DNA of 64,000 nt from Erwinia endophytica (GTDB taxonomy: Bacteria; Pseudomonadota; Gammaproteobacteria; Enterobacterales; Enterobacteriaceae), in assembly GCF_009295515.1 (NCBI RefSeq), contig NZ_RQVV01000032.1, forward strand, positions 62,001 to 126,000, read 5' to 3'. This document shows positions 1 through 64,000 of this stretch, piece by piece. Position 1 is the first letter of the stretch; every line of letters starts with the position of its first letter. A model generated the notes under the pieces. It had not been told where the DNA came from, did no database searches, and saw nothing but the letters and a program-made list of their open reading frames with translations. Made by a program: the position numbers and the translations under genes.

Positions 1-676
1 CGACGGAACCCGCGCCAATTTTCGCACCACACCCCACCTCGATATTGCCGAGGATCTTGGCGCCCGCACCAATCATCACCCCTTCACGAATTTTAGGATG
101 GCGATCGCCCGTGGTTTTACCAGTACCACCTAACGTAACCGACTGCAAAATTGACACATCATCTTCGATAACAGCCGTTTCACCCACCACAATACCGGTA
201 GCATGATCAAGCATAATGCCACGCCCTATTTTGGCGGCAGGATGAATATCCACAGCAAAAGATACCGATACTTCGTTCTGTAGGTAGACAGCCAACGCCC
301 GCCGCCCCTCATTCCATAGCCAGTGGCCTATACGATAAGCCTGCAAAGCATGAAACCCCTTCAGGTACAGCAACGGCGTAGAGTATTTATCAATGGCGGG
401 ATCACGCTGACGCACAGCTTCAATATCGCAGGCGGCCGATTGGATCATCGAAGGATCTTGCTGATACGCTTCCTGTACGATCTCACGAATAGCAATAGCG
501 GGCATAATGGGGTTAGCCAGTTTATTCGCCAGCATGTAGCTCAGCGCACTGCCCAGATTGTCATGTTTTAACAGTGTAGCGTGGTAAAAACTGGCCAACA
601 TCGGTTCGCAGTCCACCAGGGCCCATGCTTCCGCTTTAATATAATCCCAGACCAGCTCAGGTTCTACACACGGCAT
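1..676 (-). CDS. cysE: Serine O-acetyltransferase CysE, partial (3' end outside window)
   Basis: Transfers acetyl from acetyl-CoA to L-serine, giving O-acetylserine, the committed cytoplasmic step of cysteine synthesis. The reading frame starts at the ATG ending at 676 (MPCVEPELVWDYIKAEA) and runs off the left edge after about 225 codons of an expected ~273. The N-terminal helical domain carries the family block CEPMLASFYHATLLKH. The left-handed beta-helix begins with DIHPAAKIGRGIMLDHATG, which contains the catalytic His region, followed by GDRHPKIREGVMIGAGA. It lies downstream of gpsA on the same strand, the conserved enterobacterial order. The feedback-inhibition C-terminus is not visible here. 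Identification by family motifs is very secure. Confidence 0.96.
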   Translation of the reverse strand, partial: MPCVEPELVWDYIKAEAWALVDCEPMLASFYHATLLKHDNLGSALSYMLANKLANPIMPAIAIREIVQEAYQQDPSMIQSAACDIEAVRQRDPAIDKYSTPLLYLKGFHALQAYRIGHWLWNEGRRALAVYLQNEVSVSFAVDIHPAAKIGRGIMLDHATGIVVGETAVIEDDVSILQSVTLGGTGKTTGDRHPKIREGVMIGAGAKILGNIEVGCGAKIGAGSV

Positions 677-743
677 TACTCTCTCCCCATCAAATATAGC
701 GTCCGGTGGACGCCGGTACGCTAAGACGCAGGGCTTCCCTGTT

Positions 744-1763
744 TCAGTTGGCGCTGTTTTCGTCTTTTCTGCTGCGCCCAAGCAAACTTAATGCTGCCTC
801 TCGCGCATTTTTTTCGCAATACAATACCTGATAAATTTGCTCAGTTATTGGCATTTCCACACCACAACGCGCGGCCAGAGCCTTAACTTCTTTGGTATTT
901 CTGAAACCCTCCACCACCTGGCCAATGGTGGTCTGTGCCGTCTCAACATCCATCCCCTGCCCCAGCATCATGCCAAAACGGCGATTGCGTGACTGGTTAT
1001 CGGTGCAGGTCAGCACCAAATCGCCAAGACCCGCCATCCCCATAAAGGTGGTTGGATCGGCACCCAGCGCGATACCCAGACGGGTCATTTCCGCCAGGCC
1101 TCGGGTAATCAGCGCCGTACGCGCATTGGCGCCAAAACCAATACCGTCGGAAATCCCCGCACCAATAGCGATGACGTTTTTTACTGCTCCACCCAACTGG
1201 ACGCCGATGAAATCAGGATTGTTATAAACCCGAAAGCTTTTACCACAGTGCAGCAGCGTTTGCAGATCATCGGCGAACACCGCATCGGTCGCGGCCAGGG
1301 CAATGGCTGTAGGCAATCCCGCTGCCAGTTCTTTAGCAAAAGTTGGGCCGGAAATGACCGCCAGCGGGATCGCTTCGCCGAGGATCTCACGGGCGACTTC
1401 CTGCAATAATCGTCCCGTCTCTTTCTCCAGGCCTTTGGTAGCCCAGACAATGCGTGAGTCAGCACGCAGATGCGGTTTGATTTGCTGTAACACATCGCCA
1501 AACACATGACTGGGTACGACCACCAGCAGATCGCGACTGGCCGCAATAGCGGTCGCCAAATCAGTTTCAAGGCGGAGAGAATCAGGAAAAGGGGCATCGG
1601 GCAGAAAAGCCACATTACAACGGTCAGCCTGGAGTTGCGCCTGATGTTGTGGATTATGACCCCACATCACTACATTGTGGCCGTTACGTGCCAACGTAAT
1701 GGCCAAAGCGGTGCCGTACGAGCCGGCACCGATGACGCTCATTGAAGCATTAGCTTTCAGCAT
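744..1763 (-). CDS. gpsA: NAD(P)-dependent glycerol-3-phosphate dehydrogenase GpsA
   Basis: Reduces dihydroxyacetone phosphate to sn-glycerol 3-phosphate for phospholipid synthesis in the cytoplasm. The 339-residue length is the family norm. An N-terminal Rossmann fold carries [12 protein letters not shown] (about residues 10-21). The central block ISGPTFAKE and the catalytic-lysine block [13 protein letters not shown] are both present. The C-terminal domain ends normally. The start codon shares one base with the secB stop, so translation is probably coupled to secB. The order secB-gpsA-cysE is the standard enterobacterial operon. No irregularity was seen. Confidence 0.97.
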
Positions 1764-2227
1764 CAGGCATCCTGTTGCGGTGTGGCGCCTTCGTTTGACT
1801 GCTGAAGATAATTCATAAACAGCGCGTCAAAATTAACCGGGGCCAGATTCAACTGCGGGAAAGTACCGCGGGAAACCAGGTTGGTAATGCATTCGCGTGC
1901 ATACGGAAAAAGAATATTTGGACAATATGCACCCAGGCAATGCGCCATCTGGTTGCCTTCGATTCCGGAGATGGAGAAGATCCCTGCCTGCTGTACTTCA
2001 CACAGAAACGCAGTATCTTCGCCTACGGTTGCGGTCACGGTGACACGCAGAACCACTTCAAACACATCATCTGCCAGTTGGCTGGAGGCTGTATCCAGAT
2101 CCAGTTTCACTTCTGGTTCCCACTCTTTCTGGAAAACCTGAGGTGCGTTAGGTGCTTCAAAAGAGATATCTTTCGTGTAGATACGTTGAATCTGGAAAGT
2201 CATCTCGGTGTTATTTTGTTCTGACAT
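1763..2227 (-). CDS. secB: Protein-export chaperone SecB
   Basis: Tetrameric cytoplasmic chaperone that keeps preproteins unfolded and hands them to SecA at the Sec translocon. The product is 154 residues (E. coli 155). It starts [20 protein letters not shown] and contains the conserved acidic and hydrophobic blocks, including [16 protein letters not shown] and [15 protein letters not shown]. The acidic, Gln-rich C-terminus is typical. It sits between grxC and gpsA, as in other enterobacteria, 51 bp downstream of grxC. Nothing unusual. Confidence 0.97.
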
Positions 2228-2278
2228 GTTACGTAATCCTATGGGTTAAATAATCCGTTCTTGCGCCACTCGCCCATT

Positions 2279-2530
2279 TTATTTTAATAACGGGTCGAGG
2301 CCTTGCTGACCATCAAGCGCATACAAGTCGTCACAGCCACCAATATGCTGCGCATCAATAAAAATCTGCGGGACAGTGGTACGACCGCTTCGCTTAATCA
2401 TCTCTTCACGCTTATCGACATCCCCGTCAATGGCGATTTCCTGATAATTAACCCCTTTCTGGCTCAGCAATGCCTTGGCACGATGACAGAAAGGACAGGT
2501 TGCTTTGGTATAGATCTCAACGTTTGCCAT
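2279..2530 (-). CDS. grxC: Glutaredoxin 3 (GrxC)
   Basis: Glutathione-dependent thiol-disulfide oxidoreductase of 83 residues. The start MANVEIYTKATCPFC at 2530 is chosen because TGGAGGTACGAC precedes it, giving a strong Shine-Dalgarno; the reading frame continues open upstream but without a credible ribosome site. The CPFC active site is at residues 12-15 (CPYC in E. coli, a conservative change). The cis-Pro motif RTTVPQIFID and the C-terminal GGCDDLYALD glutathione-binding block are present. It lies 16 bp downstream of yibN, so it is probably co-transcribed with the yibN-grxC-secB-gpsA-cysE chain. Confidence 0.96.
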   Translation of the reverse strand: MANVEIYTKATCPFCHRAKALLSQKGVNYQEIAIDGDVDKREEMIKRSGRTTVPQIFIDAQHIGGCDDLYALDGQQGLDPLLK

Positions 2531-2546
2531 GTCGTACCTCCAAATA

Positions 2547-2978
2547 TTATTTACCGCGTACCAGCGGAAGGTTCTCACCGCTCCAGCCGGTAATGCCCTC
2601 TTTCAAGATGTAAACCTGTTCGAAACCAGCAACATTCAGCTGCGCAGCAGGCTCTGCTGCAGACATGCCGTTCGCACAGACCACGATAACCGGCTGAGCT
2701 TTGTGTTTTTCCAGTTCGCCAAAACTGCCTTTTTTGATGTCGGCAGCCAGCACGTTGATCGCATTCGAGATATGGCCTTTACGGAAGTCATCACGGGAAC
2801 GCACATCGACTACCACAGCTTCTTCTTTATTAATTAAATGGGTCGCTTCACTGCGACTAATTGTTTTTATCTTGGAGAACATGCCCTTAACGGTGGTCAC
2901 GATCACCAGAACCAGCAGAACAACCCACGCCAAACTGAGAATGGTGTGGCTGCCTGCAAACTGCATAATATCTTGCAT
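2547..2978 (-). CDS. yibN: YibN, membrane-anchored rhodanese-domain protein
   Basis: Predicted inner-membrane protein with one N-terminal transmembrane segment (roughly residues 8-30) and a cytoplasmic rhodanese fold. The domain blocks [16 protein letters not shown] and [11 protein letters not shown] are visible; the latter places a Cys at the rhodanese loop, where E. coli K-12 YibN (from memory) has no Cys at the same position. The ATG at 2978 (MQDIMQF) matches the E. coli start and has GGGAG upstream at a usable distance. A TTG at 2990 abuts that site and is implausible. Sulfurtransferase activity is inferred from the fold only. It heads the operon that runs to cysE. Confidence 0.9.
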
Positions 2979-3307
2979 GAGGGGTAACAACTCCCGAAAG
3001 GGTTAATAAGCTAAAACAAGGCTTCTGAGTATACCTGCCAGTACGGTCATGTACAGTCGTGAAGCGGCCAGAGTGACGTTTTTCTGAGGCTGATTTGCAA
3101 AAAAAATCGCCCCCAGTACAAATCACGCCGCCAACGTGTGACAACCTTCGGATTTCAGCGGCTAATTGTTGCGCAACTTAATGCTTCTGCCCGTACTTTC
3201 TCCCAGGCCCCCTCACGAATCAACTCACGGTTTGTCACCGATAGAAACGCAAAAGCCCACACAGATGACTGGTAAGCTGCTGTTCATCGTGGAATAATCC
3301 TTGTCTT
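2979..3307. other. yibN-envC intergenic region lacking gpmI
   Basis: This 329-bp divergent spacer holds the promoters of yibN (minus) and envC (plus). In E. coli and many relatives gpmI (cofactor-independent phosphoglycerate mutase) lies here, upstream of envC; no mutase motif is present. On the minus strand a short GTG-started frame at about 3154-3237 reads VTNRELIREGAWEKVRAEAL and stops. It may be a gene remnant or chance; its family was not recognised. Confidence 0.6.
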
Positions 3308-4615
3308 ATGAGGGAAAAAGCGACAATTTCAATTCTACGAACCCAGGGTAATGGAACAGCCAGAGGCGTTCCGTTACGATCTGCCGTGTTCGGCCTCTCC
3401 GCCAGCGTACTCTGCGCTGGCATCCTGTTGTTGCCTGTCGCCAGCCTGATGGCGGCGGATAATAAGTCTGAACTGAAGAATATTCAGCAGAATATAGCGG
3501 CGAAAGAAAAAAGCGTACAATTGCAAAAACAGCAACGCAGCAAATTGCTCGCTCAGTTACAAAGTCAGGAAAAAATTATTGCTCAGGCCAGCCGGCAATT
3601 GCATACAACGCAAACGTCTCTCGCCAGCCTGAACAAAGACATCTCCGCCCTGACCACATCAATCAGCAAACTGCAAACTCAGCAGGATCAGCAGGAAAAA
3701 CAGTTGGCGGAGCAACTTGATGCCGCTTTTCGCCAGGGCCAGCATAACGGATTACAAATGCTCCTCAGCGGTGAAGAAAGCCAACGTAGCGAACGTATCC
3801 TGGCCTACTTCGGCTATCTCAATGACGCCCGCCAGAAATCTATCGACGACCTGAAAAAAACGCGCAGTGAACTCTCAGCACAGAAAGCCGCTCTGGTGAG
3901 CAAGCAAACACAACAGAAATCATTATTAGCGCAGCAACAGAGCCAACAGCAAAAGCTGGAAGTTGCCCGGGTCGCCCGGAAGAAAACCCTGACGACGCTG
4001 GAATCCTCACTGGAGCAAGCTCAGGCCCAATTGGTGGAGATGCGGCAAAACGAAAGCCGCCTGCAAGATAAAATTGTCAAAGCCGAGCGGGAAGCCCAGG
4101 CCCGTGCTGAAAAAGAGGCCAGGGATGCTCAACGCATCCGCGACCGGGAAACCCAGGCAAAAAGCAAAGGTACCACATATAAACCGACGGAAAGTGAGCG
4201 CTCACTGATGGCGCGTACCGGTGGTCTCGGGCGTCCTTCGGGTCAGGCTATGTGGCCGGTAAGAGGAACGATTGAACATCGCTTTGGTGAACAGTTGCAG
4301 GGCGAGCTACGCTGGAAAGGGCTGGTTATCAGTGCCCCGGAAGGTAGCGAAGTCAAAGCTATTGCCGACGGGCGCGTACTAATGGCTGACTGGTTGCAGG
4401 GCTATGGTCTGGTCGTGGTTATCGAGCATGGTAAAGGGGATATGAGCCTCTACGGCTATAACCAGAGTGCGCTGGTGAGCGTGGGAACCCAGGTTAAGGC
4501 AGGACAGCCTATCGCGTTGGTTGGTACCAGCGGCGGCCAGGGCACGCCTTCACTGTATTTCGAAATCCGACGCCAGGGACAGGCTGTCAATCCACTACCG
4601 TGGTTAGGAAGATAA
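3308..4615 (+). CDS. envC: Murein hydrolase activator EnvC
   Basis: Periplasmic, septum-associated activator of the amidases AmiA and AmiB during daughter-cell separation. The 435-residue product has a basic N-terminus and a hydrophobic signal segment (about residues 25-48, ending SLMAAD). Long coiled coils follow, rich in Gln and Lys (about 50-290), then a C-terminal LytM/M23 domain (about 320-432). The metal-binding residues of active M23 peptidases are replaced: RWKGLVI stands where HxGxD is expected and LYFEIR where HLHFE is expected. This is typical of catalytically dead EnvC. The stop is 3 bp before yibQ, indicating one operon. In E. coli gpmI precedes it; here it appears to have its own promoter. 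Confidence 0.95.
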   Translation: MREKATISILRTQGNGTARGVPLRSAVFGLSASVLCAGILLLPVASLMAADNKSELKNIQQNIAAKEKSVQLQKQQRSKLLAQLQSQEKIIAQASRQLHTTQTSLASLNKDISALTTSISKLQTQQDQQEKQLAEQLDAAFRQGQHNGLQMLLSGEESQRSERILAYFGYLNDARQKSIDDLKKTRSELSAQKAALVSKQTQQKSLLAQQQSQQQKLEVARVARKKTLTTLESSLEQAQAQLVEMRQNESRLQDKIVKAEREAQARAEKEARDAQRIRDRETQAKSKGTTYKPTESERSLMARTGGLGRPSGQAMWPVRGTIEHRFGEQLQGELRWKGLVISAPEGSEVKAIADGRVLMADWLQGYGLVVVIEHGKGDMSLYGYNQSALVSVGTQVKAGQPIALVGTSGGQGTPSLYFEIRRQGQAVNPLPWLGR

Positions 4616-4618
4616 CTT

Positions 4619-5554
4619 TTGTCACATCTCCGTAAAATCAGCGGCATGCTGACAGGCCTGCTCATAGCTTGCTCGGCGTATGCGGGCAAACTGTCTATCG
4701 TTATTGATGATTTTGGCTACCGTCCGACACAGGAAAATCAGGTATTACAGATGCCACCGGCCATTTCCGTCGCGGTATTACCTAACGCTCCTCATGCCCG
4801 CGAAATGGCGACTAAAGCACACCAACGCGGTCATGAAGTGCTGATCCACCTGCCTATGGCCCCAATCAGCAAGCAGCCGCTGGAAAAGGACACGCTGACC
4901 CCGGATATGCCCAGCAGCGAAATCGAAAGAATTATCCGTGAAGCCGTTGCCAGGGTGCCCTATGCCGTCGGGCTGAACAATCATATGGGCAGCGCCATGA
5001 CGTCCAGCCTGCCCGGAATGCAGAAAGTGATGCAGGTGCTAAATCACTATAATTTCTACTTCCTCGACAGCATGACCATCGGCAACAGTCAGTCTACCCG
5101 CGCAGCGCAGGGAACCAGCGTTAAAATTCTCAAGCGTCGGGTCTTCCTCGACGATACGCAAAACGAAGCCGACATCCGCAAACAGTTTATCCGTGCCGTG
5201 CGCCTTGCCCAACGGGATGGTTCCGCCATCGCTATTGGTCACCCCCATCCGACCACGGTAAAGGTGCTACAACAAATGTTGCCGACACTCCCTGCAGATA
5301 TTATTCTGGTTCGACCAAGTCAATTGCTGAATGAACCTCAGATCATCAGCAATAAGCCGCTGCCACCGGAAAGCAAACCCACCCGAGCACGCAATCCGTT
5401 CCGGGGAGTGCAGATCTGCCCCGTTAAAGTGTTGCCGGTACCGGCTATTCATGCTCTGGGGGTGGTCGCGGACAGCATTACTGACAGCGCGGGCGTACGT
5501 TATATTAAAACGAATTTCTCAGGACTGACGTTTACCCTCGGAAATACGCCTTAA
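4619..5554 (+). CDS. yibQ: YibQ, divergent polysaccharide deacetylase family protein
   Basis: Periplasmic protein of the divergent polysaccharide deacetylase (DUF610) family; the biochemical role is unsettled. The TTG at 4619 is preferred because AGGAAG lies 8 bp upstream and it yields a good signal peptide (MSHLRKISGMLTGLLIACSA, cleavage near YAG). An in-frame ATG at 4646 would truncate it. Hallmarks are IVIDDFGYR, HLPMAP, VGLNNHMGS and AIGHPHPTT, which form the putative metal and catalytic site. The product has 311 residues, close to E. coli YibQ (~319). It is coupled to envC with a 3-bp gap, a conserved pairing. Confidence 0.93.
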   Translation: MSHLRKISGMLTGLLIACSAYAGKLSIVIDDFGYRPTQENQVLQMPPAISVAVLPNAPHAREMATKAHQRGHEVLIHLPMAPISKQPLEKDTLTPDMPSSEIERIIREAVARVPYAVGLNNHMGSAMTSSLPGMQKVMQVLNHYNFYFLDSMTIGNSQSTRAAQGTSVKILKRRVFLDDTQNEADIRKQFIRAVRLAQRDGSAIAIGHPHPTTVKVLQQMLPTLPADIILVRPSQLLNEPQIISNKPLPPESKPTRARNPFRGVQICPVKVLPVPAIHALGVVADSITDSAGVRYIKTNFSGLTFTLGNTP

Positions 5555-5634
5555 ATTTTACTGCTGTGTCCTGTGTCCTTACGCAGGACACAAGCTACAC
5601 GGATATGGAACCATATGGATACGGATACGGTGTC

Positions 5635-6879
5635 ATGGAGCAACAGCGGAAGAAAATACTGTTACTGGATACCGGTAACGAATGGGGTGGTGGTACCAAC
5701 AGCATGCTTGAGTTGCTGAAACGTGTTGATCGCCGTCAGTTTGATATTCACTGCTGCTTTTATCACAACTATTCCCGCGGTAAAGGCGACACAATAAAGC
5801 AGGTGCTGGCATCACTTGATATTCCGGTGATATTCATTGCTCAGCGCCGACAACCGCGTTGGGCAAAAATCGCCAAAGAACTGCTACGTTCACTGGTATT
5901 CTTCCATCGTGGTCTGCGTCAACAGGTCACCCGTCTGGTTGATACGCAATGGCGCATTAAACCCAATGCCAGCAAAATCCGCCAGCTTATCGTTCAGCAA
6001 CAGTTTGACCTGCTGTATATGAACAATCAGCCAGGCTCCAACGCTGAAGGTTATCTTGCCGCTTCCGGGTTATCCGTGGCTGTTGTGCAACATTGTCGGA
6101 TTGAGCCGGTACTGACACCCGCGCTGGTGCGCATGGTTAACCAGCGAGCCAGTGCAGTGATTGCCGTATCGAACGGGGTTCGCGAGGTTTTACTGGCTCA
6201 TGGCGTGAGTGCGGAAAAATGCTTCACCGTATTCAACGCCATTGATATTCAGCAACCCTTGCCAGAGCGTGAGAAGATGCGGCGCCAACTGCTGGATGTC
6301 CCGCCGGAAACCTTTGTTTTTGGCAGTATCGGCTCGCTGATTGCCCGAAAATCACATCACCATATCCTGTTGGCGCTGAAAAAATTCGCCACCGCCTTCC
6401 CCAGCGCTGACTGGCGCATGGTGATCCTCGGTGAAGGCCCGGAGCATGCCGCCCTACAGCACCTGGCGCAACAGTCAGGGATTGCTGATCGCGTTGAATT
6501 CGTTGGTTTTCGCAGCAATGCACTGGACTATCTCGCCGCTTTTGACATTTTTATCCTCGCGTCGAAGAGTGAAGGCCTTCCCCGTGTCGTGCTGGAAGCC
6601 ATGCTGCTGAAAACAGCCGTGATCGGTTCACGCGTGACCGGAACGGCCGAGCTGATTGTGCAGGGTAAAACAGGACTACTGTATAACTATGGCGACACCC
6701 AGGCTTTGTTTGAGCAGATGAAAACACTGTGGCTCAACGCGGAAAAACGCCAACAGTTACAGCACCAGGCCAACACCCTCGTTAAAGAACGTTATGCTAT
6801 CGAGAAGTACGTCGCGGGGGTGGAAACTCTATTGACAGAATGCGGCTCATGGAAACCCATCGTATGTTTGAATTCTTAA
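5635..6879 (+). CDS. GT4-family glycosyltransferase, probable LPS-core enzyme
   Basis: GT-B fold glycosyltransferase with the GT4 (Glycos_transf_1) signature. The N-terminal donor-independent half starts LLLDTGNEWGGGTNSMLELL. The C-terminal half has GSIGSLIARKSHHHILLAL, VEFVGFRSNALDYLAAFDIF and the E-x7-E block SKSEGLPRVVLEAM, which binds the nucleotide-sugar. The ATG at 5635 starts a 414-residue protein like others in the family; the frame is open upstream to 5566 with repetitive, unlikely coding. It lies 80 bp after yibQ and overlaps the next gene by 40 bp. The position just before hldD suggests a role in core or surface sugar assembly. Specific donor and acceptor are unknown. Confidence 0.82.
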   Translation: MEQQRKKILLLDTGNEWGGGTNSMLELLKRVDRRQFDIHCCFYHNYSRGKGDTIKQVLASLDIPVIFIAQRRQPRWAKIAKELLRSLVFFHRGLRQQVTRLVDTQWRIKPNASKIRQLIVQQQFDLLYMNNQPGSNAEGYLAASGLSVAVVQHCRIEPVLTPALVRMVNQRASAVIAVSNGVREVLLAHGVSAEKCFTVFNAIDIQQPLPEREKMRRQLLDVPPETFVFGSIGSLIARKSHHHILLALKKFATAFPSADWRMVILGEGPEHAALQHLAQQSGIADRVEFVGFRSNALDYLAAFDIFILASKSEGLPRVVLEAMLLKTAVIGSRVTGTAELIVQGKTGLLYNYGDTQALFEQMKTLWLNAEKRQQLQHQANTLVKERYAIEKYVAGVETLLTECGSWKPIVCLNS

Positions 6880-7775
6880 ATTCTCAGTTTCGTCACGTTC
6901 GCGCCCGCCATAACCTCCCTTACCAGCAAAAAGAGGTGCAGGGAACGATCACCGTCACGTCGATTGTGATCCCCTGCAGCGGCGCGGATTTTGTCGAAGA
7001 GGCTCAGTTGAGTGCATTTTTTGCGTTCCGCTTCGCCCAGGCGGTTAAAGAGATTGTTATTGTCACGGATCAACCCGCGGAACAATTTGGCGAGCTGCCG
7101 CCTAAAACCCGTATCGTCACGCTGGATGTACCTTTCCGCGAAGAACATTACCGTTATAAGCAGATCTATCACAGCCGCCTGATTAAACTTCAGGCTCCTC
7201 TGCAAGCGCGGACAGAGGGAATTTTGATGATCGATTCCGATTTAAACCTGCTAAAAATGCCAGAAATTAGCATGCTGGACGGACACATTTATTCCAGCTT
7301 CCGCCAGGGCAGAATGATCGCAAAACTCACCAATGCGCCGGAACAAAACCGTCCAGCCTATTATCGCAACACCGTCCGTCCGTTTATGGTCGATCACGTT
7401 AACAGTGCATTTCTCGCTGCCACCCGCCAAACCTGGCAACGGATCTACCCGCTGTGGCTGGCGCTGTATCAGGATACCTGGACACTGATGGATGATTCTC
7501 AGCCGCCCACGGATCAATTGCCGCTGGCCGCACTGCTGGATTTGCTGGATCTGAAAACCGTCAATCTGGGTGACTGGATAAACTGGCCGGTGGCGAAGAA
7601 AATCGGTGGCGGCACGGCAGTCATTCCGCCAGAGGTCGTGGGCGCCCACGGCGGTTTCCCGCTGGCTGAATGGCGGAAATATCTCGCATCACCAACCACG
7701 CCGCTATCGTTCAAAGGCCAGGATTACACACGTAAAGTCCGCTATCTTACCGACGCGGAAAAACAGCAGCAGTAA
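6840..7775 (+). CDS. Putative glycosyltransferase-like protein, family not recognised
   Basis: Product of 311 residues with the look of a GT-A nucleotide-sugar enzyme: a DSD metal motif in ILMIDSDLNLLKM and an internal DHVNSAFLAATRQTW block resembling the acceptor region of GT8-like proteins. No signal peptide or membrane helix is evident. It overlaps the upstream GT4 gene by 40 bp, so the two are co-translated. Start is uncertain among ATGs at 6840, 6849 and 6864. Function is inferred only from the DxD motif and the surroundings (upstream of hldD). It could be a sugar transferase for core LPS or a related polysaccharide. Confidence 0.6.
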   Translation: MRLMETHRMFEFLNSQFRHVRARHNLPYQQKEVQGTITVTSIVIPCSGADFVEEAQLSAFFAFRFAQAVKEIVIVTDQPAEQFGELPPKTRIVTLDVPFREEHYRYKQIYHSRLIKLQAPLQARTEGILMIDSDLNLLKMPEISMLDGHIYSSFRQGRMIAKLTNAPEQNRPAYYRNTVRPFMVDHVNSAFLAATRQTWQRIYPLWLALYQDTWTLMDDSQPPTDQLPLAALLDLLDLKTVNLGDWINWPVAKKIGGGTAVIPPEVVGAHGGFPLAEWRKYLASPTTPLSFKGQDYTRKVRYLTDAEKQQQ

Positions 7776-8119
7776 ATCTTTATCATGCTGATGGGGTCAA
7801 CTCACCCTCAGCCCGCCGATGTCGGGCGCCAGTGGACGCCCGACCTTCAATTGTTCTTCCGCTGCTACATTGTGAACGGTCGCGAAACGGGTTAATAAAA
7901 CGATAACGACCAGTTCATGATCCCCCCTGGACTCAATAACGAAACATCTTATTACACCGGCGCGAAAGGCGTGTTTTGCAACATAAATCACAGCAGCAAA
8001 GCATAATTACAGTGACTACAGCGTCATCTGACTGGCTGTCAGGTGATGAGATGTTATGATAATCAGCATTAGCGTGTGAAACCTTCTTTTCACCCACTCT
8101 CTTTTAAAGGTTAAAGCTC
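7776..8119. other. Non-coding spacer upstream of hldD
   Basis: This 344-bp spacer contains no convincing gene. A perfect hairpin GTCGGGCG (7821-7828) / CGCCCGAC (7837-7844) follows the GT genes. Downstream is moderately T-rich (CTTCAATTGTTCTTC), so it may be a weak terminator. Nearer hldD, an imperfect palindrome lies at about 8024-8050 (TCATCTGAC ... GTCAGGTGATGA), with GATAAT-like sequence at 8058-8063. A promoter for hldD is expected here; I cannot assign hexamers with confidence. E. coli carries tdh-kbl in this neighbourhood; they are absent. Confidence 0.5.
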
Positions 8120-9052
8120 ATGATCATCGTCACTGGCGGCGCAGGATTTATCGGAAGTAACATCATTAAGGCGCTAAATGACCAGGGCCACAGTAATATT
8201 CTGGTGGTCGACAACCTGAAAGACGGCACCAAATTCGCCAATCTGGTGGATCTGAACATTGCCGATTATATGGATAAAGAAGATTTCTTGATCGCCCTCC
8301 TGGCCGATGAAGAATTCGGCGACATCGAGGCGGTATTCCATCAGGGTGCCTGTTCATCCACCACCGAGTGGGATGGCAAGTATATGATGGATAACAACTA
8401 TCAGTACTCCAAAGAACTCCTTCACTACTGCCTGGAACGTCAGATCCCGTTCCTGTACGCTTCTTCCGCCGCCACCTACGGCGGGCGCAATGAAAACTTT
8501 ATCGAGGAGCGCCAGTATGAAGCGCCGCTGAATGTTTACGGCTACTCGAAAATGCTGTTCGATCACTACGTTCGTCAGATCCTGCCGGAAGCAAACTCGC
8601 AGGTGTGCGGTTTTCGCTACTTCAACGTTTACGGCCCACGTGAAAACCATAAAGGCAGTATGGCCAGCGTGGCCTTCCATCTGAATACTCAACTGAACAA
8701 CGGTGAAAATCCAAAACTGTTCGAAGGCAGTGAAAACTTCAAGCGCGACTTTATCTACGTGAAAGACGTGGCCGCGGTTAATTTGTGGTTCTGGCAGAAT
8801 GGCGTGTCCGGCATCTTCAACTGCGGTACTGGCCGGGCCGAATCTTTCCAGGAAGTGGCCGATGCCGCGCTGAATTTCCATCAGAAAGGCGAAATCGAAT
8901 ACATTCCTTTCCCGGAAAAACTGCAAGGGCGCTACCAGGGTTATACACAGGCGGACCTGACCAAACTGCGTGCGGCGGGTTACGATAAGCCCTTTAAAAC
9001 CGTGGCCGAAGGCGTGGCTGAATACATGGCCTGGCTGAACCGCGACGCGTAA
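8120..9052 (+). CDS. hldD: ADP-L-glycero-D-manno-heptose 6-epimerase HldD (RfaD)
   Basis: Converts ADP-D,D-heptose to ADP-L,D-heptose, the donor for inner-core heptoses. It is a 310-residue short-chain dehydrogenase with NADP-binding [12 protein letters not shown] (residues 4-15), the family blocks [17 protein letters not shown] and [10 protein letters not shown], and catalytic [13 protein letters not shown]. It is preceded by AAAGG. waaF starts 16 bp downstream and waaC overlaps waaF, so hldD-waaF-waaC is one operon, the universal enterobacterial order. Heat-shock control, known in E. coli, could not be verified here. Confidence 0.97.
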
Positions 9053-9068
9053 CAGGGTACTTCCGGTC

Positions 9069-10130
9069 ATGAAAATTCTGGTCATCGGTCCTTCCTGGGT
9101 TGGCGATATGATGATGTCGCAGAGTCTCTATCGTACGCTGAAGGTTGAGTATCCTGACGCCATCATCGATGTGATGGCGCCCGCGTGGTGCCGTCCGTTG
9201 CTGTCACGTATGCCTGAAGTCAGCGAAGCCCTGGCAATGCCGCTCGGCCATGGCACCCTGGGACTGGGTGAACGTCGTCGCCTGGGTAAGACATTACGCA
9301 ACAAAGGGTACGAACGCGCTTATGTCCTGCCTAATTCCTTCAAATCAGCGCTGGTGCCCTTTTTTGCCAATATCAAAACCCGTATCGGCTGGCGTGGTGA
9401 AATGCGCTATGGACTGCTGAACGATATCCGGCCTCTGGATAAAGCGGCCTTTCCCCTGATGGTTGAGCGCTATATCGCGCTGGCTTATGACCAACAACGG
9501 ATAACCAGTGCGAAAGATCTGCCGCAACCGTTATTATGGCCAGCCCTTGCCGTTAGTGCAGAAGAAAAACTGACGACGGCTGCAGAGTTTGATCTTGTAG
9601 CAGTACGACCCGCAATGGGTTTCTGTCCTGGCGCTGAGTTTGGTCCTGCCAAGCGCTGGCCGCATTATCATTATGCTGCACTGGCGCAGAAGCTGATCAA
9701 TGACGGCTATCAGATTGTCCTGTTTGGTTCAGGGAAGGATAAAGACACCGGCGAGCAGATTCGACAAAGCCTGCCGGAAGATGTGCGGCAGTACTGCCGC
9801 AATCTGGCTGGCGAAACCACATTAGAACAGGCGGTTGTCCTGTTGGCCCATTGCCGGGCGGTAGTCAGTAACGATTCTGGTCTGATGCATATCGCCGCCG
9901 CGCTGGGGCGCCCTCTGGTGGCGCTGTACGGCCCCAGCAGCCCGGACTTTACCCCTCCGCTGTCGGACAAGGCGCGTGTTATCCGCCTGATCAGCGGTTA
10001 TCACAAAGTGCGGAAAGGGGCAGCGGAAGAAGGTTATCATCAGAGTCTGATCGATATTCAGCCTGAGCGGGTCAGTGCCGAACTGGCGAGCCTGCTGGGT
10101 GACAGCCAGGAGAATGAATGCAGGTTCTGA
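9069..10130 (+). CDS. waaF: ADP-heptose:LPS heptosyltransferase II (WaaF)
   Basis: GT9 enzyme that adds the second L,D-heptose to Hep I of the inner core at the cytoplasmic face. The 353-residue product opens MKILVIGPSWVGDMMMSQSL. It contains VLPNSFKSALVPFFA, GFCPGAEFGPAKRWP and the nucleotide-heptose block CRAVVSNDSGLMHIAAALGRP, followed by LYGPSSPDFTPPLS. Length matches the family (348-354). It overlaps waaC by 13 bp, indicating coupled translation. Confidence 0.96.
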   Translation: MKILVIGPSWVGDMMMSQSLYRTLKVEYPDAIIDVMAPAWCRPLLSRMPEVSEALAMPLGHGTLGLGERRRLGKTLRNKGYERAYVLPNSFKSALVPFFANIKTRIGWRGEMRYGLLNDIRPLDKAAFPLMVERYIALAYDQQRITSAKDLPQPLLWPALAVSAEEKLTTAAEFDLVAVRPAMGFCPGAEFGPAKRWPHYHYAALAQKLINDGYQIVLFGSGKDKDTGEQIRQSLPEDVRQYCRNLAGETTLEQAVVLLAHCRAVVSNDSGLMHIAAALGRPLVALYGPSSPDFTPPLSDKARVIRLISGYHKVRKGAAEEGYHQSLIDIQPERVSAELASLLGDSQENECRF

Positions 10131-11098
10131 TTGTTAAAACCTCCTCAATGGGCGACGTACTCCATACTCTGCCAGCCCTGACTGATGCCATGCGCGCTAT
10201 CCCAGGGATCCGTTTTGACTGGATCGTGGAGGAAGGTTTTGCACAAATCCCCACCTGGCATCCGGCGGTAGACCGGGTGATCCCGGTAGCGATCCGACGC
10301 TGGCGTAAACATTGGTTTGGCAGTGCAGCACGTGAAGAACGCTTTCTGTTCAAGCGTGAGGTTCAGTCACGCCAGTACGATCTGGTGATTGATGCGCAGG
10401 GACTGATTAAAAGCGCCGCACTGGTCACCCGTATCGCCAAAGGTATCAAGCACGGCCAGGACAGTCGCAGCGCTCGCGAACCATTTGCCAGTTGGTGGTA
10501 TGACAGACGTCATGCAATCAATAAGCAGCAGCATGCTGTACAGCGTACACGGGAACTGTTTGCCAAAAGTCTTAACTATCCCTTGCCGACCAGCCTGGGT
10601 GACTATGCCATCGCAGGGCATTTCCTGGCGAACCCTCCTGTCGATGCCGTTCAGTATCTGGTGTTTTTACATGCCACCACCCGTGATGCGAAACACTGGC
10701 CAGAGAATAACTGGCGCGAGCTGATCGGTTTGCTGCAAGCCAGCGGGCTGAAGATCAAACTGCCCTGGGGCACGGAGCACGAACAGCAGCGGGCCAGGAG
10801 ACTGGCGGAAGGATTTAACTATGTAGAAGTACTGCCCAAACTGACACTGGAACAGGTCGCCCAGATTTTAGCCGGCGCAAAAGCTGTGGTATCCGTCGAT
10901 ACAGGACTCAGCCATTTAACCGCAGCACTGGATCGCCCCAATATCACGCTGTATGGTCCAACCGATCCGGGATTGATTGGCGGTTATGGTAAAAATCAGT
11001 TCGTCCTGCGCCCCACTCAGAGCCAAAATATGGCAGATATCTCTGCACAACGTGTGGCAGAACATCTCCATCCTCTTATCGCACCCATGGCTGATTAA
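10118..11098 (+). CDS. waaC: ADP-heptose:LPS heptosyltransferase I (WaaC)
   Basis: GT9 enzyme that attaches the first heptose to Kdo2-lipid A. The 326 residues begin MQVLIVKTSSMGDVLHTLPA, the classic WaaC start. FDWIVEEGFAQIP, VIDAQGLIKSA and FLHATTRDAKHWP are family blocks. The donor site block is AVVSVDTGLSHLTAALDRP, then LYGPTDPGLIGGYG. It follows waaF with overlap; a GT2 gene starts 6 bp after its stop, so transcription probably continues into it. Confidence 0.96.
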   Translation: MQVLIVKTSSMGDVLHTLPALTDAMRAIPGIRFDWIVEEGFAQIPTWHPAVDRVIPVAIRRWRKHWFGSAAREERFLFKREVQSRQYDLVIDAQGLIKSAALVTRIAKGIKHGQDSRSAREPFASWWYDRRHAINKQQHAVQRTRELFAKSLNYPLPTSLGDYAIAGHFLANPPVDAVQYLVFLHATTRDAKHWPENNWRELIGLLQASGLKIKLPWGTEHEQQRARRLAEGFNYVEVLPKLTLEQVAQILAGAKAVVSVDTGLSHLTAALDRPNITLYGPTDPGLIGGYGKNQFVLRPTQSQNMADISAQRVAEHLHPLIAPMAD

Positions 11099-11104
11099 AC
11101 GCAG

Positions 11105-12022
11105 ATGACCCCCCCTATCCTGAGCATTCTGATTGCCGCACACAATTGTGGCGATTTTCTCGCCAAAACGCTCGACAGTATCATCGCCTCACTGGGCAAG
11201 GCGCTGGTGCGGACCGAAATTGTGGTGGTCAACGATGCCTCGACAGACGCCACCCAGACCATCATTGATGATTACGCGTTGCGCCTGCCGCAGCTTCGTC
11301 ATAGCTATGTCGATTACCGTAACGTCGGTAAAGTCCGTAATCATGCGGTTAAACTGGCATGCGGCGACTATATTCTGATGGTCGATGGCGACGATCAACT
11401 ACTTCCTGGCGCCCTGCAGGATCGACTGCAAACACTGCAAAAATATACGCCGGATATTCTGCTCAGTCAGATTATCGAAGTGCGGCATGACGTTCCGGCG
11501 TTGCAATGGCAGCCCTCCGACCCTGAATTACTGCCCCGGGACGAGGCTATTGAGCGTTTCCTGATACATCGGGATTATCAGGCGCATTTTATCGGGCAGT
11601 TCTTTTCACGGCAGTTACTGCAACAACATGCTTTCCCGGATTTTATCTGTTACGAAGACACCTGGCTGTTTCCGCTACTGCTGATGCTCAGTGAGAAAAC
11701 GCTGTTTACCCGCAGTGGTTTTTATCTATACCGTAAGCATGGGCACAGCCTGTCGACAGCCATTGATGAACGCAAGATTACCTGTCTGATTGCCGCGACA
11801 CAGAACATGGATGAGGTGTTGCCGGCACAATTTGAGCACCTGATTACCTGCCATTGGCTGGATATCGCCAACCGGTACCATCCTTTGCTCAGCGGCACGT
11901 CACAAGGTCATCAGGTGAACTCGCGTATCGCCCGGGTCAGCCTGGTCCGGTTTCTGCTGAACAGAAAAATCAGGACCAGTTATAAGAGAAAAATGCTGGC
12001 GGTACGGAAACGCAACCGATAA
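11105..12022 (+). CDS. GT2-family glycosyltransferase, LPS core
   Basis: Family 2 (GT-A) transferase of 305 residues. The start is ILIAAHNCGDFLAKTLDSI, followed by VVVNDASTDATQTI and the metal-binding DGDDQLLPGAL (DxD). A catalytic-region CYEDTWLFP lies near residue 180. The basic C-terminus is rich in Arg and Lys, often seen in membrane-surface core transferases. The gap to waaC is 6 bp. In Klebsiella a ligase gene sits here, so the locus differs. Acceptor and donor are not deducible; an outer-core role is inferred from position. Confidence 0.8.
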   Translation: MTPPILSILIAAHNCGDFLAKTLDSIIASLGKALVRTEIVVVNDASTDATQTIIDDYALRLPQLRHSYVDYRNVGKVRNHAVKLACGDYILMVDGDDQLLPGALQDRLQTLQKYTPDILLSQIIEVRHDVPALQWQPSDPELLPRDEAIERFLIHRDYQAHFIGQFFSRQLLQQHAFPDFICYEDTWLFPLLLMLSEKTLFTRSGFYLYRKHGHSLSTAIDERKITCLIAATQNMDEVLPAQFEHLITCHWLDIANRYHPLLSGTSQGHQVNSRIARVSLVRFLLNRKIRTSYKRKMLAVRKRNR

Positions 12023-12042
12023 TACCGTCCTTCACGATCCGA

Positions 12043-13014
12043 TCACGCCATTCCTTGTCTTGACTTAAAGGCGGCATACTCCGCCAGCGTCATTCCCTGA
12101 GTCCGGGTATGAAGCCAGCTAAATAGCGTATCGAGGTCGTCATAAAGCCGGTCAATATCCGCTTCATTTTTGAATGTCGGGCTCCCGTCAGGCATAAACT
12201 CGGATGAGTGCAACATGAACTCGACATAATCGGCCCCGGAAGCCAGACTTTTTTCTGCCACATTAATCATTTGTTGCACATTGCCGCCAACAGGACGCAG
12301 CCAGTGCACAGAAGGGCTGCGCTTTTTGCCACGCAACGCATCGTAACCCTGCCTGAGCACGTTCATCAAGCGGCAATGCTTGAACTGAATACTCATCGGT
12401 ACCTCCAGCAATGGAGAGCCTCCCGGACGAGAAATATCATCGATATCAATATAATAAGCGGTTCGGGGGAAACGAGTATAATTGCTCCCCCCCTTACCTT
12501 GCGGAGCACCTGGTGAGTATTGCCAGTTCACGCCCGGCGTTACCGAACAGTCAACCTGGTAGCCGAACTCAATCAACAATTGAGCATAATATTCATCGAA
12601 AGCCCACCGTCCGGCGCGATGGCTGAGCATTTTGGTATGAAATGTTTCTTCCAGCAACTGGGTCATCCAGGCCACTTTTTTGCGGATTTCATCACGCGGA
12701 TACTCGATCAGATAAGGCTGAAAATGCCAGTCATTTTCCGTCAACTGATATTCCGGTGGACTATTCCAGGCATGCAGATGCATCCCTACCTCGCCAGTAT
12801 TACGGGCGATGACATCGCGGGCAAATTCGATATAAACCGGATCAACCGCCATTTCATAATTGGTCAGCCAGGTGGGTTTAAAAGCATATTTTTCACAAAC
12901 TTGCTGGAAACGTGCAAGAAAATCTGCATTTCTGGTCGTAACATGGCCTGAACGATTACGCCACAGATTGTCGCCTTCCGTATCGATGGTGATTAAAAAT
13001 GCTGGTTTATTCAT
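12043..13014 (-). CDS. WalW-like polysaccharide deacetylase family protein
   Basis: Protein of 323 residues of the NodB-like / divergent polysaccharide deacetylase superfamily. The N-terminal ITIDTEGDNLW gives the first Asp of the metal site. EVGMHLHAWNSPP supplies the His-x-His metal ligands. LSHRAGRWAFDEYYAQLL is the Arg motif, and EFMLHSSEFMPDGSP supplies a late His. Similar proteins are annotated WalW in LPS loci of related genera. It is transcribed against the flanking core genes, facing the GT2 gene, so it has its own promoter in the 13015-13319 spacer. The probable task, deacetylating an amino-sugar of the core or O-unit (for example GlcNAc to GlcN after a WabH-like step), is inference. 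Confidence 0.75.
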   Translation of the reverse strand: MNKPAFLITIDTEGDNLWRNRSGHVTTRNADFLARFQQVCEKYAFKPTWLTNYEMAVDPVYIEFARDVIARNTGEVGMHLHAWNSPPEYQLTENDWHFQPYLIEYPRDEIRKKVAWMTQLLEETFHTKMLSHRAGRWAFDEYYAQLLIEFGYQVDCSVTPGVNWQYSPGAPQGKGGSNYTRFPRTAYYIDIDDISRPGGSPLLEVPMSIQFKHCRLMNVLRQGYDALRGKKRSPSVHWLRPVGGNVQQMINVAEKSLASGADYVEFMLHSSEFMPDGSPTFKNEADIDRLYDDLDTLFSWLHTRTQGMTLAEYAAFKSRQGMA

Positions 13015-13144
13015 GCCCGTTGCCGCTCCATTATGACCCAGCCAGTATGTTACGCAGCCCTCTCCAGGGACGCAAAGGGATTTGCTGGCGCATCAGGGAG
13101 TCGGGCGGATTTGCTATAGCGCTATCTTTTTTATTTTTCTAAGA

Positions 13145-13192
13145 TTAACCTCATGCGTCGACCAGTATTAATCAATGTCCGCATGAGGTTAA
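13145..13192. repeat. Perfect 13-bp inverted repeat in the walW-like/wabH spacer
   Basis: TTAACCTCATGCG (13145-13157) and CGCATGAGGTTAA (13180-13192) form a perfect inverted repeat around a 22-bp spacer. The spacer of 305 bp is between divergent genes and has a T-rich run on its left (13128-13140). No T-tract follows the stem on either strand, so it is not a simple terminator. It could be an operator or an mRNA leader structure. A second short inverted repeat, GAGGAG ... CTCCTC, lies at about 13269-13289 near the downstream start. Confidence 0.6.
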
Positions 13193-13319
13193 CAGGTCAA
13201 AATGAACCGGGATATGGCAGAGGGATTGCCTGAAGTGATGAAAAAGGTAAGTCGTATTTATGCAGTAGAGGAGAAGGAGCATCTCCTCACGGTAGACTTT
13301 CTCTGTGAAAGGTAAAAAA

Positions 13320-14426
13320 TTGTCCAAGCGAATTTTGATGATCATTGATGGCCTGCCCGGTGGCGGTGCCGAGAAAGTCGTACTCACGCTGGCGAAAGGA
13401 TTGATTGAACGCGGCCACCGGGTTTCGCTATTTTCTCTGCGCGCGGTATGTGACTACCCCATACCAACCAACCTGCATTATCAGGTCATCCAGGATAGCT
13501 GCCGTCGCCCCTGGCGCAAGCTGACCGAACTGAATCGTCGAGCGGCCATGCTGGATAATGCAATAGTGGCAGCAGAGGAAGAAGGTGGCGCCTTTGATCT
13601 GGTGGTCTCTCACCTGCATAAAACCGACCGGATTGTCAGACGTTGCACACGGCTGCAACCCGCGAAAACCTGGTTTTGCTTGCATGGTGTCTTTTCTTCG
13701 TCCTATCTGGCTCACCGCAAAGGTTTTTCGTTATGGCTGAAAAAAGTTAAAACACGGAGAGTCTATCAAAACCGCAATGTTCTGGGTGTTTCGGAGTATG
13801 TGCTCGACGACCTCAAACAGGCTTTTCACATAAAACCTGCTCGCGAAAAAGTCATTTTTAATCCTTTTGATTTCGAAGCGATCCTCTCTCAATCGTTAAA
13901 ACCCTGTAAAATGGCGGGTCAGGATTACCTGCTCCATGTAGGGCGTTTCCATCAGACCAAACGACATGATCGCCTGCTGCGCGCCTATGCCAAAAGCGGC
14001 CTTACGGCGCCATTAGTGCTGATTGGCCAGGGCAGCCCGACAGCGACCACAAAACTAAAAGAACTGGCAATGGAACTGGGAATCAGCGACAGAGTTTACT
14101 TTGAAGGTTTTACCAATAATCCTTATCCCTGGATCCGCCATGCAAAACAACTGATTGTCAGTTCCGATAGCGAGGGTTTTGGTAATGTGCTGGTCGAGGC
14201 GCTGATTTGCTATACTCCTGTGGTTAGCACCCGTTGTCCAGGAGGACCCACCAGTATTATGACCGGTGACCTGGCCCGTGGCCTGGCGGAGATGAACGAC
14301 GATTCACTGGCCGCGACGATGCAGGATGTTTGGCTGAATCCGCCAGCGGTAGATGGACGCGATCTGAAGGCGTACAGTATTGAGGCGATATGCCAGCAAT
14401 ATATTGATTTAATCAATAATAACTGA
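13320..14426 (+). CDS. wabH: GT4-family glycosyltransferase, WabH-like
   Basis: Glycosyltransferase of 368 residues. The N-terminal block ILMIIDGLPGGGAEKVVLTLA and LFSLRAVCDYPIP agree with what I recall of Klebsiella/Serratia WabH, which adds GlcNAc to the core galacturonic acid. The C-terminal GT4 half has LLHVGRFHQTKRHDRLLRAY, VYFEGFTNNPYPWI and SSDSEGFGNVLVEAL (E-x7-E). I prefer the TTG at 13320 (MSKRILMI) because AAAGG is 7 bp upstream; a GTG at 13305 in frame has no ribosome site. The gene symbol rests on memory of the family and on wabG lying nearby, so the acceptor is only probable. Confidence 0.65.
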   Translation: MSKRILMIIDGLPGGGAEKVVLTLAKGLIERGHRVSLFSLRAVCDYPIPTNLHYQVIQDSCRRPWRKLTELNRRAAMLDNAIVAAEEEGGAFDLVVSHLHKTDRIVRRCTRLQPAKTWFCLHGVFSSSYLAHRKGFSLWLKKVKTRRVYQNRNVLGVSEYVLDDLKQAFHIKPAREKVIFNPFDFEAILSQSLKPCKMAGQDYLLHVGRFHQTKRHDRLLRAYAKSGLTAPLVLIGQGSPTATTKLKELAMELGISDRVYFEGFTNNPYPWIRHAKQLIVSSDSEGFGNVLVEALICYTPVVSTRCPGGPTSIMTGDLARGLAEMNDDSLAATMQDVWLNPPAVDGRDLKAYSIEAICQQYIDLINNN

Positions 14427-14663
14427 AATTTACGCTACCTTACAAGAAAGACGATTAAGATAATCAGAGGCCAGGCAAATGTGCGAGCTGGCTTCAGGGG
14501 CTGAGTGCCCAAAAACGCTTTTATTTCTGCATAATGTAAGATTTCCACCCTCGTACAACAGGAATGAATATCAAAACTCTGTGATATATATTCGCATAGT
14601 ACCAAGATCGACCGGTTCACAATGTGGCAATAAATGGACAACTTCGCTCAGGGAGAATAGAGG
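14427..14663. other. Spacer with no recognised gene
   Basis: A 237-bp gap between two core glycosyltransferase genes. No credible reading frame, promoter or hairpin terminator is obvious; the sequence is less GC-rich than the flanking genes. A GGGAG at 14651-14655 serves the next gene. Confidence 0.4.
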
Positions 14664-15767
14664 GTGAATTATGTGTTGATATTCCTGTTTCTGCTACCAG
14701 TAAAGCTACTGATGAAGCTGAGACGGAAAAAACAGCCTCGTAACCTGGTGATCCAGACGGCGAAGATTGGTGATTTCATCAATATCACCCCTTTGCTGAA
14801 ACACCTTAAGCACAGTGATGCTTTGCTGAGCCGTGCTGTTGCGCCACTGGCAAAGCACGATGCCACGCTCGGGGAAATTTTCTATGTGGAAGACTACAAG
14901 AGCAATCTTCTCGCCAGATTAAAGCTCGCCTTTAAACTGATGAACCACTATGACAATGTCTATCTGCTACATCCTAACAACCTCAACCTGTTTTATGCGG
15001 CCTGCTGTAATGCCGACAATAAGCAGTTTCTGTCGATGTACAGAAGAAAGTGGTATCAGGGGGTTTTCTACCTCACGGCAACCGGTACAGTTGAACATCA
15101 GAAACATACGCTAACCCTGGAAAACTATCTGAAGCTGGCCGATCGCTCACTGACCAAAGACAGTTACCCAAAACATGCGACACTCCCACTACTGAAGCCA
15201 GAAAACACCCCCAACGAGCTGTTCAGAACGGATAAGATTAAAATCGGCCTGAGCATTTCAGCAGGTAACCAGGCCAAAACCATCCCACCAAAAATATGGA
15301 AAACACTCTTCGACAGGCTCGACGATCTGCCTTGTTTATTCTATATTTTTGGTTCGCCGAATGAACTGGCCCATTTTATTGAGCTCAATAAGGTGGTTGG
15401 CGAACGCGATAACCTCGTGAATATGATTGGCAAAATCTCACTGGAAGGGGTGCCATATGCTATCAGCCAGATGGATTTTTATGTGGCATCTGATTCGGGT
15501 AATATTTATATCGCCGACGCGCAAAATGTACCGGTCATTCTGATTTACGGCCCTTGTTGCGTGGAAGAACAACGTCCTCTGGGAGATGTCCTGCTGATAG
15601 GTCCTGATCATATTGCCCCGACGTCCTATGTGTTTCGCGCGTTGTATAAATTTAATCATCCTGCCCAACAGCTTTTCGCGCTTGATGCGCGTAAGCTTGA
15701 TGATATTTATGATTTTATTTACACGCGCAGTTGGAAATGCCTTACCGAAAAGAAGATATTACCCTGA
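14664..15767 (+). CDS. GT9 heptosyltransferase-like protein
   Basis: Product of 367 residues with an N-terminal hydrophobic stretch (VLIFLFLLPVKLLMKL), unusual for GT9 proteins. A heptosyltransferase-like body follows: VIQTAKIGDFINITPLLKHL replaces the usual KxxxxGD start block, and DFYVASDSGNIYIADAQNVP replaces the SDSG donor site, ending LIYGPCC. It therefore belongs to the GT9 fold but is divergent. The GTG start is supported by GGGAG 8 bp upstream. Its 3' end is close to the next GT2 gene, so the two form one unit. The donor could be a heptose, but this is not established. Confidence 0.72.
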   Translation: MNYVLIFLFLLPVKLLMKLRRKKQPRNLVIQTAKIGDFINITPLLKHLKHSDALLSRAVAPLAKHDATLGEIFYVEDYKSNLLARLKLAFKLMNHYDNVYLLHPNNLNLFYAACCNADNKQFLSMYRRKWYQGVFYLTATGTVEHQKHTLTLENYLKLADRSLTKDSYPKHATLPLLKPENTPNELFRTDKIKIGLSISAGNQAKTIPPKIWKTLFDRLDDLPCLFYIFGSPNELAHFIELNKVVGERDNLVNMIGKISLEGVPYAISQMDFYVASDSGNIYIADAQNVPVILIYGPCCVEEQRPLGDVLLIGPDHIAPTSYVFRALYKFNHPAQQLFALDARKLDDIYDFIYTRSWKCLTEKKILP

Positions 15768-15769
15768 GT

Positions 15770-16771
15770 ATGAATCCGCATTCTGAAATTCCGTCGCCGC
15801 TGTTGAGCGTGATTGTCCCGATGTATAACGCTGGAAAAAGCTTCCAGGCCTTTATTGAGTCAGCACTGGCGCAAACGCTGCAATCCCTGGAAATCATCAT
15901 CGTCAACGATGGTTCCACTGATGAATCAGCGGAAATGGCGCATCGTTATGCTGCGCAGTATGCGCATATACAGGTTATCGATCAGCAAAATGGCGGTGTT
16001 TCACGGGCGCGTAATGCCGGTCTTGCCATCGCCCGGGGCCAGTATGTGACCTTCCCGGACGCTGATGATACCCTTTATCCGGATATGTACCGCAAACTGG
16101 TCGAGATGGCCGGGCAAGACGATCTGGATGTAGCACAGTGCAATGCCGAACGCATTTTCTGGGGGGATGATAACGCCCGAACGTTGATCCCAACCGATCG
16201 CTTGCGTTCCACTGGCGTACTGAGCGGTGCCGAATGGCTGGGCAAGGCGCTGTCGACCAACCGCTATCTGCACGTGGTCTGGCTGGGGATCTATCGCCGG
16301 GAACTGATTCAACAGCTAAACTTGCTGTTTGAACCGGGGCTGCACCACCAGGATATCCCCTGGACTACCGAATTAATGCTGAATGCACGGCGGGTACGCT
16401 ATACCGAAGAAGTGTTGTATCGCTATTACGTTCATGACCAGTCAATCAGCAATCAGAAGCGTACTGGTATGCGTAATGTCGAATATCAGCGGCACTATCT
16501 GAAAATCGCCCGCATGTTGGATGAGATTAATCAACGCTACCGCCATAAAGTTAACATCGCTCCCGCCGTGTATCGGCAGGTAACCAAAGAGGCATTAACC
16601 GTTTGCCACTCTATTCGCCGTGAACCGGATGCTGAAGCGCGACAGGCGATCATTGCCGATGTGTTCGCAACAAAAACGCCTGGCATCATGTTGCGTAACA
16701 CACGTGGCGCCCAACAGTGGTATCAACTGTTGCTCTGGCTGATCCGTATTTGGCGCTGGCGTCAAAAGTAA
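15770..16771 (+). CDS. GT2-family glycosyltransferase, LPS core
   Basis: Family 2 transferase of about 333 residues: LLSVIVPMYNAGKSFQAFIE, IIIVNDGSTDESAEM, NGGVSRARNAGLAIA and the DxD block FPDADDTLYPDMY. The C-terminus WYQLLLWLIRIWRWRQK is amphipathic and basic, suited to membrane association. The ATG at 15770 (MNPHSEIP) is chosen because it begins just after the upstream stop; an in-frame start at 15731 would overlap it by 37 bp. The next gene (waaQ) follows after 60 bp. Specific linkage is unknown. Confidence 0.8.
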   Translation: MNPHSEIPSPLLSVIVPMYNAGKSFQAFIESALAQTLQSLEIIIVNDGSTDESAEMAHRYAAQYAHIQVIDQQNGGVSRARNAGLAIARGQYVTFPDADDTLYPDMYRKLVEMAGQDDLDVAQCNAERIFWGDDNARTLIPTDRLRSTGVLSGAEWLGKALSTNRYLHVVWLGIYRRELIQQLNLLFEPGLHHQDIPWTTELMLNARRVRYTEEVLYRYYVHDQSISNQKRTGMRNVEYQRHYLKIARMLDEINQRYRHKVNIAPAVYRQVTKEALTVCHSIRREPDAEARQAIIADVFATKTPGIMLRNTRGAQQWYQLLLWLIRIWRWRQK

Positions 16772-16831
16772 TTCCGCCGGACGCTGACTTTCCCTTACAA
16801 TCAGCCCACTTCACTTTGAGATCCAACGAGT

Positions 16832-17917
16832 ATGGCCTGTCCTGAATTGATCCCCGCCACATTTGCACCGCAAAATATTCTGCTGATAAAGCTGCGCCAT
16901 CATGGCGATATGCTGCTGACCACGCCAGTGATTAACGCGTTGCATCAGCGATATCCAGCGGCTAACATCGATGTGCTGCTCTATAAAGAGACCCGTCCGA
17001 TGTTGCAGGCGTTCCCGGCCATTCGTCATTTCCACGTTATTGATCGTAACTGGAAAAAAGAAGGGAGCTGGCAGCACATTCGCCATGAAGTTGCTCTGGT
17101 GCGTTCGATTCGCCGACAGCATTACGACCTGGTGATTAATCTGGCTGACCAGTGGCGCAGTGCGATTATCACCGGCTTATCCGCTGCAAAAATCCGCATC
17201 GGCTTTGACTTCCTTAAGCGAAAAAATGTCCTGTGGCGACATGCCCATACTCACCGGGTGTCCACGCAGGATCATGGCGAGTTGCACACGGTTGAACAAA
17301 ATCTTGCGGCTCTCAAGCCTCTGGGTATCCCGAATACCGGCTTTCCGGCCTCAATGCATTACAGCGACAGTGACTGGCAGCAAACCCGGACGGCACTGGA
17401 CAAACAGCAAATATCGCCGTCACCCTATATCGTCATCCAGCCAACCTCCCGTTGGCTGTTTAAATGCTGGGAAGATGACAAGGTGGCCGGATTGATCGAC
17501 GCCCTGAGCACATCAGGCTGTGACATTGTCCTGACAGGCGCGCCTGACAAAAAAGAACAGGCGATGATCGAGCATATCCTGTCCCTCAGCCATAATCCGC
17601 GGGTGATTTCTCTGGCCGGTAAACTGACGCTGCCGCAGTTGGCCGCCTTGATCGACCATGCTCGCCTGTTTATCGGCGTGGACTCCGCGCCAATGCACAT
17701 GGCTGCCGCGCTGAATACCCCCTGCGTCGCCCTGTTTGGCCCGACTAAATTGAAACAGTGGCGCCCATGGGGGGAGAATAATCGGGTCATCTGGGCGGGA
17801 GATTATGCCCCGCTGCCGCCTCCGGACAGCATCGATACCCGGACTGAAAAACGCTATCTCTCGGCTATTCCACTGGACGAGGTGGTGAAAGCCGCAAGGA
17901 CATATCTGGATGAGTAA
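16832..17917 (+). CDS. waaQ: LPS heptosyltransferase III (WaaQ)
   Basis: GT9 enzyme adding the branching heptose III to Hep II of the inner core. The 361 residues include ILLIKLRHHGDMLLTTPV, VINLADQWRSAIIT, IQPTSRWLFKCW and the donor site FIGVDSAPMHMAAALNTP followed by ALFGPTKLKQWRPWG, which is diagnostic of WaaQ. It overlaps wabG by 8 bp, and the pair waaQ-wabG is conserved in Klebsiella and Serratia core loci. Confidence 0.93.
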   Translation: MACPELIPATFAPQNILLIKLRHHGDMLLTTPVINALHQRYPAANIDVLLYKETRPMLQAFPAIRHFHVIDRNWKKEGSWQHIRHEVALVRSIRRQHYDLVINLADQWRSAIITGLSAAKIRIGFDFLKRKNVLWRHAHTHRVSTQDHGELHTVEQNLAALKPLGIPNTGFPASMHYSDSDWQQTRTALDKQQISPSPYIVIQPTSRWLFKCWEDDKVAGLIDALSTSGCDIVLTGAPDKKEQAMIEHILSLSHNPRVISLAGKLTLPQLAALIDHARLFIGVDSAPMHMAAALNTPCVALFGPTKLKQWRPWGENNRVIWAGDYAPLPPPDSIDTRTEKRYLSAIPLDEVVKAARTYLDE

Positions 17918-19049
17918 AGTTCGCCTGGCGATAGTACGACAGAAATACCGGCCCGATGGCGGTGCTGAGCGGTTTATCTCGCGGGCGCTGGAGGCGCTGG
18001 ACGACAACAGCCTGGAACTGAATATCATCACCCGTAGTTGGCAGGGTGACCCTAAACCGAACTGGCATCTGCATATCTGTAACCCCAAAAAGTGGGGGCG
18101 TATCTCTCGAGAACGCGGTTTTGCCGCCGCGGCCCGCGCCTGCTGGGAGCGTGAGCAATTCGATATTGTGCAGAGTCATGAGCGTATCGCGGGTTGTGAT
18201 ATCTTCCGGGCCGGGGATGGCGTCCACCGGGTCTGGTTACAGCAGCGAGCTCGCGTCATCTCCCCGTTTCAACGCAAGCTCGCCAGCCTGAGCGCCTACC
18301 ACCGCTATGTGATGAAGGCGGAAGAAACGATGTTCCGCTCTCCCGCACTAAAAAAAATCATCTGCAATTCGCTGATGGTAAAGAACGACATCATGCGTTG
18401 CTTCCAGGTCCCGGAAGATAAATTCGCGGTTATTTATAATGCTATCGACTCGCAACGCTTTTCGCCAGCCACCGAAGAGCAGCGGCAGTTGTCCCGTGCA
18501 ACACTGCAACTGCCTGTAACAGCGAAAGTCTTTATCTATGTAGGTTCCGGCTTTGAACGCAAAGGACTGAAGGCCTGCATTGATGCACTGGCCGCGACCA
18601 ATGCACATTTGCTGGTGGTCGGTCAGGACAAACAGCAGTCGCATTATGTCAGTCTGGCCCACAGTCTGGGATGTGAAAATCGAGTCCATTTCCTTGGTGT
18701 GCAACATAACGTGATCCCTCTCTATCACGCTGCCGACGGGCTAATTCTGCCAACACTGTATGATCCGTTCCCTAACGTTATCCTTGAAGCGATGGCCTGT
18801 GGCCTGCCAGTGATAACCAGTATGACTTGTGGGGGAGCCGAGTTCATTGTGGATGGCGATCAGGGGTTCGTTTGCGATGCTCTGGACATTGCCTCTCTGA
18901 CCGCTGCCGCTGCCGCCATTCCGCTGAAAACAGCCGACAGTCGGATGGGCGACGCCGCCCGCGAACGCATCCTGCCGTACTCGCCACAACAGTTAGCAAG
19001 CCAACTCTATACGTTGTATCAACAAGTGTTACAGCAGCCGGATAAGTAG
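17910..19049 (+). CDS. wabG: Core galacturonosyltransferase WabG (GT4)
   Basis: Transfers galacturonic acid from UDP-GalA to heptose II in Klebsiella/Serratia-type cores, where E. coli WaaG would add glucose. The 379 residues start MSKVRLAIVRQKYRPDGGAE and contain WGRISRERGFAAAAR, QSHERIAGCDIFRAGDGVH, VGSGFERKGL and TLYDPFPNVILEAMACGLP. These match my recollection of K. pneumoniae WabG far better than WaaG. GalA supplies negative charge in cores that lack phosphoryl groups. The gene overlaps waaQ, so the two are co-expressed. It ends 96 bp before waaA. Confidence 0.88.
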   Translation: MSKVRLAIVRQKYRPDGGAERFISRALEALDDNSLELNIITRSWQGDPKPNWHLHICNPKKWGRISRERGFAAAARACWEREQFDIVQSHERIAGCDIFRAGDGVHRVWLQQRARVISPFQRKLASLSAYHRYVMKAEETMFRSPALKKIICNSLMVKNDIMRCFQVPEDKFAVIYNAIDSQRFSPATEEQRQLSRATLQLPVTAKVFIYVGSGFERKGLKACIDALAATNAHLLVVGQDKQQSHYVSLAHSLGCENRVHFLGVQHNVIPLYHAADGLILPTLYDPFPNVILEAMACGLPVITSMTCGGAEFIVDGDQGFVCDALDIASLTAAAAAIPLKTADSRMGDAARERILPYSPQQLASQLYTLYQQVLQQPDK

Positions 19050-19145
19050 TGTGAGCGGAGCAGACTTATCTGCTAACATGCCGTATTATTTCTCTTTTTC
19101 GGCATTCTCTAACGCGAGTCTCTCCGCACTTTTTTAAAGACTGTG

Positions 19146-20420
19146 ATGACAACACTTTATACCGTCCTGCTGTACCTCATTCAGCCCCTGATTTGGCTCA
19201 GGCTCTGGCTACGAGGCCGTAAAGCTCCGGCCTACCGTAAGCGCTGGGCGGAACGCTATGGTTACTGTGCAGGCAAAGTAAAGCCGGACGGTATTCTGCT
19301 ACACTCGGTTTCGGTTGGTGAAACACTGGCCGCGATACCGCTGGTTCGGGCACTGCGTCATCGCTATCCCACGATGCCGATCACCGTCACCACAATGACG
19401 CCAACCGGTTCTGAACGCGCCGCCTCTGCCTTTGGTAAAGATGTACACCACGTCTACCTCCCTTACGATCTGCCCTGCTCAATGAACCGCTTTTTGAATA
19501 ATGTTAATCCACGCCTGGTGATCGTTATGGAAACCGAGCTGTGGCCCAATATGATTGCCCTGCTCCATGCACGCAAAATTCCGCTGGTGATTGCCAACGC
19601 CCGACTATCGGAGCGTTCGGCCAGAGGCTATAAAAAACTCGGTAAATTTATGCAGCGTCTGTTGCAGCAAATCACGCTAATTGCCGCGCAAAATGCAGAA
19701 GACGGTGAGCGTTTTATCAGCCTGGGGCTGAAACGCCCTCAATTGGCAGTCACCGGTAGCCTGAAATTTGATATTTCCGTCACGCCTGAACTGGCCGCTC
19801 GTGCTATTACACTACGTCGTCAGTGGGCACCGCGTCGGCCTGTATGGATTGCCACCAGTACGCATGAGGGAGAAGAGAGCATCATTCTGGATGCGCACCG
19901 CTCATTACTGGAACGTTTTCCTAATCTGCTGCTTATCCTGGTGCCGCGCCATCCGGAGCGTTTTTCTACCGCGCGTGAAATGGCGCAAAAAGCCGGTTTC
20001 AGTTATATCCTGCGCAGCAGCGGTGAGATCCCGTCCAGCAGTACCCAGGTGGTGATTGGTGATACCATGGGCGAACTGATGCTACTGTACGGCATTGCTG
20101 ATCTGGCCTTTGTTGGCGGCAGCCTGGTTGAGCGTGGTGGTCATAATCCACTGGAGGCGGCAGCTCATGCCATTCCGGTGCTGATGGGACCGTATACTTT
20201 CAACTTCAAAGACATCTGTGCCAAACTGTTGCAGGCCGACGGGTTGATTACCATCACCGACGCCCGTTCGTTAGATAAAGAGATCGGTACTTTGCTAACA
20301 GATGAAGACTATCGTCTGTACTATGGTCGTCATGCCGTGAACGTTCTGCATCAGAACCAGGGGGCGTTACAGCGTCTGTTACAGTTACTCGAACCCTATC
20401 TGCCACAGCGGAATCACTAA
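19146..20420 (+). CDS. waaA: 3-deoxy-D-manno-octulosonic acid transferase WaaA (KdtA)
   Basis: Bifunctional Kdo transferase that adds two Kdo residues to lipid IVA at the inner membrane. The ATG at 19146 gives 424 residues (E. coli 425). The N-terminal membrane anchor LYTVLLYLIQPLIWLRLWLR is followed by the family block APAYRKRWAERYGY and by HSVSVGETLAAIPL. The C-terminal GT30 blocks include VIGDTMGELMLLYGIADLAFVGGSL and GGHNPLEAA. A GTG lies 3 bp upstream. The 96-bp gap from wabG contains short hairpins (AGCAGA/TCTGCT near 19059) and may separate transcription units. waaE begins directly after its stop. Confidence 0.96.
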   Translation: MTTLYTVLLYLIQPLIWLRLWLRGRKAPAYRKRWAERYGYCAGKVKPDGILLHSVSVGETLAAIPLVRALRHRYPTMPITVTTMTPTGSERAASAFGKDVHHVYLPYDLPCSMNRFLNNVNPRLVIVMETELWPNMIALLHARKIPLVIANARLSERSARGYKKLGKFMQRLLQQITLIAAQNAEDGERFISLGLKRPQLAVTGSLKFDISVTPELAARAITLRRQWAPRRPVWIATSTHEGEESIILDAHRSLLERFPNLLLILVPRHPERFSTAREMAQKAGFSYILRSSGEIPSSSTQVVIGDTMGELMLLYGIADLAFVGGSLVERGGHNPLEAAAHAIPVLMGPYTFNFKDICAKLLQADGLITITDARSLDKEIGTLLTDEDYRLYYGRHAVNVLHQNQGALQRLLQLLEPYLPQRNH

Positions 20421-21679
<1,259 letters not shown>

Positions 21680-21711
21680 CATTTATACGGCACTGGCCCC
21701 GGCTTTTATGG

Positions 21712-22521
21712 TTACTTCTGGCAGGAGGGACAAAAAAAGGTGCTGCGCTGGGCATGTTTAGCACTCGCTATTGGCGTAGCGCATACCCGACAGGGTTCCC
21801 CCGACCGGCCATACACCTGCAGTTCCTGCGCAAAATACCCCGGTTTTCCATCCGTCTGCAAAAAATCCCGCAGGGTAGTACCGCCCTGCTCGATTGAACG
21901 CAGCAGGACAGCCTTGATGGTATTAACCAGCAGTGCCGCTTCGTCATAACTTAGCGCCATCGCCTGACGATCGGGATGGATCCCGGCAGCAAAAAGCGAT
22001 TCACTGGCATAAATATTGCCCACCCCCACCACCAGCTTGTTATCCATCAACCAGGGTTTGATCGGTGTACGCTTACCACGAGACTTCTCAAACAGATAAC
22101 TGGCATTGAACTCCCCGTGAAGGGGCTCAGGTCCCAGGTGTGCCAGCACATTACTGTCAGCCAGGTCGCGACTCCACAGCCAGGCGCCAAAGCGGCGCGG
22201 ATCAGTATAGCGCAGCACTTTGCCGTTACTCATGACCAGATCCACATGGTCATGTTTGGCAGGAGGAAGTTCTTCGGGTAAGACCCGTAAACGACCAGAC
22301 ATCCCCAAATGAATGATAATCCAGCCTTCAGGTAGCTCCAGCAGCAGATATTTTGCCCGACGCTGCACACTAAGCACCGGTTGATCACTGAGGCTATAGA
22401 TTTCGTGAGACACCGGCCAGCGCAGACAACCATTGCGAACAATCGCATGCAGAATAGTAGCCCCCACAAGGTGCGGTTCAATCCCGCGTCGACTGGTTTC
22501 AACCTCGGGTAATTCTGGCAT
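21712..22521 (-). CDS. mutM: Formamidopyrimidine-DNA glycosylase MutM (Fpg)
   Basis: Removes 8-oxoguanine and other oxidised purines and nicks the abasic site. The 269 residues begin [18 protein letters not shown] with the catalytic N-terminal Pro after Met removal and Glu at position 3. The helix-two-turn-helix region includes [16 protein letters not shown]. The C-terminal zinc finger has CRVCATP ... FFCPSCQK (four Cys). It follows rpmB-rpmG on the same strand but a terminator lies between, so it may have partly independent transcription. Confidence 0.97.
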
Positions 22522-22557
22522 TCTTCTGCCTCCTGCTGTTTGGATAGCTCACAACGT

Positions 22558-22583
22558 AAAAAACCCCGCCGAAGCGAGGTTTT
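22558..22583 (-). terminator. Rho-independent terminator downstream of rpmBG
   Basis: On the minus strand AAAACCTCGC-TTCG-GCGGGGTTTTTT forms a hairpin with a UUCG-type loop and a T6 tail, between rpmG (stop at 22601) and mutM (start at 22521). Confidence 0.88.
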
Positions 22584-22600
22584 CCATTAGCTAAAATCAA

Positions 22601-22771
<171 letters not shown>

Positions 22772-22784
22772 TCAGTTCCTTACC

Positions 22785-23042
<258 letters not shown>

Positions 23043-23166
23043 TCAGCTCGAGCTTTAAAAATAAGGTCTTGGCCGCCTCGTCAGGCTCTTAGCCTGTCCA
23101 GACGAGTTCTATGTGAACCCGCTGAGCAGGCCCAAACGCCAAACCCGAGATTCTCAAAGGTGGCGT

Positions 23167-23195
23167 AGTATACGCCCTGCCGCGCCGCTGCTCAA
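23167..23195 (-). promoter_or_regulatory. Sigma-70-type promoter for rpmBG
   Basis: On the minus strand TTGAGC (23195-23190) and TATACT (23172-23167) are separated by exactly 17 bp. It is the best consensus match upstream of rpmB. The sequence supports a strong constitutive promoter; the start site itself was not determined. Confidence 0.75.
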
Positions 23196-23302
23196 GCCCG
23201 GAACAGAGAAAGATCCCCCTGGATCGTGCAAATTGCGCCATTTGCACAGAAAAACGCGTGCCGTGTTACTGAATAGCACTCACCAGTAACAGTATTACGG
23301 CA

Positions 23303-23974
23303 TTAAATCCACCCTCGCTCCGCGAACGAAACATACTCGCCATGTCCGATAACCAGATGGTCCAGTACCCGAATATTGAGTAGTTGGCAGGCACTGACTA
23401 TATGTCTGGTGATATCTTTATCCGCCTTACTGGGACGGGAAAATCCAGAAGGATGATTATGCGCGAGGATCAGCGCCGCCGCATTATGCTTCAACGCCTC
23501 GCGCACGATTTCACGCGGGTGGACCTCCACACTATTGATGGTACCGGCGAACATCTCACATTTATGCAACATCTGGTGCTGATTATCGAGGAACACCACC
23601 ATAAAAATTTCCCGTTCGCGGTGCGCCAGGGTACTTCTTAAATAGCTGAGCATATCCGCAGAGCTCTCCACGCACTGATGCTCCAACACCTCATTACAGG
23701 TAAAAAAGCGTCGTCCCAGTTCCGCAATGGCATTCAATTGCGCGAACTTGGCAAGTCCCACACCTTTGATATTACGGAATGAGGCTTTACCCGCCGTCAT
23801 CAGTTGATACAACGAACCAAATTCATCTATCAATTGTCCGGCCAGTGTCATCACATGCACACCGTTAGTTCCGGTACGTAAAAAAATCGCCAGTAATTCC
23901 CTGTCCGTCAGTGAATTCGCCCCATTTTGTAGCAGCTTTTCACGCGGTGGGATGGTCAGCCATTGTTCTTCCAT
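23303..23974 (-). CDS. radC: RadC-family JAB1/MPN-domain protein (YicR type)
   Basis: Protein of 223 residues of the RadC family. The N-terminal helix-hairpin-helix-like part reads LTDRELLAIFLRTGTNG ... GVGLAKFAQLNAIAELG. The C-terminal JAMM metalloprotease-like motif is AHNHPSGFSRPSKAD (His-x-His ... Ser ... Asp), preceded by the conserved Glu in FAGTINSVEVHPREI. The original assignment as a recombination-repair protein is not well supported for the family; metal-dependent hydrolase activity is inferred. It is divergent from coaBC, a conserved arrangement. A weak terminator-like hairpin (GATCC/GGATC then TTTCTCT) lies at about 23203-23224. Confidence 0.92.
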   Translation of the reverse strand: MEEQWLTIPPREKLLQNGANSLTDRELLAIFLRTGTNGVHVMTLAGQLIDEFGSLYQLMTAGKASFRNIKGVGLAKFAQLNAIAELGRRFFTCNEVLEHQCVESSADMLSYLRSTLAHREREIFMVVFLDNQHQMLHKCEMFAGTINSVEVHPREIVREALKHNAAALILAHNHPSGFSRPSKADKDITRHIVSACQLLNIRVLDHLVIGHGEYVSFAERGWI

Positions 23975-24169
23975 ATGTTTACTCTCCTTGTTCCAGCCCA
24001 GGAAAGCATGGCATTATATACAGTGGTTATCCAACCATTTTGATCCACTTCTCGATCTGCTTCGCAAAGACAACATGGTGCTAAAAGATGGTAAGGAAAG
24101 AATGTGATAAAATGGCCAAATATAGCGCCAGAGCGCGTGTCAGTCTGACTCAATGGGGCGAATAGCAAC

Positions 24170-25384
24170 ATGACAGGATTAGCCGGTAAACATATTGTCT
24201 TGGGCGTCAGCGGCGGCATCGCCGCTTATAAGGCGCCTGAACTGGTCAGACGCCTGCGTGACAAGGGCGCAAAAGTACGGGTTGTCATGACCGAAGCTGC
24301 AAAGGCGTTTATCACGCCGCTGAGTCTGCAGGCGGTGTCTGGCTATCCGGTTTCTGATGATCTTTTGGATCCGGCAGCAGAAGCCGCAATGGGGCATATC
24401 GAACTGGGAAAATGGGCCGATCTGGTTATCCTGGCCCCAGCCACGGCGGATTTGATTGCCCGTATGACGGCAGGAATGGCTAACGACCTGGTGACCACCC
24501 TCTGTCTCGCTACCCCTGCCCCTATTGCGGTGGTTCCTGCCATGAACCAACAGATGTATCGAGCGCCGGTTACTCAACACAATATCCAGGAGCTCGCCGG
24601 ACGCGGCGTGATGATTTGGGGGCCGGACAACGGCAGCCAGGCCTGTGGAGATATCGGCCCCGGCAGGATGCTCGATCCACTGGCAATTGTTGATAAAGCC
24701 GCGAGCTGGGCTTCTCCCATCAACGATCTGCAACATCTCAATATTATGATTACGGCCGGCCCCACCCGTGAAGCACTCGATCCCGTGCGTTTCATCACTA
24801 ATCACAGCTCAGGTAAGATGGGCTTCGCCATCGCCGCCGCCGCCGCCAAACGGGGAGCGAATGTGACACTGATTGCCGGCCCGGTGGCTCTGCCAACCCC
24901 TCCATGGGTTAAGCGCATTGACGTAATAACTGCAACAGAGATGCAGCAGGCCGTGATGGAAAACGTACATCGTCAGCACATTTTTATCGCTACCGCTGCC
25001 GTTGCTGATTATCGGGCAGCCGAAGTAGCCGCAGAAAAGATCAAAAAACAGGGGGATGAAATTATCCTCCGGATGGTAAAAAACCCCGACATCGTAGCTG
25101 GCGTAGCGGCGATGCAGGAAAAGCGCCCCTACGTAGTGGGATTTGCGGCAGAAACCCAGAATGTGGAAGAATATGCCCAACAAAAAAGGGAGCGAAAAAA
25201 TCTGGATTTGATCTGTGCCAATGATGTTTCGAAAGCCGGGCAAGGTTTCAACAGTGACAGCAATGCCCTGCATCTTTTTTGGCAGGAGGGAGAAAAAGTC
25301 TTACCGCTTAGCGATAAGTCACTCCTTGGCCAACAGTTAATAGATGAGATAGTCAGCCGTTATGATGAAAAAAATCGACGTTAA
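24170..25384 (+). CDS. coaBC: Bifunctional phosphopantothenoylcysteine decarboxylase/synthetase CoaBC (Dfp)
   Basis: Two successive steps of CoA synthesis. The N-terminal CoaC flavoprotein half has [19 protein letters not shown], the His in [29 protein letters not shown] and the catalytic Cys in [13 protein letters not shown] (near residue 158). The C-terminal CoaB half has [30 protein letters not shown] and [10 protein letters not shown]. Length is 404 residues (E. coli 406). The 3' end overlaps dut by 23 bp. A gap of 195 bp to radC contains the divergent promoters. Confidence 0.96.
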
Positions 25385-25820
25385 GATTTTAGACCCGCGC
25401 GTGGGCAAAGATTTTCCACTCCCTGCCTATGCGACCTCAGGTTCTGCGGGTCTGGACCTGAGAGCTTGCCTTGATGACGCTATCGAATTGGCGCCAGGCG
25501 CCACCACCCTGGTGCCTACCGGCCTGGCGATTCACATCGGCGATCCGCAACTGGCAGCGGTTATCCTGCCGCGCTCAGGCCTCGGTCACAAACACGGTGT
25601 GGTGCTGGGTAACCTGGTGGGGCTCATTGACTCCGACTACCAGGGCCAACTGATGGTTTCCGTCTGGAATCGTGGTCAGGATGCCTTCACCATTGAACCC
25701 GGCGAGCGCATCGCTCAGATGGTTTTTGTGCCTGTCGTACAGGCCAGGTTCAATCTGGTTAACGATTTTGCTGCCAGCGATCGCGGCGAAGGTGGCTTCG
25801 GTCACTCCGGTCGTCAATAA
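25362..25820 (+). CDS. dut: Deoxyuridine 5'-triphosphate nucleotidohydrolase (Dut)
   Basis: Hydrolyses dUTP to dUMP and pyrophosphate, preventing uracil incorporation and supplying thymidylate precursor. The 152-residue trimeric dUTPase has all five motifs: [39 protein letters not shown] and [10 protein letters not shown]. The start is the first ATG of ATGATG, inside the end of coaBC. coaBC-dut-slmA is the conserved order. Confidence 0.97.
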
Positions 25821-25939
25821 TAATCGGCCTCCAGCTCTTAAGCGATTAACCAATCCATTTTTTCGCCGTGAGCATTTTGCTTACGGATGTTGTGTGGGCA
25901 TTTGCCCGTTCAAGGTGATATTCAGGGGTCTTTCAGGAC

Positions 25940-26536
25940 ATGGCAGAAAAAAAGAGTGCGAAAGGGAACCGTCGCGAGGAAATACTGCAGGCTCTGGCAC
26001 AAATGCTGGAATCCAGCGATGGCAGTCAGCGGATCACTACCGCCAAACTGGCGGCGAACGTTGGGGTCTCAGAAGCGGCGCTTTATCGTCATTTTCCCAG
26101 CAAAACCCGGATGTTCGACAGTCTTATCGAGTTTATTGAAGATAGCCTGATTACGCGCATCAATCTGATTTTAAAAGACGAAAAAGAAACACTGCCGCGT
26201 CTGCGCCTGATAATCAAGTTAATCCTGGGATTTGGGGAGCGTAATCCAGGCTTAACGCGCATTCTGACCGGCCATGCGCTAATGTTTGAACAGGATCGTT
26301 TACAGGAGCGGATTAACCAGCTTTTTGAACGCATTGAGGTCCAACTCCGCCAGGTATTACGCGAACAAAAAATGCGTGATGGGGAAGGCTTTAAGACTGA
26401 TGAAACACTACTGGCCAGTCAGCTACTGGCGTTTTGTGAAGGGATGCTGTCGCGTTTTGTCCGTTCAGATTTCCGCTATCGTCCAACCGTTGATTTTGAC
26501 AACCGCTGGCCGCTACTGGCCACTCAGTTGGTCTGA
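25940..26536 (+). CDS. slmA: Nucleoid occlusion factor SlmA
   Basis: TetR-family DNA-binding protein that blocks FtsZ ring assembly over the nucleoid. The 198-residue product (E. coli 198) has an N-terminal helix-turn-helix, [21 protein letters not shown] (about 33-52), followed by a helical ligand/dimer domain ending [11 protein letters not shown]. The ATG at 25940 ([19 protein letters not shown]) gives the usual N-terminus. It lies 119 bp after dut, converges with pyrE and is separated from it by a terminator hairpin. Confidence 0.96.
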
Positions 26537-26548
26537 CCGCATAATGAA

Positions 26549-26575
26549 AACGGGCCGGTAAAAACAGGCCCGCAA
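26549..26575 (-). terminator. Terminator of pyrE
   Basis: Inverted repeat CGGGCC (26551-26556) / GGCCCG (26567-26572). On the minus strand it is followed by TTTTCATT, so it terminates pyrE. On the plus strand the tail is A-rich, so any effect on slmA is weaker. Confidence 0.7.
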
Positions 26576-26579
26576 AACA

Positions 26580-27221
26580 TCAGATACCGTACTCTTGCTG
26601 ATAAGCGCGAACCGGGGCCAGATAGTCAGCCAGTGCGGGCTGCTCTTCCAAATAAGTAATCAGCGCGTCCAGGGTGATAATTGAAATCACCTTACAACCA
26701 TAGTCACGTTCCACTTCCTGAATCGCAGAGACCTCGCCGCGTCCGCGCTCCTGACGATCAAGAGAAATCAACACTCCTGCCAGCGTCGCCTGGTTAGCGG
26801 CGATGATCTCCATCGATTCACGGATAGCCGTTCCGGCGGTAATCACATCATCCACCAACATAACGCGCCCCTGGAGTGGACTCCCTACCAGCAAACCACC
26901 TTCGCCGTGATCTTTCGCTTCCTTACGATTAAAGCAGTAAGGTACATCACGGTTATGATGATCAGCCAACGCCACAGCCGTGGTGGTAGCAATCGGAATA
27001 CCCTTGTAAGCCGGGCCAAACAACAGATCGAAATCAATGCCAGAGTCCATCAGCGCCTGAGCATAAAAACGCCCGAGGAGAGCCAGGTCACGTCCCGTAT
27101 TAAACAAGCCCGCGTTAAAGAAATAGGGGCTCTTACGCCCTGATTTCAACGTGAACTCACCAAATTTCAGCACCTGCTTGTTGATGGCGAATTCGATAAA
27201 TTGGCGCTGCCAGACTTTCAT
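26580..27221 (-). CDS. pyrE: Orotate phosphoribosyltransferase PyrE
   Basis: Forms orotidine 5'-monophosphate from orotate and PRPP in pyrimidine synthesis. The 213-residue product starts [20 protein letters not shown] and carries the PRPP-binding motif [15 protein letters not shown]. Also present are FGPAYKGIP and [15 protein letters not shown]. It is downstream of rph with an attenuator in the 53-bp gap, as in E. coli, where UTP levels and coupled translation of rph control read-through. Confidence 0.97.
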
Positions 27222-27245
27222 GCCTTCATCCTCAGTCAGTTATGC

Positions 27246-27266
27246 AAAAAGCGAGTTTCAGCTCGC
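27246..27266 (-). promoter_or_regulatory. Probable pyrE attenuator (intrinsic terminator between rph and pyrE)
   Basis: On the minus strand GCGAG-CTGAAA-CTCGC is followed by TTTTT, placed 24 bp before the pyrE start and just after the rph stop. Its position matches the UTP-sensitive transcription attenuator described for E. coli rph-pyrE. The leader pause structures were not examined. Confidence 0.75.
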
Positions 27267-27274
27267 CTTGACCA

Positions 27275-27991
27275 TCAGTTCTGTAGTGCTGATTTCTGCG
27301 CCTGAATCAGGGTCGCAATGCCCTCCCGCGCCAGCGCCAACAACTCAAGCAGTTCATCATGGCTGAAAGGTTCCCCTTCTGCCGTTCCCTGCACTTCAAT
27401 CATGCGACCATCTTCGGTCATCACCACATTCATATCAGTCTCTGCCACTGAGTCTTCGACATACTCCAGATCGCACAACGCTTCACCATTGACGATACCG
27501 ACAGAAATCGCGGCAACCATCCCCTTCATCGGGTTGGCTTTCAACTTACCAGTGGCAACCAGGTGATTCAACGCGTCGGCCAGCGCCACACAGGCACCCG
27601 TGATCGAAGCCGTACGAGTACCGCCATCAGCCTGCAGCACATCGCAGTCCAGTGTAATGGTAAACTCACCCAGCGCTTTCAAATCCAGCGCGGCGCGTAA
27701 TGAACGGGCGATCAGACGCTGAATTTCCAGCGTGCGTCCCCCTTGCTTGCCTTTTGCCGCTTCACGCGCATTACGACTGTGGGTGGCACGAGGCAACATG
27801 CCATATTCGGCGGTGACCCACCCTTGTCCCTGGCCTTTAAGAAAACGCGGCACGCCTTCTTCAATGGTGGCAGTGCATAGCACTTTGGTATCACCGAATT
27901 CAACCAGGACTGAACCTTCAGCATGTTTGGTGTAGTGGCGGGTCAGTGTAACGGGGCGTACCTGTTGTGCGCTACGGCCTGCTGGACGCAT
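27275..27991 (-). CDS. rph: RNase PH (Rph), full length
   Basis: Phosphorolytic 3'-5' exoribonuclease that trims tRNA precursors. The 238 residues start [20 protein letters not shown] and contain [20 protein letters not shown], the RNA-binding [16 protein letters not shown], the phosphate/metal region [20 protein letters not shown] and the C-terminal [18 protein letters not shown]. The frame is intact, unlike the truncated rph of E. coli K-12. It precedes pyrE. In E. coli yicC would be divergent immediately upstream; here a 4-kb export cassette separates them. Confidence 0.96.
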
Positions 27992-28114
27992 GGTTTTTCT
28001 CCGGCTGATAAAAACAGTATTGGCTGCGCATTATACGGATTTCGCCACCAGATGCCTATGACCGCCTGATAGTCACAGTGATTCAGATGCCCCCCACCCT
28101 GTTCACGACCACTT

Positions 28115-29245
28115 TCAGTCCAAAGTCCGGCGGTAACTTTTTAGTCCAATTCCCGTCACTATCACCGTCAGTCCGAGCAAAGGAAGAAAATCGGGCAATA
28201 ACGCATCCAGTGGATAACCTTTGAGCATGATCCCTTTCATCAGCCGGATAAAATAAGTCAGCGGTAAACAGGAACCTATCGCCTGAGCCCAGGCAGGCAT
28301 GCTAATAAAGGGACTGACAAAACCGGATAGCATGATGGAAGGAATAAAATAAAAAGAAGACATTTGCAGCGCCTGCAGCTGATTTTGCGCCACACTGGAA
28401 ATGCTGATACCAATCGACAGGCAGAGAAAAATATACATGATCAGCACAAAAAACAGCAAAAACACATTGCCCAGCAAGGGAATTTCAAACAGGAAGACGG
28501 CACAAATCAGGATTATAACTGACTGGAAAATCCCGATAAGGACATAAGGCGTGATTTTCCCCACCACAACTTCCAGACCGGTAACCGGTGAAATGAGCAG
28601 GTTTTCAATCGCACCATTTTCACGCTCACGAGTGATTGCCAGCGCAGTCATCAAGATCATCGTGGTACTCAGGATGGAACCAATAATGCCCGGGATCGTA
28701 TTGTACTGCGTGATCCCCTCCGGATTAAACATCCGGTGAATTATCAGGTCAAAATCATCACTTTTCTCCTGCTCCTGCAGAGGGTCCGGCAGATCATACT
28801 GATACATGGTCTTTGATGCCTGAACGATCGCACTTAACGCATTGCCAATGGCCATCGGATCAATTGCATCACCCTGGATCAACAGCGGGGGTTTTTCACC
28901 ACGCAGCATTTTTTGCGTAAACCCTTCAGGAATGGTCACGATGAAGATAACCTTACCAGCAGTAAACGCTTTTTCAGCCTCATCCTCTGAAGAAAAAAGT
29001 CGCATGGAGAAGTAATCTGTATTTTGCGCAGCCGCAACAAACACCTGACTGAGCCGACCGGTGTCATAATTTAGTAATGCGGTAGGAAGATTCCTGGCAT
29101 CCATATTCACGGCATATCCCAGAATCACCAGTTGAAAAAGTGGTGTCAGAAAGATCATACAGACACTAATTGTATCTCGTCGCAATTCATGGATTTCTTT
29201 AATAACCACACCAAGCCAACGCACCCAGCAAAAATTAATCATCAT
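28115..29245 (-). CDS. ABC-2 type exporter permease
   Basis: Inner-membrane permease of 376 residues with the ABC-2 transporter layout. There is one N-terminal membrane helix (LTPLFQLVILGYAVNMD), a large extracytoplasmic region (about 45-170), and then five C-terminal helices with the ITRERENGAIENLLISPVTG motif at the membrane re-entry. It resembles the YhhJ/YbhR/YbhS group. It overlaps the ATPase gene by 11 bp; the order HlyD-like, ATPase, permease is a complete single-permease efflux system. The substrate is unknown. The cassette is absent between rph and yicC in E. coli. Confidence 0.85.
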   Translation of the reverse strand: MMINFCWVRWLGVVIKEIHELRRDTISVCMIFLTPLFQLVILGYAVNMDARNLPTALLNYDTGRLSQVFVAAAQNTDYFSMRLFSSEDEAEKAFTAGKVIFIVTIPEGFTQKMLRGEKPPLLIQGDAIDPMAIGNALSAIVQASKTMYQYDLPDPLQEQEKSDDFDLIIHRMFNPEGITQYNTIPGIIGSILSTTMILMTALAITRERENGAIENLLISPVTGLEVVVGKITPYVLIGIFQSVIILICAVFLFEIPLLGNVFLLFFVLIMYIFLCLSIGISISSVAQNQLQALQMSSFYFIPSIMLSGFVSPFISMPAWAQAIGSCLPLTYFIRLMKGIMLKGYPLDALLPDFLPLLGLTVIVTGIGLKSYRRTLD

Positions 29246-30149
29246 GCTTCTTCATTAACCAGGTAAAGGCATCTTCCAGATTGGTCGCCACTTTTACGCG
29301 CTCGTACTCATCCGAAATCACCTGTGAGAGCGTGGTCAACAACTGCTTTTCATCCTGCGCCGTAACATACAATGCATTACCGAAAATAACTGTCTGCTCA
29401 ACCACGGGGAAATGTTGTAACCGACTTTCTAACACGCTGAGTTCCCTACCGCGTATCCGTACCGTCGTCAGATGCTGCGCCTGAATGATGGACTCAATCG
29501 TCCCGTTAGCCAGTAGCTGACCGTTGGAAAGATAGGCCACTTTGTGGCAACGCTCCGCTTCATCCATATAGTGAGTACTCACCATAATAGAGATCCCTTC
29601 ATCTGACAGGCGATGAAGCGTTTGCCAGAATTCCCGGCGAGCCTTCGGGTCAACCCCAGCCGTAGGCTCATCCAGGAACAATAAGTCAGGCTGATGCAAC
29701 AAACAGGCAGCCAGCGCCATTCTCTGCTTCCATCCGCCAGAAAGCTCCCGGGCCAGTTGATGCTGACGTGAACTCAGTCCCAACCCGGCAAGAGTCTGCT
29801 CTACCCGATGCTGACGTTGTGCCAGGTTGTGAAGCCGGGCAATAAACAACAAATTTTCCCGGATGCTGAGATTGCCCCACATAGAAAAGTGCTGAGTCAT
29901 GTAGCCAATACGCTTTTTGATATTTTCCCGCTGGGTAAAAATATCCATTCCCAGACACTCTCCATGGCCAGAATCTGGGGTAATCAACCCACACATCATC
30001 CGAATCGAGGTGGTTTTGCCACTCCCATTTGGCCCCAGAAAACCATAAATCTCACCCTTCGCAACTTGTATGGAAAAATCTTTGACAACGTGATTATTGG
30101 CGAAATACTTATTGAGATTTTTTACATCAATGCAAAATTGCGTCATCAA
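29235..30149 (-). CDS. ABC exporter ATP-binding protein
   Basis: Cytoplasmic ATPase of 304 residues with Walker A GPNGSGKTTS, Q-loop GYMTQHFSMWGNLS, signature ELSGGWKQRMALA, Walker B LLFLDEPTAGVDP and the H-loop MVSTHYMDEAE. It has a single nucleotide-binding domain, unlike E. coli YbhF or RbbA, which carry two. It is overlapped on both sides (22 bp with the HlyD-like gene, 11 bp with the permease), so the trio is translated as a unit. It should dimerise and pair with the permease. Confidence 0.88.
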   Translation of the reverse strand: MMTQFCIDVKNLNKYFANNHVVKDFSIQVAKGEIYGFLGPNGSGKTTSIRMMCGLITPDSGHGECLGMDIFTQRENIKKRIGYMTQHFSMWGNLSIRENLLFIARLHNLAQRQHRVEQTLAGLGLSSRQHQLARELSGGWKQRMALAACLLHQPDLLFLDEPTAGVDPKARREFWQTLHRLSDEGISIMVSTHYMDEAERCHKVAYLSNGQLLANGTIESIIQAQHLTTVRIRGRELSVLESRLQHFPVVEQTVIFGNALYVTAQDEKQLLTTLSQVISDEYERVKVATNLEDAFTWLMKKHDD

Positions 30150-31131
30150 CGACCATCTCCACCTTCACTGGCTGACCAGGTTTTATCCGGCTGGCCTGTT
30201 CCTTAACAGGCAACGCTTCCGCCATAAACATTAATTTTTCACGGCGCCGGGTACTATAGATAACGGGAGGGGTATATTCCGCCTGAGGGCTGATATAGTT
30301 GATTGACCCCGGCACAAACGCTGGATAACCATCAAAATAAAGCCTGACTTTCATCCCTGTCTTTACCATACCCAGCCTTTTTTCCGGAATGAAAAAGCGG
30401 ATTTTCACATTGCCATTCGGTAGCAAACTGATAACAGGGCGCCCTGCCACCGGCCGTTCACCGGGGCGATAAATAATGTCATAAACTTGCGCAGCCTGAG
30501 GGGCCACAATCACCCGCTGCCTGAGATCCCACTCTGCTTTGTCCCGCTGTAACTTTGCGGCATGAGCCTGGGCCATCTGACGATGAATTTCCTCCTGGCG
30601 AGCGGGGAGTTGTTTAGCTTCAAGTTGATGAGTCAGTTCATCAACCTGTGCCCGTTTCTGGCGGTAGTCTTCCCTAACGTTCTCCCATTCCGCAGCGGAA
30701 ATGTTCCGGGAGTGATAGAGTTGCTGATACCGCTTCAGCTGGCTTTTCGCTATGCTGGCCGCCGACTGGGCTTGCTCCAACTGAGATCGGATCACATCCA
30801 GTTCAGCTGGACGCTCCCCTGATTGCATATTACGTAATAAAGCGAGTTCGGCCTGATAGCTTTTCTCAGCACGCTGCAGGGTATTTTCAACCGTGAAACT
30901 CTCCATTTTCACCAATTCCTGTCCTTCAACGACAAAGTCCCCTTTATTTACCAGGAGGCGTTCTACTTTTTCCGTTTCACTCGCCGAGAGGTAAACAAAA
31001 TCACCATAGGCGTACCCAGGGAATATAAGTAACCTATCATCATCACACCCCATTACATTAAGAAAAACTAATGGAATGATGCGTTTTTTTTTACTCCATA
31101 AAAAGCGAATTATTGCATTAAATATGTTCAC
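30127..31131 (-). CDS. HlyD-type periplasmic adaptor (membrane fusion protein), possible lipoprotein
   Basis: Adaptor protein of 334 residues that would link the ABC permease to an outer-membrane channel. It has a hydrophobic N-terminus, a lipoyl half-motif (VERLLVNKGDFVVEGQELVK), a long alpha-helical hairpin (about 85-200) and a beta-barrel part with YRPGERPVAGRPV. The N-terminal IPLVFLNVMGCDDD could be a lipobox with Cys29 and Asp at +2, which would keep it in the inner membrane; this is inference. The GTG start overlaps the stop of the 71-residue frame upstream (GTGA). It resembles E. coli YbhG/YhiI in layout. Confidence 0.82.
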   Translation of the reverse strand: MNIFNAIIRFLWSKKKRIIPLVFLNVMGCDDDRLLIFPGYAYGDFVYLSASETEKVERLLVNKGDFVVEGQELVKMESFTVENTLQRAEKSYQAELALLRNMQSGERPAELDVIRSQLEQAQSAASIAKSQLKRYQQLYHSRNISAAEWENVREDYRQKRAQVDELTHQLEAKQLPARQEEIHRQMAQAHAAKLQRDKAEWDLRQRVIVAPQAAQVYDIIYRPGERPVAGRPVISLLPNGNVKIRFFIPEKRLGMVKTGMKVRLYFDGYPAFVPGSINYISPQAEYTPPVIYSTRRREKLMFMAEALPVKEQASRIKPGQPVKVEMVVDDAILH

Positions 31132-31343
31132 TTTGCGTTATTTCCCAATATATCTACGATTATATAGTGGGTATGATGCATTTCCTTCAGCTTCGCAACT
31201 TCACACAATTTAAGCCTCGCAATAAAATTTAAATCATCATCTTTAATAAGGATAAAACACATTTTAACCACTGACCTTATACCATTTCGTGCCCTGTTTA
31301 TAAGACCAGGAAAACTCATCACCCAGTTCACGGAGTCTTCCAT
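31128..31343 (-). CDS. Small protein of unknown function upstream of the exporter
   Basis: A 71-residue frame (ATG at 31343) whose TGA overlaps the GTG of the HlyD-like gene, an arrangement that suggests translational coupling. A later ATG (codon 28, MCFILIKDDDLNF) is possible; the protein after it has a faint look of a receiver-domain start and HTHYIIVDI. I recognise no family. AT-rich, like the whole tract. It may be a real small gene or a remnant of a regulator. Confidence 0.35.
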   Translation of the reverse strand: MEDSVNWVMSFPGLINRARNGIRSVVKMCFILIKDDDLNFIARLKLCEVAKLKEMHHTHYIIVDILGNNAK

Positions 31344-31418
31344 TCAACAATTTCCCGTCTTTCTCATCATCCCCTCATCAAATAAGCAGGTAATATCATT
31401 TCTGCTAACGACATTTTT

Positions 31419-31871
31419 TTACCGGGTAAAAATTCCGTTCATCTCCTGATAAATCAGGATCAGTTCTTTCGCCTCACATGAAAAAACGCCAGGAATAGAC
31501 AATGCACCAGAAAAATATTTAACATCTGGATATCGCCGTATAACACTAAAAATACCGTTCCACAAAGTATCCGATGCCGCTATCTTCAACTGTCGGTGGC
31601 CCATGTTGCCTTGCATGTTCTTGATGCTAATCGGCATCTCGCAGACCTGCGGAAACATGACCTTCAAAACGTAATGAGCAAAAAATTTTATATTCTTTCT
31701 TACCCTGGAAACCATGTTGATTAAAACCAGTCCATCAATCACTATGGGATGACTGGAAACAACAATTTCCAGTATCTTATTAGGGATATAATCAAAATCC
31801 CCCCAATGTATATCGCTGCGGTTTTGCAATACATTGAAAGATAATAACTCCAGGTCGTAAATAATCATCAC
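31419..31871 (-). pseudogene. Internally deleted PlsC-GNAT bifunctional acyltransferase (OlsF-type remnant)
   Basis: The 150-residue frame joins two distant parts of a large acyltransferase. The first part, SSHPIVIDGLVLINMVSRVR then NIKFFAHYVLKVM and MPISIKNMQGN, matches the start of a lysophospholipid acyltransferase domain, with the HX4D motif in HPIVID. The second, SDTLWNGIFSVIRRYPDVKY then FSGALSIPGVF, matches the extreme end of an Acetyltransf_5/OlsB-like domain. The intervening several hundred residues, with the PlsC FPEG-like and GNAT core motifs, are missing. In intact relatives these domains together run to over 500 residues. The join stays in frame, so a short product could still be made, but acyltransferase activity is unlikely. 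Confidence 0.6.
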
Positions 31872-32384
31872 ACAGTAAATTGAACAGGATAGATTCGTTA
31901 ATTTTATTTAACATTTGACTGAGATAATTTGATTTGGCTCAATAAATCAATGTGTTTTAGAGGACTGAGTGATTTATTTAATATGAATCATCTAAACTCT
32001 TATGGAATCATAAAACCCAAAAACACCATAAGAACACCTGTTCCATCTTGTTATTAACCAGATATGGACAGAATAATTCCAATCACTAAAAGACGGCAAG
32101 TAAATATATCACCGAGAGATTAAGGTTATGATCAATGGGCGAGCCCATATCAGGCAATATGTCTGTAACTTGAAGTATGAAGGAAATATATTTTAATTCA
32201 CCTCTAATTTTTTCTATAAGAAATAGAATTTAAAACAGTGCCATTTTCTGAAATTAACAGTAGTGCTCCTGGTCACTTCAGTGAAAAATTTGCCATGTTG
32301 GGTGGAAAGTACAGTGATTTGTGGCTAAATACTGCCTTATACCGCTATAATCCTTTTATCTTTCTTTGAAAACGGGTACGTATA
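31872..32384. other. AT-rich spacer upstream of yicC
   Basis: A 513-bp AT-rich stretch with no recognisable gene beyond a possible 22-codon frame at 32128-32196 (MINGRAHIRQYVC ...). That frame contains the perfect palindrome ATGGGC-GA-GCCCAT at 32134-32147. A TATAAT at 32346-32351 is a good -10 for yicC, without a clear -35 at 17 bp. The composition continues from the acyltransferase remnant, so the right end of the acquired tract probably lies here. Confidence 0.5.
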
Positions 32385-33248
32385 ATGATCCGCAGTATGA
32401 CCGCCTACGCCCGGCGTGAAACCAAAAGCGAATGGGGCTGTGCCGCCTGGGAGCTTCGTTCCGTCAACCAACGCTATTTAGAAACTTATATCCGCCTGCC
32501 CGAGCAATTCCGTGGTCTGGAGCCGGTTATCCGCGAACGTATTCGTAATCGTCTGACGCGCGGCAAAATTGAGTGCAACCTGCGCTTTGATGCCGATCCC
32601 CGTGCGCAGAGTGCACTGGTACTGAATGAAAAGCTGGCAATCCAGCTGGTTCAGGCGGCAAACTGGGTGAAGATGCAGAGCGATGAAGGTGAAATTAATC
32701 CGGTCGATATCCTGCGCTGGCCGGGCGTGATGTCTGCAGAAGAGCAAGATCTGGATGCCATTTCCGCCGAGTTGCTGAAGTCGCTGGATAGCGCGCTTGA
32801 CGACTTTATCGCCTCACGGGAGACCGAAGGTGCGGCGCTGAAGTCCCTGATTGAGCAGCGTTTGCAAGGCGTCAGCGCCGAAATCACCAAAGTACGAGCG
32901 CAAATGCCGGACGTACTGAAATGGCAACGTGAACGATTGGTCACCAAACTGGAAGAAGCGCAAGTGCAGTTGGACGGCAACCGCGTTGAACAGGAACTGA
33001 TCATGCTGGCACAGCGCGTGGACGTGGCGGAAGAGCTGGACCGTTTGGAAGCACACGTCAAAGAGACTTATAACATCCTGAAGAAGAAAGAGGCCGTAGG
33101 CCGTCGTCTCGACTTTATGATGCAGGAGTTCAACCGCGAGTCGAACACTCTGGCCTCAAAATCTATCAATGCAGACATCACCACCTCCGCAATTGAGCTG
33201 AAGGTGCTAATTGAGCAGATGCGCGAACAGATTCAGAACATAGAGTAA
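32385..33248 (+). CDS. yicC: YicC family endoribonuclease
   Basis: Conserved 287-residue protein (E. coli 287). It starts MIRSMTAYARRETKSEWGCA; a central DILRWPGVM and the C-terminal DUF1732 block GRRLDFMMQEFNRESNTLAS are present. The family has been reported as an endoribonuclease affecting sRNA turnover; the acidic C-terminal residues are present. The gene ends at a strong terminator at 33288, immediately followed by the island integrase. Confidence 0.94.
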   Translation: MIRSMTAYARRETKSEWGCAAWELRSVNQRYLETYIRLPEQFRGLEPVIRERIRNRLTRGKIECNLRFDADPRAQSALVLNEKLAIQLVQAANWVKMQSDEGEINPVDILRWPGVMSAEEQDLDAISAELLKSLDSALDDFIASRETEGAALKSLIEQRLQGVSAEITKVRAQMPDVLKWQRERLVTKLEEAQVQLDGNRVEQELIMLAQRVDVAEELDRLEAHVKETYNILKKKEAVGRRLDFMMQEFNRESNTLASKSINADITTSAIELKVLIEQMREQIQNIE

Positions 33249-33287
33249 CGTTGCATATCGTCGCACCCAATAGCACAAACCAATACA

Positions 33288-33310
33288 GCCCGCGCATTGC
33301 GGGCTTTTTT
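33288..33310 (+). terminator. yicC terminator, adjacent to the island left end
   Basis: GCCCGC-GCATT-GCGGGC followed by T6. A related flank-plus-hairpin recurs at about 44181-44228, with upstream CACCCAnTAnCAnAAACC in both copies. This suggests it lies in or beside the duplicated attachment region. Confidence 0.88.
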
Positions 33311-33354
33311 ATTGGTATACTGTCGCATATGATTGCATTACATCGCACAAATAC

Positions 33355-33407
33355 GTTGTACCCAAGGTTGTACCCAATACCATTTTTACAGATCACTCTG
33401 GGTACAA
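33355..33407. repeat. Integrase arm-type repeats, left end of island
   Basis: A tandem pair GTTGTACCCAAG/GTTGTACCCAAT occupies 33355-33378, and an inverted TGGGTACAA lies at 33399-33407, just before the integrase start. The same words occur before the degenerate integrase at 44290-44330 and once more at 44064-44086. They are the expected form of integrase arm-binding sites in P4-type islands; the assignment is by position and recurrence. Confidence 0.65.
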
Positions 33408-33434
33408 AGTTCTATTCAATGTTTAGGTGACTCT

Positions 33435-34694
33435 ATGGCAAAACTGACAGACGTACAGATAAAGGCATGGATTAAGGCCGGAGAACGGTTTGAGGGGCGC
33501 TCAGACGGTCATGGGCTTTATCTGCGTTACCGGGCAGGGGATAAAGTCCCTGTGTGGCGCTTCCGGTATCAGTACGCTGGAAAGTCGCGGGTTATGCTGA
33601 TTGGCTCTTATGGCGAAATGTCATTAGCCAAAGCAAGAGAGACAGCGAAAGAGCTTTCCGCTCGTGTTGCCTTGGGCTTTGACGTGGCCGGAGAGAAGCA
33701 GGAACGTAAAGCAGACGCACTGGAGAAGATGGAGCAGGAAAAAAATGCTCTTCGTGTGGCTGAATTAGCGACCGAGTATTTCGAACGCCAGATTATGGGG
33801 CGATGGAAACACCCGGATATTCTGCGCCGCCGCATCGACAAGGACATAAACCCCAACATAGGCCACCTCAAGGTAGAGGACGTCCGTCCCCGACACATCG
33901 ACGATATGCTGCAAAAGATCGTCGCTCGTGGTGCGCCAACCATTGCAAATGACGTACTGCGCTGGACTCGCCGTATCTTTGACTACGGTATCAAACGACA
34001 TATGCTGGAGATTAACCCCACCGGTGCTTTTGAAGTTGCCGATGCTGGCGGGCAGGAGAAAAGCAGGGAGCGCTGGTTAACCCGCGAGGAACTTATCCAG
34101 TTTTTCCAGGCTATGCGCATGGCTAAAGGGTTCAGCCGTGAGAACGAACTCACAATGAAGCTGATACTCTGCCTGTGTTGCCGTAAAATGGAGCTGTGCG
34201 GCGCTCCATGGGCTGAATTCGACTTAGACGGGGCACTATGGCACCTACCCGCTGAACGCGCTAAGAACGGCGATGCTATCGATATTCCGCTACCACCACC
34301 AGCGGTTGAATGGCTCAGAGAATTACACAGCTTTTCCGGCAACAGTAAATGGGTACTCCCTGCCCGGAAAATGCAGCACCGTATGATCCCCCATATCCAG
34401 GAAAGTACCCTGCCGGTAGCTCTGGCAAAAGTACGCCGTGAAATGCCAGGCGTACCCAACTTCACTATTCATGACTTCCGACGCACTGGTCGCACCCATT
34501 TAGCGGCGTTGGGGGTGGATCCCATTGTTGCCGAGCGCTGCCTGAATCACCGTATCAAGGGCGTGGAAGGTATCTATAACCGCCACCAGTATTTTGATGA
34601 ACGCCGGGCAGCGTTGATGTTGTGGGCTGAACTGCTGGTAGCGCTGGAACATGGAGAAGATTACAACGTGGTATCGATAGCAAACAGGAAGTAA
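33435..34694 (+). CDS. P4-type tyrosine recombinase (island integrase)
   Basis: Site-specific recombinase of 419 residues. The start MAKLTDVQIKAWIKAGERFE (ATG 33435) is the usual one; the frame is open 102 bp upstream through the arm repeats. The DUF4102 N-terminal arm-binding domain has GLYLRYRAGDK and GSYGEMSLAKARETA. The catalytic domain shows Arg in CLCCRKMELCGAPW, His-x-x-Arg in IHDFRRTGRTHLAALG, the second His in CLNHRIKGVEGIYNRHQY and the Tyr nucleophile in that block. Insertion is beside the yicC terminator rather than at a tRNA. The gene looks intact. Confidence 0.93.
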   Translation: MAKLTDVQIKAWIKAGERFEGRSDGHGLYLRYRAGDKVPVWRFRYQYAGKSRVMLIGSYGEMSLAKARETAKELSARVALGFDVAGEKQERKADALEKMEQEKNALRVAELATEYFERQIMGRWKHPDILRRRIDKDINPNIGHLKVEDVRPRHIDDMLQKIVARGAPTIANDVLRWTRRIFDYGIKRHMLEINPTGAFEVADAGGQEKSRERWLTREELIQFFQAMRMAKGFSRENELTMKLILCLCCRKMELCGAPWAEFDLDGALWHLPAERAKNGDAIDIPLPPPAVEWLRELHSFSGNSKWVLPARKMQHRMIPHIQESTLPVALAKVRREMPGVPNFTIHDFRRTGRTHLAALGVDPIVAERCLNHRIKGVEGIYNRHQYFDERRAALMLWAELLVALEHGEDYNVVSIANRK

Positions 34695-34729
34695 AATCCA
34701 CTCGCGTGTATACGTGAGCTTTATTTTAC

Positions 34730-34830
34730 CTGTTTCAGTTGTTTCACTGTTTCAGTAACTAATTTCATATAAAAATCAGAAAATTAACTGAAACAACTAC
34801 TGAAACAACTTTTTAAGAGGTTGTTTCACC
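34730..34830. repeat. TGTTTCAGTTG / ACTGAAACAACT repeat cluster (possible replication or regulatory iterons)
   Basis: CTGTTTCAGTTG, TTGTTTCACTG and CTGTTTCAGT are packed at 34730-34756. Two exact tandem copies of ACTGAAACAACT sit at 34787-34810, and GGTTGTTTCACC at 34819-34830. The two groups are inverted relative to one another. Related words (GTGAAACAGC, GCGTTTCAGC, GCGAAACAACTGAAACAGCG) recur at 43723-43826, beyond the primase gene. P4 replication uses two separated iteron sets (ori and crr), so an analogous role is a reasonable inference. Confidence 0.55.
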
Positions 34831-34915
34831 CTCTGCCCGTAAATTAATTTGCAAATATCAGCGTAATCAATTTATTTTATTGTTAAATAATGTTTATTTT
34901 ACGGAGGGGTTGCAA

Positions 34916-35002
34916 ATGCACGACATTAAACACTTGTCAGAAACAGAATTGATAGGCCAGTTTAATAAGCGTGGATACTTAGAGGGTTGCTATGGTGAAT
35001 AG
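34916..35002 (+). CDS. Mini-ORF A, 28 residues, unknown function
   Basis: MHDIKHLSETELIGQFNKRG then YLEGCYGE. A strong GGAGGGG lies 6 bp upstream of the ATG. Its end overlaps the start of mini-ORF B by 11 bp, so the two would be translationally coupled. Acidic, no membrane segment. No family recognised. Location just inside the island, beside the integrase, is where satellites often carry small host- or helper-directed genes. Confidence 0.5.
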   Translation: MHDIKHLSETELIGQFNKRGYLEGCYGE

Positions 35003-35102
35003 CGTAATTCAGAGGTTAAAAAGGGCCATAAGCCCTTTCATTGCGTTTACGTACGCCACAGCAGCAACGTGGCTGTCAATAATCAAGAAGTTGATCGCTT
35101 AG
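34992..35102 (+). CDS. Mini-ORF B, 36 residues, predicted small membrane/amphipathic peptide
   Basis: Begins MVNSVIQRLKRAISPFIAFT and continues YATAATWLSIIKKLIA. A basic N-terminus is followed by a hydrophobic helix of about 20 residues ending in Lys-Lys, the outline of small membrane toxins or regulators. It starts inside mini-ORF A. Its last 20 bp overlap, antisense, the end of the truncated ImmA/IrrE-type gene. Too short for a family call. Confidence 0.45.
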   Translation: MVNSVIQRLKRAISPFIAFTYATAATWLSIIKKLIA

Positions 35103-35643
35103 GAGGGCGCCGAAACTCGACTAAGGTTCCATTTTGCTGATCATTATTATGCTCTTCGCGACGCTCAGACAGCATCGATTTTAAACGAACCAAATGCACC
35201 ACCGCAGCTTTTTTGCTGGTAAGATACCCTTCGGGTAAACCGACTAACATTTCAACATCGATAGCGGACAGCCCCGCAAAATTCGATAAACCATCAACTG
35301 CAATGATCCCGGAAGATGCGAGAAGTTCGACAGTACGTTTAAGCAAGCGCGGCTTTTCCGGTTCTCGATAATCATCACCTGGTTCAGATTTAACCCCCCA
35401 GCGAGCCGAACGGCGTTTATAGAGATTCTGTTTCTCTTCATCTGAAATGATATTTAAGGCATGCAGACGCATTATGCTGGCCGCAACTGATATACCATAG
35501 CGTTGTTTAGTCAGAAGAAGGCTATCGAGGGTAACGGGTGTTTTCACTTCCTGGGGTCTGAAGGCCAATGGAACGAAAACGTACGTTAGTGAAGTAAATG
35601 TATGATATGTAATAACATAATAGATACAGATAAAAGCCCGCAA
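35083..35643 (-). pseudogene. 3' remnant of an ImmA/IrrE-type metallopeptidase/XRE regulator gene
   Basis: The readable part, from about 35570 down, includes PVTLDSLLLTKQRYGISVAA, SIMRLHALNIISDEEKQNLY, RRSARWGVKSEPGDDYREPE and KPRLLKRTVELLASSGI. This is the C-terminal domain of DUF955 (ImmA/IrrE) proteins, which sense stress or phage and cleave a repressor, or act as antitoxins. The HEXXH zinc-site half and any helix-turn-helix are missing. The first ~20 codons of the open frame are AT-rich and do not fit the family. An IS1111-group element begins about 90 bp further upstream, so truncation by insertion or deletion is likely. Confidence 0.65.
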
Positions 35644-35729
35644 AACGGCGTATTTTTAATCGAAAAATAGTATTTATCGGACACTATTGCCTACAAATCG
35701 ATTTTTCAGACAGATGTTTATCTCTTACC

Positions 35730-36900
35730 GAATGGAAGGGTCTTCCCCTGATCATGCGCCTGATTAACTCTTGTGCAATCATGGGGTAAACACAGCCCCG
35801 GAGGGATTCGTTATGACCATCACTACTGTCGATATCGATCTTGCTAAAAATGTGTTCGCTGTTCACTGCGTTGACCAGAATGGAAAAACTGTTCTGGTAA
35901 AACCCAGGGTATCGCGTGCAGCACTACCCGAGCTGATTGCTGGCTTGCCACCCTGTGTTATCGGGATGGAGACATGTTCGGGCGCTCATTACTGGGCAAG
36001 AATGTTTCGGCAATATGGCCATGAGCCGCGTCTGATGGCAGCAAAGTTCGTATCCCCTTACCGCATGGCAGGTAAATCAGGGAAAAATGATGCCGCTGAT
36101 GCTCAGGCCATCTGCGAAGCAGTTCGTCGCCCGCATATGCGATTCGTGCCAGTAAAAGATGAAGGCCAGCAGGCGATGCAGTGCCTGCACCGCACTCGTC
36201 AGGGATTTATCGAAGAGAAAACAACAACGTATAATCGCCTGCGAGGGTTGATATCTGAATTCGGCGTCATCGCGCCACAAAGTACTGACGGCCTGCGCCA
36301 CATGGTTTCAGCGCAAAAGGATTCTTTACCGCTTCAGGTTCAGCAATGTGTTGATGATTTGCTGGAACACGTTGATCACATTGAAGCTAAGATTGCTGAA
36401 TATGACCGAATTTTGTCCCGCATGGCCAAAACAGATCACCGCAGTCAGCGGTTGATGGAGCTGAAAGGAGTTGGCCCCACAACGGCCTGTGCGCTGGTCG
36501 CCAGTATCGGTAATGCACATGATTTTAAGAATGGACGTCAACTGGCTGCCTGGCTGGGACTGACGCCATCACAATACAGCAGCGGTGGAAAGTCGAAACT
36601 CGGCAGGATCACAAAAGCCGGTGATTCGTATCTGCGAACGCTTCTGGTACAGGGAGCCCGTTCAGCACTGATTGGTGCAGAGAAAAAGAGCGACTCATTC
36701 AGTCGCTGGGCCTGCTCGCTGGTCGAGCGAAGAGGATACTGGCGTGCGGTTGTGGCTATCGCCGCCAAAAATGCAAGACTGTGCTGGGCATCGCTACACT
36801 ATGGTGATGATTTCAGCCTGTACTCAGCTGACTGAAGCACAAATCTGTATAACCATATGACCTGCAACTCGTTGATGATAAAGGGTTAGACCCCGTGAGG
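35730..36900 (+). mobile_element. IS110-family element, IS1111 group (approximate ends)
   Basis: The transposase gene is flanked by subterminal inverted repeats: AGGGTCTTCCCCTGATCAT at 35737-35755, and on the other strand GGGGTCTAACCCTTTATCAT (36894-36875). The two share GGTCT--CCC--T--TCAT. Subterminal inverted repeats are typical of the IS1111 group and absent from the IS110 group proper. Exact ends were not resolvable because these elements make no target duplication. The non-coding flanks should include the guide (seek/bridge) RNA; none was folded here. Confidence 0.7.
35813..36835 (+). CDS. IS110/IS1111-group transposase
   Basis: DEDD transposase of 340 residues from ATG 35813 (MTITTVDIDLAKNVFAVHCV), preceded by CCGGAGG. 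Catalytic acids appear in VDIDLAKNVF, GMETCSGAHYWAR and GKNDAADAQAICEA. The C-terminal Transposase_20 domain has LKGVGPTTACALVASIG, AAWLGLTPSQYSSGGK and the conserved Ser. Closest group by motifs: IS1328/IS1111-like. It appears intact. An open extension to 35771 upstream is not supported by a ribosome site. Confidence 0.9.
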   Translation: MTITTVDIDLAKNVFAVHCVDQNGKTVLVKPRVSRAALPELIAGLPPCVIGMETCSGAHYWARMFRQYGHEPRLMAAKFVSPYRMAGKSGKNDAADAQAICEAVRRPHMRFVPVKDEGQQAMQCLHRTRQGFIEEKTTTYNRLRGLISEFGVIAPQSTDGLRHMVSAQKDSLPLQVQQCVDDLLEHVDHIEAKIAEYDRILSRMAKTDHRSQRLMELKGVGPTTACALVASIGNAHDFKNGRQLAAWLGLTPSQYSSGGKSKLGRITKAGDSYLRTLLVQGARSALIGAEKKSDSFSRWACSLVERRGYWRAVVAIAAKNARLCWASLHYGDDFSLYSAD

Positions 36901-37231
36901 ATTATCTGCAAAACGTACAGGATATACGTATCCGCTTAGCGAACAAGAATCTCACGAGCGTCTTTCATCAGGGTCCGAATCGATGACGATTCATCATGGC
37001 CGTTTATAGTACCGCAGTCTCTCCCCTTTATTTTTACTGATGAGCTGACAGAAACCATAAAAACCGACGTTGACACGCCGGGGAAGCCCTTATAGTACGT
37101 TTTCGTACGGTTGGACCTCAAACCCCTATTCCGGTAACTATCAACTTGAGTCCACCCCGGAAAGACACGACAAATCGCCAGTGGCGGTAGCCATTGGTAA
37201 GCAGGATGTGCGAGAGATGTATCAAGAGTTC

Positions 37232-37261
37232 TTGAAGTGGTGCCATAACTGCGGCTACACT
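37232..37261 (+). promoter_or_regulatory. RNAI promoter of the ColE1-like origin
   Basis: TTGAAG (37232-37237) and TACACT (37256-37261), spacer 18 bp. Both hexamers and spacing are the same as in the pMB1 RNAI promoter. Confidence 0.8.
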
Positions 37262-37267
37262 GAAAGG

Positions 37268-37368
37268 ACAGATTTGGTGACATGTCTCGCACAAGACTGT
37301 TACCACGGTTAGATGATCTGCCAGGATTAACTAACCTTCGAAAAAGCCACCTGCCAGGGTGGTTTTTT
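37268..37368 (+). ncRNA. RNAI-like antisense copy-number RNA
   Basis: Expected transcript of about 100 nt (pMB1 RNAI is 108) starting ACAGATTTGG. Three stem-loops can be drawn: GGTGACATGTCT-CGCACA-AGACTGTTACC, then GGTTAG ... CTAACC around TGCCAG, then a terminator GCCACC-TGCCA-GGGTGG with T6 (37346-37368). In ColE1 plasmids RNAI pairs with the RNAII primer and blocks replication. The loops differ from pMB1, as expected for a different incompatibility type, while stem pairing is kept. This argues it was functional until recently. Confidence 0.75.
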
Positions 37369-37438
37369 CGTTTACAGGGCAAGAGATTACGCGCAGAGAA
37401 AAAGGATCTCAAGAAGATCCTTTTTGAAGTGGATACGA

Positions 37439-37831
37439 TTAACGATAAAGCAGCCCTGTATTTGGGCTCCAGTCGATCCATAGACGGGGATGCTTTTCGA
37501 TACATTGAGCCTCTACGGGCATTTTATCAAAGCACAGCAGATCCGAATCTTCATCCGTTCCTCTGTCGATACGATATCCCTCACCAAAGTCCATAATTAC
37601 AACGCCATAACTGCCATCAGTGTATTTATGAGGAATCCCATATTTAGCCTGGATCATGTCCTTATTGGCTTCCCACCAGGCTATCTGACGGCTTTTCAGG
37701 TAAGGGAAATGCTTAACCAAAATCGTATTTCCATCGTGAACGGCTACAATCTCAACCGGCGTCAGGTACTGCCAGAGCAGATAACCACCGATCGCAGCCG
37801 CCACAACACCCGCAATCAGTCGCTTACTCAC
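37439..37831 (-). CDS. DUF943 family protein, candidate immunity protein
   Basis: The 130-residue product has one N-terminal membrane helix (LIAGVVAAAIGGYLLWQYL) and DUF943 blocks: VEIVAVHDGNTILVKHFPYL, IAWWEANKDMIQAKYGIP, GVVIMDFGEGYRID and LCFDKM ... CIEK. DUF943 genes in enterobacteria commonly lie beside DUF3289/PAAR effector genes. Here it overlaps the PAAR gene by 8 bp and follows it, so the pair is co-translated. The inference is that this is the inner-membrane, periplasm-facing immunity partner. Direct proof is lacking. Confidence 0.7.
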   Translation of the reverse strand: MSKRLIAGVVAAAIGGYLLWQYLTPVEIVAVHDGNTILVKHFPYLKSRQIAWWEANKDMIQAKYGIPHKYTDGSYGVVIMDFGEGYRIDRGTDEDSDLLCFDKMPVEAQCIEKHPRLWIDWSPNTGLLYR

Positions 37832-39077
37832 CCCGCCTCCCGCTGATTTCTACAGTGGCATTCATCTCGGTGATAAACGGTCTGTAGCCGTATTCATCCC
37901 AGCGCTGAAGCGTGAACCACAGCCGAAAGATACGAAATTCCCGGTATAGCGGGTTAAGTACATCATCATCATCGAGGCCAAAGTGATCCTGAATACGGTA
38001 ATGCACCTTCGCCCGGTAGCTGTCGCTGTTCACCTCCAGCGACGCCAGCGTGATATGCGTCGACCAGGTATCATGGACGGTAATCACCAGCCCGTTAGTA
38101 CGATCAACCAGGCTGTCAAACTTGGGGAGAACAGTCCGGTTTAAGTCCTTAAAGTTCCCCTTCTCGTCGAACAATTCACTCTTTTTATTCAAAGGAATGA
38201 AGCCATAATCATAGTTAATAGACTTATCCAAAACGGTTTTAATCCGCAACAACGAGCTTTGTTCTGAACGGTCATTCAGGATCTGCTCTTTCAGCGCCCT
38301 GTCCAGAAGCGGGCTGCTGTATGGCGTACCAGTGTTCTCCTGCATGTGGTCAATCATCTCGGTGATGATGTTTTTATACGGGCCGAGGAAGGAGTACAGC
38401 TTCGCCAGCTCCCGGAACTCATCAAACATCAGCCCTGCGCTTTCCTGCTTACTCACCCTCCTGACAGGTTCATCCGGCAGCATGGCCCGCTCATAAGGGG
38501 ACAAAAATGGATAAGGGTTAAGCGGCTCCTTTGCTGTTAGGGTGTACGGATTAACCTTTGTTGAGACATTATCAACATCGATACGGAAACGGTTCCTGAG
38601 CGTCAGGATATCCAGATCGCCGTGATGCATGTCCTTGGCCTGATAGTCATCCATCCGGTTCTTTGTCTGATAAATCAGGGCTGGAATGGGCATGGGTTCA
38701 AGCCCTTTCTCTTTCGCGTCAGCCAGTTTCTTCTTGCGGGCAGTCTCCTCCCGCTCTGCCACCCTGCCGGCATTACAGGTACTTTCGTACGTGTCCGTCT
38801 CGACTACGGGAATGAACCGGGCGCGACACGGGCAGGAGCTGTAGCTGTCCAGCGAACCCGCCCACTCTTTCAGCTCTCCACCGACCTCGTAAGTGTCACC
38901 CATGCCACCACAGACACGGAACCGCCCTTCATGCTTACCGCAGGTCACCGGATCGCCTGCCCTGACCTTTTGCCGCTCGATGCCGCCGATTTCGTAGGTA
39001 TCATCGGATGCGCCAGCAAGAATGCGTCCACCACAGGTAGTTTTGTCCAGGTGATACAGAAAAAATCCCTTCGCCAT
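37824..39077 (-). CDS. PAAR-domain protein with C-terminal DUF3289 region, candidate T6SS effector
   Basis: The 417-residue product starts MAKGFFLYHLDKTTCGGRIL. Its first ~100 residues form a PAAR-like domain (AGDPVTCGKHEGRFRVCGGM, GASDDTYEIGG), which tips the VgrG spike. A linker with charged residues follows (about 115-145). The C-terminal part contains NPYPFLSPYERAMLP, FDEFRELAKLYSFLGPYKNI and FRIFRLWFTLQRWDEYGYRP then FITEMNATVEISG, the DUF3289 region. No vgrG, hcp or other secretion-system gene is in the window, so it is an orphan cargo effector relying on a system elsewhere. The toxic activity of DUF3289 is not known to me. Confidence 0.7.
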   Translation of the reverse strand: MAKGFFLYHLDKTTCGGRILAGASDDTYEIGGIERQKVRAGDPVTCGKHEGRFRVCGGMGDTYEVGGELKEWAGSLDSYSSCPCRARFIPVVETDTYESTCNAGRVAEREETARKKKLADAKEKGLEPMPIPALIYQTKNRMDDYQAKDMHHGDLDILTLRNRFRIDVDNVSTKVNPYTLTAKEPLNPYPFLSPYERAMLPDEPVRRVSKQESAGLMFDEFRELAKLYSFLGPYKNIITEMIDHMQENTGTPYSSPLLDRALKEQILNDRSEQSSLLRIKTVLDKSINYDYGFIPLNKKSELFDEKGNFKDLNRTVLPKFDSLVDRTNGLVITVHDTWSTHITLASLEVNSDSYRAKVHYRIQDHFGLDDDDVLNPLYREFRIFRLWFTLQRWDEYGYRPFITEMNATVEISGRRGE

Positions 39078-39498
39078 AATCCCTCATGAATGAAATGGGT
39101 ATAAAACCAGCGCATAATACAGGAATACCAGTTTAAACCAAATCACCCGTTTCAGGTTGAGCCAGTCAGTACAGCGTCAGGATGCGACCTGCCTGGAAGG
39201 GACGTAGCCCGATGCGGCCACTATTTCACAGATGCCCAGCTTTTTACCTGAGTACTGCGCTATTACCAGGTAAGATAAAAATTGATAGCTGACATTACTC
39301 GTCAAAACACTTTACTAAGTCTGCTTCCCTCGCGTAGAGACAGCAACAAAACCTTCCACCTTTCCCTGCTTGCTCCAACCATGCAGGCGTAGCAAAATGC
39401 CAGAGAGGCTATTTCGACGGGGAGAAAAGGGGCCACGTATTGCCACCTGCCTCCCCTTCCTTTCGGTAAGGCGATTGCGTAAAAGGCGAATGTAGCAG
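39078..39498. other. Non-coding stretch between the effector and satellite modules
   Basis: This 421-bp divergent spacer contains a 7-bp inverted repeat TTACCTG (39244-39250) / CAGGTAA (39267-39273), flanked by TTTT and AAAA and resembling a bidirectional terminator or operator. It presumably holds the promoters of the PAAR gene (minus) and of the 252-residue gene (plus). No reading frame is convincing. Confidence 0.45.
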
Positions 39499-40257
39499 AT
39501 GAGTAATTTTTTATCCCCATTACCCAGCTATTCTCTGGACAGAGCAGCACAGATGTTATGCGCGCACGGGGCAAGTTGCACCAGCGAGGATTTGCTGACG
39601 CTCTGGAAAGAAGCCTATATTGAGCTGTGTTTTTATCTGCCTGATTATATCGCCTGCGAAAACGTACCAGCACCCGGTACGGGCAGACAGGTTTTGCTTT
39701 CGGTAACCCCGACAAGTTTTCATGTTTTTTGGGAATCGGTAGATTACGACTTTCCCCCAAATGATTATGCGATGCTTTACGTCAAAGAGTATGGCTCCAC
39801 AGATAGCTATACGGAGCGCAAACTGTACGTTTCGATATCTCCTGATTATTCCGTTTACGATGACCACGGCCAGCGATTGAGCGCGGTACTTTCTCTCACC
39901 TATGGTTTAGACGGTCTTTCTATTCCCGGTAAGGAACTGGAGAAAGTTTTTCGCTTTCTGACACAGCCTAACAGCGGTGATCCTTCTGCAGAGTATAAGC
40001 CGGTATCAGCGAAAACCATCAACTATCTGGCGACAGCACTAAAGGCTTTTATTCATATCCATTACGGGGCCGATGTTGCCGAGAACCTGCGTAAATACCT
40101 TGAGGATCCCACCAGCGAGATACGGAAAGATTTTGCCGATAAAGAGATAAAAGCGCCGGGCGGGAAAGCGTTGGCCGGACACCTGAAAGATATTCTTATC
40201 GAGGTTTTACCCTCCATCGAGAAAACAGACGTGGAAAGCGGATCTGATAACGAGTAA
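39499..40257 (+). CDS. Island protein of unknown function
   Basis: Product of 252 residues, soluble, acidic C-terminus. It begins MSNFLSPLPSYSLDRAAQML, then CAHGASCTSEDLLTLWKEAY, a layout like satellite/prophage proteins that open with a short helix-turn-helix-like element. The C-terminal half has PVSAKTINYLATALKAFIHI and SEIRKDFADKEIKAPGGKAL. No catalytic motif seen. It lies 104 bp upstream of the AlpA-like regulator in the slot where P4-like islands often carry a conserved hypothetical or accessory gene. Confidence 0.6.
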   Translation: MSNFLSPLPSYSLDRAAQMLCAHGASCTSEDLLTLWKEAYIELCFYLPDYIACENVPAPGTGRQVLLSVTPTSFHVFWESVDYDFPPNDYAMLYVKEYGSTDSYTERKLYVSISPDYSVYDDHGQRLSAVLSLTYGLDGLSIPGKELEKVFRFLTQPNSGDPSAEYKPVSAKTINYLATALKAFIHIHYGADVAENLRKYLEDPTSEIRKDFADKEIKAPGGKALAGHLKDILIEVLPSIEKTDVESGSDNE

Positions 40258-40266
40258 CCACCCTTA

Positions 40267-40307
40267 CTGGAATATTCCTGATATTCCGACGCATTAGAAT
40301 ATTCCAG
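40267..40307. promoter_or_regulatory. Perfect 11-bp inverted repeat, probable operator
   Basis: CTGGAATATTC (40267-40277) and GAATATTCCAG (40297-40307) around a 19-bp spacer. Each arm is itself close to the palindrome GGAATATTCC, and a third partial copy, GATATTCC, lies between. There is no T-tract, so it is not a terminator. It sits 55-95 bp before the AlpA-like gene, a natural place for an operator bound by that regulator or by a helper phage factor. Confidence 0.6.
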
Positions 40308-40361
40308 AACGCCATTCAATAACCTGCGATTACTCCATAGCAATCAATAGGAAGTAATCGC

Positions 40362-40580
40362 ATGAACTCGCAAGAATTCACCTTTCCCACCAACGGGAAC
40401 GCACGTCCTAAAAGCGTTGCGCGTTACCTGGCTGTGCATATCAGCACACTATGGCGCTACGCCAAACTTAACCCAGACTTCCCCAAACCACGAAAGCTTA
40501 CGGACGGCGTAACAGTCTTTGATGCTGCTGACGTGCGCCAGTGGAACGAAAAGCGCAAAGAGGGGGCAGAGCATGCTTAA
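40362..40580 (+). CDS. AlpA-family transcriptional regulator / excisionase-like protein
   Basis: A 72-residue protein with a winged helix-turn-helix of the MerR/AlpA fold: RPKSVARYLAVHISTLWRYA (about 16-35), then NPDFPKPRKLTDGVTVFDAA and a C-terminal DVRQWNEKRKEG. AlpA-like proteins activate integrase or late genes of P4-type satellites. AGGAAG precedes the ATG. Its last codons overlap the putative N-terminal frame of the primase gene, so the two are coupled. Confidence 0.8.
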   Translation: MNSQEFTFPTNGNARPKSVARYLAVHISTLWRYAKLNPDFPKPRKLTDGVTVFDAADVRQWNEKRKEGAEHA

Positions 40581-40712
40581 CGCTACCGTGTCTACCCCCT
40601 GCCCGGCTGCTGGTAATAATCAATTATCAGAGACTTTATTTAACGTTTTTTCACAAGCAAATACAAAGGGAACGGCTCAACGTCTTCCAGACTCAGACGA
40701 ATCGAAAAGCAG
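40573..40712 (+). pseudogene. Probable frameshifted N-terminus of the DUF927 primase/helicase
   Basis: The frame starting ATG 40573 (MLNATVSTPCPAAGNNQLSE) overlaps the AlpA-like stop, as expected for the coupled start of the replication gene. Its homologous continuation, RLRRIEKQLGVPLEEAQ, lies in another frame. That second frame is open only from 40644 and lacks a good start until a TTG at 40713. A one- or two-base indel between about 40645 and 40690 would join them. Either the gene is frameshifted, or the large protein begins at a weak internal start. Confidence 0.45.
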
Positions 40713-43616
40713 TTGGGCGTACCACTTGAGGAAGCTCAGGTTTATGAAAATCATCCGGCGATGGTCAACATGCCTGATGGCGAATATGCCGCTAACAGAC
40801 GTACCCGGCGCATGTTGCGGAAAAAAAACGGTATTGATGCAAAAAGACTGCGCGATCTGGAGGGGCAAAAAATGAGTGGATTTAATTACCTGATGGAGCA
40901 GGGGCAAAAACGCACCCCTGCCCGGTTTACTGCTAACGTCTTTTCTGGCCTTTGCAACGCCATCTTAGCGCACCGTGTAGATATTTCCATCACACCAGAA
41001 ATGACAAAAGCAGAGCGCCGGAAAGAGAAAGAAAAACTATGGTGGTTCTCGCCACCGACAAAAGAAGCCGGGCAGCGGCGTATTGTGTCAAATATGGCGG
41101 CGTGTGCGTTTGGCGGAGCTGATATTGACGACAGCACCCCCGGTGCAATCCAGATGCTGATATCTGTGTTAAAACACTATTCCATGCTGGTGTACCAAAC
41201 AGCAAGCCATACCGCAGAAAAGCCACGCCTGCGCATCGTGCCGGAGTTTTCCCGACTGGTGGAACCGGAAGAACGCCGGACAACTGGCGAGGCTGTAGAA
41301 ACGTTACTGATGCAGAAAGCTGGCTTTACGGTTGCCAGCATTGACGGCGATACATCCCGATGGGTACGCGGCGGCGATTACATTGTTTTTGATCGCAGTG
41401 TGTACAGTGCACAAAGTTATCACTATTGCCCTGACATAAAGGCCGAAGTATCCACGTTTGATGGTGAGGTAATCAACGTTGACACGCTCCTCCTGCCCGT
41501 AACAACGCCGGAAGCTAAAAAGCCCACCAGCACCAACAAAGGGAAGAAAAACGCTCAGGAGGCCGTAGCGGTCGATTCCGATCCATTCCCGGCGATGCCG
41601 GACGAGTTCACTGTATGCGATTTGCGTAGTGCGCTCAGTTTTCCCAAATGGCAGAACCCAAGCGACGATTACGAAACATGGGTAGCTAACGGTATTCGCC
41701 TAGCCTCGCTGAAAAGCACTGAATACGAGGACGATGCAAAAGCGTTATGGCTGGAATATAGCGCCCGTTCTCCGGCATACAGGGAAGATTACACCGAAGA
41801 AAAATGGGAGAGTTTCACTGCTGATCGTTCCAGCTACAGAGGTATTTTTGCAGATTCGCAGGCTATGGGCTGGGAGAATGAAGCGACCAAACGCGCTGCT
41901 GCCCGTCTGCAACCACGGATAGAGGCCAGAACCAACGGCCTTTACCATATCACGCCAAAAGTTAACAAGCAGACCGGAGAGATCGAAGAACCCGCCGTGT
42001 GGATGTGTTCTCCCCTTGATGTAATCGGACGTGGTACAGATAGATCCGAAGAATACCTGATCCTTTCGTGGACGTGTAACGGGCGCAAAGTGACAGAAGC
42101 GCTCCCGCTCTGTGACATTGGCGAACGCGATGGCTGGCGGCGAATGAAAGCTGGTGGGCTAAACGTGACGACAAAAACCAGTATCCGGGCAGTGCTGGGG
42201 GATTATCTGCAACTGCACGGCAATTCGACCCGCTGGAATGTGGCAAAAACCACAGGCTGGCAGTATGGCGCGTACATCATGCCCGATAGCGAGATCATCG
42301 GCGCACCATCCCAGCCCGTTATTTTTTGCGGTCACTCCGCAACAGCACAGGGCTACACAGTGAAAGGCACCCCGGAAAGCTGGCGCGATAACGTAGCACG
42401 GCTGATAGCCGGTAATCCATCAATGGTAACAGCAATCGCGGCAGCGTTCGCCGCTCCCATGCTGACGCTGGTGGGTGCTGACGGTTTCGGCATTCACTTT
42501 TATGAGCAATCCAGCGCAGGTAAGACGACTACGGCCAACGCCGCCGCCAGTCTTTACGGATCGCCGGATAAAACAAAACTCACCTGGTACGGAACAGCGT
42601 TAGGCATGGTCAACGAGGCAGCGGCGCACAATGACGGGTTTATGTCACTGGATGAAATCAGCCAGAGTACCCGCCGCCGTGATGTAGCAGAGTCGGCGTA
42701 TGCGCTGTTTAACGGCGTAGGTAAGTTACAGGGGCGCAGGGATGGCGGTAACCGGGATATATTACGTTTCACCACTGTAGTCCTCAGCACTGGCGAAACG
42801 GACTTAGAGAGTTTTATCCGTGAGGACGGTGGCAGTGTCAACGCCGGGCAACTGGTACGCCTGCTGAATATTCCGCTGACAAGAGCCACCAGCTACCACA
42901 CCCTGCCCGATGGTAAGGCACACGCTGACGCACTGAAAACAGCCTACCAGAGTCACTACGGGACAGCAGGTCGTAAATGGGTAAGTATGTTGGCTGAAAG
43001 TCCAAAAATGGTACAGGAGGCTGTAGCGGCGGCAAAACAACGGTGGAAAGCGCTAATTCCTGCACAGGCAAGCGAACAGGCCGGGCGCGTTGCGGATTGT
43101 TTCGCCATTCTGGAAGCGGCGCTTATGCTATCCCTTCAGTTGACAGGGTGGGCGGCTACAGATTGCCAGGCAGCGGTAGAGCATACATTTAAAAACTGGT
43201 TAGGCATTTACGGCACCGCAAATCGTGAACGGGTTCAACTGGTAGAGATGGTAGAAAACTTCCTGCTGGTGAACGAAAACCGTTTTGATTTGGCCTGTGA
43301 ATCGGACGCTTATCCGTGGACGACAGACAAAAATAGACGTGCTGGATGGCTGGTGCCAAATAGTTCGCCGGATGGTCGAAACGTCTATTACGTCCTGCCC
43401 AGCATACTCAAAACAGAGGTAATACCGGGTAAAGAACCGCTAAACGCTGTAAAAATAATGCATGAGGAAGGTGTTTTATGGAAAAAGGATAAGCGCTCTT
43501 TCCAATCCTTAACGCCCCGAATTAACGGCCACCAGTACCGAACTTATGCGCTAATGCTGGTTCCGATTGTAGATGAAGAGGAAGCAGAAACCCAGCCAGA
43601 AACGGACAAAATTTAA
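40713..43616 (+). CDS. DUF927-type primase/helicase of a P4-like satellite
   Basis: A 967-residue replication protein. The N-terminal part carries an acidic block FGGADIDDSTPGA (near residue 134) and PRLRIVPEFSR, in keeping with a primase-like region. The C-terminal DUF927 helicase domain has Walker A SSAGKTTTANAA (about 600) and Walker B GFMSLDEIS (about 641), then RDILRFTTVVLSTGETDLES. Such proteins combine primase and helicase activity for the element's own replication, as P4 alpha does. A strong terminator follows. The TTG start at 40713 is provisional because of the possible frameshift just upstream. Confidence 0.78.
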   Translation: MGVPLEEAQVYENHPAMVNMPDGEYAANRRTRRMLRKKNGIDAKRLRDLEGQKMSGFNYLMEQGQKRTPARFTANVFSGLCNAILAHRVDISITPEMTKAERRKEKEKLWWFSPPTKEAGQRRIVSNMAACAFGGADIDDSTPGAIQMLISVLKHYSMLVYQTASHTAEKPRLRIVPEFSRLVEPEERRTTGEAVETLLMQKAGFTVASIDGDTSRWVRGGDYIVFDRSVYSAQSYHYCPDIKAEVSTFDGEVINVDTLLLPVTTPEAKKPTSTNKGKKNAQEAVAVDSDPFPAMPDEFTVCDLRSALSFPKWQNPSDDYETWVANGIRLASLKSTEYEDDAKALWLEYSARSPAYREDYTEEKWESFTADRSSYRGIFADSQAMGWENEATKRAAARLQPRIEARTNGLYHITPKVNKQTGEIEEPAVWMCSPLDVIGRGTDRSEEYLILSWTCNGRKVTEALPLCDIGERDGWRRMKAGGLNVTTKTSIRAVLGDYLQLHGNSTRWNVAKTTGWQYGAYIMPDSEIIGAPSQPVIFCGHSATAQGYTVKGTPESWRDNVARLIAGNPSMVTAIAAAFAAPMLTLVGADGFGIHFYEQSSAGKTTTANAAASLYGSPDKTKLTWYGTALGMVNEAAAHNDGFMSLDEISQSTRRRDVAESAYALFNGVGKLQGRRDGGNRDILRFTTVVLSTGETDLESFIREDGGSVNAGQLVRLLNIPLTRATSYHTLPDGKAHADALKTAYQSHYGTAGRKWVSMLAESPKMVQEAVAAAKQRWKALIPAQASEQAGRVADCFAILEAALMLSLQLTGWAATDCQAAVEHTFKNWLGIYGTANRERVQLVEMVENFLLVNENRFDLACESDAYPWTTDKNRRAGWLVPNSSPDGRNVYYVLPSILKTEVIPGKEPLNAVKIMHEEGVLWKKDKRSFQSLTPRINGHQYRTYALMLVPIVDEEEAETQPETDKI

Positions 43617-43623
43617 CCTTAAC

Positions 43624-43655
43624 GCCTGCACTTCTCACGATTTGCAGGCTTTTTT
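43624..43655 (+). terminator. Terminator after the primase/helicase gene
   Basis: GCCTGCA (43624-43630) / TGCAGGC (43643-43649) followed by T6, 8 bp after the stop codon. Confidence 0.88.
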
Positions 43656-44202
43656 ATGAAACATGTGATTTTTTACAACATATCACGCCTATTACCCTGT
43701 CAAAAAAATAGAATATTTCTCTGTGAAACAGCTTAATCAAATTGCGTTTCAGCTATATGTTTTGATGAGAACCAGGCGTACCAAGGCTTAGAGGGGTACC
43801 GAGACAGCGAAACAACTGAAACAGCGTTTTCGAGCCTACATGTATAATAGAGTTTTTAGTTTTAGTGGTGTGTAGACCTGCATAAGGCATCCAAATAGAG
43901 AACCGTAAACCCCCATTCGTGATCGCGTTTTGCCGTATCAAAATGTTGAGAAATGTTGAGGTGCATAAAACACATAGCAAAACGTAGACCGTCGATGATT
44001 GAATTATCCCCCACCCGGTTCCTTACCATTCAGCCAGTATAATTTTTGAGCACTTCGTTTTTCGTTGTACCCAAGGGTGTACCCAAACGAAAAACGCATT
44101 ATCAACAAACCAGTAAATAAAAGGATTTAACGCATTTACTCAATGAGCAGATTCAATCGAGTGAATAATCAATAAGATTCACCCACTATCAAAAACCTAC
44201 GC

Positions 44203-44228
44203 AGCCCGCATTTAGTCGGGCTTTTTTT
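44203..44228 (+). terminator. Hairpin resembling the yicC terminator, at the island junction
   Basis: AGCCCG-CATTTAGT-CGGGCT followed by T6. No coding sequence ends nearby, so it probably came along as part of a duplicated attachment region rather than serving a local gene. Confidence 0.7.
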
Positions 44229-44289
44229 GTGCTCAACAACTATCATTCATTAAGAAGCAACAAAGCGCATGATTATCGTGTCCCCAAAG

Positions 44290-44330
44290 GTGTACCCATT
44301 ACGATTAAGGCAAAGGTGATTGGGTACACC
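44290..44330. repeat. Integrase arm-type repeats upstream of the degenerate integrase
   Basis: GTGTACCCAT and inverted TGGGTACACC, placed 30-70 bp before the pseudo-integrase start. Same words and relative orientation as at 33355-33407, with a decayed first copy (GTGTCCCCAAAG). Confidence 0.6.
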
Positions 44331-44357
44331 ACAACATTCAATACTCAGGACTTCACG

Positions 44358-44734
44358 ATGCCAAGCAGATCCGGGCATGGATAAAGGCAGGAGAGCGATT
44401 TGAAGGGCGCTCAGACGGCAACGGACTTTATCTCTCCTACCGGAAAAACTATCAGATGCCGGTCTGACGCTTCAGGTATAAATTTGCTGGAAAGTCACGA
44501 GTAATGATGATCGGTTCCTATGCCGAGTTATCGTTAGCCGAAGCTCTGGAGAACATGGAGCAGGAAAAGCACGCGCTTCGAGTACCAGCACTTGCCGCCG
44601 AACACTTTGAGCGCCAAATTTCAGGGCGCTGGAAGCATCTCGATATTCTGCGCCGCCGCATCGACAAGGACATAAATCCGTCTATCGGTCACATGAAGGT
44701 AGAGGACGTGAAACTCCGCCCCATTGACGTGTAG
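44358..44734 (+). pseudogene. Degenerate second P4-type integrase
   Basis: Starts ATGCCAAGCAGATCC and then aligns with the intact integrase: IRAWIKAGERFEGRSDGNGL, RFRYKFAGKSRVMMIGSYAE and HFERQISGRWKHLDILRRRI then DKDINPSIGHMKVEDV. Defects: an early deletion shifts frame after the start, a TGA replaces the Trp codon of the VWRFRY block (about 44466), an internal deletion removes about 30 residues after SLAEA, and a stop ends it at 44734 before the whole catalytic domain. The transposase remnant follows immediately, so the 3' half was probably lost with that insertion. Confidence 0.85.
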
Positions 44735-44752
44735 TGATGTGATGGACGCCCC

Positions 44753-45211
44753 TCCTAAGGTAGTCAGTGCCATACTTTTACTGACTGCATTAATCCGGGA
44801 GTAACATCACATGAACACGATCAGAGTTGTTGGTATCGATATCGCCAAATCTGTATTTCAGGTATGCATCTGGAATGTTGATGGATCCGTCATGGAATAA
44901 AAAAATCTCACGTTCCAAATTGCTGGATACCATCCGACAGTTCGAACCCTATACACTTATTGCGATGGAGGCCTGTGCTACTTCTCATTTCTGGGGGCGA
45001 ACCTTCGCCGCTATGGGTTATTCCGTCAGACTTATCCGGCACAACACGTGAAAGCTTTTGTCCGCAGCCAGAAGAATGATGCCAATGATGCGCTGACAAT
45101 TTGTGAAACTGCATTCCGCCCTGGTATTCACTTTGTTTCGGTTAAAACCACGGAACAACAGGATATCAAGGCGCTTCGAAATACACGCCAACTGATGGTT
45201 GAGCTCCTTTG
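44753..45211 (+). pseudogene. Broken IS110-group transposase and left end
   Basis: The start MNTIRVVGIDIAKSVFQVCI at 44811 has CGGGAG upstream. A stop comes after VMEation of about 29 codons (VDGSVME then TAA). The homologous sequence continues in other frames: NKKISRSKLLDTIRQFEPYT, AMEACATSHFWGRTFAAMGY, then after a one-base loss HVKAFVRSQKNDANDAL and ALRNTRQLMVE. It ends abruptly near 45211, about a third of normal length. The leader contains AGTCAGT ... ACTGACT (44761-44787), probably part of the IS110 guide-RNA-encoding left end. It is a different subgroup from the intact copy at 35813. Confidence 0.8.
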
Positions 45212-45457
45212 AGTAATACAGAAATTCGATAGCAGTCCATGTCCATCTTGTTGAGCCGTCATGGATAAAATCAGATTTGCTCAACAGGCCAGCGACGTCC
45301 GCGTCCGGGAGGAAGCGATTTCAGACCGTCAATGCCATAAAAGGTAAATCAGTTAATCCAGCAACCAAGATCAGATCAAAGTCCCGGTCTTACGGACAGG
45401 GCTTTATCAACAGTCTGAAGCCCGCACTATGCGGGCTTGTTTCGCTGTAAGGTAGGG
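45212..45457. other. Right boundary region of the island
   Basis: About 250 bp of mosaic sequence with no gene recognised. A 28-codon frame at about 45261-45347 (MDKIRFAQQASDVRVREEAI) may be a remnant. The hairpin AAGCCCGC-ACTAT-GCGGGCTT at 45418-45438 echoes the yicC terminator and could mark the outer attachment boundary; its tail is only weakly T-rich on either strand. Confidence 0.4.
45418..45438 (+). terminator. Hairpin at the island/azlD boundary
   Basis: Perfect 8-bp stem AAGCCCGC/GCGGGCTT with a 5-nt loop, followed by GTTTCG on the plus strand. The stem core is the same as in the hairpin after yicC (33288-33304). Confidence 0.6.
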
Positions 45458-45676
45458 TCACTGTCGGCGACCGGTTACCACATAAAAGCGATCTCGTTCC
45501 CTGACAACCTTAGTCTGAACATCTCCGCACCCCCACACCAGATTAAAAAACTCATCGGTGGTCACCTCCCAGTCAAGCCGGATACGGCTGTAGTCTCCTC
45601 TGCACAACATACTACTGGCCTCACTGAAGCAAGTTGCGCCAGGCTCACTATGGGACATCTGTTGGCTTTGGTTCAT
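45458..45676 (-). CDS. Small hypothetical protein downstream of azlD
   Basis: A 72-residue frame: MNQSQQMSHSEPGATCFSEA then DYSRIRLDWEVTTDEFFNLV and WGCGDVQTKVVRERDRFYVV. GGGGAG lies 8 bp before the ATG, which favours real translation. It starts 50 bp after the azlD stop on the same strand, so it may be the last gene of that operon. No family recognised; no membrane segment. Confidence 0.45.
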   Translation of the reverse strand: MNQSQQMSHSEPGATCFSEASSMLCRGDYSRIRLDWEVTTDEFFNLVWGCGDVQTKVVRERDRFYVVTGRRQ

Positions 45677-45726
45677 TCTGTTCGCTCCCCAGGTTTACGT
45701 TAATCAGCAAACTTCACCGACCGCAG

Positions 45727-46080
45727 TTATGTGGCAAAGAACCACAAACCAGCGGCATAACTCACCACACCGACAATCACGGCAACGCCAGGATTTCGGG
45801 TAATACGTAACGCGCACGACGTTATTAAAATCCCTGTGCAGTAACACAGCGCCCTGCCATGACCGGCAGCCATAGCCTGCTGAATGCCTGGGATCAACGT
45901 GACGATCATAATGGCAGACAGCAAGGATGGCCCCAGCGCTGAGAAAACCGGAGATCCCTGCTCCGTCTTGTCCTCTGTCCGAGTCCATTTATTAAACATA
46001 AAAGGGAGTGAGCGTAACAACCAGGTCACGACTCCCATAGCAATAACCGCCAGCCACGCCTGGTCATAGGGCATAGTCAT
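45727..46080 (-). CDS. azlD: AzlD-type branched-chain amino acid exporter subunit
   Basis: Small membrane protein of 117 residues with three to four helices: WLAVIAMGVVTWLLRSLPFM, ALGPSLLSAIMIVTLIP and VAVIVGVVSYAAGLWF. Together with AzlC (E. coli YgaZ/YgaH) such pairs export branched-chain or related amino acids. It overlaps azlC by 17 bp, so the subunits are co-translated. Specific substrate not deducible. Confidence 0.85.
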   Translation of the reverse strand: MTMPYDQAWLAVIAMGVVTWLLRSLPFMFNKWTRTEDKTEQGSPVFSALGPSLLSAIMIVTLIPGIQQAMAAGHGRALCYCTGILITSCALRITRNPGVAVIVGVVSYAAGLWFFAT

Positions 46081-46768
46081 TCAACTTCCCCTTTACGAAT
46101 ACCGCGCAACAACCACAAAACGCTCCGACGATCAGTGCTAATGCCGTTAATCCCTGCACATACAACACACCAGCCACCACCACCGACACGATGACAGGCA
46201 TACGGTGCTCCGGCCTGAAACTCTCCTGTACCAACACCACAAACAAGGCAGGAAGAGCAAATGGCATAGCATCCGCCAGCAGAGGCACGGCTTTACTGAG
46301 CTGCATTCCAGCCACAGCACCTAAGATCGTGCCGACAACCCACGAGATATAGCTGAATATACCCAACCAACCTAACCAGTTGCTGCGGGAGGCCATTATC
46401 ACCTCCGGCATTCTGATCAACGCGGTGGCAAAAACCTCATCTGTCAGTGTGAAAGCCGCCAGCAGTTGCTTGCGTAAACCAGCCGGTAACTGACGCACCA
46501 TCACCGCACCATATAGTAGGTGGCGAATATCCATTAGCGCGCACAGCCCCACCACCAGATACCAGGCCGTCCCGGCATGTATCGCAGCCAGTAATACAAA
46601 CTGGCTCCCTCCGGCAAAAATAAAAGCCGACATCGCAACCACTAAAGATCCCGGCAACCCATTCACCACACCCGCCATGCCAAACGCGAAGGCGATAGGC
46701 AGGTAACCCGTAACAATGGGTAAGGAGGCCAGAAACGCCTGTTTAACCGTTTTTCCCATCTGACTCAC
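46064..46768 (-). CDS. azlC: AzlC-type amino acid exporter, large subunit
   Basis: The 234-residue inner-membrane protein of the AzlC family starts MSQMGKTVKQAFLASLPIVT and contains GYLPIAFAFGMAGV, AFIFAGGSQFVLLAAI, CALMDIRHLLYGA and FTLTDEVFATAL, all family blocks, with about six to seven helices. Its start overlaps the stop of the upstream regulator/methyltransferase gene by 4 bp (ATGA), and it overlaps azlD downstream. The tight coupling suggests that the fused regulator senses a compound the pump exports. Confidence 0.88.
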   Translation of the reverse strand: MSQMGKTVKQAFLASLPIVTGYLPIAFAFGMAGVVNGLPGSLVVAMSAFIFAGGSQFVLLAAIHAGTAWYLVVGLCALMDIRHLLYGAVMVRQLPAGLRKQLLAAFTLTDEVFATALIRMPEVIMASRSNWLGWLGIFSYISWVVGTILGAVAGMQLSKAVPLLADAMPFALPALFVVLVQESFRPEHRMPVIVSVVVAGVLYVQGLTALALIVGAFCGCCAVFVKGKLNDYAL

Positions 46769-48741
46769 AACGCTTGTAATACAAACAAATGCGTACCCGC
46801 ATCCCTGTCAGTTCGTCCACAGGTGGCATATAAACGACAATGGTGCTGAACGGAAAATCCGGCGGCACGGGCCAAATCACTGAAACAATCTGGCGACGTT
46901 TTCTGCTCAACCTCGTAGTCCAATCCGGCCACCAACGCTTCCAGCTCCAGAATATGAAAACGATAGAAGACTTGCAGCGGATCGGCAGGCTGCTCCGATA
47001 AAGTCAGAGCATGAAGACGCTCCAGCAGACGTCGGCAGCGATATTCGGATCGGCTTTCATCGCCAGAGAGCGCTTCAAACAAAGCCTGGGGTACATCCTG
47101 GCGCAGCATATGCACCAGCCGATGTTCTTCCTGTGGGAGGTCCGTCAACGATATCGGCACCAGAGTATCGGCGATATATTGCAAATGATGCTGCATCAGG
47201 CCAATTTTGCGTTGCCTGATGGTTGAAAAGGGGCTAATCATTTCATCGGAGACAACAAAAATACCATCGCGGGAAAGCTGCCTGCGGGTTGCACTCAAAA
47301 ACGCCAGCGTATCCAGATGGTGAGATGCCCCAACGGAGATAGCCGCATCGAACGGCCTCTCTGGCGCGGGAAGATCGGTAATACTGGTCTTGCAGGAATG
47401 AACATTTGGTGAGTGCCTGAACAACTTTTGCAAATGATTAAAAGCCGTCTCGCTGGGATCCACTGTAGTGACCTGTAGCTCAGGCAACAGCTCCAGTAGC
47501 ATTTTCAACGGCAGTCCAGGGCCTGTACCGATATCAATAATCCGCGTCGCGCCTGGCGCCAGGTAGTGGTGTAACTGCTGAGCAATAGCAACGGATTGTT
47601 TCGCATAGGCCGGATGTACCAGTTCCCAGGCAGCATAGCCATCCACATCAATCCGGTCCTCAAACAGCACATTATCGCTTTCGCGCTGGACTACCGGCGT
47701 CACTTCATAACGCGGCGCGGCACGTAGCGGCACACAAGGCGAGCCATTGCGAGTCAGAACTTCTGCCGCGAGACTGGACAAACAGATACTGTCCGACTGG
47801 ACCAGTGTTTGTAACCCTGCACGATCTGCCTCATCCAACTGACGCCAGGGGGAAACGGCCAGGTTGCTCAATTCCAGGGCTTGCTGCAATCGCGAATTAT
47901 CCAGCGGTTCTTCATCCAGCAATGCATGGCTTCCTTCACGTGACAGACAAATCAGTTTCGGACCTTGTTCATTAACATAAAAGGTCTGCATCCCCGGGGC
48001 TTCCGGCTGCAGATTCTGCAGGAGCTGCTGCTCTGCCCCCAGAGGATCCTCACAGTCCGTGAAACTGAGTCGCACAGCGCTGACTCCCTGGCGACTTTCC
48101 AGCGCCAGACGTCGGAACTGCTGCTGAAGACCTGACCAGTCATCCTCGCTCCTGGGCCATTCACGATGGATATCATGTTCGCCGGGCGCCGCTTCGGCCA
48201 GTGTTGGATAGATTACGCTGACCATCATAGAGGTCTGTTCATCCAGACTCTGATAAAGATGAGGAATATCAGCGGCAAAACTGCAGCTTTTACCTGCGGT
48301 CAGGAAAACGGGTTCGGCCTGAGACCCGGTAAGGGCCCGTCCCTTCAGTACAACCACATTCTCTTCCACCCCCGGCATATGAGCTTCAGCCGTACGTTTG
48401 GTATGAGGGGCCATATCCATGACATAGGTTTCAATGACGAAAGGAGAAGACTGTTTATTGATCAGTCGAACGCTGACACCTGTGGAGCTGGATTCTACTA
48501 ACTGGTCCTGCTCCTGAGAAATTAGTTCACCAAACGGAACCCCAAGAGCATGCGCCAGCCGCCAGACCGTTTCAATGGTTGGATTGCCGCGTCCAGCCTC
48601 AATGCCAGACAAAGTCGCTTTCCCGATGCCACTGGCTTCTGCCAATCCTGACAGCGAAAGTCCCCGTGATTTTCGTACCCTGGCAAGACTCAATGATACG
48701 GACTGACGTATCTCATTCGACAGTACCATAGGATTTTCCAC
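46765..48741 (-). CDS. XRE-type regulator fused to cupin and SAM-dependent methyltransferase
   Basis: A 658-residue composite protein. The N-terminus holds an XRE helix-turn-helix (SLARVRKSRGLSLSGLAEAS, GIGKATLSGIEAGRGNP; about 15-65). A cupin-like sensor follows (about 105-180; APHTKRTAEAHMPGVEENVV, VFLTAGKSCSFAADIPHLY). A middle region of ~170 residues is not recognised. Then comes a class I methyltransferase (about 390-500) with motif I IIDIGTGPGLPLKMLL and VTTVDPSE. The GTG at 48741 is favoured because GGGAG lies 8 bp upstream; ATG 48729 is in frame. XRE-cupin regulators often accompany azlCD; the attached enzyme is what is odd. Substrate unknown. Confidence 0.75.
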   Translation of the reverse strand: MENPMVLSNEIRQSVSLSLARVRKSRGLSLSGLAEASGIGKATLSGIEAGRGNPTIETVWRLAHALGVPFGELISQEQDQLVESSSTGVSVRLINKQSSPFVIETYVMDMAPHTKRTAEAHMPGVEENVVVLKGRALTGSQAEPVFLTAGKSCSFAADIPHLYQSLDEQTSMMVSVIYPTLAEAAPGEHDIHREWPRSEDDWSGLQQQFRRLALESRQGVSAVRLSFTDCEDPLGAEQQLLQNLQPEAPGMQTFYVNEQGPKLICLSREGSHALLDEEPLDNSRLQQALELSNLAVSPWRQLDEADRAGLQTLVQSDSICLSSLAAEVLTRNGSPCVPLRAAPRYEVTPVVQRESDNVLFEDRIDVDGYAAWELVHPAYAKQSVAIAQQLHHYLAPGATRIIDIGTGPGLPLKMLLELLPELQVTTVDPSETAFNHLQKLFRHSPNVHSCKTSITDLPAPERPFDAAISVGASHHLDTLAFLSATRRQLSRDGIFVVSDEMISPFSTIRQRKIGLMQHHLQYIADTLVPISLTDLPQEEHRLVHMLRQDVPQALFEALSGDESRSEYRCRRLLERLHALTLSEQPADPLQVFYRFHILELEALVAGLDYEVEQKTSPDCFSDLARAAGFSVQHHCRLYATCGRTDRDAGTHLFVLQAL

Positions 48742-48938
48742 AACGCATTCTCCCGAAGTTGGCAAGCGTTCTATATATCGCTCACCTCTGTTCCTTATAA
48801 TGAACAATATTGGTTACTGTCAATTGTTTCACAGAAAATTCACTTCTGGCCCTAACCTCAAACGGCTTTACGGTAGGTTTATAGGCGCTACCAGGCTAAA
48901 ATACTCTCTGTTTTTATGGATTAATCTGAGGCTTAATT

Positions 48939-49277
48939 ATGCAAACTCTCCCTCCTTGTCCTAAATGCCAGTCTGAATATACCTGGCAGGATGACGCGCT
49001 CTTTAACTGTCCTGAATGCGGGCACGTCTGGTCTGAGGGCACTGAAGCCGCAGATGAGGGCGTTCTGATAGTGAAGGACGCCAACGGCAATCTGTTGGCC
49101 GATGGCGATAGCGTGACAGTTATTAAAGATTTGAAAGTGAAAGGCAGCTCAACGCCGCTGAAAATCGGCACGAAGGTGAAAGGCATTCGTCTGGTCGAGG
49201 GCGATCACAATATTGACTGCAAAATCGATGGTTTTGGCCCGATGAAACTGAAATCTGAGTTCGTAAAGAAAAATTAG
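48939..49277 (+). CDS. yjdM: YjdM/PhnA-family zinc-ribbon protein
   Basis: Protein of 112 residues with a Cys4 zinc ribbon [10 protein letters not shown] ... [10 protein letters not shown] and the family C-terminal domain [40 protein letters not shown]. Historically called PhnA/alkylphosphonate uptake protein; no phosphonate role is established. It is monocistronic here, between the azl group and the DJ-1 gene. Length equals E. coli YjdM (111). Confidence 0.9.
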
Positions 49278-49297
49278 TCCTGATCAGTGCCGTTCCT

Positions 49298-49984
49298 TCA
49301 ATCAATTGACAGATGGCGGGCGGCGCACTCAAGGACAGGTGACTTTTCTGTCACCTGTTGACTGAGTTTTTGCGCCACCTTGTCACGGACAGCCTTCGGG
49401 GCAGTTTCAGGGTTACCTGAATGAAAAGGTGGCTCAGGCGAATATTCCAGTCTCAGTTGAATCGCTCTGGCCGAATCTTCACCGACCATTTCGGCAATCA
49501 CCACCAGGGCGAAATCCATTCCTGCTGTCACGCCACCCCCAGTGATGATATTGCCATCCTTAACCACCCTGCCCGCATCAGGCGTGGCGCCGAACAGAGC
49601 CAGCTTCTCCCGCCATGCCCAATGACAGGCCGCGCGTTTTCCTTTCAACAATCCCGCAGCTGCGAGGATCAACGATCCAGTACACACTGAAGTAATATAC
49701 CTTGCCCCCTGCCCCAGACGCTTAATCGCCGCAATAAAATCACTATTTTCAATCGCATTAGTACAATTACCACCGGGGACACACAACAGGTCACAGTGAG
49801 TTATCTCTTCCAGAACAGAAAGATCGGCAAAACTGAATCCTTCAACAGTCACGGGCTGACCACCAATGGAAGCAACCTTGATGTCCACATTAGGCAGGTC
49901 ACAGAAAAACTGGTACGGTCCGGTGAAGTCCAACTGAGTCAACCCCTGATAAATGGGGATAAGGATAATAAATGGCTGCGGCAT
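49298..49984 (-). CDS. DJ-1/PfpI-family protein, isonitrile hydratase (InhA)-like
   Basis: The 228-residue class I glutamine amidotransferase-like protein starts MPQPFIILIPIYQGLTQLDF with a strong AGGAG just upstream at 49984; the longer open frame to 50107 is not supported. The nucleophile elbow with its Cys is in ITSVCTGSLILAAAGLLKGK, the acidic partner in LDFTGPYQF, and the His region in RAACHWAW. TGGGVTAGMDFALVVIAE is the other family block. Similarity to isonitrile hydratase is by motif. It is divergent from a GlxA-type regulator that has the same fold in its sensor domain. Confidence 0.8.
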   Translation of the reverse strand: MPQPFIILIPIYQGLTQLDFTGPYQFFCDLPNVDIKVASIGGQPVTVEGFSFADLSVLEEITHCDLLCVPGGNCTNAIENSDFIAAIKRLGQGARYITSVCTGSLILAAAGLLKGKRAACHWAWREKLALFGATPDAGRVVKDGNIITGGGVTAGMDFALVVIAEMVGEDSARAIQLRLEYSPEPPFHSGNPETAPKAVRDKVAQKLSQQVTEKSPVLECAARHLSID

Positions 49985-50068
49985 AATGTTCTCCTGTGGA
50001 ATAGACGCTACCATTCTGACCCAATTAATCTGGTCGTAAATGACACAATTCCCACTGTTCAGGACATC

Positions 50069-51013
50069 ATGATGCATATTGGTTTTTTCGTTTTTCCGGA
50101 TTTTCAACTGCTGGATCTCAGTGGGCCGCTAGCAGCCTTTCAGATTGCGGGATTTCATCAAACCACCTCTCCCTACAGTTTGAGTGTGCTGTCCTTACAG
50201 GGCGGTCCGGTGAAATGCTCTGCCGGGTGCGTTATCACCACCGTTCCTCTGTCCGCTGTTTCACTGGATACACTGATCATCTGTGGTGGTTATGGTATTC
50301 ATACCTTGTCTGATAGCGCCGTCGATCTCCATGCGCTTAAAACCCAGGCAGAGAACGTTAGACGTCTCGGTAGTGTCTGCAGAGGCGCCTGCCTGCTGGC
50401 AGAACTGGGACTGCTGAACGGACGACGCGCAACCACCCACTGGCGCCACGGGCTGGCGTTACAGAAAAGCTATCCGGATGTGCGGGTTGAGAGCGATAAA
50501 ATCTTCTTACGTGACGGACACATCTGGACTTCAGCGGGGATCAGTTGCGGAATCGATCTGGCGCTGGCAATGATCGAGGCCGATCTCGGGATGGAACGCT
50601 CGCGAGCCGTTGCACAGGAATTGGTCGTCTATCAACGTCGTCCTGGCGGTCAATCGCAGTTTTCGCCAATGTTGCAGATGGAGCCTGATTCCGATCGCAT
50701 CAGACTGGCGCTGGACTATATTCACCAGCATCTCACCGAATCCCTGACGGTGGAACACCTGGCCAGTCAGGCTTGTTTAAGCCCGCGTCAATTCAGCCGC
50801 CTTTTCAAGCATCAAACTGGTGAATCGCCCGCTAAAGCAGTCGAGCGCCTTCGTGTCGAAGCCGCTCGTACATTATTGGAAAGCACTCATCACAGCATCG
50901 CCAGCGTTGCTCACCTGGTGGGATTCCCACACCCGGAAACCATGCGTCGGGCATTTCTCCGTTGCTTAGGGTTGCCACCTCAGACCGTGAAGAAATACCA
51001 CCAGTCGGCGTAA
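50069..51013 (+). CDS. GlxA-family AraC-type transcriptional regulator
   Basis: A 314-residue regulator. The N-terminal DJ-1/PfpI-like sensor starts MMHIGFFVFPDFQLLDLSGP with the elbow GSVCRGACLLAELGLLNGRR and ATTHWRHG; the C-terminal AraC DNA-binding domain (about 215-312) has LASQACLSPRQFSRLFKHQT and SIASVAHLVGFPHPETMRRA. The ATG at 50069 (or the next, 50072) has AGGA upstream; the long upstream extension overlaps the divergent gene and is rejected. It probably controls the adjacent DJ-1 gene from the 84-bp divergent spacer. Confidence 0.85.
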   Translation: MMHIGFFVFPDFQLLDLSGPLAAFQIAGFHQTTSPYSLSVLSLQGGPVKCSAGCVITTVPLSAVSLDTLIICGGYGIHTLSDSAVDLHALKTQAENVRRLGSVCRGACLLAELGLLNGRRATTHWRHGLALQKSYPDVRVESDKIFLRDGHIWTSAGISCGIDLALAMIEADLGMERSRAVAQELVVYQRRPGGQSQFSPMLQMEPDSDRIRLALDYIHQHLTESLTVEHLASQACLSPRQFSRLFKHQTGESPAKAVERLRVEAARTLLESTHHSIASVAHLVGFPHPETMRRAFLRCLGLPPQTVKKYHQSA

Positions 51014-51201
51014 CTTCAATAATAAGCAAACACTGGCTGACTGCCTCTTTTATCACCTTTATCGCTGTCTGGACGTAATTCGCGTAATCTATCGACAAAG
51101 TCAGGTTAGAAAAATTAATCCCATTATGACCTGTGAAAAAATATCAACCGTCACCTGCAGCCGATCCTTCAGGCTTGCAACCGGTTTCTATGGAGCGGGC
51201 T

Positions 51202-54363
<3,162 letters not shown>

Positions 54364-54416
54364 GGACAACTCAGTATGATGCCCAGTCATTTCGTCACCC
54401 GTGGAGTATCACACTT

Positions 54417-54692
54417 ATGGCACGCGTAACCGTACAGGACGCAGTAGAAAAAATTGGTAACCGTTTTGACCTGGTTCTGGTCGCCGCTCGTCGCGCTCGT
54501 CAGATGCAGGTTGGCGGAAAAGATCCGCTGGTTCCGGAAGAAAACGACAAATCAACCGTGATCGCACTGCGCGAAATCGAAGAAGGTCTGATAACTAACC
54601 AGATTCTGGATGTGCGTGATCATCAGGAACAGCAAGAGCAGGAAGCCGCAGAGTTACAGGCTGTTACCGCTATCGCTGAAGGTCGCCGTTAA
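54417..54692 (+). CDS. rpoZ: RNA polymerase omega subunit (RpoZ)
   Basis: The 91-residue omega subunit that assists beta-prime assembly and forms part of a ppGpp site. It starts [20 protein letters not shown], then [20 protein letters not shown] and the conserved [15 protein letters not shown]. It is followed by spoT after 22 bp, coupling an alarmone target with the alarmone enzyme in one operon. Confidence 0.97.
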
Positions 54693-54714
54693 TTATTAGC
54701 CGGAAGGCTCGCCC

Positions 54715-56835
54715 TTGTATCTGTTTGAAAGTCTCAATCAGCTGATTGAAAAATACTTGCCTGAAGAGCAGATTAAGCGCCTTCAGCAAGCATACCTTGT
54801 CGCACGTGATGCTCACGAGGGACAGACGCGGTCCAGTGGTGAGCCTTATATTACCCATCCGGTTGCCGTCGCCTGCATCCTGGCTGAGATGAAGCTCGAC
54901 CATGAAACGCTCATGGCCGCGCTTCTGCACGACGTTATCGAGGACACACCCGCCACCTATCAGGATATGGAACAGCTGTTTGGTCAAACTGTCGCTGAAC
55001 TGGTTGAAGGCGTTTCCAAACTCGACAAACTGAAATTCCGCGATAAAAAAGAAGCACAGGCCGAAAACTTCCGAAAAATGATCATGGCGATGGTGCAGGA
55101 TATCCGCGTCATTCTGATCAAACTGGCTGACCGTACACACAACATGCGGACGCTGGGCGCATTACGTCCGGATAAAAAACGCCGTATTGCGCTGGAAACG
55201 CTGGAGATCTACAGTCCACTGGCCCACCGATTGGGTATTCACCACCTGAAAACCGAGCTGGAAGAACTGGGTTTCGAGGCGCTTTACCCCAACCGCTACC
55301 GCGTGATCAAAGAAGTGGTCAAAGCGGCCCGTGGCAACCGTAAAGAAATGATCCAGAAAATCCTCTCGGAAATCGACGGTCGCTTGCAGGAAGCCGGGAT
55401 CCTCTGCCGCGTCAGCGGAAGGGAAAAACATCTTTATTCGATTTACTGCAAAATGCACCTTAAAGAGCAGCGTTTCCATTCCATTATGGATATCTATGCT
55501 TTTCGGGTGATTGTCAGTGATGTCGATACCTGTTATCGGGTGCTGGGACAGATGCACAGCCTCTATAAGCCACGTCCTGGCCGGGTAAAAGATTACATCG
55601 CTATTCCCAAGGCTAACGGTTATCAGTCTCTTCATACCTCGATGATCGGCCCTCATGGAGTGCCGGTTGAAGTGCAAATCCGTACGGAAGATATGGATCA
55701 AATGGCAGAGATGGGGGTGGCTGCCCATTGGGCTTATAAAGAACAAGGTGAAAGCAGCACCACAGCGCAAATCCGAGCCCAGCGCTGGCTGCAAAGTTTG
55801 CTGGAACTGCAGCAAAGCGCTGGCAGTTCTTTCGAATTCATTGAAAGCGTGAAATCCGATCTGTTCCCGGATGAGATTTACGTTTTTACTCCGGAAGGCC
55901 GCATTGTCGAGCTGCCTGCCGGGGCGACGCCTGTCGACTTTGCTTATGCCGTGCATACCGATATCGGTCATGCCTGCGTGGGCGCGCGGGTCGATCGCCA
56001 ACCGTATCCACTGTCACAACCGCTAACCAGCGGACAAACGGTCGAAATCATTACCGCGCCTGGCGCACGACCCAATGCTGCATGGCTGAACTTTGTCGTC
56101 AGCTCCAAAGCTCGGGCCAAAATCCGCCAACTACTGAAAAACCTCAAGCGCGACGACTCTGTCAGCCTGGGGCGCCGATTGCTCAATCATGCACTGGGTG
56201 GCAGCCGTAAGCTGGCCGAGATCCCCCCAGAAAACATTCAGCACGAACTGGAACGTATGAAGCTGGCCACACTGGACGATTTGCTGGCTGAAATTGGTCT
56301 CGGCAACGCAATGAGCGTCGTGGTGGCGAAAAACCTGCAACAGAGTGAGCAGGCCACGACAGTGGTACAGTCCACCAGCAGTTCTTCACGCAGCAAGTTA
56401 CCGATCAAAGGTGCCGATGGCGTGCTGATCACCTTTGCCAAATGCTGCCGTCCCATCCCTGGCGACCCGATTGTCGCCCACGTCAGCCCAGGCAAAGGCC
56501 TGGTGGTACACCATGAATCGTGCCGAAATATCCGAGGCTACCAGAAAGAGCCGGAGAAATTTATGGCGGTAGAATGGGATCAGGCTATCGATCAGGAGTT
56601 CGTGGCGGAGATTAAAGTGGATATGTTTAACCACCAGGGTGCGCTGGCGAATCTAACCGCCTCGATCAATACCGCCGGCTCAAACATTCAGAGCCTGAAT
56701 ACGGAAGAAAAAGATGGCCGTGTTTACAGCGCCTTTATCCGTCTGACTGCCCGCGATCGCATCCATCTGGCGAATATTATGCGTAAAATCCGCGTGATGC
56801 CGGACGTGATTAAAGTTCACCGTAACAGAAACTAG
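54715..56835 (+). CDS. spoT: Bifunctional (p)ppGpp synthetase/hydrolase SpoT
   Basis: Degrades and makes (p)ppGpp in response to carbon, iron and fatty-acid starvation. The 706-residue product uses a TTG start (as in E. coli), preceded by GGAAGG. The HD hydrolase domain has HPVAVACILAEM and ALLHDVIEDT. The synthetase domain has RPGRVKDYIAIPKANGYQSL. TGS (DEIYVFTPEGRIVELPAGAT), a zinc-finger-like CCRPIPGDPI and a C-terminal ACT domain (NHQGALANLTASINTAGSNI) follow. trmH begins 3 bp after the stop. Confidence 0.97.
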   Translation: MYLFESLNQLIEKYLPEEQIKRLQQAYLVARDAHEGQTRSSGEPYITHPVAVACILAEMKLDHETLMAALLHDVIEDTPATYQDMEQLFGQTVAELVEGVSKLDKLKFRDKKEAQAENFRKMIMAMVQDIRVILIKLADRTHNMRTLGALRPDKKRRIALETLEIYSPLAHRLGIHHLKTELEELGFEALYPNRYRVIKEVVKAARGNRKEMIQKILSEIDGRLQEAGILCRVSGREKHLYSIYCKMHLKEQRFHSIMDIYAFRVIVSDVDTCYRVLGQMHSLYKPRPGRVKDYIAIPKANGYQSLHTSMIGPHGVPVEVQIRTEDMDQMAEMGVAAHWAYKEQGESSTTAQIRAQRWLQSLLELQQSAGSSFEFIESVKSDLFPDEIYVFTPEGRIVELPAGATPVDFAYAVHTDIGHACVGARVDRQPYPLSQPLTSGQTVEIITAPGARPNAAWLNFVVSSKARAKIRQLLKNLKRDDSVSLGRRLLNHALGGSRKLAEIPPENIQHELERMKLATLDDLLAEIGLGNAMSVVVAKNLQQSEQATTVVQSTSSSSRSKLPIKGADGVLITFAKCCRPIPGDPIVAHVSPGKGLVVHHESCRNIRGYQKEPEKFMAVEWDQAIDQEFVAEIKVDMFNHQGALANLTASINTAGSNIQSLNTEEKDGRVYSAFIRLTARDRIHLANIMRKIRVMPDVIKVHRNRN

Positions 56836-56838
56836 CGC

Positions 56839-57537
56839 ATGAATGCTCAACGCTATGCCCGCATCCTCGAAATGCTGGCCGCTCGTCAGCACGATCTGAC
56901 GGTCTGCATGGAACAGGTTCATAAACCCCATAACGTCTCTGCCGTGATCCGTACAGCGGACGCGGTTGGGGTACATGAAGTCCACGCGATCTGGCCCGGC
57001 AACCGAATGCGTACCATGGCCTCGTCGGCCGCTGGCAGCAATAGTTGGGTACGGGTGAAAACTCACCGTAATATTGCCGATGCAGTTGACCACCTCAAAG
57101 GCCAGGGAATGCAGATCCTCGCCACACATCTTTCTGATAAAGCGGTGGATTTCCGCGATGTTGATTACACCCGCCCGACCTGTATTCTGTTGGGCCAGGA
57201 AAAAACCGGTATTACTCAAGAAGCGCTTAATCTCGCTGACAGAGAGATTATTATCCCAATGACGGGCATGGTGCAGTCACTGAATGTTTCCGTCGCCTCG
57301 GCGCTGATCCTGTATGAAGCTCAGCGTCAACGGCAAAACGCCGGTATGTACCAGCGGCAGGAAAGTACTCTGGAATACCACGAGCAACAACGTCTGCTGT
57401 TTGAAGGCGGTTATCCAGTTCTGGCCCGTGTAGCCAAACATAAAGGCCTGCCCTATCCGGAAATTAATGACAGGGGCGAAGTGATTGCGACTCCTGACTG
57501 GTGGGCAACAATGCAAGCCTCGGTACGCAGAAAATGA
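56839..57537 (+). CDS. trmH: tRNA (guanosine-18-2'-O)-methyltransferase TrmH (SpoU)
   Basis: SPOUT-class methyltransferase of 232 residues that methylates G18 in the D-loop of tRNAs. Motif 1 is CMEQVHKPHNVSAVIRTADA, motif 2 CILLGQEKTGITQEAL and motif 3 IIPMTGMVQSLNVSVASALI. It is 3 bp after spoT and overlaps recG by 4 bp (ATGA), the conserved enterobacterial operon order. Confidence 0.96.
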   Translation: MNAQRYARILEMLAARQHDLTVCMEQVHKPHNVSAVIRTADAVGVHEVHAIWPGNRMRTMASSAAGSNSWVRVKTHRNIADAVDHLKGQGMQILATHLSDKAVDFRDVDYTRPTCILLGQEKTGITQEALNLADREIIIPMTGMVQSLNVSVASALILYEAQRQRQNAGMYQRQESTLEYHEQQRLLFEGGYPVLARVAKHKGLPYPEINDRGEVIATPDWWATMQASVRRK

Positions 57538-59612
57538 AAGGCCGCATGCTGGATGCCATCCCACTGAGTACACTTTCCGGTGTTGGCGCAAGTCAGGCGA
57601 ACAAACTGGCGAAGCTGGGATTGGGAACAGTGCAGGACCTTCTGCTACATCTGCCTCTGCGCTACGAAGATCGCACCCAACTTTACGCTATCAATGAATT
57701 ACTGCCTAATAGCTATGCCACAGTAGAGGGTGAAGTACTACACAGCGATATCACCTTTGGTCGCCGCCGGATGCTAACCTGTCAAATCAGCGACGGTACC
57801 GGCATCCTCACTCTGCGCTTTTTCAACTTTAATGCTGGCATGAAAAACAGCCTGGCACCCGGCCGCCGGGTTATCGCCTATGGCGAAATCAAACGTGGTC
57901 AGCGGGGCGCTGAAATAATTCATCCGGAATACCGCGTGCAGGGTGATAACAGCGTGGTGGAACTACAGGAAACGCTGACGCCGGTTTATTCAACCACCGA
58001 AGGTGTTCGCCAGGCGACGCTGCGCAACCTCACGGACCAGGCTCTTGAACTGCTGAAAACCCGTGCAATAACCGAGCTATTGCCACCTGAGCTCAGTCAG
58101 GGGATGATGAGCCTGCCAGACGCTATTCGTACGCTGCACCGCCCACCACCCAATACCGATCTGGCCGACTTGGATAGCGGCACGCATCCGGCGCAGCGCC
58201 GTCTGATTATGGAAGAGTTGCTGGCGCACAATCTCAGTATGTTGGCCGTACGCGCGGGAGCTCAACGTTATCATGCTCTCCCTATGCCTGCCCGCCACGA
58301 ACTCAGCGATAAATTGCTGGCCGCTTTACCTTTCACTCCAACAGCCGCCCAACAGCGGGTCGTTCGCGAAATAGAACAGGATCTGGCCTATGACTACCCA
58401 ATGATGCGACTGGTGCAAGGCGATGTGGGTTCCGGTAAGACGCTGGTCGCTGCCCTGACGGCACTCAACGTTATCGCCTGGGGCAAACAGGTCGCGATGA
58501 TGGCGCCAACGGAACTCCTGGCGGAACAGCATGCCAATAATTTTCGCCAGTGGTTTGCCCCGCTGGGGATTGACGTTGGCTGGCTGGCTGGCAAGCAAAA
58601 AGGCAAAGCCCGTCAGGCGCAGCAAGAAGCCATTGCCAGCGGGCAGGTCTCGATGATCGTTGGCACCCACGCGATTTTCCAGGAGCAAGTCCAGTTCAAC
58701 GACCTGGCGCTGGTGATTATTGATGAGCAACATCGCTTTGGCGTCCATCAACGACTGGCACTGTGGGAAAAGGGTAAACAGCAGGGGTTTCATCCTCATC
58801 AGCTGATTATGACAGCAACGCCTATCCCACGGACTCTGGCGATGACCGCTTATGCCGATCTGGATACCTCAACCATTGACGAACTGCCACCCGGTCGAAC
58901 GCCGATTACCACCGTCGCCATCCCTGATACCCGTCGGGCTGATATTATTACCCGCGTTCAGCGCGCCTGTTGTGAAGGCCGCCAGGCGTACTGGGTCTGC
59001 ACACTGATTGAAGAATCAGAGCAGTTAGAGGCGCAAGCGGCGGAAGCCACCTGGCAAGAACTGAAACTGGCGCTACCTGAACTACAGGTCGGTCTGGTAC
59101 ATGGACGGATGAAACCAACAGAGAAACAAACTGTTATGCAGGCTTTCAAACAGGGTGACATTCACCTGCTGATCGCCACGACGGTTATCGAAGTTGGAGT
59201 GGATGTTCCCAATGCCAGCCTGATGATTATCGAAAACCCGGAACGACTGGGGCTGGCTCAGCTCCACCAGCTGCGGGGCCGTGTTGGTCGTGGTTCCGTT
59301 GCCTCTCACTGTGTTCTGCTGTACAAAGCACCGCTGAGTCAGACCGCGCAAAAACGCCTGCAAGTGCTGCGCGACAGTAACGATGGCTTTGTTATTGCCC
59401 AGTGCGATCTGGAAATCCGCGGTCCAGGCGAGCTGCTGGGCACCCGCCAGACGGGTAATGCGGAATTTAAAGTCGCTGACCTGCTCCGCGACAGTGCGAT
59501 TATCCCGGAAGTACAGCGTATCGCCCGACATATCCACCAGCACTATCCTGAACAGGCCCGGGCACTGATTGAACGCTGGCTCCCGGAAACACAACGCTAC
59601 ACTAATGTCTGA
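57534..59612 (+). CDS. recG: ATP-dependent DNA helicase RecG
   Basis: Reverses stalled replication forks and processes Holliday junctions. The 692-residue product (E. coli 693) starts MKGRMLDAIPLSTLSGVGAS. An N-terminal wedge/OB domain (about 1-270) includes LRYEDRTQLY. Helicase motifs are QGDVGSGKT, MAPTELLAEQHA, IIDEQHRFG, TATPIPRTLAMT, ATTVIEVGVDVPNA and QLRGRVGRG. The ATG overlaps the trmH stop. Conserved in length; no irregularity. Confidence 0.97.
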   Translation: MKGRMLDAIPLSTLSGVGASQANKLAKLGLGTVQDLLLHLPLRYEDRTQLYAINELLPNSYATVEGEVLHSDITFGRRRMLTCQISDGTGILTLRFFNFNAGMKNSLAPGRRVIAYGEIKRGQRGAEIIHPEYRVQGDNSVVELQETLTPVYSTTEGVRQATLRNLTDQALELLKTRAITELLPPELSQGMMSLPDAIRTLHRPPPNTDLADLDSGTHPAQRRLIMEELLAHNLSMLAVRAGAQRYHALPMPARHELSDKLLAALPFTPTAAQQRVVREIEQDLAYDYPMMRLVQGDVGSGKTLVAALTALNVIAWGKQVAMMAPTELLAEQHANNFRQWFAPLGIDVGWLAGKQKGKARQAQQEAIASGQVSMIVGTHAIFQEQVQFNDLALVIIDEQHRFGVHQRLALWEKGKQQGFHPHQLIMTATPIPRTLAMTAYADLDTSTIDELPPGRTPITTVAIPDTRRADIITRVQRACCEGRQAYWVCTLIEESEQLEAQAAEATWQELKLALPELQVGLVHGRMKPTEKQTVMQAFKQGDIHLLIATTVIEVGVDVPNASLMIIENPERLGLAQLHQLRGRVGRGSVASHCVLLYKAPLSQTAQKRLQVLRDSNDGFVIAQCDLEIRGPGELLGTRQTGNAEFKVADLLRDSAIIPEVQRIARHIHQHYPEQARALIERWLPETQRYTNV

Positions 59613-59639
59613 CTTCTTCTCGCACCGTTATAGAAGCCA

Positions 59640-60602
59640 TCAGAAAATACTTCTGATTTTTTTCGATAAAAACTGACAGATTGATATTGTTAGCCAGAAT
59701 GATGCGAGTACAATCTTTCTCTTCAGTAGTAATTTTTTAGCGTAGTGAAATGATTCATAGGCTTTTTTGGGCGGGACAAGTGGTACGTCTTTCCAGGGCG
59801 ATTGATTATATATATCAATGTAGAGCTTGTTATAGCCCGTCTCCTCGATTGAAATACTCCATGGTTTTGTCTGACCAGCATAATGAATAAAAATGGGTTT
59901 CTTATCAGTGTTTTTATTCTTGGGTATAAAATTAAACGATTGATCCAGAAAAAATACGTCCTGATCCAGAATAATATTCAGACAGTCCTGGTCAGGATAC
60001 TGATATTTTCTCTCCTGAATTTTTTCAAAAAATTTTTCCATCACATTATTTTTCACCCAGGCCTGAGTATTGATTAACATCACTCCTGAATTAAAATATT
60101 TTTTGTCATTGCTCAACCCAAGATAGCGCAGATAGTCTTTATTCATTCCCTTATCATGCACAGCAGCGATTGTGTAGCTTTTCATATCAATTTCCAGTAA
60201 TGAGGAAATATCACCATTACAAACAATGTCACAATCAAGATAGAACAGTACGCCTGCCTCTGAGGCTAAAATATTTGAGGAAATTATTCTGTAATAGATT
60301 GATTTGGGGTAAAAATCGTAAACTTGAAGACCGTTAAAAATATTATTATCCAGGAGATAGACAGTTGCGCTAACATGCCTATATATTGAAAAAAATGTGG
60401 CAGAAAAGAGCTGATCATATTCATCAACAAAGATATGGAATTTTATTTTAAAGCCTGGATTAGCTTCAATAATTGAAAAAATACACACACCGCAATAAGT
60501 AAGGTAATGCTTATCACTGGTAAATAAAACATGCATATCAGGATGGTATGATAACTCACCTTGATACTCAATTTTTCTTTTGATCAGATCATGTTGGTTC
60601 AT
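59640..60602 (-). CDS. GT8-family glycosyltransferase, AT-rich, probably acquired
   Basis: A 320-residue GT8 (LgtC/WaaO-like) transferase. HVLFTSDKHYLTYCGVCIFS is the start of the fold, YLDCDIVCNGDISSLLEID carries the DxD, YFNSGVMLINTQAW and YPDQDCLNIIL follow, and FIHYAGQTKPW is the late His motif. The C-terminus is basic and hydrophobic, as in membrane-bound LPS transferases. The base composition is far more AT-rich than neighbouring recG and xanP. The 9-bp tandem array ends 9 bp before the ATG (60602); a TTG at 60614 is alternative. Neither has a good ribosome site. A surface-sugar role is inferred. Confidence 0.82.
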   Translation of the reverse strand: MNQHDLIKRKIEYQGELSYHPDMHVLFTSDKHYLTYCGVCIFSIIEANPGFKIKFHIFVDEYDQLFSATFFSIYRHVSATVYLLDNNIFNGLQVYDFYPKSIYYRIISSNILASEAGVLFYLDCDIVCNGDISSLLEIDMKSYTIAAVHDKGMNKDYLRYLGLSNDKKYFNSGVMLINTQAWVKNNVMEKFFEKIQERKYQYPDQDCLNIILDQDVFFLDQSFNFIPKNKNTDKKPIFIHYAGQTKPWSISIEETGYNKLYIDIYNQSPWKDVPLVPPKKAYESFHYAKKLLLKRKIVLASFWLTISICQFLSKKIRSIF

Positions 60603-60610
60603 ACGTGTGG

Positions 60611-60764
60611 TCAAAAATTATCAAAATTATCAAAATTATCAAAATTATCAAAATTATCAAAATTATCAAAATTATCAAAATTATCAAAATTATCAAAATT
60701 ATCAAAATTATCAAAATTATCAAAATTATCAAAATTATCAAAATTATCAAAATTATCAAAATTA
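60611..60764. repeat. 9-bp tandem repeat array (TCAAAATTA)16 plus one variant unit
   Basis: Sixteen perfect head-to-tail copies of TCAAAATTA fill 60621-60764, preceded by a 10-base variant TCAAAAATTA at 60611-60620. The array lies directly upstream of the GT8 start. In the GT8 frame each unit contains stop codons, so it is not part of the protein; other frames read through without stops only because the unit is a multiple of three. On the minus strand each unit supplies TTTTGA and GATAAT, which resemble promoter hexamers (TTTTGA to GATAAT two units apart gives a 16-bp spacer). Confidence 0.97.
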
Positions 60765-61270
60765 TATTATTCACTCTATTCATGCGAATAAATAGAGTCA
60801 AGCATATACCCTGTCAATTCAATTCATTCTGTTAATTTTCGGAAAAAAACGCAGTTAACTCACTGCCAGTGATATATTGGGAATTTTTAAAAAATCTCTA
60901 TCTTGTCAAGACAACCCGCACAATAACAGTACCATTTTTTATTGAAAGCCAATGTTGTTATTTTCCAGTATGGTAGCTGAAAGTAGTGGTTATTATTATG
61001 TTTACTTCATAATTCAGTTTGCAAATACGCGGTTTACGCGCTTATTTTCACTGACTTGAATAATCTCCCTGGGATTTATGCATTGACCATTTTCCAGAAA
61101 TCTTAATTATTTTCTGACTCATTTTTAATCTAAATTGGTCTTTATATCAAACCTCGCTCTGCAAACAGGAACAACAATAACGTGGCAGTAAAACAGAAGC
61201 GCTGGCAATCGTTTGCTTTTACCCCGCTTATGATTAAAATCGCCACTTTGTTTCTCAGAGATCCAAGAGC
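60765..61270. other. AT-rich spacer upstream of xanP
   Basis: About 500 bp without a recognisable gene. A short palindrome TTGTC-AA-GACAA lies near 60903-60914. TTGACC at 61083-61088 with AATTAT 16 bp downstream is a possible, weak promoter for xanP. The low GC content continues from the GT8 gene, so the acquired segment seems to run to about 61200. Confidence 0.45.
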
Positions 61271-62659
61271 ATGGCCGTCAATACCCCTGAAGCCGATACA
61301 CACCACACCCCCTTATCTACGACAAAAAGTGAATTGATCTATCGCCTTGAAGACAGTCCCCCACTACCGCAAACGTTGTTCGCAGCCTGTCAGCATTTGC
61401 TGGCGATGTTTGTCGCTGTCATCACTCCTGCCTTGCTGATTTGTCAGGCTCTTGGCTTACCCACTCAGGATACTCAACACATTATCAGCATGTCGCTGTT
61501 TGCCTCCGGGCTTGCGTCTCTATTGCAGATCAAAACCTGGGGTCCCGTTGGTTCCGGCCTGTTATCAATTCAGGGCACCAGCTTTAACTTCGTTACACCG
61601 CTGATTATGGGGGGAATGGCACTGAAAAACGCCGGGGCGGATGTGCCAACGATGATGGCGGCCTTGTTTGGTACGCTGATGCTAGCCTCCATCACCGAGA
61701 TGTTGCTCTCACGCGTACTTCATCTGGCTCGTCGTATCATTACGCCGCTGGTTTCCGGTATTGTGGTGATGATTATTGGTCTGTCACTGATTCAAGTTGG
61801 TCTGACGTCTATTGGCGGCGGCTTTACTGCAATAAGTCATCACACCTTTGGCGCGCCGAAAAATCTGCTCCTGGCGGGCGCGGTGCTACTGGTGATTATC
61901 CTGCTCAACCGACAGCGTAATCCTTACCTACGCGTTGCCTCTTTAGTTATTGCAATGGCCGTCGGTTACCTACTGGCCTGGATGCTGGACATGCTGCCGG
62001 AAAATACCCCCTCCTCTAATCAGGCACTGATTGCCATACCGATGCCGTTCTATTATGGCCTGAGTATTGACTGGAACTTGCTGATCCCTCTGATGTTAGT
62101 GTTTATGGTGACCTCGCTGGAAACGATTGGCGATATCACTGCCACCTCTGACGTCTCTGAACAACCCGTCAGCGGTCCGTTATATATGAAACGTCTGAAA
62201 GGTGGCGTACTGGCTAATGGGCTTAATTCCTGTCTCTCAGCTCTGTTCAACACCTTCCCCAACTCATGCTTTGGCCAAAACAATGGTGTCATCCAACTGA
62301 CTGGCGTAGCCAGCCGTCACGTTGGCTTCGTGGTAGCGCTGATGCTGATCGTGCTGGGTCTGTTCCCGGCGGTGAGCGGTTTTGTTCAGCATATTCCTGA
62401 GCCGGTTCTCGGCGGCGCCACTATCGTCATGTTTGGCACCATTGCGGCCTCAGGTGTCCGTATCGTGTCTCGCGAACCGTTAAACCGCCGGGCGATCATG
62501 ATTATCGCGTTATCGCTGGCCATCGGTCTGGGCGTTTCTCAGCAACCGCTGATCCTGCAATTCGCACCTGACTGGCTGAAAACGTTACTTTCTTCCGGTA
62601 TTGCCGCCGGCGGTATCACGGCAATAGTTCTGAATTTGCTGTTCCCGCAAGAGAAATAA
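61271..62659 (+). CDS. xanP: Xanthine permease XanP (NCS2 family)
   Basis: Proton-coupled xanthine transporter of the inner membrane, 462 residues (E. coli 463) with 14 predicted segments. Family blocks are [35 protein letters not shown], the substrate-binding [15 protein letters not shown], and the NCS2 signature [20 protein letters not shown] with [12 protein letters not shown]. It lies after recG in E. coli-like order but separated by the GT8 insertion, and is followed by yicH after 122 bp. Confidence 0.95.
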
Positions 62660-62781
62660 TCTCTTCTGCCACAAGGGCGGCGGACAGTCCATGGGTTATC
62701 ACCGTCGCCATCTGGCGGTTGAGCTTCGGTGATAAATCAGGCATAACAATCCTTTGCCGAACGCTCAAAGGAACAGATGCG

Positions 62782-64000
62782 ATGAAAGCCATCGGAAAAA
62801 TTTTGCTGACAATTCTGCTGTTACTACTGCTGATACTGGTGGCGGTTTATGTTCTGCTACAAACACAGTGGGGCGCCAACTGGCTCAGCCGCACAGCCAG
62901 TCAACACAGCGACTATCAGATAACCTTTACCAAACTGGAACATAACTTTTCCGATCCTTCCCACCTGATACTCGATAACCTTTCCTTTGGGCGTAAAGCT
63001 CAACCTGCTCTTGTCGTGGCGCGGAAAGTCGATCTGGGTCTTAGCGGTAAACAATTTTCAAATCCACTGCATTTCGCCAGTATCTGGCTGGAAAATGGCA
63101 CACTTAACGTCAGTGATAGCGATAAACCACTGGCTTTCTCTGCCAGTCGACTGCAACTGAATCACATGGCCGTCAACAATTCTGGCAGTAAATTCCCCCT
63201 GACCGCGAAACAGGTAGATGGCGGCATTATGCCGTGGAAACCCCAGGCAGGAAATGTCATTGGTGATGATGCCAGCTTCCAGATGAGCGCGGGAACGCTG
63301 GAGATTAACGGCGTCCAGGCCACCAATGTACTGTTAGAGGGCAGCCTCCGTCATCATCAACTGGTGATGAGTAATCTTGGGGCCGATGTGGCGCTGGGGT
63401 CTATTACAGCCAGTGCACAACGGGATACCCTGGGCAACTGGCAGGTGGCTAACCTGCGGCTTAACGGCATCCGTTGGCAAAGTGCTCAGTCTCTCCCTGG
63501 TTTCTTCGCGCCAATATTGGCGCTGCCTTTCATCCACTTTGACCATATCGATGTGACAGATGCCCGCCTGGAAGGTACTGACTGGGCAGTGACCGATCTG
63601 GATATGACGTTGAAAAACATCACACTGCGCAACGGTGACTGGGAAAGCAATGACGGCTCACTGTCAATGAATGCCAGTACGTTTATTAACGGCAGCCTTG
63701 AGCTGAACGATCCGATCGTTAATCTGGCCTTTTCACCGGCAGGTATCACACTGAAGCAATTCAGCTCACGCTGGGTTAAGGGGTTGATCCGCTCGTCAGG
63801 TCACTGGACTCGTCGTGATAAAAAACTGACCCTGGATGAGTTGGCCGTGACAGGGCTCGAGTATACGTTGCCACAGGACTGGCGTGATCGCTGGATGACT
63901 CGCCTACCCGATTGGCTGAACAGTGTGGAAGTGACGAAATTGACCACGAACCGCAATCTGATAATCGATATTAATCCTGATTTTCCTTTCCAGTTAACGT
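62782..64000 (+). CDS. yicH: AsmA-family protein YicH, partial (3' end outside window)
   Basis: Inner-membrane-anchored, periplasmic AsmA-like protein; relatives (YhdP, TamB, YdbH) take part in phospholipid movement or envelope maintenance. The ATG at 62782 begins MKAIGKILLTILLLLLLILV, a single membrane anchor, followed by LQTQWGANWLS. About 406 codons are visible without a stop, of an expected ~570. Blocks ATDLDMTLKN-like DWAVTDLDMTLKNITL, SMNASTFINGSL and NLIIDINPDFPFQL match my memory of E. coli YicH. AAAGGAACAG precedes the start. Confidence 0.92.
   Translation, partial: MKAIGKILLTILLLLLLILVAVYVLLQTQWGANWLSRTASQHSDYQITFTKLEHNFSDPSHLILDNLSFGRKAQPALVVARKVDLGLSGKQFSNPLHFASIWLENGTLNVSDSDKPLAFSASRLQLNHMAVNNSGSKFPLTAKQVDGGIMPWKPQAGNVIGDDASFQMSAGTLEINGVQATNVLLEGSLRHHQLVMSNLGADVALGSITASAQRDTLGNWQVANLRLNGIRWQSAQSLPGFFAPILALPFIHFDHIDVTDARLEGTDWAVTDLDMTLKNITLRNGDWESNDGSLSMNASTFINGSLELNDPIVNLAFSPAGITLKQFSSRWVKGLIRSSGHWTRRDKKLTLDELAVTGLEYTLPQDWRDRWMTRLPDWLNSVEVTKLTTNRNLIIDINPDFPFQLT

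Follow-up and report, generated by a model that had tools for sequence, protein, structure and literature searches.

Colicin plasmids of the ColE1 group are small replicons that carry toxin and immunity genes beside an RNAI/RNAII origin. How orphan T6SS effectors spread between bacteria is, to our knowledge, poorly known. A 64,000-nucleotide stretch of Erwinia endophytica DNA (contig NZ_RQVV01000032.1, positions 62,001 to 126,000; hereafter the window) holds a locus that resembles these plasmids in having toxin and immunity genes beside an RNAI/RNAII origin, the toxin family, DUF3289, being a colicin M homologue according to the accessible text of PMC11148199. It differs from them in that the toxins are T6SS effectors and not released colicins, and in that the window keeps half an origin, in the chromosome. 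The same two families, DUF3289 and DUF943, form the orphan T6SS cassettes T6EC1/T6IC1 (PMC11148199), and the WHxxxH motif of the WHIX effectors (PMC12135965) is common to several other effectors found here beside origin scars and on plasmids; however, the accessible parts of both papers make no mention of a plasmid origin behind the immunity gene. T6SS genes on plasmids have been described (PMC9113992), but the accessible text deals with T6SS clusters on plasmids mostly of >100 kb, and the words ColE1 and small plasmid are absent from it. TIME and TIME-COMP elements (PMC13367494 and PMC4133298, in their accessible parts) share Tn3-type repeats with our loci, in which ~250-bp elements lie at the cut edge of several origins, but the cargo described in the accessible part of PMC13367494 is antibiotic resistance genes, whereas here it would be effector cassettes, with no target duplication seen. 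Chromosomal nuclease bacteriocins are noted in the accessible part of PMC5536347, as are plasmid transfer genes together with a bacteriocin built into a Klebsiella genome. Among the papers listed by our searches of the open-access journal literature, none describes T6SS effectors carried by ColE1-type plasmids, nor scars of this kind, including the accessible parts of PMC13185608, PMC12469244, PMC6234761, PMC12135965, PMC11148199, PMC10763514, PMC13367494, PMC9113992 and PMC5536347.

Half an origin behind an effector–immunity pair

The core of the locus consists of the following features.

37125..37428, minus strand: ColE1-type origin, RNAI-side half only (nhmmer, profile positions 11-315 of 769, E 8e-82)
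37269..37371, plus strand: RNAI, antisense regulator of ColE1-type replication, with three stem-loops (Rfam RF00106, 76.6 bits, E 2.7e-12)
37232..37261, plus strand: RNAI promoter TTGAAG-18-TACACT, -35 at 37232-37237 and -10 at 37256-37261 (read from the sequence)
37384..37412, minus strand: RNAII promoter TTGAGA-17-TAATCT, -35 at 37412-37407 and -10 at 37389-37384 (read from the sequence)
37400..37425, strand not assigned: dyad AAAAGGATCT..AGATCCTTTTT directly behind the immunity stop codon (read from the sequence; present in the origin consensus)
37439..37831, minus strand: DUF943 immunity gene (Pfam PF06092, E 9.7e-35)
37824..39077, minus strand: DUF3289 effector with a putative PAAR-type start, of a colicin M-like T6SS toxin family (Pfam PF11692, E 3e-95)

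RNAI, for which the gathering score of RF00106 is 47, is the sole Rfam match at the gathering threshold in the window. The origin was delimited with a 769-position profile of 17 small-plasmid origins. A first-pass annotation had recognised a ColE1-type origin here, with both promoters and three RNAI stem-loops, and each of these elements is borne out: RNAI folds into three stem-loops (-47.9 kcal/mol), the promoter boxes are present with spacings of 18 and 17 bp, and positions 37129-37425 are 93.6% identical, among the matches listed, to 4.9-kb plasmids of E. coli and Salmonella. In alignment, the 5' stem-loop is identical to that of pEC27-6, and the remaining loops agree with those of pEC27-6 and p75, both living plasmids. 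A simple consensus scan listed no promoters at the origin, the boxes having been found by reading, and the dyad, possibly the terminator of the effector-immunity operon, was likewise not listed by a terminator scan.

The first-pass annotation had taken the RNAII body to be about 190 bp short, which underestimates the loss: homology stops at profile position 315, and everything beyond is missing, including the G-tract (335-340) and the TATGGAAAAAC stretch (594-604), which we take to be the RNase H start region. This 3' part of RNAII is required of a ColE1-type replicon. With the start region gone, the remnant should be dead as an origin, and its replication by DNA polymerase I is predicted to be negative; the earlier suggestion that the origin had been disarmed is supported by this truncation. 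An active chromosomal origin in the window was considered and is ruled out by the missing start region.

Only 10 bases separate the DUF943 stop codon from the start of the origin match, and the DUF943 gene overlaps the end of the DUF3289 gene, the two Pfam families lying adjacent as in T6EC1/T6IC1. The pair belongs to the same families as an experimentally tested T6SS toxin and immunity pair: in the accessible text of PMC11148199, which deals with another member, DUF3289 is reported to be toxic in the E. coli periplasm and to be neutralised by DUF943, the effector tested being a specialised PAAR protein of a T6SS operon, and the accessible part of PMC12469244 links the pair to the T6SS in Klebsiella. 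As for the PAAR-type start, Pfam gave no PAAR match in the window effector, but tblastn matched annotated PAAR domain proteins; over its first 116 aa, the window effector shares 87% identity with the N-terminus of an effector from a 5.5-kb ColRNAI plasmid. Delivery would presumably rely on a T6SS of the host itself; two TssB matches are present in the host genome.

Both genes and the origin half lie within an island whose P4-like character, proposed at first pass, is confirmed by an integrase, direct repeats and a P4-type primase.

33333..34694, plus strand: island integrase (tyrosine recombinase), adjoining yicC (Pfam; yicC named from E. coli matches)
40713..43616, plus strand: P4-like primase/helicase of the island (Pfam DUF927, PriCT_2)
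33354..33377, plus strand: left att-like direct repeat (96% copy at 44063-44086)
44063..44086, plus strand: right att-like direct repeat (pairs with 33354..33377)

The direct repeats comprise 24 bases and are 96% alike; their att role is putative. At the right end of the island, 44366-44729 is 74-75% identical to the island integrase gene and is probably a second integrase remnant.

The same gene order on free small plasmids

A 5,472-bp plasmid of K. quasipneumoniae (NZ_CP137441.1; ColRNAI, MOBP) carries mob genes, an effector with a PAAR start annotated as DUF2235 (Tle1-type), a DUF2931 gene and RNAI. Searches with this effector and with the effector on contig C9 of the E. endophytica genome, followed by selection by size, yielded further small plasmids, among them four of Enterobacter sp. 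JBIWA005, two of E. coli (6,678 and 6,683 bp) and one of E. albertii (5,353 bp). The order effector - immunity - origin holds in 11 of 12 small-plasmid records, all of which were chosen as matches to such effectors and some of which are close relatives (L128/L136, L130/L135 and L133/L137); in those 11, the gene that follows the effector reads towards the origin match, its stop codon lying anywhere from 10 bp inside the match to 39 bp short of it. The exception is pJBIWA005_6. Nine of the 12 records are also among the 17 profile members, so that their profile match is by construction. In full, the plasmids read effector - immunity - terminator/RNAII promoter - RNAI - origin, and several also have mob or rop genes. 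Among the matches listed, two plasmids (6,275 and 6,794 bp) have lipase-type effectors, and a 2,691-bp Erwinia plasmid has an unnamed effector.

We conclude that the segment is very probably a scar left by a small ColE1-type plasmid bearing a T6SS effector-immunity pair. The plasmid would have entered the chromosome, after which its origin would have been cut, here at a Tn3-family terminal repeat, with loss of the G-tract and the RNase H start region; the effector pair would have been kept as an orphan cassette inside the P4-like island, and RNAI would be a hitchhiker whose transcription is possible. Origin loss would have been favoured because a chromosomal origin that fires is harmful. Capture of a small ColE1-like plasmid carrying the effector, as the first-pass annotation had put it, is supported by the free plasmids of the same gene order and by a Mixta genome in which the window's effector, immunity gene and origin positions 8-353 recur in another chromosomal setting. 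Among six named relatives of the effector, the RNAI half stands beside the Mixta one only; one more, on the cut contig L125, is accompanied by part of the other half, and four have neither. We found no free plasmid with the window's own DUF3289/DUF943 pair, which counts against this reading. The window contains neither a second origin half nor a mob gene, so whole-plasmid integration is not seen at this locus, and that a plasmid integrated, as opposed to a cassette having moved by other means, is what we infer.

Truncated origins in related genomes

In complete small plasmids the profile match reaches positions 754-766, and on the small contigs L070, L110, L114 and L115 it stops earlier or is gapped. 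Where the contig is 20 kb or longer, the RNAI-joined stretch breaks off at ~149-583 except in two cases: L098, a 31-kb contig with a match to 643 beside a Rep3 gene and hence probably a plasmid, and G024:C2 (L070), where a small plasmid is repeated three times on a 25-kb contig and the match runs to 606 and then from 658 to 754. Among the 28 copies of our survey (below), none has an RNAI-joined stretch that reaches the start region.

In G251 (L081), positions 12-289 lie behind the immunity gene and 344-755, including the start region, in front of the effector, all within 3.8 kb, as expected of a circle opened inside its origin; L104 likewise has two separated origin pieces. In profile positions, the break between the halves falls near 289-344 in L081 and near 329-340 in L104. 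A common integration point in the origin was also considered and rejected: cut points on long contigs range from ~149 to 583, with no shared core visible by eye.

With DNA baits for both halves in 198 genomes (best three candidates per genome), the RNAI half was found in 27 and the other half in 18. Among the places listed, 22 for the RNAI half and 23 for the other half are within the first 15,000 bases of contigs, and 27 versus 5 are beyond.

Genes beside RNAI across the family

Within the genus, 11 of 37 genomes have RNAI above the cut-off; for the family the figure is 45 of 392. We surveyed 28 such copies, all on contigs no shorter than 20 kb, counting one seven-copy array once; since RNAI was the bait, its presence in these scars is by selection. 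Left out of the 28 were 26 over-cut-off places in the first 6.3 kb of contigs, contigs <20 kb (C11 and C9 of the E. endophytica genome, G012:C44 and small plasmids) and the three copies of one plasmid unit on G024:C2; sub-cut-off copies in G028, G017, G030, G321 and G405b and second copies in G225 and G251 were viewed and not counted. Pfam was run on the nearest one to three ORFs per locus.

The genes adjacent to RNAI are T6SS-named, T6SS-tested or closely tied to the T6SS at nine of the 28 loci, are other toxin-type or plasmid-shared pairs at eight, and are other genes or nothing known at 11. The first group has six loci with a T6SS-named or tested gene on the RNAII-promoter side: DUF3289/DUF943 in the window, Tle1-like in G025, VasX in G034, a VgrG3-like C-terminus with TsiV3 in G251, Tlde1 in G422b, a name we take to be T6SS-linked, and in G405a the end of an Hcp gene that reads away from RNAI. 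Three more are tied to the T6SS by partner or motif (DUF2931 on contig C27 of the E. endophytica genome, a pesticin-type gene with LprI and WHxxxH in G225, and GH19 with DUF4087 in G249). In the second group, five loci have lipases (G029 and G225 by Pfam; G081 by 92% identity over 266 aa), a pore-forming colicin (G412) or a sub-threshold GH19 match (G149), and three (G018, G108 and G189) share an unnamed pair whose larger proteins are 81-83% identical and which has an 85.5% match, among the matches listed, on the 2,691-bp Erwinia plasmid. In the third, a DNA methylase lies beside RNAI in G016 and an HNH gene that reads away in G259, and nine loci have no gene recognised by Pfam on the nearest ORFs (without a family match are L060:6778-7437, L062, L065:5420-5815, L083, L085, L088, L091, L094 and L096). 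The WHxxxH motif, taken from the WHIX effectors in the accessible part of PMC12135965, occurs in C9, G028, G225, both G251 effectors and five plasmid effectors (in L130 as WHGGVH).

A recurring unnamed pair (~234-252 aa and 143-149 aa) lies directly before the origin scar in L064, L086 and L108; matched on the 2.7-kb Erwinia plasmid, it is a candidate new toxin and immunity family.

The 37 genus genomes contain 159 PAAR matches, or ~4 per genome, and against this rough base rate, with an incomplete and unclean control, chance proximity at nine of 28 loci seems very unlikely. As that control, the 53 nearest ORFs on the cut side at 27 of the 28 loci (G108 has no ORF there and G031 one) include none that is T6SS-named among the 25 Pfam families listed of a total of 67. 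The cut side is not free of such genes by BLAST: L092:4212-5501 matches part of the window effector at 35% identity, L061:6660-7085 a DUF2931 protein at 33%, and L065:6597-7052 the G189 immunity-type ORF at 63.5%; two of the cut-side matches are units of the G034 array.

The E. endophytica genome itself has four RNAI copies, in the window and on C27, C11 and C9 (the last below the cut-off), and all four have a toxin- or immunity-type ORF 3' of RNAI, by Pfam, motif or weak Pfam match. On C11 (L009; 15,210 bp), the RNAI copy lies beside a GH19-like piece and an EF-hand piece, and the contig looks like part of a larger plasmid, with a replication-type gene recognised by eye. C9 (L011; 3,038 bp), edged by inverted copies of an IS-like end (by eye), contains an effector with the WHxxxH motif, an immunity-type ORF of 142 aa and a piece of RNAI truncated on the 5' side.

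Tandem units

Several genomes have more than one origin piece at a locus. In G225, two effector-immunity-origin units that differ from each other point the same way and are separated by transposase ORFs, the first with VgrG3-like pieces, an immunity-type ORF and an origin piece, and the second with a pesticin-type gene, LprI and an origin piece. In G034, a two-contig assembly, the chromosomal contig C1 (L058 6228-14500 and L059 1-6111) bears an array of seven RNAI units that spans 14.4 kb, the units ~2.3-2.7 kb apart, with one 883-aa VasX-type toxin, shorter toxin-like ORFs (the two compared being 76-93% identical to parts of that toxin) and diverged immunity-type ORFs. Two origin pieces lie within ~1.3 kb of each other in G018, G031, G249 and G251b.

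An origin scar may attract further plasmids, as these loci suggest without proving it; the scar would serve as a homology arm with which more ColE1-family effector plasmids recombine to build tandem arrays. The two different units of G225, the G034 array with its toxin and diverged immunity-type ORFs, and the four paired loci are all consistent with this, but we consider it rather unlikely: the G034 array is likely a local amplification because the same junction recurs in each unit, the pairs in G031 and G249 are in opposite orientation, unlike the product of simple repeated integration, and the crossovers are putative.

Tn3-family repeats at the cut edge

The cut end of the origin coincides with one end of a TIME-like element.

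37089..37126, minus strand: Tn3-family terminal repeat where the origin is cut (tip 37126; 38.0 bits with the TIR profile)
35553..35590, plus strand: Tn3-family terminal repeat that faces the first and closes the TIME-like element on its other side (tip 35553; 38.5 bits with the TIR profile)
35771..36835, plus strand: IS110/IS1111-group transposase inside the TIME-like element (Pfam Transposase_20, DEDD_Tnp_IS110); the IS1111 group name is presumed

The first-pass annotation had placed the origin between an IS1111-group element and a PAAR-effector gene. An IS110/IS1111-type transposase, a DUF3289 effector and a P4-like primase are indeed its neighbours, but the PAAR label is putative, coming from tblastn and not from Pfam, and the edge of the origin is the Tn3-family repeat, the IS lying inside the same element; the IS as origin edge was accordingly rejected. 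The element has inverted Tn3-family repeats at both ends, as a TIME does, with tips at 35553 and 37126 and the IS between them; its outer flanks (TTCCT versus TATTC) show no 5-bp target duplication. An RNAI copy (58.4 bits) also lies next to an IS110-family transposase, as in the window, at L027:8590-8691, on pECL_A of Enterobacter cloacae ATCC 13047 (a 199-kb plasmid).

By profile, a Tn3-family repeat marks the cut end at nine of 40 junctions, a count that includes the seven array copies (the nine being the window, L009, L010, L061, L065, L066, L068, L100 and L101, the last reversed and in a cut form); three others (L067, L097 and L121) are repeat-like by eye only. Tn3-type miniature elements of ~251-256 bp occur at L010:7267-7521, L012:77-331, L075:5632-5886, L065:6217-6467, L068:5748-6002, L100:5906-6161 and 11061-11316, and L108:2567-2819, none with a matching 5-bp target duplication; such elements may act as recombination seams.

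An alternative interpretation is that TIME or Tn3-family repeats carried effector, immunity gene and origin piece together, in the manner of a TIME-COMP and with no plasmid integration. The nine repeat-marked junctions would fit this, as would L061, L100 and L108, where repeats lie on both sides of the cassette, but we consider such a move unlikely because none of 16 facing repeat pairs has identical 5-bp outer flanks, the window cassette is flanked by a repeat on a single side, and free plasmids with the whole unit exist.

Retention of RNAI

The first-pass annotation had raised a chromosomal incompatibility device; in this reading, RNAI would be kept because it represses incoming ColE1-type plasmids with matching loops. 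Both promoters and all three stem-loops are intact, and the loops match those of pEC27-6 and p75 as described above, so that exclusion of plasmids of these types by the window RNAI is possible as judged from its sequence. We nevertheless regard retention for this role as improbable. The window origin is only ~6% diverged from living plasmids, and youth alone can explain its intactness; other scars (L011, L063, L065, L067, L077, L094, L097 and L102) end before the RNAI -35 box, at profile positions 147-195; and in the G034 array the -10 box TACACT is altered to TGCACC in six copies and TACACC in one. Moreover, 12 of 49 RNAI-half matches are confined to the initial 90 bases, beside the immunity gene; decay starting at the distal end, or a use for the terminator, agrees with this pattern no less well than selection for RNAI itself does.

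An assembly chimera of plasmid and chromosome is extremely improbable: the assembly is a draft of 61 contigs and other copies of these repeats lie near contig ends, but the junctions are inside a 147-kb contig, longer matches elsewhere in the genome are only 78-90% identical, and the same design recurs in Mixta and elsewhere, including assemblies that consist of one or two contigs (G251, G034 and G149).

Significance

The same gene order on free plasmids with whole origins and beside cut origins in related genomes suggests that such plasmids carry toxin/antidote pairs between bacteria and leave scars. More broadly, and tentatively, ColE1-type plasmids might be a general vehicle for T6SS effector-immunity pairs in Enterobacteriaceae, integrating, losing their replication start and leaving effector-immunity-RNAI scars that would serve as landing sites where more effector plasmids gather into orphan arrays. 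One practical consequence would be that plasmid-typing tools may report ColRNAI replicons in strains that have scars only. RNAI beside a small ORF also offers a search tag for pairs missed by protein-family searches, such as that of G018, G189 and G108. If the plasmid-scar reading is true, small effector plasmids and their chromosomal scars would provide a concrete route for the spread of orphan T6SS effectors.
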